In this document: positions 1 to 64,000 of the stretch, one piece after another
How the letters are laid out: every line of letters begins with the position of its first letter
Numbering within the stretch: position 1 is the stretch's first letter
Origin: Salibacter halophilus
GTDB lineage: Bacteria; Bacteroidota; Bacteroidia; Flavobacteriales_G; Salibacteraceae
NCBI RefSeq assembly: GCF_008806325.1
Contig: NZ_WACR01000005.1
Span: forward strand, 124,001-188,000
Length of the DNA: 64,000 nt
Direction of reading: 5' to 3'
Made by a program: the position numbers and the translations under genes
Notes under the pieces: generated by a model
What the model was told of the DNA's origin: nothing
The model's database searches: none
The model's input: only the letters and a program-made list of their open reading frames with translations

Positions 1-1
1 G

Positions 2-394
2 CCGGTAATTCCTATTGGTTTGGGGGGCTTTTTCACTTTTAAAACAAAGTATCAAAGATTCCGCAGGCACAGAATTGGAATTGAAATCAACTACCGCAAG
101 ATGTTCACTGATTATTTAGATGACGTTAGCACGGTTTACCCCGATCCTGCAAATCTATCTTCTGATCAGGCGAGAGAACTTTCATTTAGAGGCGATGAGG
201 CGCCCGGAGTAAATGAAGCTGCTTATCCTTCTCAGGGTCGAACTAGAGGTAATCCAGACAGAATGGATGCTTATGGCACAATCATGATTTCTTATTCGTT
301 TGTATTGAGATCCAACACGAACGGCCGTTTCAGACCAAAGTACAATTACCAGTACGGCAAGAGTCCTGCATCTATCAGGAAAATGAGGTTTTAA
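2..394 (+). CDS. C-terminal end of a DUF6089-type outer-membrane protein (5' part outside window)
   Basis: The reading frame is open from base 2, so the gene starts before the window and only about the last 130 residues are seen. The fragment contains GLGGFFTFKTKY, a basic RRHRIGIEINYRKMFTDYLDDVS stretch and a C-terminal strand-rich segment ending in FRPKYNYQYGK..RKMRF, which matches what I remember of DUF6089, a Bacteroidota family of small outer-membrane beta-barrel proteins of unknown role. The stop codon at 392-394 directly abuts the stop of the convergent gene at 395, with no room for a terminator between them. Family call from pattern memory; function unknown. Confidence 0.7.
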   Translation, partial: PVIPIGLGGFFTFKTKYQRFRRHRIGIEINYRKMFTDYLDDVSTVYPDPANLSSDQARELSFRGDEAPGVNEAAYPSQGRTRGNPDRMDAYGTIMISYSFVLRSNTNGRFRPKYNYQYGKSPASIRKMRF

Positions 395-1207
395 TCAGTT
401 ATCGAATTGATTCAATTCTCCCTGCTGAATTTCTTCTTCGTGAGAGTTGAGTTTGTACATCCTGTATCGCTTCATATCAACCTGTTCATGTCCTGCTTTG
501 ATTGCTACTCCTATCAATATAGCTACAAGGACATTGGATAGAATGATGATCAGGTTCTGACTGATTTGAAAAAACAGCATTAAAAAACTGATAATGAAAA
601 CACCAGTTAGAGCGAAGAAAACCCTTCTTATAAGTTGCTCATTTCTTTTTTCATAAGAGCCATAGAATTTACCGTATTTCTTCTTTTGCCTGTGAACCAA
701 CTTATTGATGAACGCAAAATACAGTATCCATTGAATAATGAGCAAAGGGTATCCAATGATATAAATGAATATTAGAGCCGTAATCCCATAAAAATCCCGA
801 CCCTCATCAAACCGATTGTTGAGTACATGAAGAAGCTCTGCTTTACTCACAGTCAAGGCCAGTATCAAGGTTAATACCAGCAAAACTAAAGGCACAATAA
901 AGTGCTTCATATCTTTCAATGTGAATACATAATTCTCTTGCAAAAGGCTCTGAAAGTATTTGTATAGAAGTGGTGCCACACTAAAAAGCGCAATGATGCT
1001 AAAAAAGTAAGAGACAATTTGCAAGTTGTTGAGTCCGAGGTAACCTATTAAGTCGTCAAGTCCTTTGTAAGAAGTAGCTAGAATAACAAAGCTCATGGCA
1101 TTACGCGAGAATCCACGGTGTCTGTTACTGAGGAGAGAAACAGCACCTAATAGCCCAATTGTGAGAGGCATTAAGTACGATATAATACTTAAAATATTTA
1201 GATTCAC
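395..1207 (-). CDS. Seven-helix membrane protein resembling the sensor half of membrane-bound regulators
   Basis: The 270-residue product has about seven hydrophobic helices (roughly residues 5-25, 37-52, 64-84, 102-123, 140-165, 195-215, 218-237) joined by short basic loops, and a charged C-terminal tail of about 30 residues rich in Glu and Gln. This helix pattern is the one found at the N terminus of many Bacteroidota AraC-type regulators and histidine kinases, but no DNA-binding or kinase domain follows here. It may be a stand-alone sensor, a truncated regulator, or unrelated. It is a single-gene unit, converging with the DUF6089 gene, and upstream of it lies the trxB terminator. A one-mismatch copy of the dispersed motif lies at 553. 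Function unknown. Confidence 0.55.
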   Translation of the reverse strand: MNLNILSIISYLMPLTIGLLGAVSLLSNRHRGFSRNAMSFVILATSYKGLDDLIGYLGLNNLQIVSYFFSIIALFSVAPLLYKYFQSLLQENYVFTLKDMKHFIVPLVLLVLTLILALTVSKAELLHVLNNRFDEGRDFYGITALIFIYIIGYPLLIIQWILYFAFINKLVHRQKKKYGKFYGSYEKRNEQLIRRVFFALTGVFIISFLMLFFQISQNLIIILSNVLVAILIGVAIKAGHEQVDMKRYRMYKLNSHEEEIQQGELNQFDN

Positions 1208-1231
1208 TTAACAAGTATAGCGTATTAAAAG

Positions 1232-1263
1232 AAAAGCCCCAATATTTAAATTGAGGCTTTTTT
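1232..1263 (-). terminator. Rho-independent terminator after trxB
   Basis: Arms AAAAGCCCCAAT (1232-1243) and ATTGAGGCTTTT (1250-1261) pair over 12 bases with one mismatch. Read on the minus strand the hairpin follows the trxB stop and ends in a T-rich run; the plus strand also carries T residues, so it may work both ways. Confidence 0.8.
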
Positions 1264-1286
1264 AACATACAATTACCAGTAACTTT

Positions 1287-2240
1287 CTAAGCCAGGCCTT
1301 TAGCTGCCAGGTAACGCTCGGCATCAAGAGCTGCCATACAACCTGTACCTGCTGCTGTAACAGCCTGGCGATAAACTTTATCAGCCGCATCACCTCCAAC
1401 AAAAACACCATCTACATTTGTTTTTGCTGTTCCCGGCTTTACTTTGATATAGCCTACTTCATCCATATCAATCCAGTCTTTGAATACATCTGTATTGGGT
1501 TTGTGACCAATTGCTACGAAGAAACCGGTAACCGGAATTTCAAATTCTTCATTCGTTTGGTTATTCACAAACTTTGCTCCTTCAACCTGCTCTTCACCTA
1601 ATACTTCAACAGTTTCAGTGTTCCAGTGAATTTCGATATTCTCAGCCTTTTCAACACGTTCCTGCATGATTTTAGAAGCTCTCATTTCATCGCGTCTCAC
1701 AATCATGTGGACTTTTTTACAGAGCTTAGCGAGGTAAGATGCTTCTTCACAAGCTGTATCTCCACCTCCAACTATTGCTACTTCCTGGCCTTTGTAGAAG
1801 AACCCGTCACAAACGGCACAGGCCGATACTCCGCCACCGCTGTTTCTCAATCGTTGTTCAGATTCTAATCCCAGCCATTTTGCTGACGCTCCGGTAGAAA
1901 TGATTACCGTGTGCGCCTCAATCGTCTTTTTCCCATTATCCACTTCAACTTTGTGAACCGGTCCTGAGAAGTCAACCTTTGAAACCCATCCATTGCGGAC
2001 ATCAGTATCAAAGCGCTCGGCCTGTTTCTTGAATTGCTCCATCATTTCAGGACCCTGAACGCCATCGGGATAACCGGGGTAGTTTTCAACTTCAGTTGTT
2101 GTTGTCAACTGTCCGCCAGGTTCCATCCCTGTGTACATAACCGGATCTAAATCAGCACGAGCGGCATAAATAGCTGCTGTATAACCTGCTGGACCAGAAC
2201 CTATAATCAGCGTTTTCACGCGTTCAATTTCTTCACTCAT
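1287..2240 (-). CDS. trxB: Thioredoxin reductase
   Basis: NADPH-dependent flavoprotein that reduces thioredoxin in the cytoplasm. The 317-residue length is normal for the low-molecular-weight bacterial enzyme. Visible motifs: the FAD-binding GSGPAGYTAAIYAAR at residues 14-28, GQLTTTTEVENYPG at 43-56, the redox-active CAVCDG at 141-146, the NADPH-binding GGGDTACEE at 158-166, and the C-terminal GVFVGGDAADKVYRQAVTAAGTGCMAALDAE region. It appears to be transcribed alone: a promoter candidate lies 39 bases upstream and a terminator follows the stop. The identification is secure. Confidence 0.97.
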   Translation of the reverse strand: MSEEIERVKTLIIGSGPAGYTAAIYAARADLDPVMYTGMEPGGQLTTTTEVENYPGYPDGVQGPEMMEQFKKQAERFDTDVRNGWVSKVDFSGPVHKVEVDNGKKTIEAHTVIISTGASAKWLGLESEQRLRNSGGGVSACAVCDGFFYKGQEVAIVGGGDTACEEASYLAKLCKKVHMIVRRDEMRASKIMQERVEKAENIEIHWNTETVEVLGEEQVEGAKFVNNQTNEEFEIPVTGFFVAIGHKPNTDVFKDWIDMDEVGYIKVKPGTAKTNVDGVFVGGDAADKVYRQAVTAAGTGCMAALDAERYLAAKGLA

Positions 2241-2278
2241 TTTCTATCTTGTTTAAATTGTATCGTTTTAATTGCCTG

Positions 2279-2286
2279 CAAAAATA
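2279..2286 (-). promoter_or_regulatory. Promoter -7 box for trxB
   Basis: On the minus strand the sequence TATTTTTG matches the Bacteroidota -7 consensus TAnnTTTG and lies 38 bases before the trxB ATG. I see no convincing -33 element. Confidence 0.5.
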
Positions 2287-2368
2287 AAAGCTTGCAAATT
2301 ATGTAATTGTAATGCGAGTTACAAAAGTCTAATTTGTTGATAACCGTTTTTTATGATTTCAGTTTTTT

Positions 2369-2413
2369 GGTCAGATCCACAACCAATAGCCGGCTCGGTA
2401 TGCGGTTCTGACT
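2369..2413. repeat. Inverted pair of the dispersed motif between ALDH and trxB genes
   Basis: GGTCAGATCC at 2369-2378 and GGTTCTGACT at 2404-2413 face each other and can pair at nine of ten positions, counting one G-T pair. The 25-base spacer contains the perfect palindrome AGCCGGCT (2388-2395). The pair starts 10 bases after the stop of the dehydrogenase gene and lies before the trxB promoter, so it may act as a terminator, although it has no T run on the minus strand. It has the same build as the pair at 20164-20202. Confidence 0.8.
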
Positions 2414-2422
2414 GTTGATAAA

Positions 2423-3781
2423 TCAAGCGAAATAAATCACCTTTTGATTGGTAAACTCCAGGATTCCCTCTTTAGCCAACTCTCTCCCGTAGCCACTTTT
2501 GTGAGTCCCGCCAAAAGGCAATCGCGGATCAGACTTCACTATTTCATTGAAGAAAACAGCACCACCCTGAATTTCGCGGAGTAAGCTCACGTGGCGCTCA
2601 GGATTTTTTGAAATTACTGATGCTCCCAGGCCATAATCTGTACGATTAGCCAGCTCAAGCGCTTCCTGCTCCGTCTTGAAAGTCGTGACTGAAGCGAGCG
2701 GACCAAATGTTTCTTCGTCAAAAACCGGCATTCCGGGTTTAACGTTTGCTAGCAAAGCCGGCTGGAAATGAGCATCGGTTCTGTTTCCACCGTGAATGAG
2801 TTGTGCGCCCATTTCTACAGATTTCTTCATTTGATTTTCGAGCTCTTCGGCCAAGTCAATTCGGGCCATTGGGCCAATAAAGCTTTCATTATCCTCTGGA
2901 TTTTCAACCTGTGTTCCCATCAGTTTTGAGAGAAATCCATCGATGAAATCATCTACGTGTTTTTCGTGAACAATGAATCTTTTAGCTGCTATGCAACTTT
3001 GACCAGTATTCTGCATTCTACCTATCCAGGCCTTTTCCAGAGCGACATCTAGATCGGCATCTTCCATTACGATGAACGGATTACTGCCTCCTAACTCGAG
3101 AACTGTTTTCTTGATATTTTTCCCGGCAATTGAAGCCACAGCACTTCCCGCTCCGGTGCTTCCTGTAAGCGTTACACCCTGCACTGCTTTGTGCTCTATG
3201 ATTGACTCGACATCACTGACATCAACCGGTAGGTTCTGACAGTAATCAGGATCAAAACCTGCTGCTTTAAACAGCTCGATGATATGCTCAGCACAGCCCT
3301 GAATATTGGGAGCGTGCTTGAGAAGCAGTCCGTTACCGGCCATCACGTTTGGAGCCGCAAACCTGAAAAACTGCCAGTACGGAAAATTCCAGGGCATAAT
3401 TGCCAAAATGCTCCCGAGAGGTTCGTGCTTTACAAAACTGTTCGATGCATCTGTTTTTATCGTGTCATCAGATAAAAAGTCGTCACCATTTTGGGCATAG
3501 TAATCGCAAACCCATGCACACTTTTCAACTTCAGCAATAGCTTGAGAAATCGGTTTTCCCATTTCTTGTGTCATGGTCAGAGCCAGTTCCTCTTTGTTGT
3601 TTTTCAGCAGCTCACTCAGCTTTTCCAGTCTGTGAGATCGTTCGTTGTAAGAAACCTTTTGAAAATCGGTGAAAGCTCTATGATTTGACTCCACTCGCTT
3701 AATAGCTTCATCTCCAGATATCACTGAATATTGATTGAGGATTTCACCATCGAACGGATTGATACTTTTAAATTGTTTCAT
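2423..3781 (-). CDS. NAD(P)-dependent succinate-semialdehyde-type aldehyde dehydrogenase
   Basis: A 452-residue member of the aldehyde dehydrogenase superfamily, oxidising an aldehyde to the acid with NAD or NADP. Visible are PWNFP at residues 130-134, the coenzyme Lys in LLLKHAP (155), TLTGSTGAG at 204-212, the general base Glu 229 in LELGGSNP, and the nucleophile Cys 263 in NTGQSCIAAKR. Length and sequence style fit the short SAD/YneI-like succinate-semialdehyde dehydrogenases rather than the longer GabD. The substrate cannot be proved from the sequence and no GABA genes are nearby. Transcribed alone on the minus strand, with a motif pair just after its stop. It contains an AGCCGGCT at 2756 and a one-mismatch motif at 3232. 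Confidence 0.9.
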   Translation of the reverse strand: MKQFKSINPFDGEILNQYSVISGDEAIKRVESNHRAFTDFQKVSYNERSHRLEKLSELLKNNKEELALTMTQEMGKPISQAIAEVEKCAWVCDYYAQNGDDFLSDDTIKTDASNSFVKHEPLGSILAIMPWNFPYWQFFRFAAPNVMAGNGLLLKHAPNIQGCAEHIIELFKAAGFDPDYCQNLPVDVSDVESIIEHKAVQGVTLTGSTGAGSAVASIAGKNIKKTVLELGGSNPFIVMEDADLDVALEKAWIGRMQNTGQSCIAAKRFIVHEKHVDDFIDGFLSKLMGTQVENPEDNESFIGPMARIDLAEELENQMKKSVEMGAQLIHGGNRTDAHFQPALLANVKPGMPVFDEETFGPLASVTTFKTEQEALELANRTDYGLGASVISKNPERHVSLLREIQGGAVFFNEIVKSDPRLPFGGTHKSGYGRELAKEGILEFTNQKVIYFA

Positions 3782-3838
3782 GCGGTGCTTTTTACAATGT
3801 TAACGAGTTTACCCCAATTGCTGTTTAAGATTAAATTA

Positions 3839-3846
3839 TAAATTTG
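3839..3846 (+). promoter_or_regulatory. Possible promoter -7 box upstream of tRNA-Pro
   Basis: TAAATTTG on the plus strand fits TAnnTTTG. It lies 75 bases before tRNA-Pro, farther than the boxes of the other two tRNA genes, so the assignment is uncertain. Confidence 0.35.
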
Positions 3847-3920
3847 CCGACCGGAAAATTCCCACAAACCCTACTTCCACAGCTATCTTACAGTTTGATT
3901 AGGAATTAGGGTTTAATAAA

Positions 3921-3993
3921 CGGGATGTAGCTCAGTTGGTAGAGTACACGTCTGGGGGACGTGTGGTCGCTGGTTCAAGTCCAGTCATCCCGA
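3921..3993 (+). tRNA. tRNA-Pro (anticodon GGG)
   Basis: A complete cloverleaf. The acceptor arm is CGGGATG (3921-3927) with CATCCCG (3986-3992), and A is the discriminator. The anticodon stem CACGT/ACGTG encloses the loop CTGGGGG, giving anticodon GGG, which reads Pro CCC and CCU. The T arm is CTGG-TTCAAGT-CCAG. CCA is not encoded. A terminator follows. Confidence 0.96.
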
Positions 3994-4015
3994 CTCCCTA
4001 AAGCATTTTGCTACG

Positions 4016-4058
4016 AAACAGCCTCAAGGTTTTTAAAGCTTTGGGGCTGTTTTGTTTT
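4016..4058 (+). terminator. Terminator after tRNA-Pro
   Basis: Arms AAACAGCCTCAA (4016-4027) and TTGGGGCTGTTT (4041-4052) pair over 12 bases with one G-T pair, followed by GTTTTTG. It also sits after the stop of the convergent gene at 4063. Confidence 0.85.
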
Positions 4059-4062
4059 TGTA

Positions 4063-4572
4063 TTAATACTCCCAGGCCTTGTATTCAGGAGAGATATCCT
4101 TCATGTCTTCAAACAGCCAAACCATACGATCTAAATACCATGTTTTACCCAGGTAAGACAATGTTACTCCAAGAACAACACCCCAAACTGAATAGACGAC
4201 AATTGCCCAAACTGAAAGCACTACTCCTATAAAAGAAATCGTGTTCAGTATTTTAAAAATTGGGGATTGATGAACAGTTGGTATTTCAACATTATCTCTG
4301 TTAAGGTAAACCCTCTCTCCCATAACTGCTTTAGATGCCCAGTTTTTAGTTGATTTAGGTTTTGAAAAAAGAACAGGATTTAAAATCATCCACAGTATTG
4401 CAACCACAGCAGGTAAAATACACCACCAGCCAATCCATAACCTGCTCCAAAACGCAAAAGCAATAACTGGAAGCACTGAATATCTGGTCCAAACACTCCA
4501 TGGATTCGCATGCCGCATCCAGTTTTCATCATTGAGATTAAAAAGTCTTGCGATTTTCCTTTCAGCAGTCAT
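4063..4572 (-). CDS. DUF6653-like membrane protein
   Basis: The product has 169 residues. It begins with an amphipathic segment containing NDENWMRHANPWSVWTR (residues 15-31), which I associate with family DUF6653, followed by two close hydrophobic helices (about 33-67) and two more near 110-140, then the tail ending in PEYKAWEY. A cytoplasmic-membrane protein of unknown function. It is the last of three minus-strand genes (after the DUF819 protein and a lipoprotein), 31 bases after the lipoprotein stop. None of the three carries the exact dispersed motif except the DUF819 gene. Confidence 0.7.
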   Translation of the reverse strand: MTAERKIARLFNLNDENWMRHANPWSVWTRYSVLPVIAFAFWSRLWIGWWCILPAVVAILWMILNPVLFSKPKSTKNWASKAVMGERVYLNRDNVEIPTVHQSPIFKILNTISFIGVVLSVWAIVVYSVWGVVLGVTLSYLGKTWYLDRMVWLFEDMKDISPEYKAWEY

Positions 4573-4603
4573 TTAAATGATAATGAGAGTTAAACATTTC
4601 AAA

Positions 4604-5206
4604 TTAATAAAAATTTGAAATTTCAACACCTTCAAACTCAATCTCTGCTGAAGCTGTGCAATCACCAATACTGGCAGATTGTAAATTTATATGAACCCGA
4701 TTCTCAATAGAGTTTGTATTAAAAGTGTATTCAATTGGACCATTTCCACCTGTCAATGAATTACTATCCGTATTGTAATAAAAAACGAAATTCTTATCTG
4801 AGAAATTATCGATTGGCTTAATAGATAAATTAAATCCACTAAAGGCAATGTTTATCATGTTCTGTTCTGAGATAACAGGCGATGCGTTAAACTCATTAAC
4901 CTTAACTACAATCCTGAGGTTACCATAGCTTCCATTCTGTAATATAGAACTTGTAAGTGGAGTGCTTGCATCAATATTTGCACAACCATTAGCTAGCAGT
5001 TTTAGGACACTACCCGTAACGTTACTATCAGTATTAGAAGAACCGGGTCCTGAAGTATCTGCCTGAGAGTTGAAATTCCAACTACTTTGACCATCCACAC
5101 TTTCAATTTCAGAAAACTCATACTCCGGTTGATCGTCATCTTTACTACAGGACGATAAAGAAACATAGATAAAGCAACACAATAAAAATCTCAAAAAAAA
5201 CTTCAT
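4604..5206 (-). CDS. Lipoprotein of unknown function
   Basis: I place the start at 5206, where the protein begins MKFFLRFLLCCFIYVSLSSCSKDDD: a typical signal peptide with lipobox LSSC and an acidic tail after the Cys. A longer frame upstream overlaps the DUF819 gene and lacks a sensible start. The mature part (about 180 residues) is rich in Ser, Asn and Asp and in short beta-strand-like stretches, with a second Cys pair (CANIDAS and GDCTASA) that may form a disulfide. No domain is recognised. Located 40 bases after the DUF819 stop and probably co-transcribed with it. Likely exported and anchored in the outer or inner membrane. Confidence 0.75.
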   Translation of the reverse strand: MKFFLRFLLCCFIYVSLSSCSKDDDQPEYEFSEIESVDGQSSWNFNSQADTSGPGSSNTDSNVTGSVLKLLANGCANIDASTPLTSSILQNGSYGNLRIVVKVNEFNASPVISEQNMINIAFSGFNLSIKPIDNFSDKNFVFYYNTDSNSLTGGNGPIEYTFNTNSIENRVHINLQSASIGDCTASAEIEFEGVEISNFY

Positions 5207-5246
5207 TACCAGCTTTTTACACAAAGCACAATTTAAGCAAAAAACG

Positions 5247-6638
5247 TCACCCAGCAGCAACCTGCATGAGAATTCCGCACATCCATGCAGCGTAAGTTCC
5301 CAAAGCATAACCGAGAACAGCCAGTAAAACACCAACCGGAGCTAATGCCGGATGAAATGCAGCAGCTACAACAGGAGCAGATGCGGCACCGCCAATATTG
5401 GCTTTACTTCCCACTGCGAGGAAGAAATACGGAGCTTTAATCAGTTTAGCTACAATGAAAAGTAAGAGTACATGAATAGCCATCCAGGTGAGCCCAACGA
5501 GGAAAAGTGAAGGATTGCTGAATATCTCCAAAATATTCATCTTCATCCCGATTGTCGCAACCAAAATATAAATGAAAACACTCCCAACTTTTGAAGCTCC
5601 AGCTCCCTCATAATTTCTCATTTTAGTGAAAGAAGCAATCAAACCAAATGTAGTCGCTGCCACGATCAACCAAAAGAATTTACTCGTCAGGCTAAAGCGA
5701 GCTAATCCCGGGAAATTCTCTGCGATGAATGGCGACATAAAATCACCTATGATATGGGCCAATCCGGTAAACCCAAATCCTATTCCCAGAATAATTATCA
5801 TATCAGTAAATGAAGGAATACGCGCAATTTTATCACTGAATTCCTGCATCTTGTTTTTCAAATTCGTCACAGCCGATGCATCAGCCTTGAAAAACCGATC
5901 AATACTATCAGCTTTCCCTACTCCCAGTAATAAAAAAGCCATCCAAATCTCAGCCACAATAACATCTACCGTAATCATAATCGAGTAGAGTTTGCTACTC
6001 GGCTCAAAGATTTCGAACATTGCGGCCTGGTTAGCTCCTCCTCCAATCCAACTACCGGCAATAGTTGTGAGTCCGCGCCAAACAGCATCCGGACCAGCAC
6101 CACCAACAACTTCAGGTGATACCATAGAAAAAATCCAAACTGCGATCGGACCACCAATTAAAACACCAATTGTTGCTGTAAAAAACATGATTAGCGCCTT
6201 TGGTCCCAACTTGAAAACCTCTTTGAGATTAATGCTCAACGTAAGTAAAATCAAACTGGCAGGAAGTAGGTAGCGAGAAGCGACAAAATACAGATTTGAC
6301 TTATGCATGAATGGACGTAGCATCTCAACATTCACCTCATTATTGGAGACAAATTCTTTTAATCCGTGCAAAGTCGTAATGCCGGCAACATCGTATCCAT
6401 TTTCGGTCAGAACCGAAAGAGCCTTCTCAAACTCAATCCATGCAGGAGATATAATCCCGAGTGTGTTGAACACAGATGGCAAAAAATAACAAAGTAACAG
6501 TGATGGAATAATCGAATAAAAGCGTCTAAACTTTGGATGCCTGGCCGTGTAAAAGATAAGCAATAACAATCCCATCAGCAGTCCAAAAACGATAGCATCA
6601 TTCGTTATTAAAGGCGTTTTCGATACAATTGACTCCAT
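5247..6638 (-). CDS. DUF819 family membrane protein
   Basis: A 463-residue integral membrane protein with about 12 hydrophobic segments and the Gly- and Ala-rich helices of the DUF819 (YjcL-like) family, for example GSWIGGGANQAAM near residue 195 and GSKANIGGAASAPVVAAA near residue 408, resembling the paired substrate-binding repeats of secondary carriers. The family is thought to be transporters of unknown substrate. It heads a three-gene minus-strand unit with a lipoprotein and a DUF6653 protein. The motif copy at 6405 encodes VLTEN, a peptide also found in the unrelated 2098-residue protein. Confidence 0.85.
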   Translation of the reverse strand: MESIVSKTPLITNDAIVFGLLMGLLLLIFYTARHPKFRRFYSIIPSLLLCYFLPSVFNTLGIISPAWIEFEKALSVLTENGYDVAGITTLHGLKEFVSNNEVNVEMLRPFMHKSNLYFVASRYLLPASLILLTLSINLKEVFKLGPKALIMFFTATIGVLIGGPIAVWIFSMVSPEVVGGAGPDAVWRGLTTIAGSWIGGGANQAAMFEIFEPSSKLYSIMITVDVIVAEIWMAFLLLGVGKADSIDRFFKADASAVTNLKNKMQEFSDKIARIPSFTDMIIILGIGFGFTGLAHIIGDFMSPFIAENFPGLARFSLTSKFFWLIVAATTFGLIASFTKMRNYEGAGASKVGSVFIYILVATIGMKMNILEIFSNPSLFLVGLTWMAIHVLLLFIVAKLIKAPYFFLAVGSKANIGGAASAPVVAAAFHPALAPVGVLLAVLGYALGTYAAWMCGILMQVAAG

Positions 6639-6795
6639 ACACTTGTTTTTATGAGTGGGCCAAAATACGAAATGTGCGTAAAGTAGAAAGTGTGTTTTAC
6701 TGTTGATAGATTTTAATAGTTTACCGTTAAATACTACTAATAACCATCTATTTCAATGAAGCCTAATCGATCCATTAACTCCCCCATTCCAAAGA

Positions 6796-7887
6796 ATGAC
6801 TTATGTTTGGGCAGAATTTATGAAAGCAAAATCGGTTCATTTAGCGCTCGAAAAAAACATCCCTTTTGTCCTTTACAGGCTTCCGGGATCAAACGATATT
6901 CAGTATATCGTGGACAGTGAATTAAAGCGGGATTTCAACTGGAATGAGATCAAAGGAAAGAATGGTTTTATCTTTTATCCGTTCGACTCGCAACACCACG
7001 ACCCTGTTTGGCTGGAAGCGAGCAAAGCCGGCACTTTCCCTGATAATTTTGAGGATGCTGTCTCCGGATCTGACCAATACGAGAGAAATAGTGTTGAAGC
7101 TCCTCACTCAATATCTGAGGATGAGTACATCGCCACGCTGCACGAGGCTATTTTAAATCTGCGCGAGAACGGACTTCAAAAATTCATTTTTTCCCGCGTC
7201 CAAATTGAAGAGTACGGGGGCTTTGAACATTTGTGGTCGCTCTACAAGGCTCTGACCGATAAATACAAAAACGCATTTGTGTACCTCTTCAATCACCCTA
7301 CAACTGGCACGTGGATGGGCGCAACTCCCGAGACGCTTCTCACTCAAAATGAAAATTCCCTGGAAACAGTTTCGCTTGCCGGTACTCAACCCAAAAGCGA
7401 ACGCGGAAAATACACGTGGGAAGAAAAAGAAGCTGAAGAACAGCAATACGTATCTGATTATATCGAAGAATTATTACAGGATTTGAACTTTCAGTACGCT
7501 ATTGAAGGTCCGGCAACTATTGAGGCTGGTCCGGTTGCTCACTTGATGTCAAAATTCAGAATTAAATCAAACAACGAGTGGGACAAAACGCTGGATCTGC
7601 TGAATGAATTACACCCAACTCCGGCCGTTTGCGGATTGCCTAAAGATCGAGCCGAAGAGTACATTCAAAAAATAGAAAAGCACGACCGAAAATTCTACAC
7701 CGGTTACCTCGGCCCCATCAACGAAGATGGCACATTTAGGATGTTTGTCAATTTGCGTTGCATGGAGATCTTTGAAAACTCCTTAGCTTTGTACGTTGGA
7801 GGCGGTATAACAAGCGATTCATCGCCTGAGAGCGAGTGGAAAGAAACGCAGTTAAAAGCCGAAACATTAAAAGCAGTTCTGTTGTGA
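6796..7887 (+). CDS. menF: Isochorismate synthase (chorismate-binding enzyme)
   Basis: Converts chorismate to isochorismate, the first committed step of menaquinone synthesis, in the cytoplasm. The 363-residue protein has the chorismate-binding fold in its C-terminal two thirds: KFIFSRVQ near 129, GTWMGATPETLL at 171-182, SLAGTQPKSERG at 193-203, the HPTPAVCGLP motif at 273-282 and YTGYLGPI at 301-308. Short for the family but normal for Bacteroidota. menD follows 31 bases later, which supports isochorismate rather than anthranilate or salicylate synthesis. The start could instead be the ATG eight codons downstream. Two exact motif copies (7066, 7248) lie inside. Confidence 0.93.
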   Translation: MTYVWAEFMKAKSVHLALEKNIPFVLYRLPGSNDIQYIVDSELKRDFNWNEIKGKNGFIFYPFDSQHHDPVWLEASKAGTFPDNFEDAVSGSDQYERNSVEAPHSISEDEYIATLHEAILNLRENGLQKFIFSRVQIEEYGGFEHLWSLYKALTDKYKNAFVYLFNHPTTGTWMGATPETLLTQNENSLETVSLAGTQPKSERGKYTWEEKEAEEQQYVSDYIEELLQDLNFQYAIEGPATIEAGPVAHLMSKFRIKSNNEWDKTLDLLNELHPTPAVCGLPKDRAEEYIQKIEKHDRKFYTGYLGPINEDGTFRMFVNLRCMEIFENSLALYVGGGITSDSSPESEWKETQLKAETLKAVLL

Positions 7888-7918
7888 ACTGCAAAGCAAT
7901 AATGTTGTTACGTACAAA

Positions 7919-9598
7919 ATGACTTCGAATAAACGCACAGTTCAACAACTCATTACTATTTGCAAGGAAAAAGGAATCCGCGATGTTGTGATATCGCCCG
8001 GTTCTCGCAATGCTCCACTTATCATCGGTTTTACCAAAGATCCGTACTTCAACTGTATCAACATTCCCGATGAACGAGTGGCTGCTTTCATTGCCCTGGG
8101 AATGACGCAGGAAAGCGGAGTGCCCACGATCATTACCTGCACATCAGGATCGGCTGTGCTCAACTACCACCCTGCAATCAGTGAAGCTTTCTATCAGAAC
8201 CTGCCCGTTATTGTGGTTTCGGCAGATAGACCACAGGAATGGATCGATCAGGCTGATGGGCAAACCATCAGGCAACCCAATGCGCTTCAAAACCACACCG
8301 TTTACAACACAACTCTCTTTGAACGAGACGATCACGAAGATACACAGTGGAAAAACAGCTACGAGATCAACAAGGCGCTGGAAACAGCTATTTTTCCAAA
8401 TCAGGGTCCGGTTCATATCAATATTCCATTTTCAGAGCCACTCTACGACACCGATGAAGAATCACTGGAATCAAAAACTTTTTCTACTGTTATTCCCGGT
8501 CAGAGCCTGAATCCGCAGCATATCGACCAACTCCAAACCGAGTGGGATCAGCTACCAAACCGACTCATCGTTGTAGGGATGCAAAAACCCAATCCGGAAT
8601 TAGAAGACGTTCTGTTCGAACTCACTGATACAGATCAGGCGGTGGTAATGACGGAGACTACCTCTAACCTATCGGGCGAAAACATTTTGACATGCATCGA
8701 TCGCGTGATCAATACCATTGATGAAGAAACACTACACAAACTAAAACCCGATTTACTTATCACCATTGGCGGACCAATCGTCTCGAAGAAAATCAAGAAA
8801 CTGCTCCGCTCCTTTCACATTCAGAACCACTGGCACATCGCCAATCAGGGGCTCGTTTTGGATACCTACAAAGCACTTACCCGCCACATCCCGATGAAAG
8901 CTGAAAACGTACTCAGCGAGCTAGATTTTGGATCTGACCGAAAAGAATATGCTCAACTATGGAAAAAGTTAAATGCTGAAAAGCGCGCTGCTCACGAAAA
9001 CGTAACAAATGAAGTTGAATGGAGTGATATGACCGTTTTCAGGGAATTGAATTCGTTCATTCCAAATGACAGCGTCATTCACACCGCTAATAGCTCACCT
9101 ATCCGCTACATGCAGCTTTTCAACTGGAACAACTCGATCGTGCAATTTGCCAATCGCGGCACGAGCGGAATTGACGGCTGTACGTCAACAGCTCTTGGCT
9201 ACGCACTCAAAACGAACAAACTGGTGACTCTCATTACCGGAGATATTTCATTCTTTTACGATAGCAATGCGTTTTTCCACAACCACGTTCCTGATAACTT
9301 GCGCATTATTTTAATAAACAATGGCGGAGGCAATATTTTCAGGATTATCCCCGGCCCCAAAACATCAGGAGCGCTGGAACAACATTTTGAGAGTCATCAC
9401 AATTTCCACGCTCGCGAGATCGCCAAAGCATTTTGGATGGATTACGAATTTGCCGATGACGAAAAGTCGCTAAACACGGCTCTGACCAAAGCCTACCATG
9501 AAGATACTGAAAACGCGATGATTGTTGAAATTTCAACTCCGCGTGAACAAAATGACCTTATTTTAGCTGAATATTTCAAAGCATTAAAACAATCATAA
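7919..9598 (+). CDS. menD: 2-succinyl-5-enolpyruvyl-6-hydroxy-3-cyclohexene-1-carboxylate synthase
   Basis: Thiamine-diphosphate enzyme that joins isochorismate and 2-oxoglutarate in menaquinone synthesis. The 559-residue length is typical. Visible are [10 protein letters not shown] near residue 23, the Glu-containing substrate-side region [12 protein letters not shown], the [17 protein letters not shown] segment, [19 protein letters not shown] near 415, and the diphosphate- and Mg-binding [12 protein letters not shown] followed by INNGGGNIF. Second gene of the men operon. Motif copies at 8498 (reads GQS), 8930 (GSD) and 9478 (ALT) use different frames. Confidence 0.97.
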
Positions 9599-9600
9599 AT

Positions 9601-10425
9601 ATGGCTACGAATAGAAACTGGGAAACGATTAAAGAATTTGAGGATATCAAATTTGAATTGTTTGAGGGAATCGCAAAAATTACGATTAACCGACCAGAGG
9701 TTTACAACGCTTTCAGACCCGAGACGAATATGGAAATTCTGAAAGCACTTGAAATGACTCGTGAAAGACAGGATGTGGGCGTTGTGGTTATCACAGGTGC
9801 CGGTGACAAAGCATTTTGCTCTGGCGGAGATCAAAATGTAAAAGGTAAAGGTGGTTATGTTGGTGATGATGGCGTACCCCGCCTCAATGTGCTCGATATT
9901 CACAAAGTTATTCGCAGTTTGCCAAAGCCTGTAATCGCAATGGTAAACGGCTATGCAATTGGTGGTGGTCACGTGCTTCACGTGGTTTGTGATTTGACAA
10001 TCGCCTCAGAGAATGCGCGTTTTGGTCAAACAGGGCCTAAAGTTGGGAGCTTTGATGCCGGTTTTGGTTCGTCTTACCTGGCTCGTCACGTTGGACAAAA
10101 GAAAGCACGCGAAATATGGTTCTTGTGTGAGCAATACACGGCTAAAGAAGCTGAGCAAATGGGAATGGTCAATACAGTTGTTCCGCTGGAAGATTTGGAA
10201 GACACAACTGTAAAATGGTGCAAAACCATTATGAAACGTTCTCCGCTCGCTATTCGCATGATCAAGCGCGGACTCAATGCTGAGCTTGACGGTCAGCGCG
10301 GACTCATGGAGTTTGCCGGTGACGCAACACTCATGTATTACCTGATGGACGAAGCACAGGAAGGAAAGAACGCCTTTTTGGAAAAACGCGATCCAGACTT
10401 CCAACAATTTCCTAAATTTCCATAA
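9601..10425 (+). CDS. menB: 1,4-dihydroxy-2-naphthoyl-CoA synthase
   Basis: Crotonase-fold enzyme that closes the second ring of the naphthoquinone from O-succinylbenzoyl-CoA. The 274-residue protein has [14 protein letters not shown] (28-41), the oxyanion-hole segment [21 protein letters not shown] near residue 77, [20 protein letters not shown] and [22 protein letters not shown], all characteristic of MenB, and the C-terminal [13 protein letters not shown]. It starts 3 bases after the menD stop. Its stop overlaps the next gene's start by one base. menC and menE, needed for the same pathway, are not in this window. Confidence 0.97.
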
Positions 10426-10928
10426 TGGAATTTACGAATCAAAATATAGAACTGTCCACCTTGCCCGAGGTTGAGGACAGTGATTTTCACGGATTAGAAA
10501 AAGACTATCTCTACATGCGGCTAACCGCGTGGGGGATTTTCTTTTTCATCACCGGATTGGTATTCAGCATTTGGTCGCTGCTTGGTTCTTTCACGTGGTG
10601 GCACTGGTTAGCTCCGTGGGCAGCTCTTTTAACTTTCATTCTGTTTGTTGAAATCAAGGGCTTCAGAATAAAAGGCTACTCGATCAGGGAAAAAGATATT
10701 TCCTACAAGAGCGGACTCATTTTTTTCAGCATGACCTCTATTCCATTTAACCGGATTCAGCACTGTGAGGTAGGTCAAGGTCCGCTCGGGAGAGCATTCG
10801 ATTTAGCTGCAGTAAAAGTGTACACGGCAGGTGGGAGTTCTAGCGATATTATCATCCGTGGACTGCAGGAAGAACGCGCACAAAAGTTGAGAGACTACAT
10901 CACAAAGCTCAGTGCCGATTATGAGTGA
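10425..10928 (+). CDS. PH-domain membrane protein (YdbS-like)
   Basis: The product has 167 residues. Two hydrophobic helices (about residues 31-52 and 58-76) form a hairpin, followed by one bacterial PH domain (bPH2, formerly DUF304) running from EIKGFRIKGYSIREKDISYKSGL to the C terminus, with the typical IPFNRIQHCEVGQGPLGRAFDLAAVKVYTAGG pattern. The ATG overlaps the menB stop and the stop overlaps the start of the next gene, so it is translationally coupled on both sides. Together with the next gene it forms the YdbS/YdbT pair known from Firmicutes. Role unknown; the position within menaquinone genes is conspicuous. Confidence 0.85.
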   Translation: MEFTNQNIELSTLPEVEDSDFHGLEKDYLYMRLTAWGIFFFITGLVFSIWSLLGSFTWWHWLAPWAALLTFILFVEIKGFRIKGYSIREKDISYKSGLIFFSMTSIPFNRIQHCEVGQGPLGRAFDLAAVKVYTAGGSSSDIIIRGLQEERAQKLRDYITKLSADYE

Positions 10929-12432
10929 AATCGACCTTTCCACAAAGAAAAGACAGGCGCCAATTGGCGTTGCAATTCTCTTTCTGCTCAACTTGCGAAA
11001 GGCCGTAAACCTGTTCATTCCCTTTCTCTTTTTGAAATACGGTGCCGGCTCTTCTTTACTTGGAATCAGCCTGTACGCAATCGGGATTATTCTATTTCTC
11101 GGATTCATAGCGTTCTCGTATTTCGAGTACAAAAATTTCTTCTTTTACGCTGTAGAAGACAAGTTTATCATTGAACGCGGAGTTTTTAGAAAAGACAAAA
11201 CCACGATTCCCTTCGAGCGTATTCAAACCGTGCACACGGCTCAAAACCTGGCACAGCAATTATTCAAAGTAGTAGGATTAAAAATCGATACAGCCGGTAG
11301 TGCCGATAACGAAATCGAAATTCCGGCTCTTGATAGATCATACGCTCGCAGCTTGCAAGAATACTTACTCAAGAAAAAAGAGAAAGATCAAAAACAACAG
11401 TCAGAACCGGGCGAAGAGGAAACAACAGCACAACCTGAAGTTGAAAGCTGGGAAAAGCCCATTTTAAAATTGTCCATCAAAGACTTGCTGAAAGTGGGTC
11501 TTACCGAAAACCATTTGCGCTCAGGATTGATTCTCTTTGCTGTTGTAAACGGATATATTTGGCAGTTTGAAGAATTTCTTTTAGAACCTTTTGAGCCTTA
11601 TCTAGAAGAAGCTGAAGGCTGGCTAACGCAATGGGTGCTTCTCCTGCCCTTTACCATTATTGTATTCATTGTTGTTTCGGTCGCTTTTTCACTGATCAGG
11701 ATTGTACTCCGCTACTTCAACCTACAGTTTTTCCTCAACGAGCGCGGACTGGTTCTGAAAAGCGGATTGCTAAAACGCAATGAATTTCACGTTCCCAGGA
11801 ATAAAATTCAGTACTTCAAATGGTCGAGTAATCCGTTGAGAAAACTACTCGGCTTTAAAACCTTTGTCGTCAAACAGGCCGGTGTTAACGAAAACCGTGA
11901 AGATAAAAGAACAGTGAGCGTACCCGGTTGTAAAAACAAGCAACTCATCGATGTGCTGCAGGAATTTTATCCCGAGCGTTATACGGGGAAGTTTCATCGT
12001 TTAGGCTCTCATAAATTACTTTTCTTCCAGCGATTTATTTGGTTAGTCATGATGCCGTCAATAATTGTTACCGCTTCTTTTTATGCGAGCGAACTCACAT
12101 GGCATTATTTCGCTCCCATTCCACTTTTTGTTTTACTGGGAGGTTTTTGGGCGCATAAATTTCAGCGATCAGTTCAGTTTAGAACGAACGGTGAAGTCAT
12201 CGAAATCAAAAAAGGCTGGATCTTTCCTTCACATCTTTCAATCACGATGTACAAACTCCAAAATGTGAGTTTGAAGAGAAGTATTTTCCAAAGAAGGCGC
12301 GGTCTTTCCACATTGGTCTTCTTTACAGCGGCCGGAGATGAAAGCATGCCACACCTCAGCCACAACGATGCCATCGACATTTATAATTTTGTCCTCTATA
12401 AAATTGAAAGTTCACAAAAGAGCTGGATGTAA
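10921..12432 (+). CDS. PH-domain membrane protein with several bPH2 domains (YdbT-like)
   Basis: I start the protein at the ATG at 10921, which overlaps the previous stop by 8 bases; a GTG three codons earlier is less likely. The 503-residue product has three bacterial PH domains, each after a pair of membrane helices: about residues 60-145 (KFIIERGVFRKDKTTIPFERIQTVH), 260-360 (GLVLKSGLLKRNEFHVPRNKIQYFKW) and 410-500 (VIEIKKGWIFPSHLSITMYKLQNVSL). A hydrophilic Glu- and Lys-rich linker follows the first domain. Membrane-bound, function unknown. Coupled to the preceding YdbS-like gene; menA starts 11 bases after its stop. Confidence 0.85.
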   Translation: MSEIDLSTKKRQAPIGVAILFLLNLRKAVNLFIPFLFLKYGAGSSLLGISLYAIGIILFLGFIAFSYFEYKNFFFYAVEDKFIIERGVFRKDKTTIPFERIQTVHTAQNLAQQLFKVVGLKIDTAGSADNEIEIPALDRSYARSLQEYLLKKKEKDQKQQSEPGEEETTAQPEVESWEKPILKLSIKDLLKVGLTENHLRSGLILFAVVNGYIWQFEEFLLEPFEPYLEEAEGWLTQWVLLLPFTIIVFIVVSVAFSLIRIVLRYFNLQFFLNERGLVLKSGLLKRNEFHVPRNKIQYFKWSSNPLRKLLGFKTFVVKQAGVNENREDKRTVSVPGCKNKQLIDVLQEFYPERYTGKFHRLGSHKLLFFQRFIWLVMMPSIIVTASFYASELTWHYFAPIPLFVLLGGFWAHKFQRSVQFRTNGEVIEIKKGWIFPSHLSITMYKLQNVSLKRSIFQRRRGLSTLVFFTAAGDESMPHLSHNDAIDIYNFVLYKIESSQKSWM

Positions 12433-12443
12433 CCAGTAACCTC

Positions 12444-13349
12444 ATGGCGACAATTCAAAACTGGATTTCAACTTTTCGTTTACGCACTTTGCCCCTGGCA
12501 TTATCGGTCATTATTTTGGGATCGCTACTCGCCTATGCCAACGGTTTCAAGAATTATGTGGTGACGCTTTTAGCGGTTCTCACCACGTTGTTTTTACAAA
12601 TCCTGAGCAACGTTGCCAACGATTACGGAGATGGTGTGAAAGGAACTGACAACGAAGAGCGAATTGGCCCGCAACGCGCTGTCCAAAGTGGAGCTATTGG
12701 TCAGAGCGCAATGAAGATGGCCGTTGTCATCCTCAGCCTTTTAGCTTTCCTAAGCGGAATCTCGCTCATCCTCTATGCAATTCCATCGAGTGAATTGCTG
12801 AAAGCCGCTGTTTTTCTGGTTTTGGGACTATTGTCGATTTGGGCCGCTATCAAATACACAGTAGGGAAAAGTGCTTACGGATACCGTGGAATGGGCGATT
12901 TATTCGTCTTTCTATTTTTTGGTTTAGTTGGCGTTTGCGGAACTTTTTACCTGCATGCTAACGAACTACCACTCGATGTCTTTTTACCGGCATCAGCAAT
13001 TGGTTTTTTGAGTACAGGCGTGCTCAACCTCAACAACATGCGCGACTTCAACAGCGATAAAAATGCAGGAAAAAATACGCTTGTAGTCAATATCGGGCTC
13101 AGGAATGCAAAGAAATACCACACTTTTCTATTGACAGGAGCTTTGATCCTGAGCATCGTTTACGTCTTCCTCAATGGCGGAATTGAATGGACAAACTACC
13201 TCTTTTTATTAGTGAGTCCGCTCGTGATATTCAACCTCAAAAAGGTATTCCAAATTAAAGATCCCAAACAACTCGATCCACTTCTCAAGCAACTCGCTAT
13301 CACAACACTTCTTTACAGCATACTATTTGGAATTGGACAATTATTATGA
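12444..13349 (+). CDS. menA: 1,4-dihydroxy-2-naphthoate polyprenyltransferase
   Basis: Integral membrane UbiA-family enzyme that attaches the isoprenoid side chain to dihydroxynaphthoate, giving demethylmenaquinone. The 301-residue protein has eight to nine predicted helices and the two Asp-rich prenyl-diphosphate motifs: NVANDYGDGVKGTDNEER near residue 56 and NMRDFNSDKNAGKNTL near residue 198. It begins with FRLRTLPLALS, usual for MenA. Sixth gene of the operon. Its stop overlaps the start of the LysE-type gene. Confidence 0.95.
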   Translation: MATIQNWISTFRLRTLPLALSVIILGSLLAYANGFKNYVVTLLAVLTTLFLQILSNVANDYGDGVKGTDNEERIGPQRAVQSGAIGQSAMKMAVVILSLLAFLSGISLILYAIPSSELLKAAVFLVLGLLSIWAAIKYTVGKSAYGYRGMGDLFVFLFFGLVGVCGTFYLHANELPLDVFLPASAIGFLSTGVLNLNNMRDFNSDKNAGKNTLVVNIGLRNAKKYHTFLLTGALILSIVYVFLNGGIEWTNYLFLLVSPLVIFNLKKVFQIKDPKQLDPLLKQLAITTLLYSILFGIGQLL

Positions 13350-13963
13350 GTTACTGGGGAGAATTATTGACCATAGCCGGAATTCATTTATTGGCCGTTG
13401 CCAGTCCCGGTCCTGATTTCGCCATTGTGTTGAGGCAGAGTTTGCGGTTCGGATCAAAAACGGGACGTGAAACAGCTATTGGCGTGGGAACAGGCATTCT
13501 CATTCACGCAACGTATTCGGTACTCGGGTTCGGATTATTGATTTCAAAATACGAATGGCTTTACAACGGAATGCGATTTTTAGCTGCAGGATACTTGTTG
13601 TTCTTAGCTTACCAGGGTTTTAGAGCAAAACGCGTAGAATACGAAGCTGTGCAGAGTGAAAAGCGTGAAATTTCGTTCAAAAAGGCATTTTCAAAAGGAT
13701 TTTTGGTCAACGCTTTCAATCCTAAAGTTACGCTCTTCTTTTTGAGTATTTATACGGCTGTTGTAAGTGAATCTACCCCATTTTCATGGCAGGTTGTTTA
13801 TGGGATCTACATGGCTGTAGCCACTATGATTTGGTTTTCGTTAGTCGCCACTCTTTTCGGTCAGAGCCGGATAAGAAACTGGTACAACCGCTACAATAAT
13901 GTCATTGAAAAAATCATTGCAATAGCGCTAACGCTACTGGCAGTAAAACTGATTTGGGGATAA
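13346..13963 (+). CDS. LysE/RhtB family exporter
   Basis: A 205-residue membrane protein with six predicted helices and the family's N-terminal signature VASPGPDFAIVLRQSLRFGSKTGRETAIGVGTGILIHATYSVLG (about residues 17-60), followed by FSKGFLVNAFNPKVTLFF (110-127). The family exports amino acids such as lysine, homoserine or threonine; the substrate here is unknown. The ATG overlaps the menA TGA (ATGA), so it ends the men operon. It converges with the DegT gene, whose stop is one base away. The motif at 13859 encodes FGQSR. Confidence 0.88.
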   Translation: MSYWGELLTIAGIHLLAVASPGPDFAIVLRQSLRFGSKTGRETAIGVGTGILIHATYSVLGFGLLISKYEWLYNGMRFLAAGYLLFLAYQGFRAKRVEYEAVQSEKREISFKKAFSKGFLVNAFNPKVTLFFLSIYTAVVSESTPFSWQVVYGIYMAVATMIWFSLVATLFGQSRIRNWYNRYNNVIEKIIAIALTLLAVKLIWG

Positions 13964-13964
13964 C

Positions 13965-15146
13965 TTACTTGACTTTGTGAACGAGCTCGCCTGCTCCATT
14001 ATTGAGGACTTTCCGAATAATCGATACTATTTTACCGAGTTGCTCATCTGTCATGGCACTACCCGATGGTAAACACAACCCATTTTCAAAAAGGCTCTGA
14101 CTAACGTTAGATCCGTAGAACAAATGGTTTTCAAATACCGGCTGGAGATGCAATGGCTTCCACAACGGTCTGGATTCAATATTCCTTGACTCAAGCGCTA
14201 ATCTCAAATGCTCGCGAGTAATACCATCTGTTTTTTCAGGATCAACCAGAATAGCTGTCAGCCACCTGTTGCTGTAATGCCCGTAAGGTTCAACTAAAAG
14301 CGAAATTCCGTCAGTATCTTTAAATGTATCAAAGTAGAAATCAAAGATCTCTCTTCTACGCCTAACTCTATTATCGAGCACTTCCATTTGGCCACAACCA
14401 ATTCCCGCACAAATGTTACTCATGCGGTAGTTGTACCCGATATGAGAATGCTGATAATGAGCAGCATTATCCTTTGCCTGAGTACTCAAAAAACGAGCGT
14501 GCTCAATGATATGCCAGTCGTTAGAAAGCAACGCTCCACCACCACTGGTCGTGATAATTTTATTTCCGTTGAAAGAGAGAACAGCCATTCTGCCAAAAGT
14601 CCCGCAATACTTTCCCATGTAAGTTGAGCCGGCAGCTTCAGCGCTATCTTCAATCAGAGGAATGTCATATTTCATGGCGATGTTTTGTATCTCTACCCAT
14701 TTAGCGGGCATACCGTACAAATCAACACCGATAATTGCTTTTGGCTTAATTCCTTTTTCTTTCAGATCCAAAATAGCTTCTTCTAAAACATCGGGATCTA
14801 AATTCCATGTGTCGTACTCGCTATCGATGAAGACCGGCTCGGCTCCCAGGTAGCGAATTGGGTTGGCACTGGCAGAAAATGTAAGAGATTGAGTGAGGAC
14901 GTAGTCTCCCTGACTAACACCTAAATTGATAAGAGCCAAATGAAGAGCAGCCGTTCCACTTGAAAGTGCCGCTACTGCCCCAACATTGAAGTACTGTTTA
15001 ATCGATGATTCGAAGCGCTTCAGATGGGGCCCGGCAGGAGCAACCCAGTTCTGATCAAAGGCTTCCTCGACATAAGCTCTTTCCTTCTCACCAATGTGAG
15101 GAGGCGAAAGCCATATTTTTTCATCGTTTAGTGACTTCATATTCAA
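13965..15146 (-). CDS. DegT/DnrJ/EryC1/StrS family aminotransferase
   Basis: A 393-residue pyridoxal-phosphate enzyme that aminates keto-sugars for surface polysaccharides or glycans. Visible are the N-terminal IWLSPPHIGEKERAYVEEAFDQNW, ALSSGTAALHLAL near 60-72, the cofactor-binding Asp in IPLIEDSAEAAGSTY, and the Schiff-base Lys in FNGNKIITTSGGG near residue 196. Similarity is highest to enzymes such as PglE-type sugar aminotransferases. No other sugar-nucleotide gene adjoins it, so the product sugar cannot be named. The start at 15146 (MNMKSLN) could also be two codons later. A single gene converging on the men operon. Confidence 0.9.
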   Translation of the reverse strand: MNMKSLNDEKIWLSPPHIGEKERAYVEEAFDQNWVAPAGPHLKRFESSIKQYFNVGAVAALSSGTAALHLALINLGVSQGDYVLTQSLTFSASANPIRYLGAEPVFIDSEYDTWNLDPDVLEEAILDLKEKGIKPKAIIGVDLYGMPAKWVEIQNIAMKYDIPLIEDSAEAAGSTYMGKYCGTFGRMAVLSFNGNKIITTSGGGALLSNDWHIIEHARFLSTQAKDNAAHYQHSHIGYNYRMSNICAGIGCGQMEVLDNRVRRRREIFDFYFDTFKDTDGISLLVEPYGHYSNRWLTAILVDPEKTDGITREHLRLALESRNIESRPLWKPLHLQPVFENHLFYGSNVSQSLFENGLCLPSGSAMTDEQLGKIVSIIRKVLNNGAGELVHKVK

Positions 15147-15271
15147 TTGTTAGGTTGAGGTCAAAAATAATATTTTGTAATCGTTATTCGATTATTTTTC
15201 AAACTAATTGAGCTCTTAGCGCATTAAACGCACATTTTTTTCACCTTTGTTCAAAATTCAAAGATATAAAC

Positions 15272-15787
15272 ATGGAAACTGTAAACTTGAAAGGATTCCC
15301 TGTACCGCTCAATGGTGAATTGCCAAACGAAGGCGTAAAAGCACAGGATTTTTACTACGTGAAAGGAAACCTCAACGAGGAAAGTTTGTACGATGTAGAT
15401 GCAAAAGTGAAAGTGCTAATTTCGGTTCCCAGTCTCGATACAAACGTTTGCCAGGTTGAAACATCTAAATTCAACGAAAAGCTGGCCAAAATGAAAGATG
15501 TGAAAGCACTCATCATCTCAAAAGATCTCCCTTTTGCGCAAAAACGTTTTTGTGACTCGGCTAAAATCAATAACGTTGAAGCTGTCAGCGATTTCCGCTA
15601 TGGAGATTTTGGTGATGACTACGGAGTATTAATGACTGATGGCGCATTAAAAGGACTATTGGCAAGAGCCGTTCTAGTTCTCGATAAAGATAACAACATT
15701 CACTATTCAGAGCTCGTTTCTGATATTTTACAGGAACCCGATTATGATAGTGTAATTGAGGAAGTTGAAGAGCTTCTCAATAAATAA
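15272..15787 (+). CDS. tpx: Thiol peroxidase (atypical 2-Cys peroxiredoxin)
   Basis: Reduces hydrogen peroxide and alkyl hydroperoxides using thioredoxin. The 171-residue protein has the Tpx pattern: KVLISVPSLDTNVCQVETSKFNEKL with the peroxidatic Cys near residue 60, and KRFCDSAKI with the resolving Cys near residue 94. Normal length. A weaker -7-like box (CACCTTTG, 15242-15249) lies about 22 bases upstream of the start. Transcribed alone and followed by a strong terminator. trxB, encoding its likely reductase partner, is also in the window. Confidence 0.94.
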   Translation: METVNLKGFPVPLNGELPNEGVKAQDFYYVKGNLNEESLYDVDAKVKVLISVPSLDTNVCQVETSKFNEKLAKMKDVKALIISKDLPFAQKRFCDSAKINNVEAVSDFRYGDFGDDYGVLMTDGALKGLLARAVLVLDKDNNIHYSELVSDILQEPDYDSVIEEVEELLNK

Positions 15788-15795
15788 TAACAAAT

Positions 15796-15824
15796 AAAAA
15801 AAGCCGCTAAAAAGCGGCTTTTTT
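15796..15824. terminator. Bidirectional terminator between tpx and the reductase gene
   Basis: AGCCGCT (15802-15808) pairs with AGCGGCT (15813-15819), with an A run before and a T run after, serving both convergent genes. Confidence 0.93.
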
Positions 15825-15842
15825 GTTATCTGAGAAATCAGC

Positions 15843-16937
15843 TTAAGCATCGTAATCAACCGTGATCTCCGGTGTTACCGGTTGAGCCTGGCAAGTGAGA
15901 ACAAAGCCCTCCTCTATTTCGTCATCGAGCAATACGTAATTCATACGCATCACGGCTTTTCCTTTTTCAATCTTCGCCATGCAAGTACTACAAGTAGCAC
16001 CACGACATGAATACGGAGCATCAACTCCCTGATCATTAGCAGCATCTAAAATTGTAGATCCGGCCGGAACAGTAACTTCAAACTCTTCATCATCTAAAAG
16101 AATTGTCGCTTTCGATTCTACTGGCGACATATCTTCAGAGTCTTCTTTTTCACTACTTTCTGGCTCTTGCTCAGGAGTTGAGAAATATTCCATTTTCACT
16201 CGGTCAGATCCAACCCGAGCTGTTTCCAAAGCTGTTTGAACACTGTCCATTAATCCGTTGGGACCACAGAGATAAAAAACCGGTTCAGACTCGAGATTTG
16301 TGTATTCTCTTATCAAGTGAAGTGCTTTTTTGTAGTCGATTCTACCTACTGCCCAATCTCCATAATCTTTGACATGAGCATCGTGATTATTCGGCTTACT
16401 CAAAATGTGGTACACCTGGAATTTCACGGGATACTCATCGATGAGTTTATTGAGCTCATCTCTGAAAATAACTTTAGACTCGTTGGTATTGGCATAGAAT
16501 AACACACATTGGCTATTCGGCTCTGACCGTAAAATGTTTTTCAGCATACTCAGTACTGGCGTGATGCCACTTCCCCCGGCAAAAAACACATGTTGGCGAG
16601 CTTCGTTTTCGTCAATTTCAGGAACAAAACGCCCTTCGGGTTCGCTCACTTCAATTTCATCACCAACTTTGAGTTCTTCATTGATGAAGGTTGACATTTT
16701 ACCACCTTCAACCAATTTAACTGCAATCCTGTGCTCCTGGTCGTAATCCCATTCGCTGCAGAGCGAATATGAACGTCTTATTTCCTCACCGTTCACTTTC
16801 ATTTTAAGTGTGAGGTATTGACCACTCGTATACTTAAAATCATCGATTAAGTTATCGGGCACATCAAACTTAACTGAAACTGTATCAGCAGTTTCCTTCT
16901 TTATTTCTTCAACTTTTATATTGTGGAACTTAGCCAT
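15843..16937 (-). CDS. FAD/NAD(P)-dependent oxidoreductase with C-terminal 2Fe-2S ferredoxin domain
   Basis: A 364-residue electron-transfer protein that would pass electrons from NAD(P)H through FAD to a 2Fe-2S centre. Order: FAD-binding barrel with RRSYSLCS (54-61); nucleotide-binding domain with GGSGITP (121-127) and CGPNGLM (224-230); an acidic linker (about 255-275); and a plant-type ferredoxin domain with Cys 311, 316, 319 and 349. The architecture matches PaaK/PaaE, the reductase of phenylacetyl-CoA oxygenase, and the Hcr reductases. No oxygenase subunits are nearby, so the partner is unknown. Motif copies at 16202 and 16519 encode GSDR and RSEP. Confidence 0.88.
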   Translation of the reverse strand: MAKFHNIKVEEIKKETADTVSVKFDVPDNLIDDFKYTSGQYLTLKMKVNGEEIRRSYSLCSEWDYDQEHRIAVKLVEGGKMSTFINEELKVGDEIEVSEPEGRFVPEIDENEARQHVFFAGGSGITPVLSMLKNILRSEPNSQCVLFYANTNESKVIFRDELNKLIDEYPVKFQVYHILSKPNNHDAHVKDYGDWAVGRIDYKKALHLIREYTNLESEPVFYLCGPNGLMDSVQTALETARVGSDRVKMEYFSTPEQEPESSEKEDSEDMSPVESKATILLDDEEFEVTVPAGSTILDAANDQGVDAPYSCRGATCSTCMAKIEKGKAVMRMNYVLLDDEIEEGFVLTCQAQPVTPEITVDYDA

Positions 16938-16956
16938 ATCTATCTTAAAATTTGTG

Positions 16957-16964
16957 CAAATGTA
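16957..16964 (-). promoter_or_regulatory. Promoter -7 box for the reductase gene
   Basis: On the minus strand TACATTTG matches TAnnTTTG and lies 19 bases before the ATG at 16937. Confidence 0.6.
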
Positions 16965-16987
16965 TCACAATCAACTAATTTTTAACC

Positions 16988-17668
16988 CTATAGTTTTAAT
17001 GTCTTGTGGATACGTAAAAATTCTTTTTTCAGGTTTTTCACTTCTTCGTTAGATTGATCGAGATCAGTAATCCTCTCACCTATTTTTCTTTCATTGAAAC
17101 CGAGATTATTAGCTATCTCAAGAACCTCAGGAGTCAAAACCTGATCATTTTGTTTAACCTCTTTTTGCTTTTCTTGTTCAACTGAAAACTGATTTTCGAA
17201 AAAATGGTAGAACAGAATCAAATAAGCACAATCCAGCTCGATGAGTCTGCTCAAAAAAATGTTCATGTACCCGGCTGATTGAGCTCTTGAAAAGTTCAGT
17301 TTTTCCTGTGAAGTGAGCTTTTCATATTTCCTGATGACTGTTTCAAAAGTGCTCTGCTCAGTTTCATTTAGAACCGTGTAAGCTCTGTCAGAATCTTTGA
17401 ATACCGGATTTTTCTCTGGTTTTTCGAGTTCGCCAAAACGCTCTTCATCAGTTTGTTTCAGTTGGTCAGATCCAAAAAGAACATCAAGCGCATCCTGAAT
17501 TTTCACGAGTCGTTTTCGTTTTGCGTTGAACAAATACGGAACAGCTGTACTCATGAAAATAAAATTCTTGATATCGAAAAGTTGTTTTTGAACCTGAGGT
17601 AGAAGTTCTTCCTGCGAAATTTCAGGATCTGAAATGCTTAAGGTACTTAACGCTACTTCTCTATTCAT
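16988..17668 (-). CDS. Hypothetical cytoplasmic helical protein
   Basis: I start it at the ATG at 17668, which lies inside the end of aat (overlap 8 bases); a longer frame runs far into aat and is unlikely. The 226-residue product begins MNREVALSTLSIS, has no signal peptide or membrane segment, and is largely helical and charged, with a Lys- and Gln-rich stretch (SVEQEKQKEVKQNDQ) and a C-terminal coiled-coil-like region (ITDLDQSNEEVKNLKKEFLRI). I do not recognise a family. Translational coupling to aat suggests co-expression only. The motif copy at 17464 encodes GSDQ. Confidence 0.65.
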   Translation of the reverse strand: MNREVALSTLSISDPEISQEELLPQVQKQLFDIKNFIFMSTAVPYLFNAKRKRLVKIQDALDVLFGSDQLKQTDEERFGELEKPEKNPVFKDSDRAYTVLNETEQSTFETVIRKYEKLTSQEKLNFSRAQSAGYMNIFLSRLIELDCAYLILFYHFFENQFSVEQEKQKEVKQNDQVLTPEVLEIANNLGFNERKIGERITDLDQSNEEVKNLKKEFLRIHKTLKL

Positions 17669-18371
17669 CCTCTTTACTCCAGTTTTTCCACGAACCTTGA
17701 AGGGAGTCAAAATCCAGCAAAACCTCAAGGTGTTCACTGTATTTGCTGCGTGGAATATTTTTGGCGCCAAATCTACTCAAATGATCAGTGTAAACCTGAC
17801 AGTCTATAAGCTTTATTCCTCTGTTGATTAATTGTGGAACAAGTGTGGCAAACCCAACTTTTGAAGCGTTACTCACAAGAGAAAACATGCTTTCGCCAAA
17901 GTAAGCACGTCCCAGACTCGTTCCAAAAAGTCCGCCTACTAATTCACCATCCTGCCAAACTTCAACAGAATGAGAAAAACCGAGTCGATGTATGTCACAG
18001 AATGTTTCTTTTAGCTCATCAGTGATCCAGGTCCCGTCCTGTCCGGCACGCGGTACATTTTGACACTTGTCAATCACCTCTTCAAAAGCGTGATCAAATG
18101 TAACTGTAAACAGATTTTTGCGCAGTGTTTGGCGCAGGCTTTTAGACGTTTTGTAATTCTCAGGATAGAGAACAAACCGAGGATCAGGAGCCCACCAAAG
18201 AATTGGTGTTTCATCGCTGTACCACGGAAAAATCCCTTTTTGATAAGCCAGTAAAACCCTCTGCGGAGTAACATCTCCTCCCATTGCAAGAATCCCCTCA
18301 GCATCAGCTAAATCAACGGGTGGGAATTTAAGCTCATTGGTCAAAAAATGTATTTGTCTCCTGTGATCCAC
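17661..18371 (-). CDS. aat: Leucyl/phenylalanyl-tRNA-protein transferase
   Basis: Adds Leu or Phe from aminoacyl-tRNA to proteins with N-terminal Arg or Lys, marking them for ClpS/ClpAP degradation (N-degron pathway). The 236-residue protein has FPPVDLADAEGILAMGGDVTPQRVLLAYQKGIFPWYSDETPILWWAPDPRFVLYPE (about 17-72), GTWITDELKETF, SHSVEVWQDGELVGGLFGTSLGRAYFGESMFS and LIDCQVYTDHLSRFGAKNIPR, all diagnostic. A clpS gene, the matching adaptor, is present at 51496-51813. Heads a two-gene minus-strand unit. Confidence 0.96.
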   Translation of the reverse strand: MDHRRQIHFLTNELKFPPVDLADAEGILAMGGDVTPQRVLLAYQKGIFPWYSDETPILWWAPDPRFVLYPENYKTSKSLRQTLRKNLFTVTFDHAFEEVIDKCQNVPRAGQDGTWITDELKETFCDIHRLGFSHSVEVWQDGELVGGLFGTSLGRAYFGESMFSLVSNASKVGFATLVPQLINRGIKLIDCQVYTDHLSRFGAKNIPRSKYSEHLEVLLDFDSLQGSWKNWSKEDE

Positions 18372-18459
18372 TCTATTAATTAATTCTTAGCTGTAAAATC
18401 ATGGCTAAATTATGGAACAAATTGCACCTTTGCCAGTTTTTACTTGTATGTACATTTTA

Positions 18460-18987
18460 ATGAAGAAATACAGTTTGATTGGTTTGCTTGTTCTATTCGC
18501 AATGAATGCCTGCAGCCAAAATAATGATAATAAAGAGCAAGATAGTATGAATGTAGATCCATCATCTTTTGAAATTAAGAAGGAAGGAAATTACAACGAA
18601 CTAACTCCTGAAGAAGAACGAGTGATTATCAATAAAGGAACAGAGTATCCCGGAACCGGTATTTACCTCGATCACGATGAAACCGGAGTGTACATTTGTA
18701 AGCGCTGTAATGCACCGCTCTACCGCTCTAAAGATAAATTTGATGCTCATTGCGGCTGGCCCAGTTTTGATGATGAAATAGAAGGTGCTGTCAAAAGAGT
18801 ACCCGATGCTGACGGTCGCAGAACTGAGATTATTTGCAACAACTGCCAGGCACACCTCGGTCATGTATTTACTGGCGAAGGTTACACTGAAAAGAATACT
18901 CGTCACTGCGTAAACAGTGTTTCACTAGGCTTTATCCCTGCCGATGAATGGAATAAAATTCAGGATTCTCTACGAACTCAAGATTAA
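18460..18987 (+). CDS. msrB: Peptide-methionine (R)-S-oxide reductase, lipoprotein form
   Basis: Repairs the R-isomer of oxidised methionine in proteins. The start at 18460 gives a clean lipoprotein signal ([18 protein letters not shown], Cys 18); the upstream frame is not needed. The MsrB domain has the zinc-binding pairs Cys 80/83 (CKRC) and 126/129 (CNNC), HCGWPSF (98-104) and the catalytic Cys 150 in [11 protein letters not shown]. The signal implies action outside the cytoplasm. An msrA lipoprotein gene lies at 33114-33761. alr starts 9 bases after the stop, and a -7-like box CACCTTTG (18425-18432) lies about 27 bases before the start. Confidence 0.93.
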
Positions 18988-18996
18988 AGAAGCTAT

Positions 18997-20154
18997 ATGG
19001 TTCGACACTCCTCTCGAATTGAGCTGAGTCAAAGTGCACTAAAAACAAATTTCAATTTTATAAGGAAAAAGGTCAATGATGACACACGTCTATCAGCTGT
19101 GGTAAAAGCCAATGCTTATGGTCACGGTATTGACCAATATATTCCGATGGCAGAAAAATGTGGAGTCAATCACTTTTCCGTTGCCTCAGCGCACGAAGCT
19201 GAAGAGGTTCTGAATGTTTGCTCCCCTTCTTCTTCAATCATGATCATGGGCATCATGTACGATGAAGATCTACCCTGGGCTATTGAGAATGAAATAGAGT
19301 TTTATGTCTTTGACACAACACGACTCGAAAAAATTCTCAATGCTGCCAAAGAAGTTGGAAAAAAAGCTAAAATTCACCTGGAAGTTGAAACTGGCGCCAA
19401 CCGCACCGGACTCATTGAAGCGAGCTTTAAAAAGACACTCACCTTTATCAAAAAAAACAAAGAACATTTCAGTTTTGAAGGATTGTGTACGCATTTTGGC
19501 GGAGCTGAGAGTTTGTCAAATGAATTTAAAGTAAGCAAACAGTTCAAGCGCTTTCAGTGGTACTACAAACAGTGCAAAACCAAAAACCTTCTTCCAAAAT
19601 TCAGACACTTAGCTTCATCAGCTGCTACATTCATGTACCCCGAATCACATTATGAAATGGTGCGGGTAGGTGTTGCGCAATACGGTTTTTGGCCGAGTCC
19701 TGATATCTATTATCACCACCTTTCCAAAGAAGAAAAACAATACGAAAACGGTTTAAAACGCGTATTCACCTGGAAGACAGATGTCATGGACATCAGAACC
19801 GTTAAAGAAGGTGAATTCATCGGTTATGGAACAGCTTACCAGGCCACACATGAAATGCGAGTTGCTGTTTTGCCACTCGGTTATTCCAATGGCTACCCAA
19901 GAGCGCAAAGTAACCGCGGACACGTATTAATTCGGGGGAAGAAAGCACCCATTGTTGGACTCATCAATATGAACCTTTTCATGGTTGACGTCACGCATAT
20001 TTCAAATGCTGAAATTGGCGATGAAGTCGTGCTCATCGGTAGGCAAAAGAACAATGTGATCAACGTGGCTTCTTTTACAAATTCTACTTTTCTGTTGAAT
20101 CAGGAAATGATGAGCAGGTTGCCTTCAGCAATACCGAGAAGAATTAAGCGATAA
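18997..20154 (+). CDS. alr: Alanine racemase
   Basis: Pyridoxal-phosphate enzyme interconverting L- and D-alanine for peptidoglycan. The 385-residue protein has the cofactor Lys 37 in AVVKANAYGHG, LEVETGANRTGL (about 128-139), the PLP-side FRHLASSAATF, VRVGVAQYGFWPS, the second catalytic Tyr in LPLGYSNGYPRAQSN, and VGLINMNLFMVDVTH where most racemases have INMDQ.MVD. Follows msrB closely, so both are probably co-transcribed. After the stop lies an inverted pair of the dispersed motif. Confidence 0.95.
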   Translation: MVRHSSRIELSQSALKTNFNFIRKKVNDDTRLSAVVKANAYGHGIDQYIPMAEKCGVNHFSVASAHEAEEVLNVCSPSSSIMIMGIMYDEDLPWAIENEIEFYVFDTTRLEKILNAAKEVGKKAKIHLEVETGANRTGLIEASFKKTLTFIKKNKEHFSFEGLCTHFGGAESLSNEFKVSKQFKRFQWYYKQCKTKNLLPKFRHLASSAATFMYPESHYEMVRVGVAQYGFWPSPDIYYHHLSKEEKQYENGLKRVFTWKTDVMDIRTVKEGEFIGYGTAYQATHEMRVAVLPLGYSNGYPRAQSNRGHVLIRGKKAPIVGLINMNLFMVDVTHISNAEIGDEVVLIGRQKNNVINVASFTNSTFLLNQEMMSRLPSAIPRRIKR

Positions 20155-20163
20155 AACTATAAC

Positions 20164-20202
20164 GGTCAGAGCCCTACTCCAGCCGGCTTAAAGGTTCTGA
20201 CC
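20164..20202. repeat. Inverted pair of the dispersed motif between convergent genes
   Basis: GGTCAGAGCC (20164-20173) and GGTTCTGACC (20193-20202) can pair over all ten positions, one of them G-T. The 19-base spacer holds the palindrome AGCCGGCT (20181-20188), as in the pair at 2369. It lies between the stop of alr and the last codons of the convergent gene, whose C terminus IGQNL is encoded by the second arm. A terminator role is plausible; T runs are weak on both sides. Confidence 0.85.
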
Positions 20203-20889
20203 AATATTTTCGTCTTCCTGCTCTGCTTTCGTGAGTTCCAAAATCTCAGATGGAGAAGGATAAATATCGATGATTTTTTGTCTGTAGCTTTCCGGAAGTC
20301 TTTCGTTGGCGAGAATGAATTCTTTCATGCAAACAAGGTGATGTCCACAACCACTTTCAACAGCGAAATGATCAGCAGATTGCTCAGCTTCTTTCATGAA
20401 ACTCTCTGAAAAAACGTACTGAGTTCCAAACTTAACCATATCCCAATTTGACCGTTCACGATAATCCATTACGTGCCCCAGCTCATGGGCAAACCAACCT
20501 TCGATCACTTTCTCTGAAAAGTTTTTGAGGTAAAGCGTGTCATTTTCCCAACCTATGATCGAGCGTATTTTAATCTTGTATTGCCTTTCGTCTTTTGACC
20601 TGAACAGGAAATTCATTTTAGGCTGAGCCTGCATGATACAGTTCGATATTGAGTTATCAACCACAAAATCGATTTGCGTATTTTTTAAATCGGGAAAGTG
20701 AGTGAGAGCTCGCAAAGCTGCAAGTCTGACTTTACGATCTAACGGATCCGGAAAATCGACAAAACCTGAATAAGTGTCATTTGCTGATTGCGTGTTGCTC
20801 CCTGAAACAGGTTTAAAAGATTGGCTAAAAACGAGGGCTCCAATAGCCAGTATGATAAAAATGTAAAATACGCGCTTAATCATGACCAT
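20188..20889 (-). CDS. Membrane-anchored or secreted protein with HELGH zinc-peptidase motif
   Basis: The 233-residue product starts with an N-terminal hydrophobic helix (about residues 5-22, signal or anchor). The motif EGWFAHELGHVMDYRER has the HExxH signature of zinc metallopeptidases, and SFMKEAEQSADHFAVESGCGHHLV downstream supplies an ExxxD pattern like the third zinc ligand of gluzincins. Cys residues (SNCIM, GCGHHLVCM) may form a disulfide outside the cytoplasm. I do not know a named family for it. It is a single gene. The stop region coincides with one arm of a motif pair. Confidence 0.7.
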   Translation of the reverse strand: MVMIKRVFYIFIILAIGALVFSQSFKPVSGSNTQSANDTYSGFVDFPDPLDRKVRLAALRALTHFPDLKNTQIDFVVDNSISNCIMQAQPKMNFLFRSKDERQYKIKIRSIIGWENDTLYLKNFSEKVIEGWFAHELGHVMDYRERSNWDMVKFGTQYVFSESFMKEAEQSADHFAVESGCGHHLVCMKEFILANERLPESYRQKIIDIYPSPSEILELTKAEQEDENIGQNL

Positions 20890-20918
20890 AATTACGCTTT
20901 AGAAGCAAACTTGTTGCC

Positions 20919-20955
20919 AAAAAAATAGCGATTCCGAATATTTCCGAAATCGCTA
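20919..20955 (-). terminator. Terminator after tRNA-Met
   Basis: TAGCGATT (20926-20933) pairs with AATCGCTA (20948-20955); on the minus strand the hairpin is followed by a run of T (bases 20919-20925 are A on the plus strand). Confidence 0.8.
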
Positions 20956-20963
20956 AACTTTTG

Positions 20964-21037
<74 letters not shown>

Positions 21038-21043
21038 AAAACT

Positions 21044-21059
21044 CCCTTGTTTCAAAGGG
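21044..21059 (-). other. Leader hairpin between promoter and tRNA-Met
   Basis: CCCTT (21044-21048) and AAGGG (21055-21059) pair, between the promoter and the mature tRNA. tRNA-Arg at 49118 has a comparable leader hairpin. Confidence 0.5.
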
Positions 21060-21063
21060 GCTG

Positions 21064-21093
21064 CAAATATAAAAGTTTCTTTCTTTTTTCAAA
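21064..21093 (-). promoter_or_regulatory. Promoter of tRNA-Met
   Basis: Minus strand: TTTG (21090-21093), 18 bases, then TATATTTG (21064-21071), a full match to the Bacteroidota -33/-7 pattern. The 14 bases TATATTTGCAGCCC recur in the tRNA-Arg promoter. Confidence 0.85.
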
Positions 21094-21115
21094 CATGAAT
21101 TCGCTTATTCATTAA

Positions 21116-21790
21116 ATGGTTTTCACTTTCTTTGCCCGCGCTATGAAAAAAATGCTGAGGGAACATGCCTGGTTTTGGTGGACTTACGCCATTTTTTTAG
21201 CTATTGGAGTTGTCATAATTTCATCAGGTAATCAAATGGATGTTCAGCTCATGCTGAATAAATTTCACCTACCTCCACTCGACTACTTTTTTAAATACGG
21301 CACTCACCTTGCCAGCGGTTACTCTATTGTAGCTTTTACTGTACTCTTCTTATTTCTCAAAGTAAAATGGGGACTATTAGTTGGATTGAGCCAATTGATC
21401 AGTGCTCCTGTAACTCAGTTTCTCAAGCGAGGTGTTTTTGACTGGGTCTTCAGACCCGGATTTTACTACGAACAGATGTCTGAAATTACCCCTCACCTTG
21501 TTGAAGGTGTCAATTTACAACACAAGTTCAGCTTTCCCAGTGGTCACGCTACGGCAGCTTTTAGTCTATTCTTTGCTCTGGCTCTGACCACTAAAAACCG
21601 AGTACTGAATTGTTTTTTAGCTCTTTGTGCTGTAATTGTGAGTTATTCGAGAGTGTACATTTCACAGCATTTTATGGAAGATATCATAGCCGGCTCTTTG
21701 ATCGGTATTATGGGAGCATTGTTAGCTTACTTTTTCATCAAGCGCAGTTTAACCAACAATACATGGATGGAAAAAGGATTTATGAAGTAG
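21116..21790 (+). CDS. PAP2 family phosphatase
   Basis: Integral membrane phosphatase with about six helices. The three catalytic motifs of the PAP2/vanadium-haloperoxidase family are complete: KRGVFDWVFRP (Lys 104, Arg 113), FPSGHATAAFS (His 144) and SYSRVYISQHFMED (Arg 179, His 185, Asp 189). Such enzymes dephosphorylate phosphatidic acid, undecaprenyl diphosphate or lipid A; which one applies here is not shown. Translation may start at 21116 or nine codons later. The motif at 21580 encodes ALT. Stands alone after the divergent tRNA-Met. Confidence 0.88.
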   Translation: MVFTFFARAMKKMLREHAWFWWTYAIFLAIGVVIISSGNQMDVQLMLNKFHLPPLDYFFKYGTHLASGYSIVAFTVLFLFLKVKWGLLVGLSQLISAPVTQFLKRGVFDWVFRPGFYYEQMSEITPHLVEGVNLQHKFSFPSGHATAAFSLFFALALTTKNRVLNCFLALCAVIVSYSRVYISQHFMEDIIAGSLIGIMGALLAYFFIKRSLTNNTWMEKGFMK

Positions 21791-21860
21791 AGTAAAAAGC
21801 ACTCGGAAAATTGTTTAAATTTACCTATATTGTCAGCAACTTATTACTAAGTCACGAACT

Positions 21861-22244
21861 ATGGATGAAAGAAAGGAATTCAAACTAGAATATATAATCA
21901 AATCTTCCCCTAATATTCTCTTCAACTACCTGAGTACACCAAGCGGAATCTCTGAATGGTTTTGCGACAATGTGAACATCAAAGATGATGTTTACAATTT
22001 CTACTGGGACGGCAGCGAAGACTCTGCCAAAATGCTGGAGAAGAAGGATAAAAAATCGATTCGTTTCCAATGGCTCGATGATGAAGGAACCGACTTCTTT
22101 TTTGAGTTTGCGCTCAAGAAAGATGCTATTACAAATGAAACTGCTCTTATCGTAACTGATTTTGCTGAAGACGATGAAAAAGAAGAAGCTGTTTTGTTGT
22201 GGAATAGCCAAATTGATGAGCTCAAGCACATTCTGGGTTCATAA
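21861..22244 (+). CDS. START-like domain protein
   Basis: A 127-residue cytoplasmic protein with the helix-grip pattern of the START/SRPBCC (AHSA1-like) superfamily: an N-terminal strand (FKLEYIIKSSP), ILFNYLSTPSGISEWFCDNV, then alternating strands with FYWDGSEDSAKM and FQWLDDEGTDFFFEF, and a C-terminal helix (LLWNSQIDELKHIL). The acidic stretch DFAEDDEKEEA precedes the last helix. The family binds hydrophobic ligands or assists proteins; the specific role is unknown. A conserved Bacteroidota gene, often near lptF/lptG-type genes as here (63 bases upstream). Confidence 0.8.
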   Translation: MDERKEFKLEYIIKSSPNILFNYLSTPSGISEWFCDNVNIKDDVYNFYWDGSEDSAKMLEKKDKKSIRFQWLDDEGTDFFFEFALKKDAITNETALIVTDFAEDDEKEEAVLLWNSQIDELKHILGS

Positions 22245-22271
22245 AAGTTTTGGCATGTGTACTCAAGCGTC

Positions 22272-22279
22272 TATTTTTG
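22272..22279 (+). promoter_or_regulatory. Promoter -7 box for the LptF/G gene
   Basis: TATTTTTG matches TAnnTTTG, 28 bases before the TTG start codon. Confidence 0.5.
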
Positions 22280-22307
22280 CCGTTTAAGTGCATATAATTA
22301 GGACGCA

Positions 22308-23753
22308 TTGAAAATCCTCGACAAGTTTTTAATCAAGACCTTTATTGGTCCTTTCATTCTTACGTTTTTCATTACGCTGTTCATACTGGAAATGCAATTC
22401 CTGTGGCAGTATTTTGAAGACATGGTTGGTAAAGGACTTGAGGCGGCAGTATTGGTAAAACTTTTGCTCTACGCATCAGCTTCATTGGTGAGTATGGCTT
22501 TGCCACTCGCAATTCTGCTTTCCTCAATCATGACGTTTGGTAGCCTCGGTGAAAACTACGAGTTGGTTTCCATGAAATCTGCCGGTATTTCGTTGAACCG
22601 CATCATGCGTCCGCTATTCGTCTTTTCCATATTCCTGGCGATTGTCACCTTTTACTTTTCAAATAATATTTTACCGGTTGCCAACCTTAAATTCAAATCG
22701 CTACTCTACGATGTCATGCACCAGCGTCCTGCATTGGACTTCAAGCCCGGAGTTTTCTACAGCGGAATTGATGGATATGTGATTCGCATCGAGGATAAAA
22801 GTAAAGATGGTCAAATCCTGGAAGATGTTCTCATTTACGATCACACCTCATCAAACACAAACCGAAAAGTCATCATGGCTGAAACGGGAAAAATCTTTCT
22901 TACTGAAGATGGAAAGTATCTCATCATGCAGCTTTTTGACGGCAATCAGTACGATGAAATCCCCGAAAAGGACAAACCGCTATTCCGATCAGATTTTGAA
23001 GAACACACGATCAGGTTTAGCCTATCTGGCTTTCAGTTCAAACGAACTGATGAAGATATGTTCAAGAGCCACTACCAAATGCTCAACCTCAATCAATTAC
23101 AACTTTCTTCAGATTCGCTCCAGGAGGCTAAAACTGAACGAATCAAAGACTTCAAAAAATCCATGGATGTTAGGCTCGCTGTATATCGGGATACTAACCG
23201 GGTTGAGAACTTAGCTGATGTCGCTATTCCAGACTCGGTAATTCCGCATTTTGACTCACTCAAAGCAACCAGTAATGTCTCAGTAATTGTCACTGCATCT
23301 AACCTCGCAAGAGCATCCAAAACCTATGCGGCTGCTATGCAACAGGAATTGAGAAGCAGACGCGAACGAATTGCACGACACGAAATTGAATATCACAGAA
23401 AGTTTTCGCTATCAATCGCCTGTATAATCCTCTTTTTTGTTGGGGCACCAATGGGAGCTATCATCAGAAAAGGCGGACTCGGAATGCCGTTTATCGTCTC
23501 TGTAATCTTTTTCCTCATTTACCACATCTCCAGTATCACAGGCGAAAAACTCGTGAAACAACTCGAAATGCCTGCATGGCAGGGAATGTGGGTTTCAACA
23601 GTCATTCTGGCTCCTGTGGGTGCTTTCCTCACTTACAAAGCCACAACTGATAGTATTTTACTCGACAGTGCTTATTACACTAAAATAACCTCCAATCTTA
23701 AACGTATTTTTGTTACGCCTTTCGCAAAAATGTTTTCAAAGCGTAAACGATGA
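22308..23753 (+). CDS. LptF/LptG family lipopolysaccharide-export permease
   Basis: Inner-membrane component of the Lpt machine that extracts lipopolysaccharide and passes it to the periplasmic bridge. The 481-residue protein has three N-terminal helices (about 10-115), a large periplasmic beta-rich domain (about 130-350) and three C-terminal helices (365-450), as in LptF and LptG. Homologues usually begin MKILD, which places the start at TTG 22308, a rare codon; there is no ATG before residue 29. The family member cannot be decided. The glycosyltransferase gene overlaps its stop by four bases, linking LPS export and glycan assembly. Confidence 0.9.
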   Translation: MKILDKFLIKTFIGPFILTFFITLFILEMQFLWQYFEDMVGKGLEAAVLVKLLLYASASLVSMALPLAILLSSIMTFGSLGENYELVSMKSAGISLNRIMRPLFVFSIFLAIVTFYFSNNILPVANLKFKSLLYDVMHQRPALDFKPGVFYSGIDGYVIRIEDKSKDGQILEDVLIYDHTSSNTNRKVIMAETGKIFLTEDGKYLIMQLFDGNQYDEIPEKDKPLFRSDFEEHTIRFSLSGFQFKRTDEDMFKSHYQMLNLNQLQLSSDSLQEAKTERIKDFKKSMDVRLAVYRDTNRVENLADVAIPDSVIPHFDSLKATSNVSVIVTASNLARASKTYAAAMQQELRSRRERIARHEIEYHRKFSLSIACIILFFVGAPMGAIIRKGGLGMPFIVSVIFFLIYHISSITGEKLVKQLEMPAWQGMWVSTVILAPVGAFLTYKATTDSILLDSAYYTKITSNLKRIFVTPFAKMFSKRKR

Positions 23754-24946
23754 AAGTATTACAACTCTGTCATAAAGCTCCATTCCCCGCAAATGACGGT
23801 GGAACAAAAGCAATGCAAGCCATAGCTCAGGGACTTATTGACAACGGTTGTCAGGTTGATGTGCTCTCTATCGCAACTCACAAACATCCTGAGCCTGAGC
23901 CGGGATCCAGCAAACTCGCTGAAAAAACAAATGCTCAATTCATCGAGGTTGACACGAAAGTCAAATGGATGGGCGCTCTGAAAGGACTTTTTCAAAAAAA
24001 CTCCTACCACACATCACGCTTTGTTGACGAAAAGTTTGATTCGGTTCTGACCGAAACACTTCAAAAGAAAAACTACGATGTGGTTATTTTTGAGTCGCTT
24101 TTTACTGCACCTTATTTGGCTACGGTCAGAGCCCACTCAAAAGCAAAATGTGTTTACCGCGAGCACAACATTGAGTCTCAACTCTGGGAAGCTCGCTCAC
24201 AAGGCGAAAACGCTCTCAACAAAAAAGTTCTTCAAAATTTCAACAACAAACTCAAGCGGTTTGAATTTTCAATCGTCAACAATTTTGATGCGATAGCCTG
24301 CATAAGCGAAAGGGATCTCAATATCTTAAAAGAGAACGGACTCGAAGTACCGGCTGATGTGATTCCGTACGGTATTTCAATGATTGCAGAACCCACAAAA
24401 CAGAGCAACAAAAAACGAATTGGATTTTTGGGCTCGCTGGACTGGGAGCCAAATGTGGAAGGACTCAACTGGTTTATTGAAAAAGTTTGGGATAAAGTTC
24501 ATGAATCGCATCCATCGTGGAGTTTTCACATCGGTGGGCGAAATGCATCAGAGCAATTTAAAGAATCTCTGCCTCCCACTATCACTTTTGAAGGTGAAAT
24601 CAATGATGCTGAAGGATTCATTGAGTCCTGTAATATTGTTATTGTCCCTTTATTTACTGGTAGCGGAATCAGAATTAAACTGATTGAAGCAGTTTCAAAG
24701 GGAATTCCGGTCGTGACAACAACAACCGGAGCTCGTGGCTTACCGGGCGATTATCAAAATGCCGTTCTAATTGCCGATAACAAAACAGAGTTCTTTCAGG
24801 CACTCTCAACACTTTGTAGCAACAGTAAAAAGCGAGAGGAAATAGGACAAAATGGATTTCAGTATTGTAGGGAGCATTTTGAAATGAAACAAGTTGCCAA
24901 AAGCTTTATCAGTTTTGTAAACGGTCTAAAAGTAGAATCAGAATAA
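23750..24946 (+). CDS. Glycosyltransferase family 4 protein
   Basis: A 398-residue GT-B fold enzyme. The N-terminal domain begins MKVLQLCHKAPFPANDGGTKAMQAIAQGL, with YREHNIESQLWEA near residue 136. The C-terminal donor-binding domain has KKRIGFLGSLDWEPNVEGLNWF (about 222-243), FTGSGIRIKLIEAVSKGIPVVTTTTGARG near 300 and the EX7E-type Glu pair. Likely transfers a sugar to a lipopolysaccharide or other surface glycan. Starts within the permease stop codon (ATGA), so expression is coupled. Motif copies at 24043 (VLT) and 24124 (VRA) are 81 bases apart in opposite orientation. Confidence 0.9.
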   Translation: MKVLQLCHKAPFPANDGGTKAMQAIAQGLIDNGCQVDVLSIATHKHPEPEPGSSKLAEKTNAQFIEVDTKVKWMGALKGLFQKNSYHTSRFVDEKFDSVLTETLQKKNYDVVIFESLFTAPYLATVRAHSKAKCVYREHNIESQLWEARSQGENALNKKVLQNFNNKLKRFEFSIVNNFDAIACISERDLNILKENGLEVPADVIPYGISMIAEPTKQSNKKRIGFLGSLDWEPNVEGLNWFIEKVWDKVHESHPSWSFHIGGRNASEQFKESLPPTITFEGEINDAEGFIESCNIVIVPLFTGSGIRIKLIEAVSKGIPVVTTTTGARGLPGDYQNAVLIADNKTEFFQALSTLCSNSKKREEIGQNGFQYCREHFEMKQVAKSFISFVNGLKVESE

Positions 24947-24961
24947 TCTTCAACACGCAGC

Positions 24962-26131
24962 ATGAAAATACTCGTCTTACTTTCCCGGGTTCCATGGCCG
25001 CTTGAAAAAGGCGACAAGCTGCGAGCGTTTCACCACATCAAAGAAATGAGCAGGCAACACGAAGTAATCCTATGCTGCCTGAGTGACAAAAGAGTTCATC
25101 CACAAGCTAAAAAAGTACTTTCAGAGTATTGCAGTCAGGTTCACATTTTCAGACTCAATAAAATTGCCATTTTCTTCCGTTTGGTCAGAGCCATTTTTAG
25201 CTCAAAGCCGTTTCAGGTTCATTATTTTTACAAGAAAACGGTGCAGAAACAGATTGACAAAATCGTGGAGCGAGAAATGCCGGCTCACATTTTTGTACAA
25301 TTGATCAGAACCGCTGAGTACGCCAAAAAGTATCCGTTCATTCCCAACACTTTTGATTATATGGATGCTTTTTCACGCGGAGTTGAACGCAGAATAAAAT
25401 ACAGCATTCCGGGATTGAGGAGGCTTTTCATCACAGAATCTAACCGATTGAAACACTACGAAGCCAGCGTTTTTAAATTCTTTCAAAACAAGATTATCAT
25501 CTCAGAGCAAGATCGAGACCTCATTTCTCATCCCGATAAAAATGAAATCGAAATTATTCCAAATGGTGTCGATTTAGACTTTTATCAGCCGTCAGATGTA
25601 AAACCTCAATACACCATTGGCTTTACGGGAAATATGGCTTATCCGCCAAACGTGAGAGCAGCATTATTTTTAGCTAGTGAAGTGCTTCCGCTTGTTCAAA
25701 AGGAACTTCCTGATGCTTCACTATTGATCAGCGGAACAAACCCTGTGGCTAAAATAAAATCTTTGGATAATGGAAATGATATTATTGTAACAGGTTGGGT
25801 GAAAGACATTCGCGACTCTTACACACAAGCTGACATCTTTGTAGCTCCCATGCAAATTGGAACTGGCCTGCAGAACAAACTCCTCGAAGCAATGGCCATG
25901 AAAAAACCATGTATAACGAGTGAACTCGCCAACCAGGCACTTGGCGCTGTGGACGGAAAAGAAGTTCTTATTGGCTTTAGCGCCCAGGATTACGCTGATA
26001 TAATTGTGAATCTGACCAAAAATAAAGAAAGAAAACAACAACTTGCTGATAAAGGCTATCAATTTGTACAACAAAACTTTAGCTGGGATAATAACAGTAA
26101 AAAACTCTTGCAAATCATCGAAAAACAGTAA
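24962..26131 (+). CDS. Glycosyltransferase family 4 protein (TIGR03087-like)
   Basis: A 389-residue GT-B glycosyltransferase beginning MKILVLLSRVPWPLEKGDKLRAFHHIKEM, the N-terminal pattern I associate with TIGR03087-type enzymes. Further landmarks are FDYMDAFSRGVERR near residue 137, IPNGVDLDFYQP near 200, YTIGFTGNMAYPPNVRAALF (218-237) and APMQIGTGLQNKLLEAMAMKKPCITSELANQAL (about 300-330). Fifteen bases after the previous glycosyltransferase, so one transcript probably runs from the LptF/G gene through both. Substrate unknown. The motif at 25183 encodes LVRAIF. Confidence 0.88.
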   Translation: MKILVLLSRVPWPLEKGDKLRAFHHIKEMSRQHEVILCCLSDKRVHPQAKKVLSEYCSQVHIFRLNKIAIFFRLVRAIFSSKPFQVHYFYKKTVQKQIDKIVEREMPAHIFVQLIRTAEYAKKYPFIPNTFDYMDAFSRGVERRIKYSIPGLRRLFITESNRLKHYEASVFKFFQNKIIISEQDRDLISHPDKNEIEIIPNGVDLDFYQPSDVKPQYTIGFTGNMAYPPNVRAALFLASEVLPLVQKELPDASLLISGTNPVAKIKSLDNGNDIIVTGWVKDIRDSYTQADIFVAPMQIGTGLQNKLLEAMAMKKPCITSELANQALGAVDGKEVLIGFSAQDYADIIVNLTKNKERKQQLADKGYQFVQQNFSWDNNSKKLLQIIEKQ

Positions 26132-26153
26132 TTTGGCACAACACTTGATTAAG

Positions 26154-26187
26154 TTTGGAAACGAAATGAATTATTAGACTAACTTTG
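26154..26187 (+). promoter_or_regulatory. Promoter for the lipoprotein at 26206
   Basis: TTTG (26154-26157), 22 bases, then TAACTTTG (26180-26187), matching the Bacteroidota promoter. The start codon at 26206 lies 18 bases after the -7 box, which supports that start over an upstream in-frame codon at 26185. Confidence 0.75.
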
Positions 26188-26205
26188 AATTTTAAATCAA
26201 CAATT

Positions 26206-26787
26206 ATGAAAACAATTAGAACACTCGCAGCACTTGCATTCGGTAGCTTTTTAATCCTATCAGCTCCCGCGTGTAAAGACAAAGAAAAAGCATCAGGCGA
26301 AAAGCCAAAAGGTGAAGAATTAGTAAATGTTTATTGCTCAGGTCCTGAGTACTTCACTACAAAAGAAAAATTTAGAGCTAACGCAATTGGCGAATCACTC
26401 GACCAAATGACATCCAAGAAAAAAGCGCTGAGTAATGCTCGTGCAGAACTCGCTGCTAACATTCAAACAACGATGAAAGTTGTTGGTGATAACTACGTAA
26501 AATCAAGTGAGTTCAATAATAAAGAAGAAATCACTGAGACGTTCCAGGAAAACGCGAGAACTGTTGTAGATCAACAGATTCAGGGAGTTCGTACAATTTG
26601 CGAAAAACAGACTAAAACTGTTGAAGGTAAGTACAAAACTTACATCGCAATTGAACTGGGAACTCAGGAACTTCTCAAAGCTTACAACGAAAGACTCTCA
26701 AATGAAGAGCAATTGAAAGCTGATTACAATTACGAAAAGTTTAAAGAGACTTTTGACAAAGAGATGGAAAAAATGAGCAATCAGTAA
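26206..26787 (+). CDS. Lipoprotein, LPP20-like
   Basis: The 193-residue product starts MKTIRTLAALAFGSFLILSAPAC, a lipoprotein signal with Cys 23, followed by a Lys- and Glu-rich linker. The mature domain (YCSGPEYFTTKEKFRANAIGES... KKALSNARAELAANIQTTMK... VVDQQIQGVRTICEKQ... YKTYIAIELGTQELL) resembles the LPP20/FlgT-N type fold found in envelope lipoproteins. Role unknown. The promoter described at 26154-26187 lies between it and the upstream glycosyltransferase genes, and a terminator follows, so it is a single-gene unit. Confidence 0.75.
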   Translation: MKTIRTLAALAFGSFLILSAPACKDKEKASGEKPKGEELVNVYCSGPEYFTTKEKFRANAIGESLDQMTSKKKALSNARAELAANIQTTMKVVGDNYVKSSEFNNKEEITETFQENARTVVDQQIQGVRTICEKQTKTVEGKYKTYIAIELGTQELLKAYNERLSNEEQLKADYNYEKFKETFDKEMEKMSNQ

Positions 26788-26809
26788 ACTGATTACTCCA
26801 ATTATACTG

Positions 26810-26840
26810 AAGGCTACTGATTATCGGTAGCCTTTTTTTT
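26810..26840 (+). terminator. Terminator after the lipoprotein gene
   Basis: AAGGCTAC (26810-26817) pairs with GTAGCCTT (26827-26834), followed by eight T in all. Confidence 0.93.
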
Positions 26841-26854
26841 GATGAAACAATAAT

Positions 26855-26874
26855 AAAGGATAAATTTATCTTTT
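26855..26874 (+). promoter_or_regulatory. Candidate Rrf2 operator upstream of its own gene
   Basis: AAAGGATAAATTTATCTTTT contains the perfect 12-base palindrome GATAAATTTATC. It shares 18 of 20 bases with a second site at 27369-27388, before the haemoglobin gene, and overlaps the region expected for the -33 element of the regulator's promoter. Confidence 0.75.
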
Positions 26875-26890
26875 ACTCTGTTTTTCATTG

Positions 26891-26898
26891 TATCTTTG
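26891..26898 (+). promoter_or_regulatory. Promoter -7 box of the Rrf2 gene
   Basis: TATCTTTG, an exact TAnnTTTG, 19 bases before the ATG and 16 bases after the operator candidate. Confidence 0.8.
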
Positions 26899-26917
26899 TG
26901 CCAGATAAAAGAAGTAA

Positions 26918-27352
26918 ATGTTTTCAAAAGCTTGTGAATACGGTATAAAAGCATCAATTATCATCGCTCAGGAAACGATTGATGAAAGCAGAATTGGTAT
27001 TCGAGAAATAGCCAAAAAGACCAATTCTCCCGAAGCTTTCACTGCTAAAATTTTACAGTTACTCACGAAGGCTAAAGTCCTCTACTCTATTAAAGGTCCA
27101 AATGGTGGTTTCTACTTACCAAAAGAGTCGTCAACTAAAACATACCTGAGCAAGATCGTTGAAGCCATTGACGGAGATCAAATTTTTAGAGGTTGCGCAT
27201 TAGGGCTAAACCAATGTGATGCAAAGCGTCCGTGCCCTGTTCATGACAAATTTGTTGATATTAGAGATGACCTGCAGGAGATGCTGGAAACCACAACAAT
27301 TTTTGAATTAGCAAACGGACTCAAAAATGGCGAAACATACCTTGTGAGATAA
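26918..27352 (+). CDS. Rrf2 family iron-sulfur regulator (NsrR/IscR-like)
   Basis: A 144-residue transcription factor with an N-terminal winged helix (SKACEYGIKASIIIAQ... IGIREIAKKTNSPEAFTAKILQLLTKAKVLYSIKGPNGGFYL, residues 3-67) and three Cys at 93, 100 and 106 (CALGLNQC then CP), the spacing used to hold a 2Fe-2S or 4Fe-4S cluster in this family. It heads an operon with a truncated haemoglobin and RIC, so it most likely senses nitric oxide or cluster damage. Two near-identical palindromes, before this gene and before the haemoglobin gene, suggest that it controls both. Confidence 0.9.
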   Translation: MFSKACEYGIKASIIIAQETIDESRIGIREIAKKTNSPEAFTAKILQLLTKAKVLYSIKGPNGGFYLPKESSTKTYLSKIVEAIDGDQIFRGCALGLNQCDAKRPCPVHDKFVDIRDDLQEMLETTTIFELANGLKNGETYLVR

Positions 27353-27368
27353 AAAAATTTAGAATAAT

Positions 27369-27388
27369 AAAGGATAAAATTGTCTTTT
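27369..27388 (+). promoter_or_regulatory. Second candidate Rrf2 operator, next to the haemoglobin start
   Basis: AAAGGATAAAATTGTCTTTT differs from the first site at two of 20 positions and ends one base before the ATG at 27390. Its position over the start codon region suggests a promoter or translation-level block for the downstream genes. Confidence 0.75.
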
Positions 27389-27389
27389 T

Positions 27390-27770
27390 ATGACAAAGCA
27401 AGAAATACTATCAGTCAGTGAAATCAAACAACTCGTTGATTCCTTTTATACGAAAGTTAGAAAGGACGAATTGCTTGGTCCCATATTCGCTGAGAAAATC
27501 GGTGACAACTGGGATGAGCACCTGGATAAAATGTACCGCTTTTGGGAAACAGTTTTGCTCAATGAACACACCTATTTTGGAAGTCCGTTTCCACCTCACG
27601 CCAAACTTCCGGTTCAAAAACAACACTTTGACAAATGGCTCGAACTGTTCAATAAAACTATAGACGAAGAGTTCCAGGGCAGCAAAGCCATGGAAGCCAA
27701 AAGCAGAGCACAAAAAATGGCTTTCATGTTTCAAACAAAAATCGATTACCTGCAAAATCAGAAAAGATGA
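27390..27770 (+). CDS. Group III truncated haemoglobin
   Basis: A 126-residue haem protein. It has the truncated-globin helices: SEIKQLVDSFYTKVRKDELLGPIFAEKIG..W.EHLDKMYRFWETVLLNEHTYFGSPFPPHAKLPVQKQHFDKWLELFNKTIDEEFQG..A..AKSRAQKMAFMFQ. The proximal His is expected at QKQHFDKW (near residue 73). Length and the FGSPFPPHAKLP loop fit group III (TrHbP/Ctb type), proteins linked to nitric oxide and oxygen chemistry. Between the Rrf2 gene and RIC gene; its stop overlaps the next start by four bases. Confidence 0.9.
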   Translation: MTKQEILSVSEIKQLVDSFYTKVRKDELLGPIFAEKIGDNWDEHLDKMYRFWETVLLNEHTYFGSPFPPHAKLPVQKQHFDKWLELFNKTIDEEFQGSKAMEAKSRAQKMAFMFQTKIDYLQNQKR

Positions 27771-28204
27771 ATGCCTCTAGAAGAATTAGTATTTCAGCGA
27801 CATTTTTATGGATCGGATTTGTATGTGCGATCAGTTTTATGGAGGCCTGGCTCAAATTTCAGGCTCCCGGAATAGACACAAAACTCGGACTAGGAATTGG
27901 CAGACTGGTGTTTGGTGCACTCAACAAAGTTGAATGGGTTTTAGCATTGGCCATTGCAATTTCTCATATAATGAACACTAAAATGGTATCGGTCAGAACC
28001 ATTTTCTACATCATTCCGGCCATTATTTTGATCGCACAAACTTTTTACATCCTGCCACAACTCGATGCCCGAGCCGAGATGATCATTCAAAATCAACCTC
28101 TCCCCGATTCCAATTTACACCTCGTATCCGTGATTGCCGAAATAGTAAAAGTGATTTCACTTGTCATCTTCGGAATCAATCAATTTGAAAAAGATAAGAC
28201 ATGA
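27767..28204 (+). CDS. Four-helix membrane protein in the NO-stress operon
   Basis: A 145-residue protein with four hydrophobic segments (about residues 8-27, 50-66, 79-98, 120-138). The first loop carries MEAWLKFQAPGIDTKLGLGIGRLVFGALNKVEW, with conserved-looking charged residues (Glu 26, Lys 29, Arg 46, Glu 55) inside or near the membrane. No named family comes to mind; it loosely recalls small DUF4149-like membrane proteins. The ATG overlaps the haemoglobin stop and its stop overlaps the RIC start (ATGA at both ends), so it is tightly coupled to NO detoxification. The motif at 27991 encodes SVRTI. Confidence 0.75.
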   Translation: MNASRRISISATFLWIGFVCAISFMEAWLKFQAPGIDTKLGLGIGRLVFGALNKVEWVLALAIAISHIMNTKMVSVRTIFYIIPAIILIAQTFYILPQLDARAEMIIQNQPLPDSNLHLVSVIAEIVKVISLVIFGINQFEKDKT

Positions 28205-28920
28205 AATATTCAGAAAATCAAAAAGTTGGCGAAATCGTAGCCGATAATTTCAACTTGGCACAAATCTTTAAAAGTCACGATATCGACTTTTGTTGCAAAG
28301 GAAACAGGACATTAGACGAAGCTTGTGAATCGAGTAAAGTAGATGTGAGTAAACTACTCATCCAGCTCGATAAAGAAAGTGCAAAAACAGACAATGCAAG
28401 AGCAGATTTTGCTTCTATGAATCAGCACGAACTGATCGATTACATTTTGGAAAACCACCATAAATATGTTGAGCAGAAAATACCACAGATCAAAGAGTAT
28501 GTCGCCAAGATCGCTGATGTTCACGATGACCGTCATGAAGAGTTATTTGAAATCAGGCACCTTTTTGAAAAGTCGGCAGGTGAGTTAGCTGCTCACATGA
28601 AGAAAGAAGAAATTATTCTTTTTCCATTTGTCAAAAAGCTCGAGGATGCTGCTGAATCCGGATCAGAACCACCAACACCCGGATTTGGAACAGTTGAAAA
28701 TCCTATCAACATGATGAAAGACGACCACAGTGAGGAAGGTGAACGATTTGCTAAAATCCAGGATCTGACCAATAACTACACGACTCCAAAAGATGGTTGC
28801 AACACTTATGAAGTAACACTGAAAATGCTCAAGGAATTTCACAATGACCTGCTACAGCATATTCATTTAGAAAACAATATTCTATTTCCGCGAGCGCTGG
28901 CAATGGAAAAGACGGTTTAG
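28201..28920 (+). CDS. ric: Iron-sulfur cluster repair di-iron protein (RIC/YtfE/ScdA)
   Basis: Repairs iron-sulfur clusters damaged by nitric oxide or oxidants in the cytoplasm. The 239-residue protein has the N-terminal ScdA/DUF542 domain with HDIDFCCKGNRTLDEAC (residues 26-42) and a hemerythrin-like domain supplying His and Glu ligands: HHKYVEQKIP, HDDRHEELFEI, HMKKEEIILFPF, MKDDHSEEGERF and HLENNILFPRA. Full length for the family. Last gene of the Rrf2-haemoglobin-membrane protein-RIC operon. The motif at 28761 encodes DLT, and a one-mismatch copy lies at 28671. Confidence 0.95.
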   Translation: MKYSENQKVGEIVADNFNLAQIFKSHDIDFCCKGNRTLDEACESSKVDVSKLLIQLDKESAKTDNARADFASMNQHELIDYILENHHKYVEQKIPQIKEYVAKIADVHDDRHEELFEIRHLFEKSAGELAAHMKKEEIILFPFVKKLEDAAESGSEPPTPGFGTVENPINMMKDDHSEEGERFAKIQDLTNNYTTPKDGCNTYEVTLKMLKEFHNDLLQHIHLENNILFPRALAMEKTV

Positions 28921-28938
28921 TTTTCCGTTTAGCTGAAA

Positions 28939-28977
28939 GCCGGAGATGTATTCACTTGAATGCTCTCCGGTTTTTTT
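28939..28977 (+). terminator. Terminator of the NO-stress operon
   Basis: CCGGAGA (28940-28946) pairs with TCTCCGG (28964-28970), with ATTC/GAAT pairing inside, followed by seven T. Confidence 0.88.
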
Positions 28978-29009
28978 AATAATCTTTTTTCTTTTGAAAA
29001 AGAGATAAT

Positions 29010-29705
29010 CTATCCAGTAGTAAACCGATACCCTACTCCTCTCACAGAATGAAAAAATTTTGGTTTGCGCGGATTTTCTTCAAAGTACTTCCTGAAATTG
29101 AGAATAAAATTATCAATCGTTCGGGTGCTGGGAAACACATCATATCCCCATACCTTTTCTAAAATCTGCTCGCGGGAAACGACTTCATCTTTATGGTTAA
29201 TCAAAAGCTGTAATAACTTCGCCTCTCTGGCTGTGATCTGTTTTGATTGCCCATCATGGGTTTTGATCTGAAATGATGAAAAATTCACTTCGTTTGGTCC
29301 AAATGAATAAACGGATCGCTGTTCCGGTTCTGATCGTGAAGTTGTTCTTTCAACAAGTTTGTTGACACGCAATAAAAACTCTTCCAGATTAAAAGGTTTC
29401 GTGAGATAATCATCGGCTCCAATTTTGAGTCCCTGCACGCGATCTTGCCCGCCATCTTTGGCCGTTAAAAAGAGAATTGGCACCTGCCTGTTTTCGAGTC
29501 TGATCGTTTCACAAACTGCAAAACCATCCATTTTAGGCAACATTACATCAAGCACAATTACATCAAACCGCTCCTGTTTGAACCTGTCAACGGCTTCCTC
29601 CCCGTCTGTAGCAGTTGTTACATCGTAACCTTCGAGCTCGAGATTGAGTACCAATCCCTCTAAAATGTGCTCTTCATCTTCAACAACCAAAACGCGTTTA
29701 CTCAT
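29010..29705 (-). CDS. OmpR-family response regulator
   Basis: The 231-residue product has an N-terminal receiver domain (phospho-acceptor Asp 53 in VIVLDVMLPKMDG, acidic pair in VVEDEEH, Lys in DDYLTKPFNLEEFL) and a C-terminal winged helix (ITAREAKLLQLLINHKDEVVSREQILEKVWGYDVFPSTRTIDNFILNFRKYFEENPRKPKFFHSVRGVGYRF). A DNA-binding regulator of a two-component system. No histidine kinase gene adjoins it, so its partner is elsewhere. Single minus-strand gene, divergent from the transketolase genes and convergent with RIC. Confidence 0.94.
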   Translation of the reverse strand: MSKRVLVVEDEEHILEGLVLNLELEGYDVTTATDGEEAVDRFKQERFDVIVLDVMLPKMDGFAVCETIRLENRQVPILFLTAKDGGQDRVQGLKIGADDYLTKPFNLEEFLLRVNKLVERTTSRSEPEQRSVYSFGPNEVNFSSFQIKTHDGQSKQITAREAKLLQLLINHKDEVVSREQILEKVWGYDVFPSTRTIDNFILNFRKYFEENPRKPKFFHSVRGVGYRFTTG

Positions 29706-29842
29706 GCTTCAAAAATGTAAAAACTAACTGATATTACCATTATTGAGCAGTTATCAACAACCTTTGAGGATATTTTTCATGAGCAAAACTTCACTGACTT
29801 TTTACATAAATGTACCTTCGCAGCCGAGATAATCATTATAAC

Positions 29843-30688
29843 ATGGCTGATAGTAAAGAACTCAAACAAATCGCTTCTCAGGTGCGCAGAGATATTGTTC
29901 GCATGGTTCATTCTGCACAGAGCGGTCACCCGGGAGGCTCTCTCGGTTGCGCTGACCTTTTCGTAGCGCTGTACTTCGATATTTTAAAAAACGATCCCAA
30001 AAATTTTACGCTTGACGGAAAAGACGAAAACCTCTTTTTCCTTTCAAACGGACATATTTCTCCTGTTTGGTACAGTACGCTTGCGAGAAAAGGATTTTTT
30101 GAACTGTCAGAACTCAAAACTTTCCGCCAGCTCGACTCCAGATTACAGGGACACCCCGCTACCGAAGAAGGTTTACCAGGCATTAGAGTGGCGAGCGGAT
30201 CACTCGGTCAGGGACTGAGTGTTGCGGCTGGTGCGGCTCTGACCAAAAAACTCAATGGCGAGGACAAACTCGTTTACGTTCTCATGGGCGATGGCGAGCA
30301 GCAGGAAGGCCAGGTTTGGGAAGCAGCTATGTTTGCAGCTCACAAAAAAATCGACAACATAATCGGCTTTATAGACTGGAACAATCGCCAAATAGACGGT
30401 GATGTGACTGATGTTTTGGATCTGAAAGATTTGAGAGCTAAATACGAGAGTTTTGGTTGGGAAGTCCTCGAAATGGATGGCAACAACATGGATATGATTC
30501 TCGATACAATTGGCGAAGCTCAAAAAATGACCGGTCGCGGAAAACCGATCATGATCCTCATGAAAACCGAGATGGGTCAGGGTGTTGATTTCATGATGGG
30601 AACCCACAAGTGGCACGGTGTTGCGCCCAATAATGAACAATTGGAACAAGCTTTGCAACAACTCGATGAAACACTTGGCGATTATTGA
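29843..30688 (+). CDS. Transketolase, N-terminal subunit
   Basis: Thiamine-diphosphate-binding half of a split transketolase, which moves two-carbon units between sugar phosphates in the pentose phosphate pathway. I take the start at 29843 (MADSKELKQIA); a longer frame from 29810 would include the promoter-like TACCTTCG (29813-29820). The 281-residue product has HSAQSGHPGGSLGCADLFV, SNGHISPVWYS, GIRVASGSLGQGLSVAAGAAL, the TPP motif GDGEQQEGQVWEAAMFAAHKKIDNIIGFIDWNN and MGTHKWHGVAPN. The C-terminal half lies 1.4 kb downstream, separated by a VWA gene. The motif at 30235 encodes ALT. Confidence 0.93.
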   Translation: MADSKELKQIASQVRRDIVRMVHSAQSGHPGGSLGCADLFVALYFDILKNDPKNFTLDGKDENLFFLSNGHISPVWYSTLARKGFFELSELKTFRQLDSRLQGHPATEEGLPGIRVASGSLGQGLSVAAGAALTKKLNGEDKLVYVLMGDGEQQEGQVWEAAMFAAHKKIDNIIGFIDWNNRQIDGDVTDVLDLKDLRAKYESFGWEVLEMDGNNMDMILDTIGEAQKMTGRGKPIMILMKTEMGQGVDFMMGTHKWHGVAPNNEQLEQALQQLDETLGDY

Positions 30689-30709
30689 GCCATCTGAAAT
30701 AACATCATC

Positions 30710-32074
30710 ATGAAAAGCCGCATTTTATTATTCGTTTTTATCCTATTCGCTCAACTCGTTATCGGTCAGAGCCAAAATGCCATGACCAGAGTTTTGTTCA
30801 TCTATGACGCATCCAACAGCATGAACAAAGAATGGGAAAGCGGTACGCGGCACTCAGTGGCTCACAACCTTATCAACAGTGCACTCGATAGCCTAAAAGA
30901 CAAGCCCAATCTTCAGCTTGCATTGCGTGTTTACGGACACCAAAGCAGTTACAGACAGGGACAGGATTGTGACGACACAAAACTGGAAGTTCCATTTGGC
31001 AATAAACGTGTTAAAGCGATTCAGAAGAAGTTAAAAGAGATTACACCAAAAGGTACTACTCCAATTGCGAGAACACTTGAAAAAGCAGGTGATGACTTTC
31101 CCGAATGTGAAGATTGCCGAAATATCATTATTCTTATAACTGACGGTATTGAAGAATGTGATGGTGATCCCTGTGCTGTTTCCCGAATGCTTCAAAAAAG
31201 AGGAATTACATTAAAGCCTTTTATCATCGGAATTGGGATGGATGAGAACTTTAAAAAGACATTCAAATGTGTTGGTAACTTCTTTGATGCCAGCAATGAA
31301 AAAACATTTGACAATGTATTGAATATCGTGATCTCTCAGGCTCTGAACAGCACAACAGCTCAGCTCAACTTACTCGATATTTATGGAAATCCAACTGAGA
31401 CAAATGTACCTTACACATTCTTCGATCGTTTCATGAATGAGGACATCGTAAATTATGTACACACGATGAATGCCCTTGGAAATCCTGATACGATTTACCT
31501 CGACCCCAGTTCAACTTACGATTTAACGGTTTTTACAACTCCGGCCGTTACGAAAGACAGTATCACACTAACACCCGGCAAACACAATATTATTGGTGTC
31601 CAGGCGGGACAGGGAACTTTAGAACTCAAGAAATCAGGCTCAATTTCCAGCAAACAGGCCGTAGCTATTGTGAGACAAGGCGGCAAAATGAAAACGCTCA
31701 ACGCACAAAAACTCGGTACGGATGAAAAATATCTCGTTGGCACTTACGATCTTGAGATTTTAACGCTGCCCCGTACTTACATCAATGATGTAGAAATCAA
31801 ACAGAGCCACACCACAACAATTGAAATCCCACCACCAGGGCTAGTGACCATCATGAAAAACCTTACCGGTTATGGAGGTATTTACAAGCTGGAAGGAAAT
31901 GAAGCTACCTGGGTAACCAATCTAAATTCTGCAGCTACCAACGAATCAGTAAAATTACAGCCGGGCAGGTATCGCGTTGTTTTTAGAAGCAAGAGCTCAA
32001 ACAATTCAAAATATACACGAGTAGAAGAATTTTCAATATCACCCGGAGAATCTCGGGTCGTTAATTTGAGGTAA
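30710..32074 (+). CDS. Secreted VWA-domain protein between the transketolase halves
   Basis: The 454-residue product has a signal peptide (about 1-20, ending LVIGQ). The VWA domain occupies about 26-215 with a complete metal-binding MIDAS site: DASNS (33-37), Thr 116/117 in KGTTPIAR and Asp 145 in ITDGIEECDGD. Several Cys (87, 133, 136, 150, 155) suggest disulfides. The C-terminal 230 residues are beta-rich repeats (TLELKKSGSISSKQA, DLEILTLPRTYINDVEI, YRVVFRSKSS) without a known domain. It sits 21 bases after the N-terminal transketolase stop and 2 bases before the C-terminal half, so all three share a transcript. Role unknown. Confidence 0.85.
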   Translation: MKSRILLFVFILFAQLVIGQSQNAMTRVLFIYDASNSMNKEWESGTRHSVAHNLINSALDSLKDKPNLQLALRVYGHQSSYRQGQDCDDTKLEVPFGNKRVKAIQKKLKEITPKGTTPIARTLEKAGDDFPECEDCRNIIILITDGIEECDGDPCAVSRMLQKRGITLKPFIIGIGMDENFKKTFKCVGNFFDASNEKTFDNVLNIVISQALNSTTAQLNLLDIYGNPTETNVPYTFFDRFMNEDIVNYVHTMNALGNPDTIYLDPSSTYDLTVFTTPAVTKDSITLTPGKHNIIGVQAGQGTLELKKSGSISSKQAVAIVRQGGKMKTLNAQKLGTDEKYLVGTYDLEILTLPRTYINDVEIKQSHTTTIEIPPPGLVTIMKNLTGYGGIYKLEGNEATWVTNLNSAATNESVKLQPGRYRVVFRSKSSNNSKYTRVEEFSISPGESRVVNLR

Positions 32075-32076
32075 TT

Positions 32077-33033
32077 ATGAAGTTATTCGAAGCCAAAGAT
32101 CAAAAAGATACACGCTCAGGTTTTGGAGCCGGACTCAGCGAACTGGGAGAAACAAACGAAAATGTTGTCGCCCTTTGCGCTGACCTAACAGGCTCTCTCA
32201 AGATGAATGCCTTTGCCGATGCTCACCCTGATCGTTTTTTCCAAATGGGAATTTCTGAAGCCAATATGATGGGTGTAGCTGCCGGACTCACAATTGGTGG
32301 TAAAATTCCATTTACAGGAACATTCGCCAACTTTTCTACAGGTCGTGTTTACGATCAGATCCGACAATCCATAGCTTACTCTGGGAAAAACGTCAAGATC
32401 TGTGCTTCGCATGCCGGACTGACACTCGGAGAGGACGGAGCAACACACCAAATCCTGGAAGATTTGGGTCTGATGAAAATGTTACCTCACATGACTGTAA
32501 TCAACCCGTGTGATTACAACCAAACGAAAGCTGCAACCATCGCAATTGCGGAGCATGAAGGTCCGGTTTACCTGCGTTTTGGCCGACCAAAGATGCCGGT
32601 TTTCACTGCTGAAGACCAAAAGTTTGAAATTGGTAAAGCGTGGAAAATAAAAGATGGTAAAGACGTGACAATCATCGCTACAGGTCACCTCGTTTGGAAA
32701 GCTGTTGAAGCTGAAGAAGCATTGAAAGAAAAAGGAATTGATGCTGAAATCATCAACATCCACACGATAAAACCACTCGATGAAAAAGCAATCATCGATT
32801 CAGTTAAAAAGACCGGCTGTGTGGTGACTGCTGAAGAACATCAAATGAATGGCGGACTCGGAGAAAGTGTTTCGGGAACGTTGATGCGTCATTTCCCCGT
32901 TCCGCAAGAGTTTGTAGCTGTAAATGACAGCTTTGGTGAATCAGGAAAGCCACACGAATTGATGGCTAAATATGGAATCGATACACCAAATGTAATTGAA
33001 GCTACACTCAAAGCAGTAGAGAGAAAAAAATAA
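32077..33033 (+). CDS. Transketolase, C-terminal subunit
   Basis: The pyrimidine-binding and C-terminal domains of a split transketolase, 318 residues. Visible are ALCADLTGSLKMNAFADAHPDRFFQMGISEANMMGVAAGLTIGGKIPFTGTFANFSTGRVYDQIRQSIAYSGKNVKICASHAGLTLGEDGATHQILEDLGLMKMLPHMTVINPCD, with the catalytic Glu in ISEANM, and the transketolase C domain from about residue 190. Pairs with the product at 29843-30688. Starts 2 bases after the VWA gene. Followed by a strong terminator. Confidence 0.95.
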   Translation: MKLFEAKDQKDTRSGFGAGLSELGETNENVVALCADLTGSLKMNAFADAHPDRFFQMGISEANMMGVAAGLTIGGKIPFTGTFANFSTGRVYDQIRQSIAYSGKNVKICASHAGLTLGEDGATHQILEDLGLMKMLPHMTVINPCDYNQTKAATIAIAEHEGPVYLRFGRPKMPVFTAEDQKFEIGKAWKIKDGKDVTIIATGHLVWKAVEAEEALKEKGIDAEIINIHTIKPLDEKAIIDSVKKTGCVVTAEEHQMNGGLGESVSGTLMRHFPVPQEFVAVNDSFGESGKPHELMAKYGIDTPNVIEATLKAVERKK

Positions 33034-33058
33034 GTTTTGATATCAATCAAAACAGAAT

Positions 33059-33094
33059 AAAAAAGCCAACTGAAAATTCAGTTGGCTTTTTCTT
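33059..33094. terminator. Bidirectional terminator
   Basis: AAAAGCCAACTGAA (33061-33074) pairs perfectly with TTCAGTTGGCTTTT (33077-33090). It serves the transketolase operon and the convergent msrA. Confidence 0.95.
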
Positions 33095-33113
33095 TATCCA
33101 CAAATTATCAAAC

Positions 33114-33761
33114 CTACTTCACACCCTCTTTCAACTTATCTTCAAATACTTTTCTAAACTTTTCAACTTTTGGAGTTATTACTGCTCTGCAATATGGTGC
33201 ATCACTGTTCTCATTGTAATAATCCTGGTGACTCACTTCAGCTTTGTAAAAAGTATCATATGGTGAAATTTCTGTCACAATAGGATCTTCAAACACGCCC
33301 GACTCATCGAGCTTCTTTTTGTACTCCTCGGCCAGCTCTTTCTGGCTCTGATCGTGATAAAAAACTGCCGAGCGGTATTGTGTTCCTACATCGGCTCCCT
33401 GTTTATTCAAAGTTGTGGGATCATGTGTTTGCCAAAAAACTTCCAACAATTCTTTGAAAGAAATCACATTAGGATCATATTGAATTTGCACAACCTCTGC
33501 GTGCCCGGTTCTTCCGGTACAAACTTCACGGTAAGAAGGATTTTTAACATCACCACCACTGTAACCAGAAGTGACCTTCTCTACTCCTTTGAGATCCTGA
33601 AAAATAGCTTCAACACACCAAAAACAGCCGGCACCAAATGTTGCCAATTCTAAATTATCATTGTTTGTTGTCATAGCACTTTCGTCTTTCTGCATTTCAT
33701 TTTGCGAATTTGCACAACTCATAAAAATGGTTGCAACCAGAAATAAAAATATCTTTTTCAT
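33114..33761 (-). CDS. msrA: Peptide-methionine (S)-S-oxide reductase, lipoprotein form
   Basis: Repairs the S-isomer of oxidised methionine in proteins. The 215-residue protein begins MKKIFLFLVATIFMSC, a lipoprotein signal with Cys 16, and a short linker leads to the MsrA domain: FGAGCFWCVEAIFQ with catalytic Cys 46, GYSGGDVKNPSYREVCTGRTGHAEVVQIQYDP, FWQTHDPTTLNKQGADVGTQYRSAVF and SHQDYYNENSDAPYCRAVITPK. The export signal places it in the envelope with the MsrB lipoprotein at 18460-18987. Single gene, convergent with the transketolase operon. Confidence 0.95.
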   Translation of the reverse strand: MKKIFLFLVATIFMSCANSQNEMQKDESAMTTNNDNLELATFGAGCFWCVEAIFQDLKGVEKVTSGYSGGDVKNPSYREVCTGRTGHAEVVQIQYDPNVISFKELLEVFWQTHDPTTLNKQGADVGTQYRSAVFYHDQSQKELAEEYKKKLDESGVFEDPIVTEISPYDTFYKAEVSHQDYYNENSDAPYCRAVITPKVEKFRKVFEDKLKEGVK

Positions 33762-33858
33762 ATCAAATTATACGCGCAAAAGTAACATCCGGTTTTATTC
33801 ATTTCTTTCAGAACCGAATAGTTGTTAAACTTTTTAAAGGAAACCAGTAAAAATACAA

Positions 33859-33894
33859 TTTGTTTCAGCCATTTAATGAAGTCTGCTACTTTTG
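33859..33894 (+). promoter_or_regulatory. Promoter of cysH
   Basis: TTTG (33859-33862) and TACTTTTG (33887-33894), the latter an exact TAnnTTTG. The -7 box ends 4 bases before the ATG at 33899, so the transcript would start at or very near the start codon. The wide spacing (24 bases) leaves the -33 element uncertain. Confidence 0.65.
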
Positions 33895-33898
33895 GGGC

Positions 33899-34573
33899 AT
33901 GGAAATGAAATGGGTAGAAAAAGAACAAATTCGCATAGAACAGCAGTTAAGCAATTGGCTCAGTGACGGAGAGCGGATCTGCATGTCGTCATCCTTTCAA
34001 ACACATAGTATTCCACTGCTCCACCTCATCAGTACAGTTACACCAAAAGTTGATGTTCTTTTCCTCAATACAGGTTATCACTTTCCTGAAACGCTCGAAT
34101 TCAGAGATGAAATCTGCCAGCAGTTTGGAGTTGAACCAGTTTTGGTTGAGAGTTTCATTTCAAAAAACTTCCAACGCGGACAAAGCGGTCTTTTGCCATT
34201 TGCTGAAGATCCTGACAGGTGCTGCTTTCTCAACAAAACCCAACCGATGAAAGAAGCCATGACGGGTTACGATATTTGGATCAGTGGAATTCGGAGAGAT
34301 CAAAACGCCAACAGGCGCGAAATGCCTGAACTCATCACAACGCCTGACGGCAAATTGCGCTATCACCCAATTTTAGATTGGAATTCAAAAATGATTCACG
34401 AGTACCGAAAAGCTTTTGATTTACCCACTCACCCACTGGAAGCAAAAGGATATCTGAGTATCGGTTGTGAGCCCTGCACACAAAAATTCGATCTCGAAAA
34501 CAATCGTGATGGTCGCTGGCAGGGAATGAAAAAATCAGAATGTGGTTTACACACTGATCTCGTTTCAAAATAG
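33899..34573 (+). CDS. cysH: Phosphoadenylyl/adenylyl-sulfate reductase
   Basis: Reduces activated sulfate to sulfite in assimilation. I start at 33899 (MEMKWVEKEQ), two codons before another ATG; a TTG 13 codons earlier would put the promoter inside the gene. The 224-residue product has SSSFQTHSIPLLH (PP-loop-like ATP site), LFLNTGYHFPETLEF, the cluster ligands Cys 108-109 (RCCFLNK) and Cys 190/193 (CEPC), and the catalytic Cys 215 in SECGLH. The four cluster Cys indicate a 4Fe-4S enzyme, which usually uses adenylyl sulfate rather than the 3'-phospho form. No other sulfate-assimilation gene is adjacent. Confidence 0.92.
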   Translation: MEMKWVEKEQIRIEQQLSNWLSDGERICMSSSFQTHSIPLLHLISTVTPKVDVLFLNTGYHFPETLEFRDEICQQFGVEPVLVESFISKNFQRGQSGLLPFAEDPDRCCFLNKTQPMKEAMTGYDIWISGIRRDQNANRREMPELITTPDGKLRYHPILDWNSKMIHEYRKAFDLPTHPLEAKGYLSIGCEPCTQKFDLENNRDGRWQGMKKSECGLHTDLVSK

Positions 34574-34603
34574 GGTCCATAGTCCTTTAAACTTACTCAA
34601 AAT

Positions 34604-35518
34604 ATGAAAGTACTCATCACCGGTGCAGCCGGATATATTGGAACAGAACTCATCAATCACCTCGAGAAACGCGATGAAATCGATAAAATCATCGCTTACG
34701 ATAATCTCAGCAGGACAAATTTCAATCTTTTTATTGGCGAGCCCGATAAATACAAAAAGGTTCAGTTTGTTCGCGGAGAAATCCTGGATGGGATCAAACT
34801 CGAAGGATTACTCAAAGACTGTGATGCCCTGGTTCACCTCGCGGCTGAAGTCAGTACTCCATTTGCTGATGCCAATCACCACCTCTTTGAGCAGGTCAAC
34901 CACTGGGGAACAGCAAATGTGGTTGAAGCTGCAATAAAAGCCAATATCGAGCACTTTATTTATCTGTCGAGTGCATCGGTTTATGGTTTTGGGTCAGAAC
35001 CATTCGATGTCAGTACCAACCCCAAGCCAACTACCATTTACGGAATTTCAAAACTCCGCGGTGAAGATCACGCCAAGCGACTCAAAAACAAGATGAACAC
35101 AACAATTATCCGCTGTGCTAATGTTTACGGCTACAATCCAAGCATGCGATTTGATGCTGTCATCAACCGTTTTATGTTTGATGCAAATTACAGTGGAAAA
35201 GTCACGCTCCAGGGAGATGGATCACAATACCGCCCATTTATTCATGTAGAAAACGTAGGTCGCGGAATCACCACTATCCTGCTAAAAAAGACTGAGGATC
35301 TGACCATTAACCTTGTTGACCGAAACGAAACTATCGATAACATAGCCAACGAAATTCAAACTGTTTTCCCTGACATGGAAAGGATGAATGTGAGTCAACA
35401 CCTCAAGTTGAGATCACTTCAATTAAAAATAAACGAGGCTTTTAATCGCAAGCTAAATTTAATACCTTCCAGCTTGAATGACGAGCTAATCAAATTTGCT
35501 AAAAAATTCAACTTTTGA
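34604..35518 (+). CDS. NAD-dependent epimerase/dehydratase (extended SDR)
   Basis: A 304-residue extended short-chain dehydrogenase of the nucleotide-sugar epimerase type. Visible are the NAD-binding GAAGYIGTELINHLE (7-21), AYDNLS, LVHLAAEVSTPFADA, YLSSASVYGFGSE with the catalytic Ser/Thr region, the YGISKLRGE (Tyr and Lys of YxxxK) and RCANVYGYNPSMRFD. It would interconvert or dehydrate a nucleotide sugar; the substrate is unknown. Motif copies at 34993 (GSEP) and 35296 (DLT) are in opposite orientation. The next genes follow in the same direction. Confidence 0.88.
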   Translation: MKVLITGAAGYIGTELINHLEKRDEIDKIIAYDNLSRTNFNLFIGEPDKYKKVQFVRGEILDGIKLEGLLKDCDALVHLAAEVSTPFADANHHLFEQVNHWGTANVVEAAIKANIEHFIYLSSASVYGFGSEPFDVSTNPKPTTIYGISKLRGEDHAKRLKNKMNTTIIRCANVYGYNPSMRFDAVINRFMFDANYSGKVTLQGDGSQYRPFIHVENVGRGITTILLKKTEDLTINLVDRNETIDNIANEIQTVFPDMERMNVSQHLKLRSLQLKINEAFNRKLNLIPSSLNDELIKFAKKFNF

Positions 35519-35552
35519 CTATAATCAGTGTTTAGCTCCCAAATCGATTAAT

Positions 35553-35963
35553 ATGCCGGCAAAATTTGAAATTTTCCCAAAAGACGAATTCATACTGGAA
35601 GTTTTTGATGGAAAAGTATTTTTTAATGACATTATCGAAGTAACTCAAAAAATTTGGTCTCACCCTGATTATGATGCTGAATTTGACGGCATCTCAGATC
35701 TCTCAAAAGCCGATGTGAAGTTATCGCGCGATGAAATGAATCAATTTATCAAGGCCATTGAGGAAAGCCAAAAACGGGTATCGGGAAAACTAGCCATCAT
35801 CGCATCTAAGCCTTTGGCAACAGCTTTTGCTATCCTTTTCGAGAAAAAAGTCAAATTTAATCCGGGTGTGAAAGTTTTCACAACTCATGACGGAGCTATC
35901 CATTACCTGGGTAAAGACAGTTCTTTCTTAAAACGCATTTACAACGAATTTGAATCGAAATAA
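35553..35963 (+). CDS. Small STAS/SpoIIAA-like cytoplasmic protein
   Basis: I start it at the ATG at 35553 (MPAKFEIFPKDEFILEVFDG); an earlier in-frame codon overlaps the epimerase gene. The 136-residue product alternates strands and helices: FILEVFDGKVFFNDIIEVTQKIWSHPDY, FDGISDLSKADVKLSRDEMNQFIKAIEE, SGKLAIIASKPLATAFAILFEKK and VKVFTTHDGAIHYLGKD. This resembles the STAS/SpoIIAA-like fold of unknown-function proteins in Bacteroidota, a tentative call. No signal peptide. It ends one base before the start of the large BNR protein. Confidence 0.6.
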   Translation: MPAKFEIFPKDEFILEVFDGKVFFNDIIEVTQKIWSHPDYDAEFDGISDLSKADVKLSRDEMNQFIKAIEESQKRVSGKLAIIASKPLATAFAILFEKKVKFNPGVKVFTTHDGAIHYLGKDSSFLKRIYNEFESK

Positions 35964-35964
35964 A

Positions 35965-38900
35965 ATGAAAATCAAACTCTTATTACTATCTCTAATCTTT
36001 TCAAGCTCAATTCTAACAGCACAGAAAAGTGATTACTTCTTAAAAAGTTCAGACTTAAATGCTTTTTCGTTCAGAACCATAGGTCCAGCTTTGACTTCGG
36101 GGAGAATTAGCGATATTGCCGTTCATCCGCAAGACAAAGATTTTTGGTATATCGCTGCTGCATCGGGTGGGGTTTGGAAAACAACCAACCACGGAGTCAA
36201 CTTCACTCCCATTTTTGATAGCGAAGGATCTTATTCAATCGGCTGTGTAACGATTGATCCCAACAATCCACACACAGTTTGGGTGGGAACCGGAGAAAAC
36301 AATAACCAGCGTTCTGTAGCTTACGGAGATGGAATTTATAAAAGTACTGATGACGGTAAGTCCTGGAAAAACATGGGGCTTAAAAATAGTGAGCACATCG
36401 GGATGATAGCTGTTCACCCAAATAACTCTGACATCGTTTACGTGGCAGCTTATGGTCCGTTGTGGAGCAAAGGCGGAGATCGCGGACTCTACAAAACAAC
36501 TGACGGAGGCGAAAACTGGACTAAAATTCTTGATATTGATGAATATACAGGCGTAAATGAAGTTCACCTTGATCCACGAAATCCTGATGTTATCTACGCA
36601 ACAGCACATCAAAGAATGCGTAAAGTTTTCACTTATATCTCTGGAGGTCCCGGATCTGGAATTTTCAAATCGACTGATGGAGGAGAAAGCTTTGAAGAGC
36701 TGAAAAGCGGTTTACCCGTTGATAACATGGGAAGAATCGGGATGGATATTTCTCCTGTCAACCCAGATGTGCTATATGCAATCATCGAAGGAAAATACGA
36801 CAAAGAGGGCGTTTACAAATCAACTGATCGCGGTGCCAGCTGGAATAAAGTTGACGACTATGTTACCTCAGGAAATTACTACCAGGAACTCTTTTGCGAT
36901 CCTCAAGATGTAGACAAGGTTTACTCTATGGATACTTACGCCCACTTTACAGAGGATGGCGGAAACACATGGAAGAAGCTACCTGAAGACAAAAAGCATG
37001 TCGACAATCACGCTATGTGGATCAATCCAGACAATACTGATCACTACCTGATGGGCTGCGATGGCGGACTCTACGGAACATTTGATAACGGCAAAAACTG
37101 GGAGTTTTACACCAACTTACCAATCACCCAATTTTACCGTGTTTCAGTTGATCGGTCAGAGCCGTTTTATAACATCTACGGAGGAACACAAGATAACTTT
37201 TCTTTGGGTGGCCCCAGTCAGACCCGCAAAAGCAGCGGAATTGATAATTACGACTGGTTCGTTACAAATAATGGAGATGGATTTGAGAGTCAGGTCGATC
37301 CTGAAAACCCAAATATCGTTTACGCTCAGGCGCAATACGGGTGGCTGGTTCGGTTTGACAGGAACAGTGGTCAAAAAGTGGGTATTCAGCCTCAACCACC
37401 AAAAGGTGAAGCTTACCGCTGGAACTGGGATGCTCCATTGATTATAAGTCCGCACGACAACAAAACTCTCTACTTCGCGGCCAACAAAGTATTTAAAACT
37501 ACAGACAGAGGGAACTCATGGGAAGTCATCAGCGATGACCTCACTCAACAAATAGATCGAAACAAGCTCAAAGTCATGGGCCGCGTTTGGGGTGTTGACG
37601 CCATCATGAAAAACAAGAGCACGACAATTTACGGGAACATTACGGCTCTGACCGAAAGTCCTAAAGTGAAGGGTCTACTCTACGCAGGTACTGATGATGG
37701 ACTCATTCAGGTCAAAGAACCCGGATCTGACCAATGGAAAAAACTGAGTAAATTCCCCGATATCCCTGAACGCACTTTTGTTTACGATGTTGAGGCTTCA
37801 CTTCACGATGAAAATACTGTTTTTGCAGTTTTCAACAATCACAAAGAAGGTGATTTCAAGCCCTACATTTTAAAGAGTGAGAACAAAGGGAAATCGTGGA
37901 AAAGCATCAGTGGCGACCTACCTGAACGCGGATCAGTTTACTCCATTGTCCAGGATCACAAGAACCCTGATCTCCTTTTTGCCGGAACCGAATTTGGTGT
38001 TTTTGTTACGCTGAACGATGGTAAAAATTGGGTTCAGCTCAAAAACGGATTGCCCACAATCGCGATTAGAGATTTAACGATTCAGCGCGATAATGAGGCG
38101 CTCGTCCTCGGCTCATTTGGTCGCGGCTTCTATGTGCTCGATGATTACTCGCCACTCAGAGCCATTTCCAAAGAAAAACTCAATGAGGAAGCGACTTTCC
38201 TCCCCACTCCAAACGGATTGATTTACCCCGAAGAAAACCGTTACGGATACAGCGGTGTGAGCTTTCAGAGTGAAGATTTTTGGACAGCTAAAAACCCTGA
38301 GCAAGGTGTGAATTTTTATCTTCATTTGAAAGAAGATGTTAAAACCTTAAAAGCAAAGAGGCGAGAATCTGAAAAAGAGAAAATCAAGGATAAAGAAGAT
38401 GTTTACTACCCTTCATTTGACGAATTGAGAGCTGAAGATCAGGAAGAAAAGCCCTACTTGATTCTCACGATCAGATCCAAAGACGGTGAACCAATCCGCA
38501 GGTTGACAAATCCGATCAAAAAAGGAATCAATAAAATCAACTGGGATGGGCAAATCGCTTCAATTTCCGGATTTGATACAAAAGGCGCTCCACTCACTGA
38601 AGCATCGGGAGCATTTTTCGCTTTACCCGGTGACTATACCGTTGACGCACATTTAAGTAAAAATGGAGAAGTCAGCGAGCTTTTAACCGGACACAAGTTC
38701 TCGTTGAAAGCTTTAAACCTCAATACTTTACCAGTAGATAAAGATGAACGCAACAATATTTTAACTGATATTGAGCAAACACGCAAGAAACTCTACGAAG
38801 TAAACCGCTTTCACGGTGATTTTGAGAAACGTGTAAAAGAGGTGAAATCGATTGTTCGCGACTATCCCGGCTCTGACCTTGAAGACTTGACTAAGCTTCG

Positions 38901-39210
38901 CGAAATGGAAAAAATGCTCGATTCGCTGGATATCATATTGACTGGTGACAAATCTTTGAGCAGCAGAGAGTTTGAAACAGAGCCATCACTGACTAACAGA
39001 ATTGGCATTGCTGTTTACCAGACATACAACACTCAAAATAATCCTACAGAAACACAGCAAAAAGCAATTGAATTAGTGAAGAATGAACTTTGGGGTATCC
39101 AAAAAATACTTGAAGGTCTCAAACGTGAGTTGACTTCAATTGAGTCAAAACTCAAAAAGCAAGGCGCTCCATTGCTTAAGGATGAGTTACCTGACAGAAT
39201 AAAACGTTAA
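35965..39210 (+). CDS. Secreted BNR/VPS10-sortilin-type beta-propeller protein
   Basis: The ATG at 35965 follows the previous stop by one base and opens a signal peptide (MKIKLLLLSLIFSSSILTAQ). The 1081-residue product has many BNR-like repeats over about residues 40-720 (for example YKSTDDGKSWKNMG, YKTTDGGENWTKI, FKSTDGGESFEEL, YKSTDRGASWNKV, FKTTDRGNSWEVI), the pattern of the VPS10/sortilin and glycosyl-hydrolase-like propeller proteins common in Bacteroidota. The last 300 residues form a beta domain with a charged helix (about 770-800) and a coiled-coil-like end. It may bind or process glycans or peptides outside the cell; catalysis is not shown. Four motif copies (37154, 37644, 37723, 38869). 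Confidence 0.87.
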   Translation: MKIKLLLLSLIFSSSILTAQKSDYFLKSSDLNAFSFRTIGPALTSGRISDIAVHPQDKDFWYIAAASGGVWKTTNHGVNFTPIFDSEGSYSIGCVTIDPNNPHTVWVGTGENNNQRSVAYGDGIYKSTDDGKSWKNMGLKNSEHIGMIAVHPNNSDIVYVAAYGPLWSKGGDRGLYKTTDGGENWTKILDIDEYTGVNEVHLDPRNPDVIYATAHQRMRKVFTYISGGPGSGIFKSTDGGESFEELKSGLPVDNMGRIGMDISPVNPDVLYAIIEGKYDKEGVYKSTDRGASWNKVDDYVTSGNYYQELFCDPQDVDKVYSMDTYAHFTEDGGNTWKKLPEDKKHVDNHAMWINPDNTDHYLMGCDGGLYGTFDNGKNWEFYTNLPITQFYRVSVDRSEPFYNIYGGTQDNFSLGGPSQTRKSSGIDNYDWFVTNNGDGFESQVDPENPNIVYAQAQYGWLVRFDRNSGQKVGIQPQPPKGEAYRWNWDAPLIISPHDNKTLYFAANKVFKTTDRGNSWEVISDDLTQQIDRNKLKVMGRVWGVDAIMKNKSTTIYGNITALTESPKVKGLLYAGTDDGLIQVKEPGSDQWKKLSKFPDIPERTFVYDVEASLHDENTVFAVFNNHKEGDFKPYILKSENKGKSWKSISGDLPERGSVYSIVQDHKNPDLLFAGTEFGVFVTLNDGKNWVQLKNGLPTIAIRDLTIQRDNEALVLGSFGRGFYVLDDYSPLRAISKEKLNEEATFLPTPNGLIYPEENRYGYSGVSFQSEDFWTAKNPEQGVNFYLHLKEDVKTLKAKRRESEKEKIKDKEDVYYPSFDELRAEDQEEKPYLILTIRSKDGEPIRRLTNPIKKGINKINWDGQIASISGFDTKGAPLTEASGAFFALPGDYTVDAHLSKNGEVSELLTGHKFSLKALNLNTLPVDKDERNNILTDIEQTRKKLYEVNRFHGDFEKRVKEVKSIVRDYPGSDLEDLTKLREMEKMLDSLDIILTGDKSLSSREFETEPSLTNRIGIAVYQTYNTQNNPTETQQKAIELVKNELWGIQKILEGLKRELTSIESKLKKQGAPLLKDELPDRIKR

Positions 39211-39220
39211 CTATTTCAAC

Positions 39221-39250
39221 AAAAAAAGCCGTCAATTGACGGCTTTTTTT
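39221..39250. terminator. Perfect 30-base palindromic terminator
   Basis: AAAAAAAGCCGTCAA (39221-39235) and TTGACGGCTTTTTTT (39236-39250) are exact complements, serving the convergent genes on both sides. Confidence 0.95.
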
Positions 39251-39263
39251 ATTAAAGTGAAAA

Positions 39264-40052
39264 TTAATCGTAAACAGGGAGTGTAATGAAATCAGCACTT
39301 GTCGTTTCAAAAAAGAGTCTTTTACCATTGACTTTTTTCTCTTCTGTTTTAGAATAACGAATAGTAATCCTCACTGACTTCATTAGAATGCTTTTCTTTA
39401 ATTCTGCCAGTTGATCAGGAGTAAAAACCATGTTTTCTTTTATCTCATCTTTATAGTATGAGAAAAACTCGTAGTAAGGTCCGCCATCAAAAATGATAGT
39501 AATATAATTTACTTCGGCTGGTCTATTATCTAGCGCGAGCTCAAAATCCTGAGAAAGAAATAATGCTGTATCTGTTGATGCAGAAGGATAAACCGGAGGA
39601 GCAGAAGTGTAAACAAATGGAGAGAATCCATCAGTATTATTACTGAATTCCCATTTAACTTGAGAAAAATCAACGTTTGAAGGAGATTCTAGGCCATTAG
39701 GAGTGTCAAAAATATAATATCCGTCATCAGAGTTAAGAGATTGATCATTGATGGTTAAGTCCTCACCTATGTACAACCTGTAATCATTTTCTCCCGGCCC
39801 GTTAAAAAATCGACCATTGACAAAATACGATTCTAAACCATTATCTTCAGTTTGTCTAGCAGCTTGAAAATGAGCATCAGCAAAATTAGTTTGAGTTCTT
39901 ATGCCCATAAAATAATCATCCACAGCCTTTACCGTATCGGGGACCTCTTGTTTAGTAGGGGTGTTTTGTACAGGCGTTGGTTCATCCTCGTCTTTATTAC
40001 AGGAAAACAAAAACAAACCCGCAAGAGCCATAATAAAATATTGTTTTTTCAT
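39264..40052 (-). CDS. Lipoprotein of unknown function
   Basis: I start at 40052, where the product reads MKKQYFIMALAGLFLFSCNKDEDEP, a lipoprotein signal with lipobox LFSC and an acidic, Pro-rich linker. The 262-residue protein has no recognised domain. The mature part has many aromatic and Asp/Asn residues in strand-like segments (YFVNGRFFNGPGENDYRLYIGEDLT, YYIFDTPNGLESPSNVDFSQVKWEF) and ends TTSADFITLPVYD. Convergent with the BNR gene and divergent from the broken transporter. It lies in a stretch (38.9-42.5 kb) without an exact copy of the dispersed motif. Confidence 0.75.
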   Translation of the reverse strand: MKKQYFIMALAGLFLFSCNKDEDEPTPVQNTPTKQEVPDTVKAVDDYFMGIRTQTNFADAHFQAARQTEDNGLESYFVNGRFFNGPGENDYRLYIGEDLTINDQSLNSDDGYYIFDTPNGLESPSNVDFSQVKWEFSNNTDGFSPFVYTSAPPVYPSASTDTALFLSQDFELALDNRPAEVNYITIIFDGGPYYEFFSYYKDEIKENMVFTPDQLAELKKSILMKSVRITIRYSKTEEKKVNGKRLFFETTSADFITLPVYD

Positions 40053-40244
40053 AGTGTAAGTTTTTAAAATGTAAAGCAAGTGTAATGTTAACTTTTAACA
40101 TATACAAATACCTACATCAATTCAACCGTAAATATAATACCCTATTAAAATGGTTTATACATTGTCTTTGAATGAAAATGAAAGAGGTTCTAAAATAAAA
40201 CTATATTCGCTTTAGAAACTCATTACTCATAACCCTTCTTTCAT

Positions 40245-41474
40245 ATGGAACAACCCAAAAGTCATTTAGATTCAACTCTTCTATTCTTTTCAAAAAGTCT
40301 AGAAAGAATTTGCTTTTATGGTTTTCGGTCAATTATAGTGTTGTTCATGATCAGCGACCAATTGGACTTAACCAATGAAGCTGCTTTAAGTATATATGGG
40401 TCTTTAGCTTTAGGTTTGATCTTATCAAGAATTCCTGGAGGAATAATTGGTGACTTAATACTCAATAACAGAATAGCAGTCTACACAGGAGGCATTTTGC
40501 AAATCTTAGGAAGTTTAACTGTCTGTCTATTTAGTTCAGAGTTGTCATTTTATGTTGGATTAATACTCTTCGTAATAGGTGCCGGTTTGCATGCTCCTAA
40601 TTTTACGGCATATTTTGGGAAAGCCTATCTCAACAAGATAAAGCTTATGGATTCTGGTTTTGCTCTAATGTATTTAGCAATCAATATTGGAGCATTTACT
40701 GGTTCTTTTTTAATAGGATATCTAAGTGAAATATATGGTTTCAAATCAGGCTTTATAGTTTGTTCCATCATAATGCTTTTGTCATTAACATTATTTTACT
40801 TTCACAGACAAAAGAAATTGTCCTCCTATTCTAATGAATTCAATAAAGTAAGTTTTAATCTTCGCTTTGTATTGATTTTTATTATTACATGTGTACTGGG
40901 GTTATACTGGTTAACTTATGAGATAATCAACTTCTCAATTAGAGATGTAGCTGATAAATTCGAAAAAGTAATTCAATCAAGGCTTGATTTAGCAAGCATC
41001 GATATACATTCAGTAACGACACATTCTTTTAGCTTTACAATACTTTTTGCTACACTTTTAATTTTGACGATAATTTGACCCAAAAAGAAAAATAGCTCAT
41101 TAAAAAGAATGATTACAGGTGTTTCTTTATTCCTTTTCTCCTGTGGAATCATGCTAGTTACTCCAAGTACTCCTCACGGAGCTCAGTATCTGTTATTTTT
41201 ATTAGCCATCACTATGCTTTCTATAAGTGAAGCATTCTTTTCTCCAGTAGTTAAATCATTAGTTGTCAAATATTCAAATCCAAAATACCTTGCTACTATT
41301 CTTGGACTTATAGTAACACCAAGCTACTTTTTAATCAAAATAGCTTATGGATTTGATCTAGCAGAAACACCAGGAAAAAGTGAATTTATAGCTTTAACAA
41401 TAGGTGCAATTATTTTAGCGCCTGTTATCATTTTTCAAAAGCTTAACAGCAAAACCTTAGGTGAAGGATCATGA
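40245..41474 (+). pseudogene. POT/PTR-family peptide transporter interrupted by one in-frame TGA
   Basis: The frame opens at 40245 (MEQPKSHLDSTLLFFSKSLERICFYGFRSIIVLFMI, typical of the proton-dependent oligopeptide transporters) and runs 277 codons to TGA at 41076-41078. The same frame continues without any shift (PKKKNSSLKRMITGVSLFLFSCG...) to 41474. In total 409 codons with about 12 hydrophobic helices, short for the family's usual 450-500. A single change TGG to TGA would explain the break, since Trp is expected at such helix ends. Alternatives are readthrough, two peptides forming one carrier, or a base error. The region is visibly AT-richer than its neighbours and has no exact motif copy, both consistent with acquisition. 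Confidence 0.8.
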
Positions 41475-41711
41475 TTATTGGAGTTGCTCTAGCGATTCTT
41501 TAAGATTAGATCAAACTATTATTAACAAAGTAGCATTTTACATAGATAAACAGAGTCTATAGGTTATTTTAAAGAATATAAAATCAGCATAATAAAAGCT
41601 ATAAGAATCAAATGACAATACGTTAAATCTCACTCGTGCCGGGGTTTTCACTACGATAATAGGGTAATAAACTGAGTTTAGTTTTGAGGCAAAACTATTT
41701 CACTTTACAAG
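41475..41711. other. AT-rich intergenic stretch
   Basis: No convincing gene. It contains the small hairpin GTTTTG-AGG-CAAAAC near 41681-41695, about 17 bases before the nuclease gene. No clear promoter box found. Confidence 0.5.
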
Positions 41712-42779
41712 ATGCCGCACATCAAATCAGCAGGTGCAAAACTGCTCCTTTTTGCTTCGCTACTCTTTGGGTTTACTCTAAACGGACAGGTTTCAAGTTA
41801 TTATCAATCTGCCGTTGGACTTTCAGGACAGCAACTCAAAACAGAACTTCACAATATTATTGATGATCACGTTGAGTTTCCCTACACTTCATCCAGCACA
41901 GATGTTTGGGATATTCTCAAAATTACAGATCGCGACACCTCCAATCCCAACAATGTTATTCTCCTCTACTCTGGTCGTTCAGTAGATGCTGCCCAGGAAT
42001 ACAATAGCGGTAGCGGTTGGACACGCGAACACGTTTGGGCCAAGTCACGCGGTGACTTTGGGACTTCACCCGGCCCGGGCACTGATGTGCATCACTTGCG
42101 TCCGCTCGATGCCGGAGTTAACTCATCTCGAAATAATCGCTCATTTGATAACTGCAACAACTGTGATGAAGTCATCGACAACAACTTTGCTACCGGTTCC
42201 TTTATCGATCAGAGCCAGTGGACTTTTCAACCACCCGCTGAAGTAAAAGGCGATGTAGCTCGCATGCTTTTTTACATGGCAGTTCGGTATGAAGGTGACA
42301 ACAACGAAGAAGATCTAGAATTAGACAACTCAATTCCGGGACAAACTGATAAACAACCCTTTCACGGTAAGCTGGAAACATTGCTTCAATGGAACGATGA
42401 AGATCCGGTATCAGACTGGGAGAGAAATAGAAATGAAGTTATCTTTCAGCAATTTCAACAAAACAGAAATCCGTTTATCGATCACCCTGAGTTAGCTGAT
42501 TACCTGTGGGGCGGAAAAGCAAACGATAGCTGGACAGGATCTGACCAGGAAACCGGATTTATAGAACTTCAGAATGATGAATTTAAATTTTGGCCCAATC
42601 CGGCAAGTAGCAATATTTACTTTGAGAATGAGGTAAGTATCATTATCTACAACATGCTAGGAGAGAAAGTTCTCACAACACAAAACAAAAAATCAGCCGA
42701 TATTCATGAGCTAGATTGTGGTTTATACCTCCTCAATATATCAGGTAATTCAAACCTTAAAAAGCTCATTGTAAAATAA
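41712..42779 (+). CDS. Secreted endonuclease I with type IX secretion sorting domain
   Basis: The 355-residue product has a signal peptide (about 1-25, ending LNGQV). The endonuclease I/NucM domain spans roughly 35-260, with GWTREHVWAKSRGDFG (near 98) containing the catalytic His region, TDVHHLRPLDAGVNSSRNNRSFDN (near 119) and GDVARMLFYMAVRYEGD. The C-terminal domain (FWPNPASSNIYFENEV... YNMLGEKVLTT... GLYLLNISGNSNLKKLIVK) is a type A sorting signal for type IX secretion. It would degrade DNA or RNA outside the cell or at the surface. The motif at 42537 encodes GSDQ. Possible relevance to DNA use is noted under findings. Confidence 0.93.
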   Translation: MPHIKSAGAKLLLFASLLFGFTLNGQVSSYYQSAVGLSGQQLKTELHNIIDDHVEFPYTSSSTDVWDILKITDRDTSNPNNVILLYSGRSVDAAQEYNSGSGWTREHVWAKSRGDFGTSPGPGTDVHHLRPLDAGVNSSRNNRSFDNCNNCDEVIDNNFATGSFIDQSQWTFQPPAEVKGDVARMLFYMAVRYEGDNNEEDLELDNSIPGQTDKQPFHGKLETLLQWNDEDPVSDWERNRNEVIFQQFQQNRNPFIDHPELADYLWGGKANDSWTGSDQETGFIELQNDEFKFWPNPASSNIYFENEVSIIIYNMLGEKVLTTQNKKSADIHELDCGLYLLNISGNSNLKKLIVK

Positions 42780-42790
42780 GCAACACCCTC

Positions 42791-42830
42791 TTCCTGATTT
42801 TTTGTAACTTTAAAAGATAAATATCAGGAA
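42791..42830 (+). promoter_or_regulatory. Hairpin just before the start codon at 42833
   Basis: TTCCTGAT (42791-42798) pairs with ATCAGGAA (42823-42830). The second arm includes the only purine-rich ribosome-binding candidate (CAGGAA) before the ATG, so folding could hide it. Confidence 0.55.
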
Positions 42831-42832
42831 CC

Positions 42833-43822
42833 ATGAAGAACGTACTTACCCTCATAACACTTTTGATCTTTGCCCAGCTTTCGATTGGTCAAATTGTCCA
42901 ATCATCGTGTACTGCTCATGACAGTATTATTGAAAAATACAACGATGATGCTGATCGATTAGCAGTTAGAAAAATAGAAAGGGATAGTCTTTCCTACATA
43001 GATAATGTTGAAATCCCCAATCAACTCTCCGATACAATTTTAAATGCTCTCCTGGCTGTTTATAATGCTACATCAATACCTGCCTGGGACTCTGTTATAG
43101 ATCGCTACGAAATACACACGTTTCCAAATCCAAATATCAATAAATTGTTGATCTCTGCCGATTCAAGTTTAGCATGGATGGAGCAGCTTCAAAGTGGGAA
43201 CTCGCCTTCTGCTCATCCACTACTCGATAGTTTAATGACTAAATACAATTTCACGCTAACCAGTTATTATGATTTTGGAGGTTCCTGGTACCTGGATGAT
43301 GCAACCTTCACTTCTGATAGTAATTACAACATTACAGGCCTTATCAACTTACTTGACACAACGCAAGAAGCAGAATTCAGGAAAATGTATTTTGCAGGTG
43401 ATGGAAACGACATTACATCAACCATAAATAATGATCACGTTGAATTAATTTACTCAATTGGCTGGGGCGACTGTCCTGCCGGTTGCATAAACAGGCACTA
43501 CTGGAAATATAAAGTCTACTTCGATTGTAGAGTTGAGTTCATAAGCAGCTATGGCGATCCTGTAATTCCATCTTCAGTTGGTATTTCTACTGAAAACCAA
43601 AAGGTAACCGTTTACCCAAACCCTTTTAATGATAGAATAAAAGTAACCCACAATTGGTCAGAGCCAAACTTTACTCTATTCGATGTTACAGGGAAAATCG
43701 TGAAATCTGGTGTCATTGAAAACAAACAAATCAACAATCTCAATGAATTGCCTTCCGGACAATATCTTCTCAAAATCACGAACAGCAACCAAACTATAAT
43801 CAGGAAGATTATTAAAAATTGA
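42833..43822 (+). CDS. Secreted protein with type IX secretion sorting domain
   Basis: A 329-residue protein with a signal peptide (MKNVLTLITLLIFAQLSIGQ) and a C-terminal sorting domain from about residue 255 (VTVYPNPFNDRIKVTHNWSEPNFTLFDVTGKIVKSG... LPSGQYLLKITNSNQTIIRKIIKN). The central part (about 25-245) is not a domain I know; it has Ser- and Asp-rich helices, then a segment with three Cys (GDCPAGCINRHYWKYKVYFDC) likely forming disulfides. Exported to the surface or medium; function unknown. The motif at 43656 encodes WSEP inside the sorting domain. Located 53 bases after the nuclease gene. Confidence 0.82.
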   Translation: MKNVLTLITLLIFAQLSIGQIVQSSCTAHDSIIEKYNDDADRLAVRKIERDSLSYIDNVEIPNQLSDTILNALLAVYNATSIPAWDSVIDRYEIHTFPNPNINKLLISADSSLAWMEQLQSGNSPSAHPLLDSLMTKYNFTLTSYYDFGGSWYLDDATFTSDSNYNITGLINLLDTTQEAEFRKMYFAGDGNDITSTINNDHVELIYSIGWGDCPAGCINRHYWKYKVYFDCRVEFISSYGDPVIPSSVGISTENQKVTVYPNPFNDRIKVTHNWSEPNFTLFDVTGKIVKSGVIENKQINNLNELPSGQYLLKITNSNQTIIRKIIKN

Positions 43823-43824
43823 AT

Positions 43825-43858
43825 GAATACTACTTAAAGGTTGCTATTCGTTTTTTTT
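43825..43858 (+). terminator. Possible terminator
   Basis: GAATA (43825-43829) and TATTC (43845-43849) form a short stem followed by eight T. The stem is weak. Confidence 0.5.
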
Positions 43859-43962
43859 AACACTCTGAATTCCAATAAAATATTTTTCATATTTTAGTAG
43901 CATAATCAAACCATACGGCTTTGAAAACAGAGCCTTTTTATTAACCTAACTCTAATTATTTT

Positions 43963-46902
43963 ATGTTACGCAATTCAATCTATCTCGCGCTATTCATCTT
44001 TTTAGCGTCCTGTTCTCAAAAATCTCCAAAACACGAGACTAAAACGAAAAAGGACTCAAATGGATTCACCTATGAATACGTCACCAATGATCCGCTCAAT
44101 GCTCGTATTTACACGCTAAAAAATGGTTTAAAAGTCTTCCTTACGAACTACGAAGACGAACCCAGAATTCAAACACAAATTGGTTTTAATACCGGAGGAG
44201 CTAACGATCCTGAAAATGCTACAGGACTTGCTCATTATTTGGAACACATGCTCTTCAAAGGAACATCTGAGTATGGAACTATCGACTACGAAAGTGAAAA
44301 GCCACTTTTAGATTCAATCGAAGTGATGTTTGAGCATTATAGAACACTTGACGATGAAGAAAAACGCAAAGCTTATTATAGTAAAATAGACAGCGTTTCT
44401 CAAGTTGCCTCACAATACACCGTTCCTAATGAATACGATAAACTCATGTCAATGGTAGGGGCTACGGGAACAAATGCTTACACAAATAATGACCAAACGG
44501 TTTACATCAATGATATTCCAGCTAATGAGCTGGAACGCTGGCTACAGGTTGAGAGAAACCGTTTTCAGGAATTGGTTCCCAGATTATTCCACACAGAGCT
44601 CGAAACAGTTTACGAAGAAAAGAATCAATCACTTGACAATGATTACTCAAAGACATTTGATGCTCTCAACAAAATGCTCTATCCGGGTCACCCATACGGA
44701 ACACAAACCGTAATCGGGACGATTGATCACTTAAAAAATCCATCAATAACAGAGATTAAAAAGTACTTTGACAAATACTATGTTCCTGATAACGCTCTCA
44801 TCTCAATGAGTGGTGATATCGATTACGATGAAACCATAAAACTCATCGATAAATATTTTGGCGATTGGGAATCTGATGGTGTATCACTACCAAATCATCC
44901 ACAAGCCGAACCTGTTACGGAAGTTAAAAAAGAAGAAGTTTACGGTCCCGATAGCGAGTTCCTCTACATGGGATACCGCATTCCGGGATCTGACCAAAAG
45001 ACAAAACTCACAGCAGAGCTGGCCGATATGGTAATGAACAACTCTGAAGTTGGCTTGATTGATCTCAATCTCATTCAGAACCAAAAGGTGCTCAGAGCCG
45101 GAAGTTTCGTAAGAGATCAAAAAGATCACGATGCCTATATCATGTATGGTAACCCGCGTGAAGGCCAGTCGCTCGATGATGTGAAAAACTTACTCCTGGC
45201 GCAGATTGACAGTTTGAGAAAAGGAGCGTTTAGCGATGAAATGCTCGAAGCTATTATTACAGATTTGGAAGTATCTGAAATGCGCAGCAATGAGCGAAAC
45301 TGGAGCAGAGCCAGCACTTACCTGGGCAGTTTTAGAGATAATGAACCGTGGATCAATCATGTGTCTCGATTTGACTCTATGCGCACCATCACCAAACAGG
45401 ATATCATGGATTTTGCGCAAAAGAATTACCGTGATGATAACTATGTAATCGTGTACAAACGAAATGGTGAAGACACGACTAAAGTACAAATCGAGAAACC
45501 TCAAATCACAGAAATAGATATCAATCGCGATACGAACTCGGTGTTTTTCAAAACGCTCAAAAGCGAAAAGCCTGAAAGATTGAAACCGGTTTATGTGGAC
45601 TATGAAAAGGATATCCAAAACACAAAATTGGGAAATAAAATCCCTGTTTACTACACGAAAAACAAGGATAATTCGCTTTTCACAATGTACTACCTTTTGG
45701 ATATGGGTCGCCTGTCAGATCCAAAACTCAATACCGCAGTAAAATACCTCGAGTACCTGGGTACCGATAGCCTCTCTGCTGAGGAAATCAAAAGTGAAAT
45801 GTACCGACTGGGCTGTAGTTTCCGCGTATATCCGGGAAATCACACAGCCTATATTTCATTGAACGGATTGGAGAAAAACCTTGCTGAGGCCACTGAGCTT
45901 TTCGAGCATTTATTGAGTAATGTTGAGCCTGATGAAGAGGCTTTGGACAACATGATCACAGACATCATCAAAGAGCGTGAAGATAACAAGAAAAGTAAGT
46001 TCTATATCCTCTACATGGGACTCAACGATTACGGAACTTATGGGAAAGAGTCGCCCGGTAAATACAACTTGAGTAAAGATGAGTTAGAAGCATTGAGCGG
46101 AGATGAACTAACCGGAATCATCAAAGACTTGCTCAACTACGAACACCGCGTTCTGTATTACGGTGCGCAGGATCTGAATAAAGTCAAAAAGACTCTCGAA
46201 CCTCGTCATTACATTGCTGAAAACTTAAAAGCTCCTAAAAAAGAGAAAGAATTTGAGTTTTGGAAAAACGATGAAAATGAAGTTTACTGGACACATTACG
46301 ACATGGTTCAAACTGAGTTGATGTTCCTCAACATCAACCGCGACTTTGATGAAGAGTTACTTCCTCTCGTAAAAATGTACAATGAATACTTTAGTGGCTC
46401 TATGGGGTCTATCGTGTTCCAGGAAATGCGAGAAGGAAAAGCACTTGCTTATTCTGCTTATGCGAGTTATTCAACTCCTTACCTACCTGACGAACCATTT
46501 AAAATTCGCGCGTTCATCGGTACACAAGCTGATAAACTGCCTGATGCTCTCCCGGCAATGGTTGAAACACTCAACAATCCGCCCGCTTCAGAGAAAGCAT
46601 TTGAAAATGCCAAAGAAGCACTGATGAGTCAGATCGAGAGTGAGCGCGTAACCAAAACGAGTATTTTGTTCAATTACGAAACAGCTCGCAGAATGGGCTA
46701 CGACACTGACATTAGAAAAGCTGTGTACGAAGCTGCTCCAGACATCACTTTACAGGATGTCCTCGACTTCCAAAAGGATAATGTGAAAGACAAGAACTTC
46801 AGGCTGATGGTGCTTGGGGACAAGGACAAAATCGATTTTGAAGCACTTGAAAAATACGGCCCCGTCAAAGAGCTGAAGCTCGAAGAAATATTCGGGTATT
46901 AA
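43963..46902 (+). CDS. M16 family zinc metallopeptidase, lipoprotein
   Basis: The 979-residue product starts MLRNSIYLALFIFLASCSQKS, a lipoprotein signal with Cys 17. It has two M16 (pitrilysin/insulinase) halves. The first carries the inverted zinc motif HYLEH (residues 91-95, GLAHYLEHMLFKGTSEYG) with the downstream Glu in ELETVYEEKNQSL (about 214-226). The second half (about 530-979) lacks the motif, as usual for the inactive partner domain. It probably clears peptides in the envelope. The full length matches two-domain family members. The motif at 44986 encodes GSDQ. Single transcription unit with a terminator after it. Confidence 0.93.
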   Translation: MLRNSIYLALFIFLASCSQKSPKHETKTKKDSNGFTYEYVTNDPLNARIYTLKNGLKVFLTNYEDEPRIQTQIGFNTGGANDPENATGLAHYLEHMLFKGTSEYGTIDYESEKPLLDSIEVMFEHYRTLDDEEKRKAYYSKIDSVSQVASQYTVPNEYDKLMSMVGATGTNAYTNNDQTVYINDIPANELERWLQVERNRFQELVPRLFHTELETVYEEKNQSLDNDYSKTFDALNKMLYPGHPYGTQTVIGTIDHLKNPSITEIKKYFDKYYVPDNALISMSGDIDYDETIKLIDKYFGDWESDGVSLPNHPQAEPVTEVKKEEVYGPDSEFLYMGYRIPGSDQKTKLTAELADMVMNNSEVGLIDLNLIQNQKVLRAGSFVRDQKDHDAYIMYGNPREGQSLDDVKNLLLAQIDSLRKGAFSDEMLEAIITDLEVSEMRSNERNWSRASTYLGSFRDNEPWINHVSRFDSMRTITKQDIMDFAQKNYRDDNYVIVYKRNGEDTTKVQIEKPQITEIDINRDTNSVFFKTLKSEKPERLKPVYVDYEKDIQNTKLGNKIPVYYTKNKDNSLFTMYYLLDMGRLSDPKLNTAVKYLEYLGTDSLSAEEIKSEMYRLGCSFRVYPGNHTAYISLNGLEKNLAEATELFEHLLSNVEPDEEALDNMITDIIKEREDNKKSKFYILYMGLNDYGTYGKESPGKYNLSKDELEALSGDELTGIIKDLLNYEHRVLYYGAQDLNKVKKTLEPRHYIAENLKAPKKEKEFEFWKNDENEVYWTHYDMVQTELMFLNINRDFDEELLPLVKMYNEYFSGSMGSIVFQEMREGKALAYSAYASYSTPYLPDEPFKIRAFIGTQADKLPDALPAMVETLNNPPASEKAFENAKEALMSQIESERVTKTSILFNYETARRMGYDTDIRKAVYEAAPDITLQDVLDFQKDNVKDKNFRLMVLGDKDKIDFEALEKYGPVKELKLEEIFGY

Positions 46903-46930
46903 TTAACTGAGAAAATACACTCACATTCAG

Positions 46931-46976
46931 AACCGAACTTTGTGCTGTTTAGGCATTGGGTTCGGTTTTTTCTTTT
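46931..46976 (+). terminator. Terminator after the M16 gene
   Basis: AACCGAAC (46931-46938) pairs with GTTCGGTT (46960-46967), followed by a T-rich run. Confidence 0.8.
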
Positions 46977-47307
46977 ATGCAAATGCAAGAAATGTGATCC
47001 GTACCTACGGCACTCTGAGCTTTTTATGAACGATCGGCTCCGGGTTATCACCCGCAGATAGAGGTGAAACGTGCCTAGCGGCACTCGAAAGATGAGTGCC
47101 GCTAGGCACGACTATATTCTAATCTGGGGTTTAGCCCAGAGTTGATTGAATTCTCACATGGGAAGAAAAACTTTTGTTACTCTCTCATTAGCTAAAGGTA
47201 TGGGCGAATGGCCGTAACCGGTCACAAGAAACATGACACACTCCGCCTCTATCTTGAGATCACGAACAAACAAAAATAGCAGAACATAATAAGTTTTGGG
47301 AGTAAGT
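46977..47307. other. Non-coding stretch with REP-like palindromes
   Basis: I find no gene here. It holds the palindromic element at 47067-47146 (listed separately), then about 160 bases up to the cassette, in which I recognise nothing beyond simple AT-rich sequence. Confidence 0.7.
47067..47146. repeat. REP-like palindromic element, left copy
   Basis: A perfect 17-base stem joins 47070-47086 (CGTGCCTAGCGGCACTC) and 47094-47110 around a 7-base loop. A second hairpin, TCTGGG (47123-47128) with CCCAGA (47135-47140), follows. Both parts recur at 48780-48831, with 24 identical bases in the second. The style matches repetitive extragenic palindromes of Bacteroidota that are linked to REP-associated transposases; no such transposase is in the window. 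Confidence 0.85.
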
Positions 47308-47763
47308 TTAGCTTTTAAGTATAATGAAGAAAATCCTTGAAAACCTAACACTTAAAGTCCAACTGTAGATAACCGAAAATAAAGTGATCGATAAATGAAA
47401 TGGTAGGATATAATCGTAAGCTGGTAGTGATTCTATGATCGGGTATAAGAACAAAACTAATATTGAAACGAAATGCCAAACTATAGTGTTTATCAGATAT
47501 TTCTGAACTCGGCTATAAGCATCTTGATCTCTAATAAACTTCATTCTTCTTGTATTAATTGATGATAGAACAGTAAATATTGTTAAAAAAAAACCAATTA
47601 AAGTGCCACTTATACTCAATGCATTATCTACTGATTTATCAAAGAGAGAATCATAGCAAAACCCATCTTTAATATTCCAAAAGAAAAAAAATGAAAGTGC
47701 TGCACTTAATACTAAAGGCCAAAACTTCTCTACGTAAAATGCTGCACTAGCCTTCATCATCAA
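47308..47763 (-). CDS. Four-helix membrane protein of a two-gene cassette
   Basis: A 151-residue protein with four hydrophobic segments (about residues 14-30, 47-67, 93-113, 121-140). The second helix, NALSISGTLIGFFLTIFTVLSSI, continues into a basic cytoplasmic stretch (NTRRMKFIRDQDAYSRVQKY). Small proteins of this type are frequent membrane effectors in two-gene defence modules, but I cannot name a family. The start overlaps the end of the upstream gene by 17 bases, so the two are translated together. It lies in motif-free, AT-rich DNA between REP-like repeats, consistent with transfer. Confidence 0.7.
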   Translation of the reverse strand: MMMKASAAFYVEKFWPLVLSAALSFFFFWNIKDGFCYDSLFDKSVDNALSISGTLIGFFLTIFTVLSSINTRRMKFIRDQDAYSRVQKYLINTIVWHFVSILVLFLYPIIESLPAYDYILPFHLSITLFSVIYSWTLSVRFSRIFFIILKS

Positions 47764-48670
47764 TTGAATACGTTTTTAGAATACTGTCTCTATTTTTAAT
47801 ATACAACCTTTCAACTTGTTCTAACCTGTCTGAAGTATTATAATCAGCAATCAACCTATCATCAACCTGATAATAAAACTCTTCATAAAGCCTTTCTTCA
47901 ACTAATTCTAGACTAATAGCTTTATCTTCACCGTCAACTTTCCCTGTTACTTTGAGCTTTTTAACTTCATCAGTATCTTTATAGTTTAGTAAACCTCTCA
48001 CCATATCACGAACCTTCCCAAGCCTTAATGTTCCTTTATTTCTCTTAGTCTCTGGTGAAACACTAATTCTGTATGTTAATAAATCGGTATCAGTATTATC
48101 AGCTGATTTTGTTATTTGACTAATTGACTTTTCACCACCTTCAGAAAGTAAAGTCCCATTTTGAACCCTAGCCAAATTAGCCTCAACTTCATAAACAGAC
48201 CCCATATCATAAAATTTTTTGATCTGACCAGGCTCTATTATTATACCAGCCTCTACACTTCCCATTCCAGTATGCTCTCTTATATACTTTAACAGTGTCT
48301 GTGGACTGACTCCATTACCACTTTCAATCGCTAAAATATTAGCTGTAGGCTCTATTATAAAACATGCAACTTTTAGTAAGCCGGCCGAGTCAGACAATTG
48401 AAGTTTGTTTACAATACGATTGTCTATATCCATACTAGGAGGGATATTTTTCATTTGAGTCTTGAAAATTACGCCTCTCATATAATTTCCACTCCTTCTA
48501 TGTTCTAATGGTTTGTTAATGGAATGTACGTAAGCAGAACTATCCATTAAATCAAAACTCTGAATCTTACCAAACTCTTTTAGACACTCTCTAATCTCTT
48601 TTGGAGAAGTTATATTATCATACTTGGGTATAATTTGAAAAAAGTTAACTGTCGATTTCTTATTAGCCAT
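47747..48670 (-). CDS. Hypothetical cytoplasmic protein of a two-gene cassette
   Basis: The 307-residue product has no signal or membrane segment. It begins MANKKSTVNFFQIIP and contains GNYMRGVIFKTQMKNIPPSMDIDNR (about 62-86), FIIEPTANILAIESGNGVSPQTLLKYI (102-128) and a C-terminal half with LRLGKVRDMVRGLL and VKKLKVTGKVDGEDKAISLELVEERLYEEF. The layout resembles DUF-type cytoplasmic partners in defence systems (for example those in Kiwa or DUF6731/DUF4747 groups), but I cannot assign it to any from memory. First gene of the cassette, followed by an overlapping membrane-protein gene. Only a one-mismatch motif copy (48220) lies inside. Confidence 0.65.
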   Translation of the reverse strand: MANKKSTVNFFQIIPKYDNITSPKEIRECLKEFGKIQSFDLMDSSAYVHSINKPLEHRRSGNYMRGVIFKTQMKNIPPSMDIDNRIVNKLQLSDSAGLLKVACFIIEPTANILAIESGNGVSPQTLLKYIREHTGMGSVEAGIIIEPGQIKKFYDMGSVYEVEANLARVQNGTLLSEGGEKSISQITKSADNTDTDLLTYRISVSPETKRNKGTLRLGKVRDMVRGLLNYKDTDEVKKLKVTGKVDGEDKAISLELVEERLYEEFYYQVDDRLIADYNTSDRLEQVERLYIKNRDSILKTYSIDDEG

Positions 48671-48779
48671 AGGGTTACATTTTAGGTTTGAAACAGCGCA
48701 ATTTAATCAAAATATAGAAGAATAAGTTATAGTATATAATAATAGAAGTGTAAAGTGCCAAATGTCACTAACCTTTCAA

Positions 48780-48904
48780 GTGCCGATAGGCACGACTCAC
48801 AACTAACTCTGGGGTTTAGCCCAGAGTTGATAAAAATTGCTTGCTTAGTAAAGAGTGCTGTAGGCACGGAGCACTTTAAAACCAGGATTACTTCGTGATC
48901 CCTG
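48780..48904. repeat. REP-like palindromic element, right copy
   Basis: GTGCCGATAGGCACGACT (48780-48797) matches the left copy at 47096-47113 in 17 of 18 bases, and 48808-48831 matches 47123-47146 in all 24. A related GTGCTGTAGGCACGGAGCAC (48855-48874) and a hairpin CCAGGATTA/TGATCCCTGG (about 48882-48905) follow. With the left copy it brackets the two-gene cassette in the same orientation. Confidence 0.85.
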
Positions 48905-48919
48905 GAGTTCCGAATTCCG

Positions 48920-49039
48920 AAAGGAAAGCCTCATTCGTTGAATGAGTACCTTTTTTTATGAGCTAAAAAGCTCATGCGAGCATGACTTTTTAACTCATAA
49001 AAAAAGCCTTTAAATCTTTCGATTTAAAGGCTTTCCTTT
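48920..49039. repeat. Compound nested palindrome abutting tRNA-Arg
   Basis: Outer arms AAAGGAAAGCC (48920-48930) and GGCTTTCCTTT (49029-49039) are exact complements. Inside are TCATTC-GTT-GAATGA (48931-48945); a 20-base arm (48951-48970) pairing 19 of 20 with CTTTTTAACTCATAAAAAAA (48986-49005), with TCATG/CATGA inside its loop; and the hairpin 49003-49034. Alternative folds compete. Confidence 0.85.
49003..49034 (-). terminator. Terminator after tRNA-Arg
   Basis: AAAGCCTTTAAATC (49003-49016) pairs perfectly with GATTTAAAGGCTTT (49021-49034). On the minus strand it is followed by a run of T and lies 10 bases after the tRNA. Confidence 0.88.
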
Positions 49040-49044
49040 CTTAG

Positions 49045-49118
49045 TGACCTCGCCAGGATTCAAACCTGGAACCTCCTGAGCCGTAATCAGGTGCTCTATT
49101 CAGTTGAGCCACGAGGCC
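49045..49118 (-). tRNA. tRNA-Arg (anticodon ACG)
   Basis: On the minus strand GGCCTCG pairs with CGAGGTC (one G-T), discriminator A. The anticodon stem CCTGA/TCAGG encloses TTACGGC, giving ACG (read as inosine-CG after editing), for CGN codons. The T arm is CCAGG-TTTGAAT-CCTGG. The accessory cassette lies on its 3' side. Confidence 0.96.
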
Positions 49119-49135
49119 TTTATTGTTGAGTTAAA

Positions 49136-49154
49136 CTGTTGTTTTTCCCAACAG
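49136..49154 (-). other. Leader hairpin between promoter and tRNA-Arg
   Basis: CTGTTG (49136-49141) pairs with CAACAG (49149-49154), just after the expected transcript start. Comparable in place to the hairpin before tRNA-Met. Confidence 0.55.
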
Positions 49155-49159
49155 GGCTG

Positions 49160-49188
49160 CAAATATAAGAACAATATCGAAAAACAAT
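49160..49188 (-). promoter_or_regulatory. Promoter of tRNA-Arg
   Basis: Minus strand: TTG (49186-49188), 18 bases, TATATTTG (49160-49167). The bases TATATTTGCAGCCC are identical to those of the tRNA-Met promoter. Confidence 0.83.
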
Positions 49189-49197
49189 AGTCTCAAT

Positions 49198-50214
49198 TTA
49201 CTTTTTCTTTTTGTCGTCATCATCCTTGCCGCCTTCTTTTGGCTCGCTGATGCTGTCTCTCATATCAGTATCAGCCTGGATGTTTTTCATTCTGTAGTAA
49301 TCCATTAATCCGAGGTTTCCGGCTCTAAAGGCTTCAGATATAGCCATTGGCACTTCAGCTTCGGCTTCGATTACTTTGGCGCGAGCTTCCTGTGCTTTTG
49401 CTTTCATCTCCTGCTCTTCGGCAATTGCCATCGCTCTTCGTTCCTCAGCTTTCGCCTGAGCGATGTTTTTATCTGCCTCGGCCTGATCAGTTTGAAGCTC
49501 AGCTCCAATGTTTTTCCCGATGTCAACATCGGCAATATCAATGGAAAGTATTTCAAATGCTGTACCGGAATCGAGTCCCTTTTTCAGAACCGTTTTTGAA
49601 ATGATATCTGGGTTTTCCAAAACAGCTTTGTGAGAATCAGCAGAACCGATTGAAGACACAACGCCTTCTCCAACCCTCGCGAGGACTGTCTCTTCTCCTG
49701 CTCCACCCACAAGCTGGCGGATGTTGGCTCTGACCGTTACTCTCGCTTTTGCGATTAACTGAATCCCGTCTTTCGCTACAGCAGTTACGGGTGGCGTTTC
49801 AATAACTTTTGGAATAACCGACATTTGAACGGCTTCAAAAACATCTCTACCCGCAAGATCGATTGCTGTGGCAGAGTTGAAGTCGAGATCGATGTTGGCT
49901 TTATCGGCAGAGATCAAAGCCATCACGACATTCCGCACGTTACCACCGGCTAAGTAGTGAGCTTCGAGTTGATCGCTATTGAGTATAAGACCCGCCTTTG
50001 TGGCGTTGATCAATGCATCTACAATTGCTGATGGCGGTACACGTCTCCACCGCATCACGATCAATTGAAGAAGTGAGATTCTTACTCCTGAGATAATGGC
50101 TCTGAACCACAATCCGATCGGGATAAAATAAAGGATGATCCACAAGAGTATGAGCGCTCCAACTGCTACTCCTATAGTGACTCCCCAGGAGACTTGTAAT
50201 AAGTAAATATTCAT
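49198..50214 (-). CDS. floA: Flotillin-like protein FloA
   Basis: A 338-residue membrane-associated scaffold protein of bacterial functional membrane microdomains. The N-terminal hydrophobic segment (about 8-35) is followed by [41 protein letters not shown] (about 36-75), a SPFH-like domain, and a long Ala/Glu-rich helical region ([45 protein letters not shown], about 235-280). It ends in a Lys/Asp tail. The upstream nfeD gene overlaps its start by four bases, the usual pairing. Last gene of the eight-gene minus-strand operon. The motif at 49736 encodes TVRAN. Confidence 0.94.
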
Positions 50215-50681
50215 GATTTAGAATTTTGAGATTCTACGTAAACTTTGCGGCCTTCAACAGAAACAACTCGAATTTCAGCGTGGTCATCGATAAAGCTGTT
50301 TCGGGCAATGACTTCCAAATATACATTGTTTATTCGAGCTTTCCCTGACGGATTGATTCTGGTTATTGCAATTCCGGTATCGCCTTCTTTAATATCGTAT
50401 TCATCGCTATTTGCCTTAGATGTAATATTGGAAGAAATGGTAATCGATTTCCAGGTATCGGCTCGCAGGAACTTGAACAGCAAAAGCGCTGTTACAGCTC
50501 CGGTTGAAACCAGAGTAATGGTTCCATAAGTTGTACTTTCGTAATAGGCTAAAACGATTCCGGTTACCATCAGTACTAATCCAATGATTCCTGGAATTCC
50601 TGCTCCCGGAATGAGGAAAACCTCAACGAGAAGGAGCAAAAGCCCAATTCCAACTATTATTAATGCTGTGGTCAGATCCAT
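50211..50681 (-). CDS. NfeD-like membrane protein
   Basis: A 156-residue short NfeD: two to three membrane helices (about 5-25, 28-46, 51-68, with the signature [30 protein letters not shown]) and a C-terminal OB-fold domain ([51 protein letters not shown]). It partners flotillins in membrane microdomains; floA follows with a four-base overlap. The start codon itself lies inside a copy of the dispersed motif (GGTCAGATCC at 50670-50679, encoding the initial MDLT on the minus strand), and the ATG directly follows the stop of the M48 gene. Confidence 0.9.
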
Positions 50682-51476
50682 TTATTTCTTTTTAGCGTAA
50701 CTCTTTGCAACCGGGATGTATTCGCGAATATCATTGATCCGTTTTTCATCGCTAGGATGCGTTGATAGTAATTCCGGTGGCTTTTGTCCGCCTTGCTCAC
50801 TCATGCGCTTCCAAAAGTCGACCGCTGCTTCGCTGTTATATCCGGCATATTCCATAAAAACCAGTCCCATCTTATCGGCTTCGCTCTCGTGTGCTCTGGA
50901 GTAAGCTAATGTTCCAAGTTGAGAACCCAATCCGTAACTCAACATGAACAGGTCTCTGGTGTAACCGGGTTTTTCGTTCATGGCTACTGAGAGTGTTGCT
51001 CCTCCTAGCTGAACAAGCAACTGCTGACTCATCCTTTCATTGCCGTGGCGTGCAACGGCATGTGCTATCTCGTGGCTCATCACAACAGCTACACCTGTTT
51101 CATCCTGGCAGATGGGCATAATTCCGGTGTAAAAAACGACTTTACCGCCAGGCATGCACCAGGCATTTACTGTTTCGTCTTCTACGAGATTGAACTCCCA
51201 CTCAAAGCCTTTTACCCTACTGCTTTTTCCCTGAGACTTGAGAAATTGTTCGCAGGCTACTTTAAGTTTTTCCCCTGCGTTTTTCACCATTTTCGTTCTC
51301 TTATCGTAGTCGGGCACGGTGTTATGTTGCTCCAAAAAGCCGTTGTACTGTGTCAGGCTCATGCTCATGAGGTTTTGCTCATTGAGCAGGTTCACCTGTC
51401 TTCTTCCAGTAATTGGAACAGTCGCACACGAAACGAGAAGCGTTGCTGTGAGGAATATCGATAATAACTTATTCAT
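50682..51476 (-). CDS. M48 family metallopeptidase, lipoprotein (LoiP/YggG type)
   Basis: A 264-residue zinc peptidase beginning MNKLLSIFLTATLLVSCATVPITGRRQVNLL, a lipoprotein signal with Cys 17 and the TGRRQ segment common in this family. The zinc motif is HEIAHAVARHGNERMSQQ (about 135-152), with the third ligand in AHESEADKMGLVFMEYAGYN near residue 200. It ends STHPSDEKRINDIREYIPVAK, the usual C-terminal pattern. Likely degrades damaged envelope proteins. Between clpS and nfeD in the operon (19 and 0 bases). Confidence 0.94.
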   Translation of the reverse strand: MNKLLSIFLTATLLVSCATVPITGRRQVNLLNEQNLMSMSLTQYNGFLEQHNTVPDYDKRTKMVKNAGEKLKVACEQFLKSQGKSSRVKGFEWEFNLVEDETVNAWCMPGGKVVFYTGIMPICQDETGVAVVMSHEIAHAVARHGNERMSQQLLVQLGGATLSVAMNEKPGYTRDLFMLSYGLGSQLGTLAYSRAHESEADKMGLVFMEYAGYNSEAAVDFWKRMSEQGGQKPPELLSTHPSDEKRINDIREYIPVAKSYAKKK

Positions 51477-51495
51477 TCATCAAAAAATCTAACGA

Positions 51496-51813
51496 TTAGT
51501 GGATTTCAGCAGAAAGCCCTCTCCTCAACAGCTCTTCACATTTTGGCTTTAAGTCTTCAATTGAGCCGCGTTTTACATCGCATTTTCCTTTGTAGTGAAC
51601 CAGCATAGTACACTGCTCAGCCTGATTCATATCGTGCTCACACACTTCAATAAGGCACTGAATCACATAATCAAAGGTATTTACTTCATCGTTGAAAAGA
51701 ATTATTTTATTCTCATCATTCTCTTCAACCAATACATCCGTTTCTTCTTGTTCTTCTACTCCCGGTATTCCATTCAAAATGGGTAACTCCATAGTTCTGT
51801 CCATTTTATTCAC
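51496..51813 (-). CDS. clpS: ATP-dependent Clp protease adaptor ClpS
   Basis: Binds N-degron substrates and hands them to ClpA/ClpC-type unfoldases. The 105-residue protein has an acidic N-terminal tail (EEQEETDVLVEENDENKI) and the ClpS core: ILFNDEVNTFDYVIQCLIEVCEHDMNQAEQCTMLVHYKGKCDVKRGSIEDLKPKCEELLRRGLSAEI. The NDEVNTFDYV segment carries the Asn and Asp that bind the substrate's N-terminus. The start at 51813 overlaps the giant gene's stop by 8 bases; an ATG three codons later would remove the overlap. aat, which makes N-degrons, is at 17661-18371. Confidence 0.94.
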   Translation of the reverse strand: MNKMDRTMELPILNGIPGVEEQEETDVLVEENDENKIILFNDEVNTFDYVIQCLIEVCEHDMNQAEQCTMLVHYKGKCDVKRGSIEDLKPKCEELLRRGLSAEIH

Positions 51814-54800
51814 TTCCTACAAATTTAACCACATTTGGTTGTTTCATTCCTTTTTCACTCAATTCGCGGGCCAAATTTTCTGCTTCGGCTTCACTGTCAA
51901 ATTTACCGATTTGATAGCGAGTTTCATTACCATTTTTCTCAATATTGATTCCGCGAGATGTCATATTTAGGATTTCTCTCGCCTGCTCAATCGGTACCTG
52001 GCCTACATACGGACCAACCTGCACGGTAAACTGCCCTTCTTCAATTCCATCTGGCGCTTCGGTTACGGTAGTCGGTTGCTCTTCCGTTTGGTTCTGATCA
52101 TTAGTTGTTTCCTGAGGAGTTTCCTCAGTTGTGGTTTCTTCACGGTCAGAGCCCAGCTCGAGAGCACGCTTGATCGTAATCCGCTCGCCCTGGTAGTAAG
52201 CTGTGACGAAGGCATCAGGAATGGTTTGTCGAACCTGATTTTTGGCTTCAACGGCATTTTCCAGATCAGCGTAAATTCCGGTGGAGTAACGTACTGTTCC
52301 ATTACCGATGTTATCGCGATTGAGCGGATTGAAGTTAAAATTATCTCGCGGCTCCACATTGTCGCGGAAGACGCCAATTTGAATCGTAAAGAACAATTCT
52401 CCACGATTTTCAACCGAAGCGATTTCGATGTTTGAAGGATTTTCTTCTATCGCGAAATCGATTGGTGAAACCGGCAGGATTACCTCTTTGGCGAGGTTAC
52501 GTTGCTGTGCTGCACGAGCTTCTTCAGTGATTTGTGCAGGCTGAGTAGTTTCTTGCTGAGCAACCTGATCAGTTCCTTCAGCATTTCTTGCCTGAGTTAC
52601 TGAAATACGATCTCCGCTATTATAGGCTACCACAAACGCGTCACTGTAACCAAATGAACGGATGACATCTTTTGCCTCATCAGCACTGTTATAATCAGAG
52701 AAAAGCCCTGCAAAGTAGCGGGTAATTCCATTTCCTGCCGTTTCACCCATGATAGGTTGAATTCCTGCAAAGGTGTTTTGTGGAATCGGGTTTCTGAATG
52801 CACCTATTTGTACTCGATAGGCAATTCCCTGCGGCATTTCGGCATTGATCGGAATTGGGTTGTTTTCGCTGTATGCCGATCCGTCAACTTCACTCGAGAA
52901 CAAAGAGCCATTGAGGTTGCGCGGGAATTGTGTCAATCCGCTAGCCGAACCGCTCAACTCAACTCTATCGGGTTGTGATTCAGTTGCTGTTTCCTGAGGT
53001 GTATCCTCAACAGTTTCTGGAAGTTCTGTTTCCTCAGCCTGTGCGATTTGTTGTTCCTGTTCTTCGCTCGGTTCTGACTGTGGTTCATCTGTTTCTTCAG
53101 CCTGAGTTCCCAGCGTTTTGAAGTTTTGACCTACATAAGCGAGTGTGTTTTCGCGCATGCGTTCATCTTCTATTTCGTTGAGCTCTTTTCTCGCCATGTT
53201 GAGATCGTAATAAGCTTCTCCCTCTTTTTGGCGGCCTTCAACAAAAAGTTCTTCAGATTCACGCATCAAATCTTCGCTCTGGTCACGCAGTTGTTCAATC
53301 TCTTGTTCATCTCCGTTTTGAGCTTCCAATTCGTTAGCGCGTTTTGCTTTTTGCTCAGCTTCAGACTGTTTTTGTTGCGCTTTTTCGTAGATGACAGTCG
53401 CTTCCTGAATTTTTGTGTCGTAATCTTCTTTGGCCTGCTGGTAATTCTGATAAGGCTCTGACTGTTGAATTTCCTGCTGTTCGTTTTCGGTCAGAACCTT
53501 TTCAGATGACGACATATCAACAACGAGCTTCTTAGACATCGGGCTTGAAAGTGTGAGCACTTTTTCTTCCAGTGGCTTCACCCCATCAGCCATGTCACGC
53601 ATTTTTTGCGCTTCTTCTTTTTTGTCATCAGCTCTTACATCGAGCACCTCAGCCTGTCGAATTAGTTGATCGCGATCTTTTCTTTTAGCATTTCCTGCCT
53701 GATCTCGTAAGTCATTGGCTTCTTGTTCCAGGAGTTGCGCTTCGCGGTCGAGAGCTTGAGCACTATCCTGATAGGTTTCGCTCATCAAATCGCTTTCAGG
53801 ATACTTCATCGCCAGTTTCTTCGCTTTCTTAGACTGATCGAGTTTGTTCTTTTTGCGCTCAATTACATCACTGTAATCGTTGATTTGCTGCTGAACATTT
53901 TCTCTCGTTTCTTCAATCTCTTTACGCTCTCTGCGCTTTGCGTCACGAGCAGCATCACTTAAACTATCACGAGCCGAAAGCAATGAATCATAACGAACCT
54001 CAGCTTGTTTGTACTCGCGTTCAAACTTGTTCACTTCATTGGTCAGAGCCTTATCGACAGCAGCGTTCTTTTGAATTTCAAAATCTGATCGATCTTTTTC
54101 ACCTGATGAAGAACCTCCCTGAGAGTAATTAGTAGAAACAACTGTTTGCATTGGCTCGTCCTCATCATCAAACGAGGTTTCTTCGCTCGCCAGGTCCTCT
54201 TCTGGTTGTTCTTGCGGTTCTGATTGTTGTTCTTCCTGTATTGGAGCTTCTTCTGTTTCTGGCTGGCTTTCAGTTTCAACATCAGTTTGCTCTTCCTGAG
54301 TATCAGTTTCCGGAGATTCAGCATCGGCAATTTCACCGCCTCCTTCAGAATCATCGAGTTGAGCGATCACTCGATCATTGAGATCGATTTGTCTTTCCTT
54401 TGAGCGTTTTTGTGATTGAAGCTCTTCGAGTTTACCATTCAGTGCTTCGCGTGTTTCATCACTTCCTGATTGATCGATGTTGTACTGGATTACCGCTATT
54501 TCCTTTTCAATATCAGCGAGCCATTCTTCATTGATTGATTTTACTTTTTGGGCTCTTTCCAACTGTGAATCGTACTCGATGTTGTTGATTTCATCGCTGT
54601 ATTGTTTGCGGTATTTTGACTCGCCCAGCGTAAAGTTTTCGTTGCGGAGTTCTTCTTCTGTGTAGTTTCCATAATCTCCGCTTTCCTCAACTTGAGCTTG
54701 TTCTTCAGTTTTTTCTGGTTGGGTTTCTTCCGCTAGAGTTTCTTCTTCAGCGGGATCCTCCACAGCTTCATTTGTCTGAGCTTGTTCTTCAGTTTCTGCC

Positions 54801-57800
54801 GGCTCAGTTTCTTGAGCTAATGTTTCTTCATCAGCAGGTTGATCTTCTGCTTCCTCGGCTGCAACAGCAGTTTCTTCTTCAAGCTCCTCAAATTCCTCAG
54901 AATCTGGAGTTTGTTCCTGAGCTGTTGCTTCTTCTGGCTGTTCTTCGGTAACAGGTGTTTCTTCTTGCTCTTCCGGCTCAGATTGTGAGGTTTGCTGCTC
55001 AATTGGATCTGTCTGTGCTATTTGTTCGCCTTCATCACCAGATGGCTGTTCAGATTCAAACTCTGATGCTGTGGCTAACAATTCTTCATTGTAATCTGAA
55101 AATTCCTTTTTGATTTTTTCGGTTTTTTCGAGCGCTTCGAGTTCGTTTTGTAGTTTTTGGTATTCTGCTGAACCCTCGTCTACTTCGCTCATGCTCTGCT
55201 CAATCTCCTTTTTGTAATTGACAACATCCTGAACATAGCGCTCATTGACATCGTTGAGATCGCGGAGTTTGCCCGTTACGGTAGAATCAGAAACACTTCC
55301 GTAATCAAAGAAATACTTGTCCTCGAGATCCTGGACTGATGTGTATTCCATCATGTCGTTATCTGGAAGGTAATCCTGAAGTGTCTTTCGGTTCTGATCA
55401 AATTCCTCTTTGGTTTGCTTCAATTGGTTATTAACCTCAGCTCGCTCACTCTTCAATCTTGAAAGTTTGCGCTCTTGATCGCCAGAAAGGTTTTCCTGAT
55501 TTTCAAGCTCGTCAATTTCATTTTCAATCGTTTTCAGCTTATCTTCCTGAACCTGAGCTTTGGCTAACAGACTTTTATCTTTTTGTGGAATAGAAGCAGC
55601 CTGTTCCTCTTTCTCAGCAAAATATGGTTCGTAATTTTCTGGAACCTGGTTTTTTGGTTTAGTCTGTTCACTTTTAGATCCGGCCGAATCCTGTGTTTCC
55701 TCTTGCTGGGCAGACTCCTGAACTTCATCCTGTTCAGTTTGCTCAACAGATTCACTTTCCGCTGGCTCTTCTGTTTCTTGAGTCTGCTCAGTTTCACCAG
55801 GACTCTGTTGTGCGAGTTGCAATGAATCATCTTCCAGCTCAACATCTTTGATTTCTACCGCTTCTTTTGTTTCTAGTAAAGCGATAGATTCTTCATCAGT
55901 TCGTTTTTCGAGATCGCGTTTCTGTTGATCTGGAATATCGTGAACTTCAACGTCTTTTAAATTTTCAGAAACTTCATCCATGTAAGCCAGGTGTTTTTGA
56001 CTTTGATTAGCCTGAGTAGTTTCTTTTTTCAGTTTTGGTTCAACTCTCTCAAGTTCAGATCTTACATCCTCGAGTTCAGCTTTGGCGTTTTGTGCCTGCA
56101 ATTCATACTGTTCGCGATCGCGTTTTTTCCGAGCTCTTTCTGCCTGCCCTTCGTAAAAGTCAATGTTTTTTTGAGTTTCTTTCTCTGCAGCCTGTAAATC
56201 GGCATAGCGGTTTCTCAACTCGCGAGCATTGGTTTCATTGCGCTCTGACTGATCTCTGAAATTTCTCTTTGCAACACCTAAAGGTTCTTTCTTTGGAATC
56301 AGTTTTTGAGAGTTGAGCTCCTCGTAGTTTTTGATGATTTCTTCACGATTATTGTTGCTCTTGAAGTCTTTTAACTGAGTAGATGTATTGCGATAGCGTT
56401 CTTCGTCTTTTTCTGTTTTTATGCGCTCTCGCTCAAGTTGCTGAGCCAAAGCTGTAGAAGTATTAGCTTCGAAAATCAGTTGTTCGTACTGTTCCTTTTT
56501 ATCACCTGATAGTTCTCCTTCATTTTTGAGTTGTTTAGCTTCATCGAGCTTATCAGATGCCAGTTGATAGGCCTTATCGCGCAAGTCGGCAAATTTATTT
56601 TTGCGTTTCTCGAGTTTGTTCGCACCTTCTTCAACCTCAGCAATGATTTCATCATTCGTTTTGTTGATGTTTTTGGAAACTTTTGTTGGCGACAACGAAG
56701 CTGAGTTGCTGAGGAAATTAGCGATTAGTTCTTCGTCTTCTTCAGTCGCTTTTTCATCGAAGAGATTTTTGATGATTAAACGGTCAGAGCCATCTTCATC
56801 AACGATTTTCATTTCTTGCTTGAGTGGTCTCAACTCGGTTAGTTCAGGAACCTCAACCATTCCGGCATGAGTGACATCAGAGTTATCCGGTTTCACGAGG
56901 AATCGGTATTTTTCACCGCCTTTCAACTGAAATACGTAACTGCCTTCTTTCAAGTCTGATTTGTACGTGCCCACTTCTTCCTCTGAAGGCATTCGTTGAA
57001 CAGTGATATTGGCAAGATCGTATTTTTCGCTTTCAAATTTACCGGAGATTATAACCTGCTGTAATGGACGTTTTACCGGATCGATCGTGTAAACATTTAC
57101 TTTTCCAAAGTCATTATTCCGCGAACTGGTGAAAATCGCTTCTTTCTCATCTGGAGAAACTGCATAGAGGAAATCATCATCAGGCGTGTTGATGGCGTAG
57201 TCCATATTTTCCGGATCTGACCATGAATTTGTAGCCGGGTCGTATTCGGATCTGAAAATATCATACCCACCCATGCTGGTGTGACCTTTTGAAGCGAAAT
57301 ACAGCGTGTTTGTACTGTAGTTGAAAAAAGGAAATTCTTCATCGTAAGGTGTGTTGATCGAGCGCGGAAGTTTTGTTTGGTCTTTCAACTCTCCGTTTTC
57401 ATTGACACGGGCAAAGTAGATGTCCAGTCCGCTCCCTCCATCTTCTCCGTAAGACGCGTACCAAACCGTATCGCGATCATTGTGTTTGTACATGATTCCC
57501 TTGTACTCGCGATCCTCGTCCTCATCAGTCAGAATAGAATTTAGAGTTTTAAGAAATTTATAGGGAGCGTTTTCAAACTTGTAGCTCAGGTAGAAATCTG
57601 AACTTGAGATCGATTTGACATTTTTGACAATGGGCTGAGTAACATTTTGAAATAGCTGTTGCCCGTTTTGGCACATTTGAATTTTCCTGGATGTGTTGAG
57701 ATCTTCAACTGTGCGGTTACTCCCTTTATCGCTAAATTGTTCGTAGTAGTTGATCGCTTTCTCAAACCTGTAATTGTAGTGATAACCCTGAGCAGCGTAG

Positions 57801-58102
57801 TAAAAGCCCAGCGGCTCAACATCAGGCCTACTCACAGCATAATCGAGGTATTTGAGTGCTTTTGTTTTGTCAGGACTCGTGTAAAGGATACACGCTCCAT
57901 ATTTGAAGTTGTAATTTGGTTCTTTTGGATAGAGCGAGACCAAATTACTGTAGAGCTTTTTCGCTTCGCTGTATTGCCCCTTTTCAAACAGCTCTTGTGC
58001 TCTTTTTTCTGTTTGTTTGGTATCACGATCCTGCGCTACTGCCGTTATTGTGAATAACAGAGTAGCAAACAGCAATACCAATTTGCCCCCATTTCTAAAC
58101 AT
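51806..58102 (-). CDS. Giant secreted PD40/coiled-coil/triple-SPOR protein
   Basis: The product has 2098 residues. Order: signal peptide (1-23), TPR-like repeats (about 28-150), PD40/WD40-like propeller blades (about 210-345: YKGIMYKHNDRDTVWYAS, NTLYFASKGHTSMGGYDIFRS, KEAIFTSSRNNDFGKVNVY), a carboxypeptidase-regulatory-like strand region (about 350-430), then about 1200 residues of Glu/Gln/Lys-rich coiled coil with acidic repeats, and three SPOR-type domains near 1759-1840, 1900-1975 and 2020-2095 (YRVQIGAFRN, FFTIQIGVFRD, FTVQVGPYVG). SPOR domains bind peptidoglycan, so it is probably a periplasmic structural protein, distantly like PorE but without OmpA. Follows plsY by 7 bases; clpS overlaps its end. 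Four exact motif copies plus one near-copy cluster. Confidence 0.88.
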   Translation of the reverse strand: MFRNGGKLVLLFATLLFTITAVAQDRDTKQTEKRAQELFEKGQYSEAKKLYSNLVSLYPKEPNYNFKYGACILYTSPDKTKALKYLDYAVSRPDVEPLGFYYAAQGYHYNYRFEKAINYYEQFSDKGSNRTVEDLNTSRKIQMCQNGQQLFQNVTQPIVKNVKSISSSDFYLSYKFENAPYKFLKTLNSILTDEDEDREYKGIMYKHNDRDTVWYASYGEDGGSGLDIYFARVNENGELKDQTKLPRSINTPYDEEFPFFNYSTNTLYFASKGHTSMGGYDIFRSEYDPATNSWSDPENMDYAINTPDDDFLYAVSPDEKEAIFTSSRNNDFGKVNVYTIDPVKRPLQQVIISGKFESEKYDLANITVQRMPSEEEVGTYKSDLKEGSYVFQLKGGEKYRFLVKPDNSDVTHAGMVEVPELTELRPLKQEMKIVDEDGSDRLIIKNLFDEKATEEDEELIANFLSNSASLSPTKVSKNINKTNDEIIAEVEEGANKLEKRKNKFADLRDKAYQLASDKLDEAKQLKNEGELSGDKKEQYEQLIFEANTSTALAQQLERERIKTEKDEERYRNTSTQLKDFKSNNNREEIIKNYEELNSQKLIPKKEPLGVAKRNFRDQSERNETNARELRNRYADLQAAEKETQKNIDFYEGQAERARKKRDREQYELQAQNAKAELEDVRSELERVEPKLKKETTQANQSQKHLAYMDEVSENLKDVEVHDIPDQQKRDLEKRTDEESIALLETKEAVEIKDVELEDDSLQLAQQSPGETEQTQETEEPAESESVEQTEQDEVQESAQQEETQDSAGSKSEQTKPKNQVPENYEPYFAEKEEQAASIPQKDKSLLAKAQVQEDKLKTIENEIDELENQENLSGDQERKLSRLKSERAEVNNQLKQTKEEFDQNRKTLQDYLPDNDMMEYTSVQDLEDKYFFDYGSVSDSTVTGKLRDLNDVNERYVQDVVNYKKEIEQSMSEVDEGSAEYQKLQNELEALEKTEKIKKEFSDYNEELLATASEFESEQPSGDEGEQIAQTDPIEQQTSQSEPEEQEETPVTEEQPEEATAQEQTPDSEEFEELEEETAVAAEEAEDQPADEETLAQETEPAETEEQAQTNEAVEDPAEEETLAEETQPEKTEEQAQVEESGDYGNYTEEELRNENFTLGESKYRKQYSDEINNIEYDSQLERAQKVKSINEEWLADIEKEIAVIQYNIDQSGSDETREALNGKLEELQSQKRSKERQIDLNDRVIAQLDDSEGGGEIADAESPETDTQEEQTDVETESQPETEEAPIQEEQQSEPQEQPEEDLASEETSFDDEDEPMQTVVSTNYSQGGSSSGEKDRSDFEIQKNAAVDKALTNEVNKFEREYKQAEVRYDSLLSARDSLSDAARDAKRRERKEIEETRENVQQQINDYSDVIERKKNKLDQSKKAKKLAMKYPESDLMSETYQDSAQALDREAQLLEQEANDLRDQAGNAKRKDRDQLIRQAEVLDVRADDKKEEAQKMRDMADGVKPLEEKVLTLSSPMSKKLVVDMSSSEKVLTENEQQEIQQSEPYQNYQQAKEDYDTKIQEATVIYEKAQQKQSEAEQKAKRANELEAQNGDEQEIEQLRDQSEDLMRESEELFVEGRQKEGEAYYDLNMARKELNEIEDERMRENTLAYVGQNFKTLGTQAEETDEPQSEPSEEQEQQIAQAEETELPETVEDTPQETATESQPDRVELSGSASGLTQFPRNLNGSLFSSEVDGSAYSENNPIPINAEMPQGIAYRVQIGAFRNPIPQNTFAGIQPIMGETAGNGITRYFAGLFSDYNSADEAKDVIRSFGYSDAFVVAYNSGDRISVTQARNAEGTDQVAQQETTQPAQITEEARAAQQRNLAKEVILPVSPIDFAIEENPSNIEIASVENRGELFFTIQIGVFRDNVEPRDNFNFNPLNRDNIGNGTVRYSTGIYADLENAVEAKNQVRQTIPDAFVTAYYQGERITIKRALELGSDREETTTEETPQETTNDQNQTEEQPTTVTEAPDGIEEGQFTVQVGPYVGQVPIEQAREILNMTSRGINIEKNGNETRYQIGKFDSEAEAENLARELSEKGMKQPNVVKFVGSE
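54694..54861 (-). repeat. 84-base tandem repeat inside the giant gene
   Basis: Two adjacent copies (54694-54777 and 54778-54861) encode acidic 28-residue units of the form EETLAxETxPxxTEEQAQ. The divergence between them shows that it is not a very recent duplication. It lies in the Glu/Gln-rich part of the coiled-coil region. Confidence 0.8.
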
Positions 58103-58109
58103 TTGTAAC

Positions 58110-58742
58110 CTATTGTTCTTTCTTTCTAAAATTCACTTTCGACTCTTCATTTTTTAATAATCTTCGAATGTTCTTTCTGTGTGTTACTATTACCGCTATT
58201 GCTACCAGTATTGAAAAGACAGTCAAAGCCGGGGTTGAATTTTCTAATGCAAAGATGATGATAAATGGGAAACTTACAGCTGCGGTCATAGAGGAAACCG
58301 AAACTATTTTTGATATGAAAATCACCAATATAAAGATTCCGAGGCAAACCAAAGAAGCCTGTGGCTGAACTGCGAGCATAAATCCGAGCAGAGTCGCAAC
58401 TCCTTTTCCGCCTTTGAATTGGGCAAAAACCGGGAATACATGTCCTATCAATGCGACTGTCCCTAAAGCCAATTCAAAAGCTACAAATGAGGAACCAGCC
58501 ATTTCGTAAGGAGCCAAATATGCCAGGCGAACTGCAAAAAATCCTTTTAAAACATCAACGATCAGAACCGGGACCCCAACTTTTGCACCCAGTACGCGAA
58601 TGGTATTTGTTGCTCCGGCATTTCCACTTCCATACTGGCGCACATCAATTGAATAGAATAATTTACCGAGCCAAACTGAAGTTGGTATAGAGCCTATCAA
58701 ATAAGCCAAAAGAATAAATGTAGCTATTGTGTAAAGCGGCAT
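58110..58742 (-). CDS. plsY: Glycerol-3-phosphate acyltransferase PlsY
   Basis: Integral membrane enzyme that transfers an acyl group from acyl-phosphate to glycerol-3-phosphate, the first step of phospholipid synthesis. The 210-residue protein has the three motifs: AYLIGSIPTSVWLGKLFYSIDVRQYGSGNAGATNTIRVLG (14-53), GHVFPVFAQFKGGKGVATLLG (101-121, with the substrate-binding Lys/Gly loop) and the end segment VIVTHRKNIRRLLKNEE. Normal length. It sits between the 1502- and 2098-residue genes in the long operon (32 and 7 bases). A near-motif lies at 58560. Confidence 0.96.
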   Translation of the reverse strand: MPLYTIATFILLAYLIGSIPTSVWLGKLFYSIDVRQYGSGNAGATNTIRVLGAKVGVPVLIVDVLKGFFAVRLAYLAPYEMAGSSFVAFELALGTVALIGHVFPVFAQFKGGKGVATLLGFMLAVQPQASLVCLGIFILVIFISKIVSVSSMTAAVSFPFIIIFALENSTPALTVFSILVAIAVIVTHRKNIRRLLKNEESKVNFRKKEQ

Positions 58743-58774
58743 AATTCGTCTTTGATTGCTTGCAAATTAAGAAT

Positions 58775-61700
58775 TTATTCAATCTTTTCGAATTTTCGCA
58801 TCGCTTCACTTTTCAATCTGCGACTACCAATCTGATATACAAACTGTTTGCGCATTTCCTTATCTGCTTTAATCCTTCGATCATCCATCTTGAGATCGTT
58901 GAGCGTTGTTTTGAACTCTTCGTTATCAGTATGAATTTGCATTATTCCGGTTGAAGCTCTGTAATCGAGAATGTAAAAATGCTGAGGTAAGTCGAGATAT
59001 ATCATGAAATCAGTACCTCTGCGCTTATTTTCAAATGAGATTCCGCCTTTTACATATTTATTGAGCATTTCATCACCTAATGACCCCAAACCGATGTTGC
59101 CATCAGTAACGTAGTAATCATTTTCAGCATCATATTTCATTTCGATATCGCTGAAGAAGAAACTCGATTCAATTTCCTCAGGTAGTTTAACTCTTTTCCC
59201 GAGGCTCATTCTACCTAACAACTCATCGGCTTCTTCTTTCCCCACATAATTACGCAAGGCAGTTGTGTAAAGCTGATTATCGATATTAACCGGCTTCAGG
59301 TCTTTTGCTTCCTGAATTTCTTTTACAAGAATATCGAGTAATTTATCATCGAAGAGAAAGTCCATTTTCAACAGGTAATGCATGTTGAGATTTTTGTTCA
59401 CAGTGTTGAAGGTGTAGGTTCCGACCGGTTCAACTCCTACTCTTCCTGTTTCAAATGTGATGTCCATTTTACCTTCTCCTTCAAGTAGACAAGACTCTGT
59501 ATTCAAAGCAACGTAATTCCCGGGCAAAGAGCGCTCATTGAGTTTTTGGAAACTCGAAATGCGGTATTCTTTTGTGGGTTCGTTGTAAACGAGATAGCCT
59601 CTTGCCTTAACAACTTCAATATCCTTTTCAGAATAGGGTGAAGAAAGGTATGTTCCGTAAACACTTCCTGAGTCTGTAGGTAAGATTAAACCATTCGTGA
59701 TTAAATTACCATTTTCGTTTTTGGCTTCATCCTCAATCTCAATATTGATATCTATTGGATCAATTCTACTCTCAAACGCAAACCATTGGGTTGGTAAATT
59801 TGAACAACCGTGTTTGATGATAGCACTCCCTTTGAATAAGAGATTTTTCTCTGCCGCTTCGAGTTCAACATCTCCTTTATAACCAAATTGCGGACTCAGC
59901 GTAAACTCATCCTTTGGCAGTATTTTACCATAAGCAACGGTTTGGCGTTCGTCATTCGCTTTTATTGTATTGAAGTGTATTTGTTGAGTTGTCCCATTCT
60001 TATCCTTGTAATTGTAATCTCCATTTCCGGCATAATTCCATCTGCTAGTTATGTCAACAGTGGCATTAAAAACAGTGTGAAATTTCGTTTTAGTGTTTGC
60101 TATTACGCGAGCAGAATCGAGCGTTTCCATCTTCGCGTTTTTATTCACAATCACTTTACCGTCTCCTGGAATTATGGATGCATCAGCAACATTGATATTT
60201 TCCACTTTTTTGGCTCTAATTTGAACATCAGATGCATTGTAGATTGCTGCTTTTGCAAAAAACCTGAGGGAATCCTGTTTTGGATGTGTACTCACAAACT
60301 CGGCACCTTCAACCTGAACGGCATCTGCCCCCTGAGCAACTGTTTGCCCCTCAGCTGAGTATTCGAATTCATCCCGATCCATGTACCACGTAAATCGGTC
60401 GAGATAGGCCTGATAAAGTGTTGCTCCAAACTTTGTTAAACTACGGCCGGTGTTTGAAATAAACTCTCCTTTTCGATCCTGAAAATTAACTTTAGCCTGA
60501 AGATTCTCAGAACTAAAGTTGACATCTCCGAACATATCTTTTTGAAGCTCAAAATCTGAAGTATCGGCTGTGAGTTCCAGTAACTTGAATTTCATGTTTT
60601 CAGAATAGAGGTTAGCTCCGCTAAAGCTGTTTTTCCCACTCCCGCTCATTCCTGTTGGCGTGTACTTGATTGTACCGGTGTGTTCTGCTGTACCGGCATA
60701 CATACTAATGGGATCGCGCCCTTTAATGGAAGATACTTCCATTTTATCCTTGTAAGGCATCCAGTGGAGGTACGTACTATCGGCACTTACATTTGGGTAT
60801 TCTACGGGTGCTTTTTGTTCTTCTACATTGAATGATTCTGTTACACCATTTACAGAATCTGGATAGAAGATGAATCCTTTTGATTTAGCACTTGATGTGA
60901 GATACTTGATTGTTCCATCACCTTTGAGTCCTTTGTTGCTCAACTGTAGTTCATCTCTAAAGACACCTTTTCCACCGTAAGCCTGCAATCCTTCAGGCCC
61001 TGTTTCGCGCTTGAAACCGAGTGAATAATCTTCCTGCAAACGGAGTGTTTCCTCGAGATCAGGAAAAATATCTCCGGAGCTGAAGGTTCCGTCAAATCGA
61101 ATTTGTTCGTTTTTAAATTTATCGAGACTATCCAGCTCAAACGGCTCTAGCTGGAAGTTAAACTTATCGCGATCGTATGCGCCACCCAACACTGCGTTCT
61201 GATCGTAATAAGCATAAGATTCCTGCTCACTGGTAAATACCGGATATCGCGGATTACTTTCAAGCCCTGATTTATTCCCCGGCTTGTCGATTTCTAGTCC
61301 GCCCCGCAAATCCTGAATCAGGGTTCTAACTCTGGCTTCTAACAATTTACCCCGGTTATCTCTTTTGTTACTGGTTGCCCACAATTGAAGGGAATCAACG
61401 ATTGGCATTTTAACTTCGAAACCATCGTAGCTGAATTCGAATTCTTTACCAAAAAACTCCGCTTTTCCTGCACTCACCATACCGCTAAAGTTAAAGTCAC
61501 GGTTCTTTTTCATTACGATTCTGCCTTCATCAGGAAAAATTTGAACACGGTGAGAATCACTGAGCAATATTCGGTTAACTCCATTTATCGTAAGATCATA
61601 ATTCAAAAGACTCAAGCTCGCATTCGGTTTTGAATCTTCTTTTGGCAACTTTGAAATGATCCTGAGTACATCGTAATCTTTCAGTTTTGACTTGTTGAGT

Positions 61701-63283
61701 ACGTGATTGTGGACTTTGTCAAAAATCTTTATGGTTTTATTATCGCTATTATAATCCACATACCTCCTAATCGTGTAGCGCAACATCATTGGCTCAACTT
61801 GCGTGGGTGGTAGTTTCATACACTCACACATTTGCATGAGTGTAACGGTATTTGTATCGAATTTTTTTGAGCAACTCCTGATCTCTACTAGTGGCAAACG
61901 TGTTCCGGCTCCACTAAGCATATCGAAGTTCCGTTCTCTAAAATAAGAGTTAGATGTAAAAGAAGCCTGCTTATCAGACATTTGAGCGGTAAACTTGATC
62001 AACGGATCATCAATATTCCAAACCATGAGAGGAAACTCCATTTCAACTTCATGAAATGAATTGTAATAAGGAGTTGATGACATTCCTTTTGATTCTCGAA
62101 CTAGACGAGCTTGTCTTTCATCAGTAAGTAATGTAAACTTTAACCCGGGATGTGTGATGGAATCTTTATCCAAAATCATTGTAATCCTGGCATCTCCGGC
62201 TACAATTCTGCTTTTTTGTCTGTTTCCCTGTCTTTCTTCATCTTCTTCACCTGGCTGATCATTTGTTTTATTGAGAGCGATGAGGAAGTTATTGCTGCTT
62301 ACAACCATGAGCGGATTGGCTTCGTAATTCAGGATCAATCTAGCCGGTGTATTTCCCGTTCCGGTTCCAAGGAATTTTGCTCCTTGTTGAGAAAACCCGC
62401 CATCGTAATCTACATTCTTTATGATTCCTTTAATCGGTAAACGCCTCGAATAGCTGCTAAACCGCGGGTACGACAACATAGATCTCTTAGGCTGTGGAAA
62501 AACCTTATCTTCAAATTTACCCTGAAGTGGATTATCAAAGTAGTACGAGTTGTGAAAAACAACCGAATCAGCCTCATACTCAGGGTGACGCATGTCTATT
62601 TTATAGTCTGATAACTCTGCATAAACCTCATTTGGAGCAAAACCTATACGCGCCCAGGTAACCTTTCCATCTTTACCTGTCCACTCTTCTTCCTCAACAT
62701 CATAAACGCCACTGGTTGAAAGTATCTTGATACTATCTCCCTTGGAGTGACAGATAAGGTCAATTTCATTGGTTTCGATGATTGGTTTGCCATCGTATTT
62801 GAGCGTCCACGAACCACTGCGAGTAAACCACTTGACAGATCCGGTTCGGGTCTGATAGAAAGAATTATCTTTAAACAAATAACGGCTGAACTCAATAAAA
62901 CTGGTCAGATCCCTTTTATTACGCCTGTCATCATCCATTTCATCAATGACCGAGTTCCAGGCTTTAAATCTTTTACTAAACTGACCCTGATTGTGCATAT
63001 TGATGATCGCCCAAAAGTAGTCGTGTAGATCTGGGAAAGAGCGAAATCGAAGTTCTTTGGTGAAATTCTTTGTGTTATCAATGATGATTTTTTGGTCATC
63101 AGCTGAGAGTTGCTCTAAGAATATGGGCTCCAAATTATCTATCAATTCTTTTGTTTCGCGGTTATTGGATCTCCCCATCATTTTATCGAGATCTTTGATG
63201 AAATCCTCAGGTTCGTTCGAAAATTCCTGTGCTGATCCAGCCAGCGATAACAAAACAAAAATGGCAGATAATAAAATTCGCAT
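58775..63283 (-). CDS. Very large secreted protein of unknown function
   Basis: The product has 1502 residues, starting with a signal peptide (MRILLSAIFVLLSLAGSAQ). No membrane segment, repeat family or catalytic motif is recognised. The N-terminal 120 residues are helical (DKMMGRSNNRETKELIDNLEPIFLEQLSADDQKII). The remainder is beta-rich, with repeated phrases about nodes such as GTGTGNTPARLILNYEA, MYAGTAEHTGTIKYTPTGMSGSG and YAYYDQNAVLGGAYDRDK, suggesting a long stack of strands like an LPS-transport or translocation-and-assembly protein, though this is inference. It starts 6 bases after prmA's stop and is followed by plsY. Such proteins occur in related genomes as conserved hypotheticals. 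One motif copy (62903). Confidence 0.75.
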   Translation of the reverse strand: MRILLSAIFVLLSLAGSAQEFSNEPEDFIKDLDKMMGRSNNRETKELIDNLEPIFLEQLSADDQKIIIDNTKNFTKELRFRSFPDLHDYFWAIINMHNQGQFSKRFKAWNSVIDEMDDDRRNKRDLTSFIEFSRYLFKDNSFYQTRTGSVKWFTRSGSWTLKYDGKPIIETNEIDLICHSKGDSIKILSTSGVYDVEEEEWTGKDGKVTWARIGFAPNEVYAELSDYKIDMRHPEYEADSVVFHNSYYFDNPLQGKFEDKVFPQPKRSMLSYPRFSSYSRRLPIKGIIKNVDYDGGFSQQGAKFLGTGTGNTPARLILNYEANPLMVVSSNNFLIALNKTNDQPGEEDEERQGNRQKSRIVAGDARITMILDKDSITHPGLKFTLLTDERQARLVRESKGMSSTPYYNSFHEVEMEFPLMVWNIDDPLIKFTAQMSDKQASFTSNSYFRERNFDMLSGAGTRLPLVEIRSCSKKFDTNTVTLMQMCECMKLPPTQVEPMMLRYTIRRYVDYNSDNKTIKIFDKVHNHVLNKSKLKDYDVLRIISKLPKEDSKPNASLSLLNYDLTINGVNRILLSDSHRVQIFPDEGRIVMKKNRDFNFSGMVSAGKAEFFGKEFEFSYDGFEVKMPIVDSLQLWATSNKRDNRGKLLEARVRTLIQDLRGGLEIDKPGNKSGLESNPRYPVFTSEQESYAYYDQNAVLGGAYDRDKFNFQLEPFELDSLDKFKNEQIRFDGTFSSGDIFPDLEETLRLQEDYSLGFKRETGPEGLQAYGGKGVFRDELQLSNKGLKGDGTIKYLTSSAKSKGFIFYPDSVNGVTESFNVEEQKAPVEYPNVSADSTYLHWMPYKDKMEVSSIKGRDPISMYAGTAEHTGTIKYTPTGMSGSGKNSFSGANLYSENMKFKLLELTADTSDFELQKDMFGDVNFSSENLQAKVNFQDRKGEFISNTGRSLTKFGATLYQAYLDRFTWYMDRDEFEYSAEGQTVAQGADAVQVEGAEFVSTHPKQDSLRFFAKAAIYNASDVQIRAKKVENINVADASIIPGDGKVIVNKNAKMETLDSARVIANTKTKFHTVFNATVDITSRWNYAGNGDYNYKDKNGTTQQIHFNTIKANDERQTVAYGKILPKDEFTLSPQFGYKGDVELEAAEKNLLFKGSAIIKHGCSNLPTQWFAFESRIDPIDINIEIEDEAKNENGNLITNGLILPTDSGSVYGTYLSSPYSEKDIEVVKARGYLVYNEPTKEYRISSFQKLNERSLPGNYVALNTESCLLEGEGKMDITFETGRVGVEPVGTYTFNTVNKNLNMHYLLKMDFLFDDKLLDILVKEIQEAKDLKPVNIDNQLYTTALRNYVGKEEADELLGRMSLGKRVKLPEEIESSFFFSDIEMKYDAENDYYVTDGNIGLGSLGDEMLNKYVKGGISFENKRRGTDFMIYLDLPQHFYILDYRASTGIMQIHTDNEEFKTTLNDLKMDDRRIKADKEMRKQFVYQIGSRRLKSEAMRKFEKIE

Positions 63284-63289
63284 ATGTAC

Positions 63290-64000
63290 TTATTCTTTTT
63301 TGTAGAGCACGTGTGCCCATTTATCTTTTGAAGTCATATCAACATGAATCAGGCCAAGCTTTTTAGCTGTTTCATCAACAACAGGCACATCGCTTTTGTA
63401 AAATCCGCTTGTAAGTAAAACTCCACCTTTTGGGAGAAGCTTAGCGTAGTGATCAAGATGTCTTAAAATGATGTTTCGGTTGATATTCGCTATGATTATA
63501 TCAAACTTTTCATCAGCAGGAACCACATCAATATCACCTAATCTAACTTCAATACCGGGCGTATTATTGATCGCGATATTTTCTTCAGAACTCCTCACCG
63601 ACCATTCATCAATGTCGACTGCAAGAATATCTCCTGCTCCGCGCTTTTTGGCTATGATCGCGAGGATTGAGGTTCCGCACCCCATATCGAGAACGCGTTT
63701 ATCGGTCAGATCCATATCTAACAACCGTTCAGCTATAAGTGCCGTAGTGGCGTGATGCCCTGTACCAAAAGCCATTTTGGGTTCTATGACCAATTCCATA
63801 TCTACGGAGTTATCAGCTTGGTGAAATGGAGCTCTGACCAGTAATTTCTTCCCGATTCTAATGGGGTCAAAGTTTTTCTCCCACTCAGCATTCCAGTTTT
63901 GATCGGCAATGGTTTTGGTGGTGTAATTGACCTGAACGTGATTGGGTAACTGACTAATTAAAGCATCGAGATCTGTTTCGCTGTACTTGTCTTCAGTGAC
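63290..64000 (-). CDS. prmA: Ribosomal protein L11 methyltransferase (5' end outside window)
   Basis: Methylates ribosomal protein L11 with S-adenosylmethionine. The frame is open to the window edge, so the N-terminal part is missing; an internal Met at 63799 is not the true start, because NWNAEWEKNFDPIRIGKKLLVRAPF precedes it in frame, as in PrmA. Visible after it: ELVIEPKMAFGTGHHATTALIAERLLDM, the SAM motif RVLDMGCGTSILAIIAKKRGA, AVDIDEWSVRSSEENIAIN and IIANINRNIILRHLDHYAKLLPKGGVLLTSGFY. First visible gene of the eight-gene operon. Motif copy at 63714 and a near-copy at 63830. Confidence 0.95.
   Translation of the reverse strand, partial: VTEDKYSETDLDALISQLPNHVQVNYTTKTIADQNWNAEWEKNFDPIRIGKKLLVRAPFHQADNSVDMELVIEPKMAFGTGHHATTALIAERLLDMDLTDKRVLDMGCGTSILAIIAKKRGAGDILAVDIDEWSVRSSEENIAINNTPGIEVRLGDIDVVPADEKFDIIIANINRNIILRHLDHYAKLLPKGGVLLTSGFYKSDVPVVDETAKKLGLIHVDMTSKDKWAHVLYKKE

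Follow-up and report, generated by a model that had tools for sequence, protein, structure and literature searches.

A predicted Rrf2 operator conserved in Bacteroidia and its promoterless second copy in a probable nitric oxide detoxification operon of Salibacter halophilus

The stretch of Salibacter halophilus DNA analysed here (64 000 nucleotides, hereafter the window) carries an operon for an Rrf2-family regulator, a truncated haemoglobin, a membrane protein and RIC, with two nearly identical palindromes: O1, at the operon promoter, and O2, just behind the regulator gene. We consider it probable (roughly 0.78) that the regulator is an autoregulated iron–sulfur Rrf2 repressor of nitric oxide (NO) and denitrification genes, and that O2, which lacks a promoter, acts as a roadblock or loop anchor. 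The sites, their conservation and geometry, the genes of the regulon and the ligand pattern of the protein were observed; from them we infer DNA binding, repression, NO as the signal and a function for O2.

All features of the operon lie on the forward strand. An intrinsic-terminator-like hairpin of the upstream gene (26809..26839) may mark the operon boundary, a weak signal when taken alone (2 such hairpins found, 2.4 expected by chance). The regulator gene rrf2 (26918..27352; 144 aa) is followed by genes for a truncated haemoglobin of the Bac_globin type (27390..27770), a membrane protein of 145 aa (27767..28204) and RIC (28201..28920), a di-iron Fe–S repair protein of the ScdA/YtfE type, with successive overlaps of 4 nt among these last three. 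This is the gene content proposed in an earlier note on the window, and matches to PF02082, PF01152 and TIGR03652 confirm it for Rrf2, globin and RIC; the membrane protein has no Pfam or NCBIfam match. Relatives of the membrane protein (cluster TM140) accompany globin and RIC in 12 of 80 related loci. Neither of the other two genomes in the genus yielded a close relative of rrf2. Members of the same family are at most 47 per cent identical to the window Rrf2, and Brumimicrobium and flavobacterial proteins 52–62 per cent (best 80 of 587 relatives). The descent of the operon appears patchy on this evidence, possibly as a result of horizontal transfer.

Read directly from the window, site 1 (AAAGGATAAATTTATCTTTT, 26855–26874) and site 2 (AAAGGATAAAATTGTCTTTT, 27369–27388) stand exactly where the earlier note had placed them and, as it stated, share 18 of 20 bases; they differ at the other 2, and the identity runs 6 bases further 5′ (AATAAT on each). 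In the 22-bp form used below, O1 is TAAAGGATAAATTTATCTTTTA (26854..26875, score 21.4), with its GGA core 60 bp upstream of the rrf2 ATG, and O2 is TAAAGGATAAAATTGTCTTTTT (27368..27389, score 20.6), 16 nt past the rrf2 stop codon. Site 2 does abut the haemoglobin gene, ending 1 nt before its ATG. Site 1 had been described as preceding the promoter of the regulator; instead, it overlaps the −33 region, the −7 box lying at 26891–26898.

The pattern shared by the two sites, with up to three mismatches, has five matches in the window, one of which is site 1 read on the opposite strand, against 0.59 expected from shuffling; none of 100 shuffles gave five. A matrix trained on half of the related loci ranks the two sites first and second on the forward strand across all 64 kb. 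Sites 1 and 2 are the sole exact matches anywhere in the 3.12 Mb genome. With up to three mismatches there are 22 matches, and a reversed control pattern gives 32, so the looser matches are background. Three genome-wide pattern searches yielded no further convincing site beyond the operon; one of these patterns has 113 matches, of which 24 loci (L182–L205) were scored with the matrix, and none but the two operon sites reaches 13. The earlier note had suggested a search near hcp, norB and other NO genes as a check; the gene search found no hcp in this genome, so that this part of the check has nothing to find there. Three genes match the COX1 family, two of them above the cutoff, and their loci contain no operator scoring 10 or more. 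The regulon in this genome appears to be limited to the operon.

Comparative genomics backs the earlier assignment of the sites to Rrf2 as putative operators. The 80 named loci compared encode Rrf2 proteins 52–62 per cent identical to that of the window and are the best 80 of 587 relatives, not a random sample. Their operator consensus is WWWMGGAYAAWTTTRTCCKWWW, a 22-bp palindrome conserved in Bacteroidia. A strict pattern detects it upstream of 50 of the 80 rrf2 genes. An iterated matrix, trained on the same 80 loci that it scored, detects it (score above 8) upstream of 65, against 9 of 1600 shuffled upstream regions, and leaves 15 of the 80 genes with no upstream site above that score. The operators upstream of rrf2 mostly start 57–67 bp before the ATG. 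In a separate held-out check, with training and test loci that are related to each other, a matrix trained on half of the loci recovered the operator in 42 of 66 upstream regions (41 of these lying at −75 to −50) and in none of the reversed sequences; scored by a matrix trained without it, O1 reaches 17.4.

The 80 loci, 927 kb in total, contain 108 sites with a score of at least 15, against one in reversed sequence, and 104 of the 108 lie outside called open reading frames (ORFs). The gene next to the site is rrf2 in 59 cases, RIC in 34, NorC in five and the NirK cluster in four. No operator occurs in 14 loci that encode other Rrf2 paralogues. The putative operator is common to Bacteroidia by this comparison, with an uneven distribution. 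No operator was found in the Brumimicrobium locus, which encodes the closest protein among the best 80 of 587 (62 per cent identity), and in several Flavobacterium loci the operator precedes RIC or NorC, not rrf2. Among 13 scored loci from the window's own family (L009–L017, L027, L028, L037 and L042), only L009, L010 and L014 have a site scoring 10 or more; L027 has a weaker dyad with the same geometry.

The motif TAnnTTTG occurs 33–38 bases from the operator start at 67 of the 81 distinct O1 sites, about 0.004 being expected per site. TTTG, the −33 consensus, is found at the −33 distance within the operator in many loci. The window O1 has TTTA instead of TTTG at this place, and a long spacer; its promoter may be weak because of the TTTA. 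TAnnTTTG corresponds to the sigma-A −7 box of flavobacteria in the portion of PMC9723704 consulted, and the window has such a box, TATCTTTG, at 26891..26898, at an offset of 37 from the O1 start. O1 is a predicted promoter operator with the geometry of a repressor site.

The regulon was extended with 20 genomes selected for carrying this rrf2. Searched with its flanks, the operator pattern matches 47 times in these genomes and the control 11 times, and the 47 were merged by hand into 39 places. By hand count, 29 of the 39 lie before genes of the following kinds, with O1 or O2 of the rrf2 gene accounting for 16 of the 29: rrf2 (9), the gene that follows O2 (7), RIC elsewhere (4), globin (4), a tryptophan-dioxygenase-like gene (2), a cytochrome gene before NosZ (2) and NirK (1). 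The other 10 places fall within ORFs, are poorly flanked or face genes unrelated to these. As with NsrR, the predicted operators are thus found both at the regulator's own gene and at NO-detoxification genes.

The earlier note expected the site to provide a searchable regulon motif for the phylum. This holds across the Bacteroidia relatives when the flanks are included and fails for the bare exact core. In a class-wide sample of 395 genomes, 125 of which have an Rrf2 relative at E 1e-25 or better, the bare core is present in 48 of the 125 carriers and 84 of the 270 non-carriers (p=0.095); since it fails to separate the two groups, the flanks are needed. The rrf2-positive genomes have at least 46 exact-core sites among the matches listed, 14 of them at or near rrf2. 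Seventeen of the other 32 listed sites were fetched: in L221 the site precedes RIC, a plausible target, and the other 16 lie within ORFs or have poor flanks.

The tryptophan-dioxygenase-like protein (L262 and L263; cluster c12, 17 loci) scores 98 of 391 bits, below the equivalog cutoff; its gene has an operator upstream, with a −7 box, and it is perhaps a haem protein with a role in NO metabolism. Some loci, from Flavobacterium and elsewhere (L056 and L213), have nrdD, the gene for anaerobic ribonucleotide reductase, behind RIC or behind the operator. A membrane protein of 413 aa (L045:4640-5878), with relatives in 46 of the 80 loci, adjoins the nos genes and rrf2. It has no Pfam or NCBIfam match, contains an HAHSH motif and resembles a haem–copper subunit by eye; it is possibly an unnamed NO-related protein.

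The regulator matches the Rrf2 family PF02082 with 78.3 bits (gathering score 30), and its structure model (pLDDT 92.1) has a winged-helix fold that matches CymR, RsrR, IscR and NsrR. Three cysteines lie in the loop preceding the long helix, as in Fe–S Rrf2 sensors, and a cluster is predicted from this arrangement. In the window protein the putative ligands are spaced C93-x6-C100-x5-C106-x2-H109. The pattern Cys-x6-Cys-x5-Cys-x2-His is found in all 114 proteins compared and Cys-x5-Cys-x5-Cys in none of the 114; residue 8 is a nearly invariant Tyr. According to the part of PMC5411485 available, the ligands are Cys93, Cys99, Cys105 and Asp8 in ScNsrR and Cys92, 98, 104 and His107 in IscR, so that the ScNsrR-type set (Cys-x5-Cys-x5-Cys plus Asp8) is absent from the 114 proteins. 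The curated equivalog models score low: 21.3 bits for NsrR (NF008240, cutoff 182) and 44.5 for IscR (TIGR02010, cutoff 207.55). By its predicted targets the regulator is NsrR-like; by the curated models it is neither NsrR nor IscR.

These features bear on the nature of the signal. The same regulator, acting at the same sites, might respond to Fe–S status, redox state or iron in the manner of IscR or RsrR and not to NO. Such a signal would fit the invariant His109, which aligns with IscR His107, the Tyr in place of the ScNsrR ligand Asp8, and the fold comparison, in which the best solved relatives of the model are CymR, RsrR and IscR, ahead of NsrR. The targets speak against it, as they are genes of NO metabolism and denitrification: RIC, globin, NirK, NorC and the nos cluster. 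We regard this alternative as unlikely and retain NO as the probable signal of the repressor.

The second operator is less widespread than O1. It lies just past rrf2 in 32 of the 88 O1-bearing loci among 114 loci read, two of the 32 coming from one genome. It starts 15–19 nt downstream of the rrf2 stop in 31 of the 32 and 31 nt downstream in the remaining one. One related genome (L224) has the exact order of the window, O1–rrf2–O2–globin. An A-tract, TAAAAAAATTTA in the window (27350..27361), starts at the rrf2 stop codon and is conserved along with O2: the form TAAAAAAATTT is present there in 30 of 31 loci with a canonical O2, in 17 of 21 with a variant site and in 11 of 57 with neither. The variant, which occupies the O2 place in 21 of 109 non-identical loci, keeps the left half of the palindrome and has a changed right half; its pattern was defined after the sequences had been viewed, and all counts given for it are descriptive. 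The variant consensus is AATAAAGGATAAAAAGGTCTTAAAATCTTTA, 15–20 nt after the rrf2 stop (L068, L104, L109, L118, L131, L132 and others), and all 13 occurrences of its strict form in the loci read are at the O2 place.

The effector genes might be served by a second promoter, one whose −7 element is unusual and whose operator is O2. The A-tract lies upstream of O2 where an UP-like element would be placed, and RIC does have an O1-like promoter of its own when it is first in the transcript: in seven such Flavobacterium loci the operator centre is 61–68 bp upstream, with a −7 box at an offset of 35–37 in six. The O2 sites themselves argue otherwise. TAnnTTTG occurs at the O1 offset in none of 31 and within 100 bp upstream in one of 31, and a −7 box so placed would, in the window, fall inside the globin gene. 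A second promoter at O2 is therefore quite improbable. On this evidence O2 is a predicted internal operator that lacks a promoter, unlike the arrangement at O1.

The spacing between O1 and O2 is 510–518 bp in 31 of the 32 pairs and 514 bp in the window, equal to 49.0 turns at 10.5 bp per turn. Rayleigh values for this spacing look strong, but the loci are related to one another and the gene varies little in length. A compensation test on the lengths of the parts between O1 and O2 detected none (p=0.19); the constant spacing follows from constant parts, and helical phase is not evidence in itself and is not claimed. The missing promoter at O2 is a firmer fact than phasing, and a loop and a roadblock both fit it.

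That the palindrome is bound by a regulator other than Rrf2, for example a CRP/FNR-type NO sensor, seems very improbable. The binding of Rrf2 to the palindrome is itself a prediction, and in Flavobacterium the sites at RIC and NorC are several genes away from rrf2. But the palindrome has a fixed place before rrf2 in many lineages and lies beside it again at O2, the other Rrf2 paralogues lack it, and the HcpR site given in the available part of PMC1274295, TTGACnnnnGTCAA, is different. An RNA hairpin over the globin ribosome site was rejected as scarcely credible: a structure can be drawn over O2, but its folding does not surpass that of shuffled sequences (z = −0.25, with 71 of 200 equally good), O2 matches the O1 DNA consensus, and its centre is 12–78 nt from the next start codon in relatives.

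For the autoregulated repressor that we favour, an Rrf2 dimer would bind O1, the palindrome overlapping the −33 region, and block transcription of rrf2, globin, membrane protein and RIC. Damage or nitrosylation of the Fe–S cluster by NO would release Rrf2, and the NO-detoxifying globin and RIC would then be made. O2 would most likely tighten repression of the effector genes, either as an elongation roadblock or by pairing with O1 in a loop of about 49 helical turns. The NO or cluster-stress control suggested earlier is supported by comparative genomics in its operon setting of NO detoxification and Fe–S repair, while the response itself is something we infer. A wider formulation, which we offer tentatively and at less than even odds, is that one Bacteroidia-wide Rrf2 repressor, NsrR-like yet separate and with IscR-like ligands, controls genes of NO, nitrite and N2O reduction through a single palindrome, O1 at the promoter being joined, about 514 bp away and beyond the regulator's own gene, by a promoterless O2 linked to an A-tract, which restrains the effectors more than the regulator through a loop or roadblock.

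A second operator that lacks a promoter is an unusual arrangement. Clade II N2O reducers include Bacteroidota, and PMC6264515, in the part available, notes Rrf2 genes in the clade II nos clusters of Bacteroidetes and calls their role hard to predict; a defined operator, its promoter geometry and a list of targets make this role directly testable. No description of the operator was found in the available portions of the literature searched, which includes PMC1274295, PMC9268430, PMC6264515, PMC9723704, PMC3840689, PMC9338935 and PMC5411485, RegPrecise itself and closed journals being outside its scope.

Compared with known systems, the regulator is closest in role to NsrR, the Rrf2-family NO-sensing repressor of Proteobacteria, Firmicutes and Actinobacteria; the part of PMC1274295 available (Rodionov 2005) assigns NsrR to Proteobacteria and Gram-positives and HcpR to Bacteroides. 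It shares with NsrR the Rrf2 fold, three cysteines, a neighbourhood of globin, RIC and denitrification genes, and autoregulation through a palindromic operator, here predicted, and differs in the x6–x5 cysteine spacing, the Tyr at residue 8 in place of Asp8 and the promoterless second operator. IscR, among the better sequence and fold matches, has three cysteines with a His at the His107 place; here the first cysteine turn has one extra residue, and no Fe–S assembly genes adjoin rrf2 in the loci read. The Rrf2 of clade II nos clusters is similar in that rrf2 stands beside NosZ/D/F/Y/L and NO-detoxification genes; the available text of PMC6264515 notes the gene and gives no binding site for it. 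HcpR of Bacteroides likewise regulates NO stress in the same phylum, but is a CRP/FNR-type protein of another family, with a site of its own.

Follow-up and report, generated by a model that had tools for sequence, protein, structure and literature searches.

A single in-frame TGA in a divergent POT-like transporter gene of Salibacter halophilus: probably a young pseudogene

A transporter gene in the 64,000-nucleotide stretch of Salibacter halophilus DNA that we analysed (hereafter the window) is interrupted by one internal stop, TGA at codon 278, and in our assessment this is probably the mark of a recent nonsense change, most likely TGG to TGA, in a divergent POT-like gene that has become a young pseudogene. 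The interruption itself is straightforward: by translation, positions 40245-41474 form a single frame on the + strand with this one internal stop, and the terminal stop of the frame (41472-41474) is a TGA as well (Table 1). There is no second internal stop and no frameshift in the frame between codon 278 and 41474. The preliminary description of this DNA had reported a POT-type transporter with a single in-frame TGA at 41076-41078, kept in frame on either side of it, and translation bears out both its coordinates and its wording. The two TGAs are separated by 131 sense codons (132 with the final stop included), a stretch which, from base composition alone, would stay open by chance with a probability of ~8e-5, and over the same positions the two alternative forward frames contain 7 and 17 stops. 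These 131 codons have a coding-like base composition by codon position, the same coding-like pattern with low third-position GC is found both before and after the TGA, and the part after it can be aligned with the C-terminal domain of intact homologues of full length.

Table 1. Features of the interrupted transporter gene, in window coordinates.
Feature	Position	Strand	Basis
5' part of POT/MFS-like transporter gene, codons 1-277	40245..41075	+	Pfam MFS_1 1.6e-15, PTR2 2.5e-15; alignment
Content of 5' part: N-terminal domain and about two helices of C-terminal domain	40245..41075	+	
In-frame TGA, codon 278; Trp in 11/13 aligned homologues	41076..41078	+	
In-frame remainder, 131 codons and terminal TGA; last transmembrane helices	41079..41474	+	Alignment to homologue C-termini; codon-position base composition
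Longest ATG-started ORF in remainder, 121 aa; conceivable reinitiation product	41109..41474	+	

Which residue stood at codon 278 before the stop? Homologues were searched for in the family (34 other genomes), the order, the class (395 genomes), the phylum (395 genomes) and a collection of genome contigs. Within the family, one of the 34 other genomes (G026) has a close relative, intact and 33% identical; the class adds five further relatives at E <= 1e-35, all intact, and the phylum sample adds none. Stop-free homologues are available from six other genomes, at 31-33% identity, and none of the searches, from family to genome contigs, returned a full-length identity above about 33%. At the column of the stop, 11 of 13 aligned intact homologues have Trp, including all three of the closest (32-33% identity), and the remaining two, both among the six closest homologues, have Arg and Phe. 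A TGG to TGA change is therefore the simplest parse, although, with no homologue more than about 33% identical, a Trp codon directly before the change is inferred. The opposite outcome, in which the homologues would be normal short proteins finishing here, was also looked for: the homologues are full length, and among those aligned none has a stop, or ends, at or near the codon-278 column.

The preliminary description had called the change fresh, and the relative divergence of the two parts agrees with this, in that it gives no sign of extra decay after the stop. Long inactivity would be expected to show as a greater divergence of the part after the stop than is seen between intact genes. When the identity of the C part is divided by that of the N part, the window gene gives 0.55-0.82 against its homologues, and the intact homologues give 0.56-0.96 among themselves; with homologues only ~33% identical, this is a weak test for slight decay. 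Since divergence after the TGA is no faster than in intact pairs, the lesion is recent on the scale of the homologue comparison.

The same undecayed state, with one substitution as the sole lesion, is also what would be expected of an assembly or sequencing error, the true genome having a sense codon at 41076-41078 and an intact gene. We consider such an error unlikely, as the assembly is otherwise clean (99.97% complete, in 32 contigs) and eight other MFS matches and 29 ABC-domain matches in the genome are all open, so that the assembly is not riddled with false stops. A ninth other MFS match does contain TAA stops; it lies below the family cut-off and is unlikely to be a genuine gene. We infer that the TGA is real in the organism.

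A real TGA could in principle be read. In a model of functional UGA readthrough, the stop would be leaky and some full-length transporter would be made, for example with Trp inserted via tRNA-Trp(CCA), keeping expression low. The undecayed part after the TGA is what such a model would expect, and the base that follows the TGA is C; UGA followed by C is a weak termination context in E. coli. In a published analysis, in-frame stops in bacterial genes proved widespread, with dN/dS below 1, though short-lived (PMC7918605). Against this, the stop is carried by no homologue, and no machinery for reading UGA was found in the genome. All 35 tRNA genes detected were typed and none has a UCA anticodon; nothing in the genome scores above the cut-off for tRNA-Sec, the best match being tRNA-Ser(TGA). 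Features of tRNA-Trp(CCA) that promote UGA reading are a 4-bp anticodon stem, A9C and G24A (PMC13092985), and the sole tRNA-Trp of the genome, read from its sequence, is canonical, with a 5-bp anticodon stem (CUGGU/ACCAG), A9 and G24, and so lacks all of them. The 100 nt after the TGA fold no better than shuffled sequences (z = 0.68), that is, the RNA structure following the stop is unremarkable. Selenocysteine recoding and recoding of the TGA by a suppressor or variant tRNA-Trp are rejected on the basis of the tRNA survey and the canonical tRNA-Trp. Nothing points to a dedicated UGA-reading mechanism, and basal readthrough is compatible with the data. Readthrough had been put forward in the preliminary description as an alternative, and neither the tRNAs nor the RNA structure lend it support; we regard functional readthrough as very improbable, and likewise its specific form, a maintained leaky stop at which the ordinary tRNA-Trp inserts Trp to give a low level of the full-length divergent POT-like transporter. 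A stop that proved both conserved and leaky would make this gene a convenient case for studying regulated readthrough in Bacteroidota. UGA is otherwise a normal stop in the window, as had been stated before: apart from the transporter gene itself, it ends 4 of the 15 window genes checked.

A two-part transporter, in which the 277-aa fragment would assemble into a working protein with a 121-aa chain made by reinitiation at 41109, is hardly credible: an in-frame ATG does lie 10 codons past the TGA, and the break at codon 278 does fall close to where a hydrophobic helix (residues 256-281) ends, but in-frame ATGs are common by chance, no split homologue was found and there is no separate conservation signal.

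We therefore return to the recent nonsense change and to the kind of gene that it struck. The preliminary description had called the gene AT-rich and recently arrived. AT-rich it is: its GC is 0.32 and its GC3 is 0.25, compared to a GC3 of 0.38-0.48 in the large genes of the window, and it sits in a low-GC stretch from about 39.2 to 41.7 kb. The adjoining gene in the same stretch (39264-40079, - strand) is also AT-rich (GC3 0.27); its product is lipoprotein-like and has no Pfam match. Recent arrival is only partly substantiated. In its favour, the distribution is patchy and the gene is absent from both congeners examined; against it, no insertion boundary could be recognised from repeats around the gene, and neither a donor nor an empty site was found. 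Synteny was followed in the two congeners, on short contigs, and in one of them (G023) the M16 peptidase is preceded by another gene, a carboxypeptidase-like one. In G026 the transporter copy and the match to the upstream flanking gene are on different contigs. AT-richness and patchy distribution together would fit acquisition by transfer, without proving it.

The genome also has two intact canonical POT genes with the full ExxER motif, in tandem on the same contig but outside the window (638 and 541 aa; L088:1625-5179, at about 81.6-85.2 kb of contig C5), so that the window gene could be dispensable. In the first of the tandem, encoding the 638-aa protein, roughly 100 charged residues are inserted ahead of the last helix.

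The sequence of events that we propose is then as follows. Before the lesion the gene was probably a patchily inherited, POT-like accessory gene. One recent nonsense change, most likely TGG to TGA, would have struck codon 278, and translation would now end after about the eighth helix, leaving a fragment of 277 residues, probably inactive, from which most of the C-terminal domain is missing. Further lesions would not yet have accumulated in such a young pseudogene. If it is an ordinary nonsense allele, the consequences are for annotation only: the gene is better entered as a probable pseudogene (or the base checked) than as two short proteins.

How does the gene compare with known systems? It resembles the POT/PTR2 family (TIGR00924) in that its N-terminal domain matches both PTR2 and TIGR00924. 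The N part alone matches Pfam MFS_1 with E 1.6e-15 and PTR2/POT with E 2.5e-15, the PTR2 score of 56.7 bits being above the gathering score of 27, and translation through the stop lengthens the MFS_1 match to residues 19-358 and improves its E to 9e-20. The best match to a solved structure (9.6e-23, residues 13-188) is the bacterial peptide transporter YePEPT. The gene differs from the family in being interrupted by a stop, in staying below the curated TIGR00924 cut-off (E 1.4e-27, 96.9 bits vs 130.2) and in its helix 1 motif, which reads KSLER instead of ExxER, with Lys in place of the first Glu. This POT-like group (window 40245-41078; loci L003 and L036-L040) is rare in the class and patchily distributed; Lys or Arg is likewise found at this position in its closest members, whereas the canonical paralogues have Glu. 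The window gene is thus part of a divergent side branch of POT-like transporters, and Lys or Arg at the first Glu of the proton-coupling motif suggests a change in coupling or substrate. As to the lesion, the likeness is to young bacterial pseudogenes (PMC7918605), where the window gene also has one in-frame stop and is otherwise undecayed. Since such stops in bacterial genes are described as widespread and mostly short-lived (PMC7918605), the case is an ordinary one: most simply, an accessory transporter gene that the cell can do without has recently acquired a nonsense mutation.
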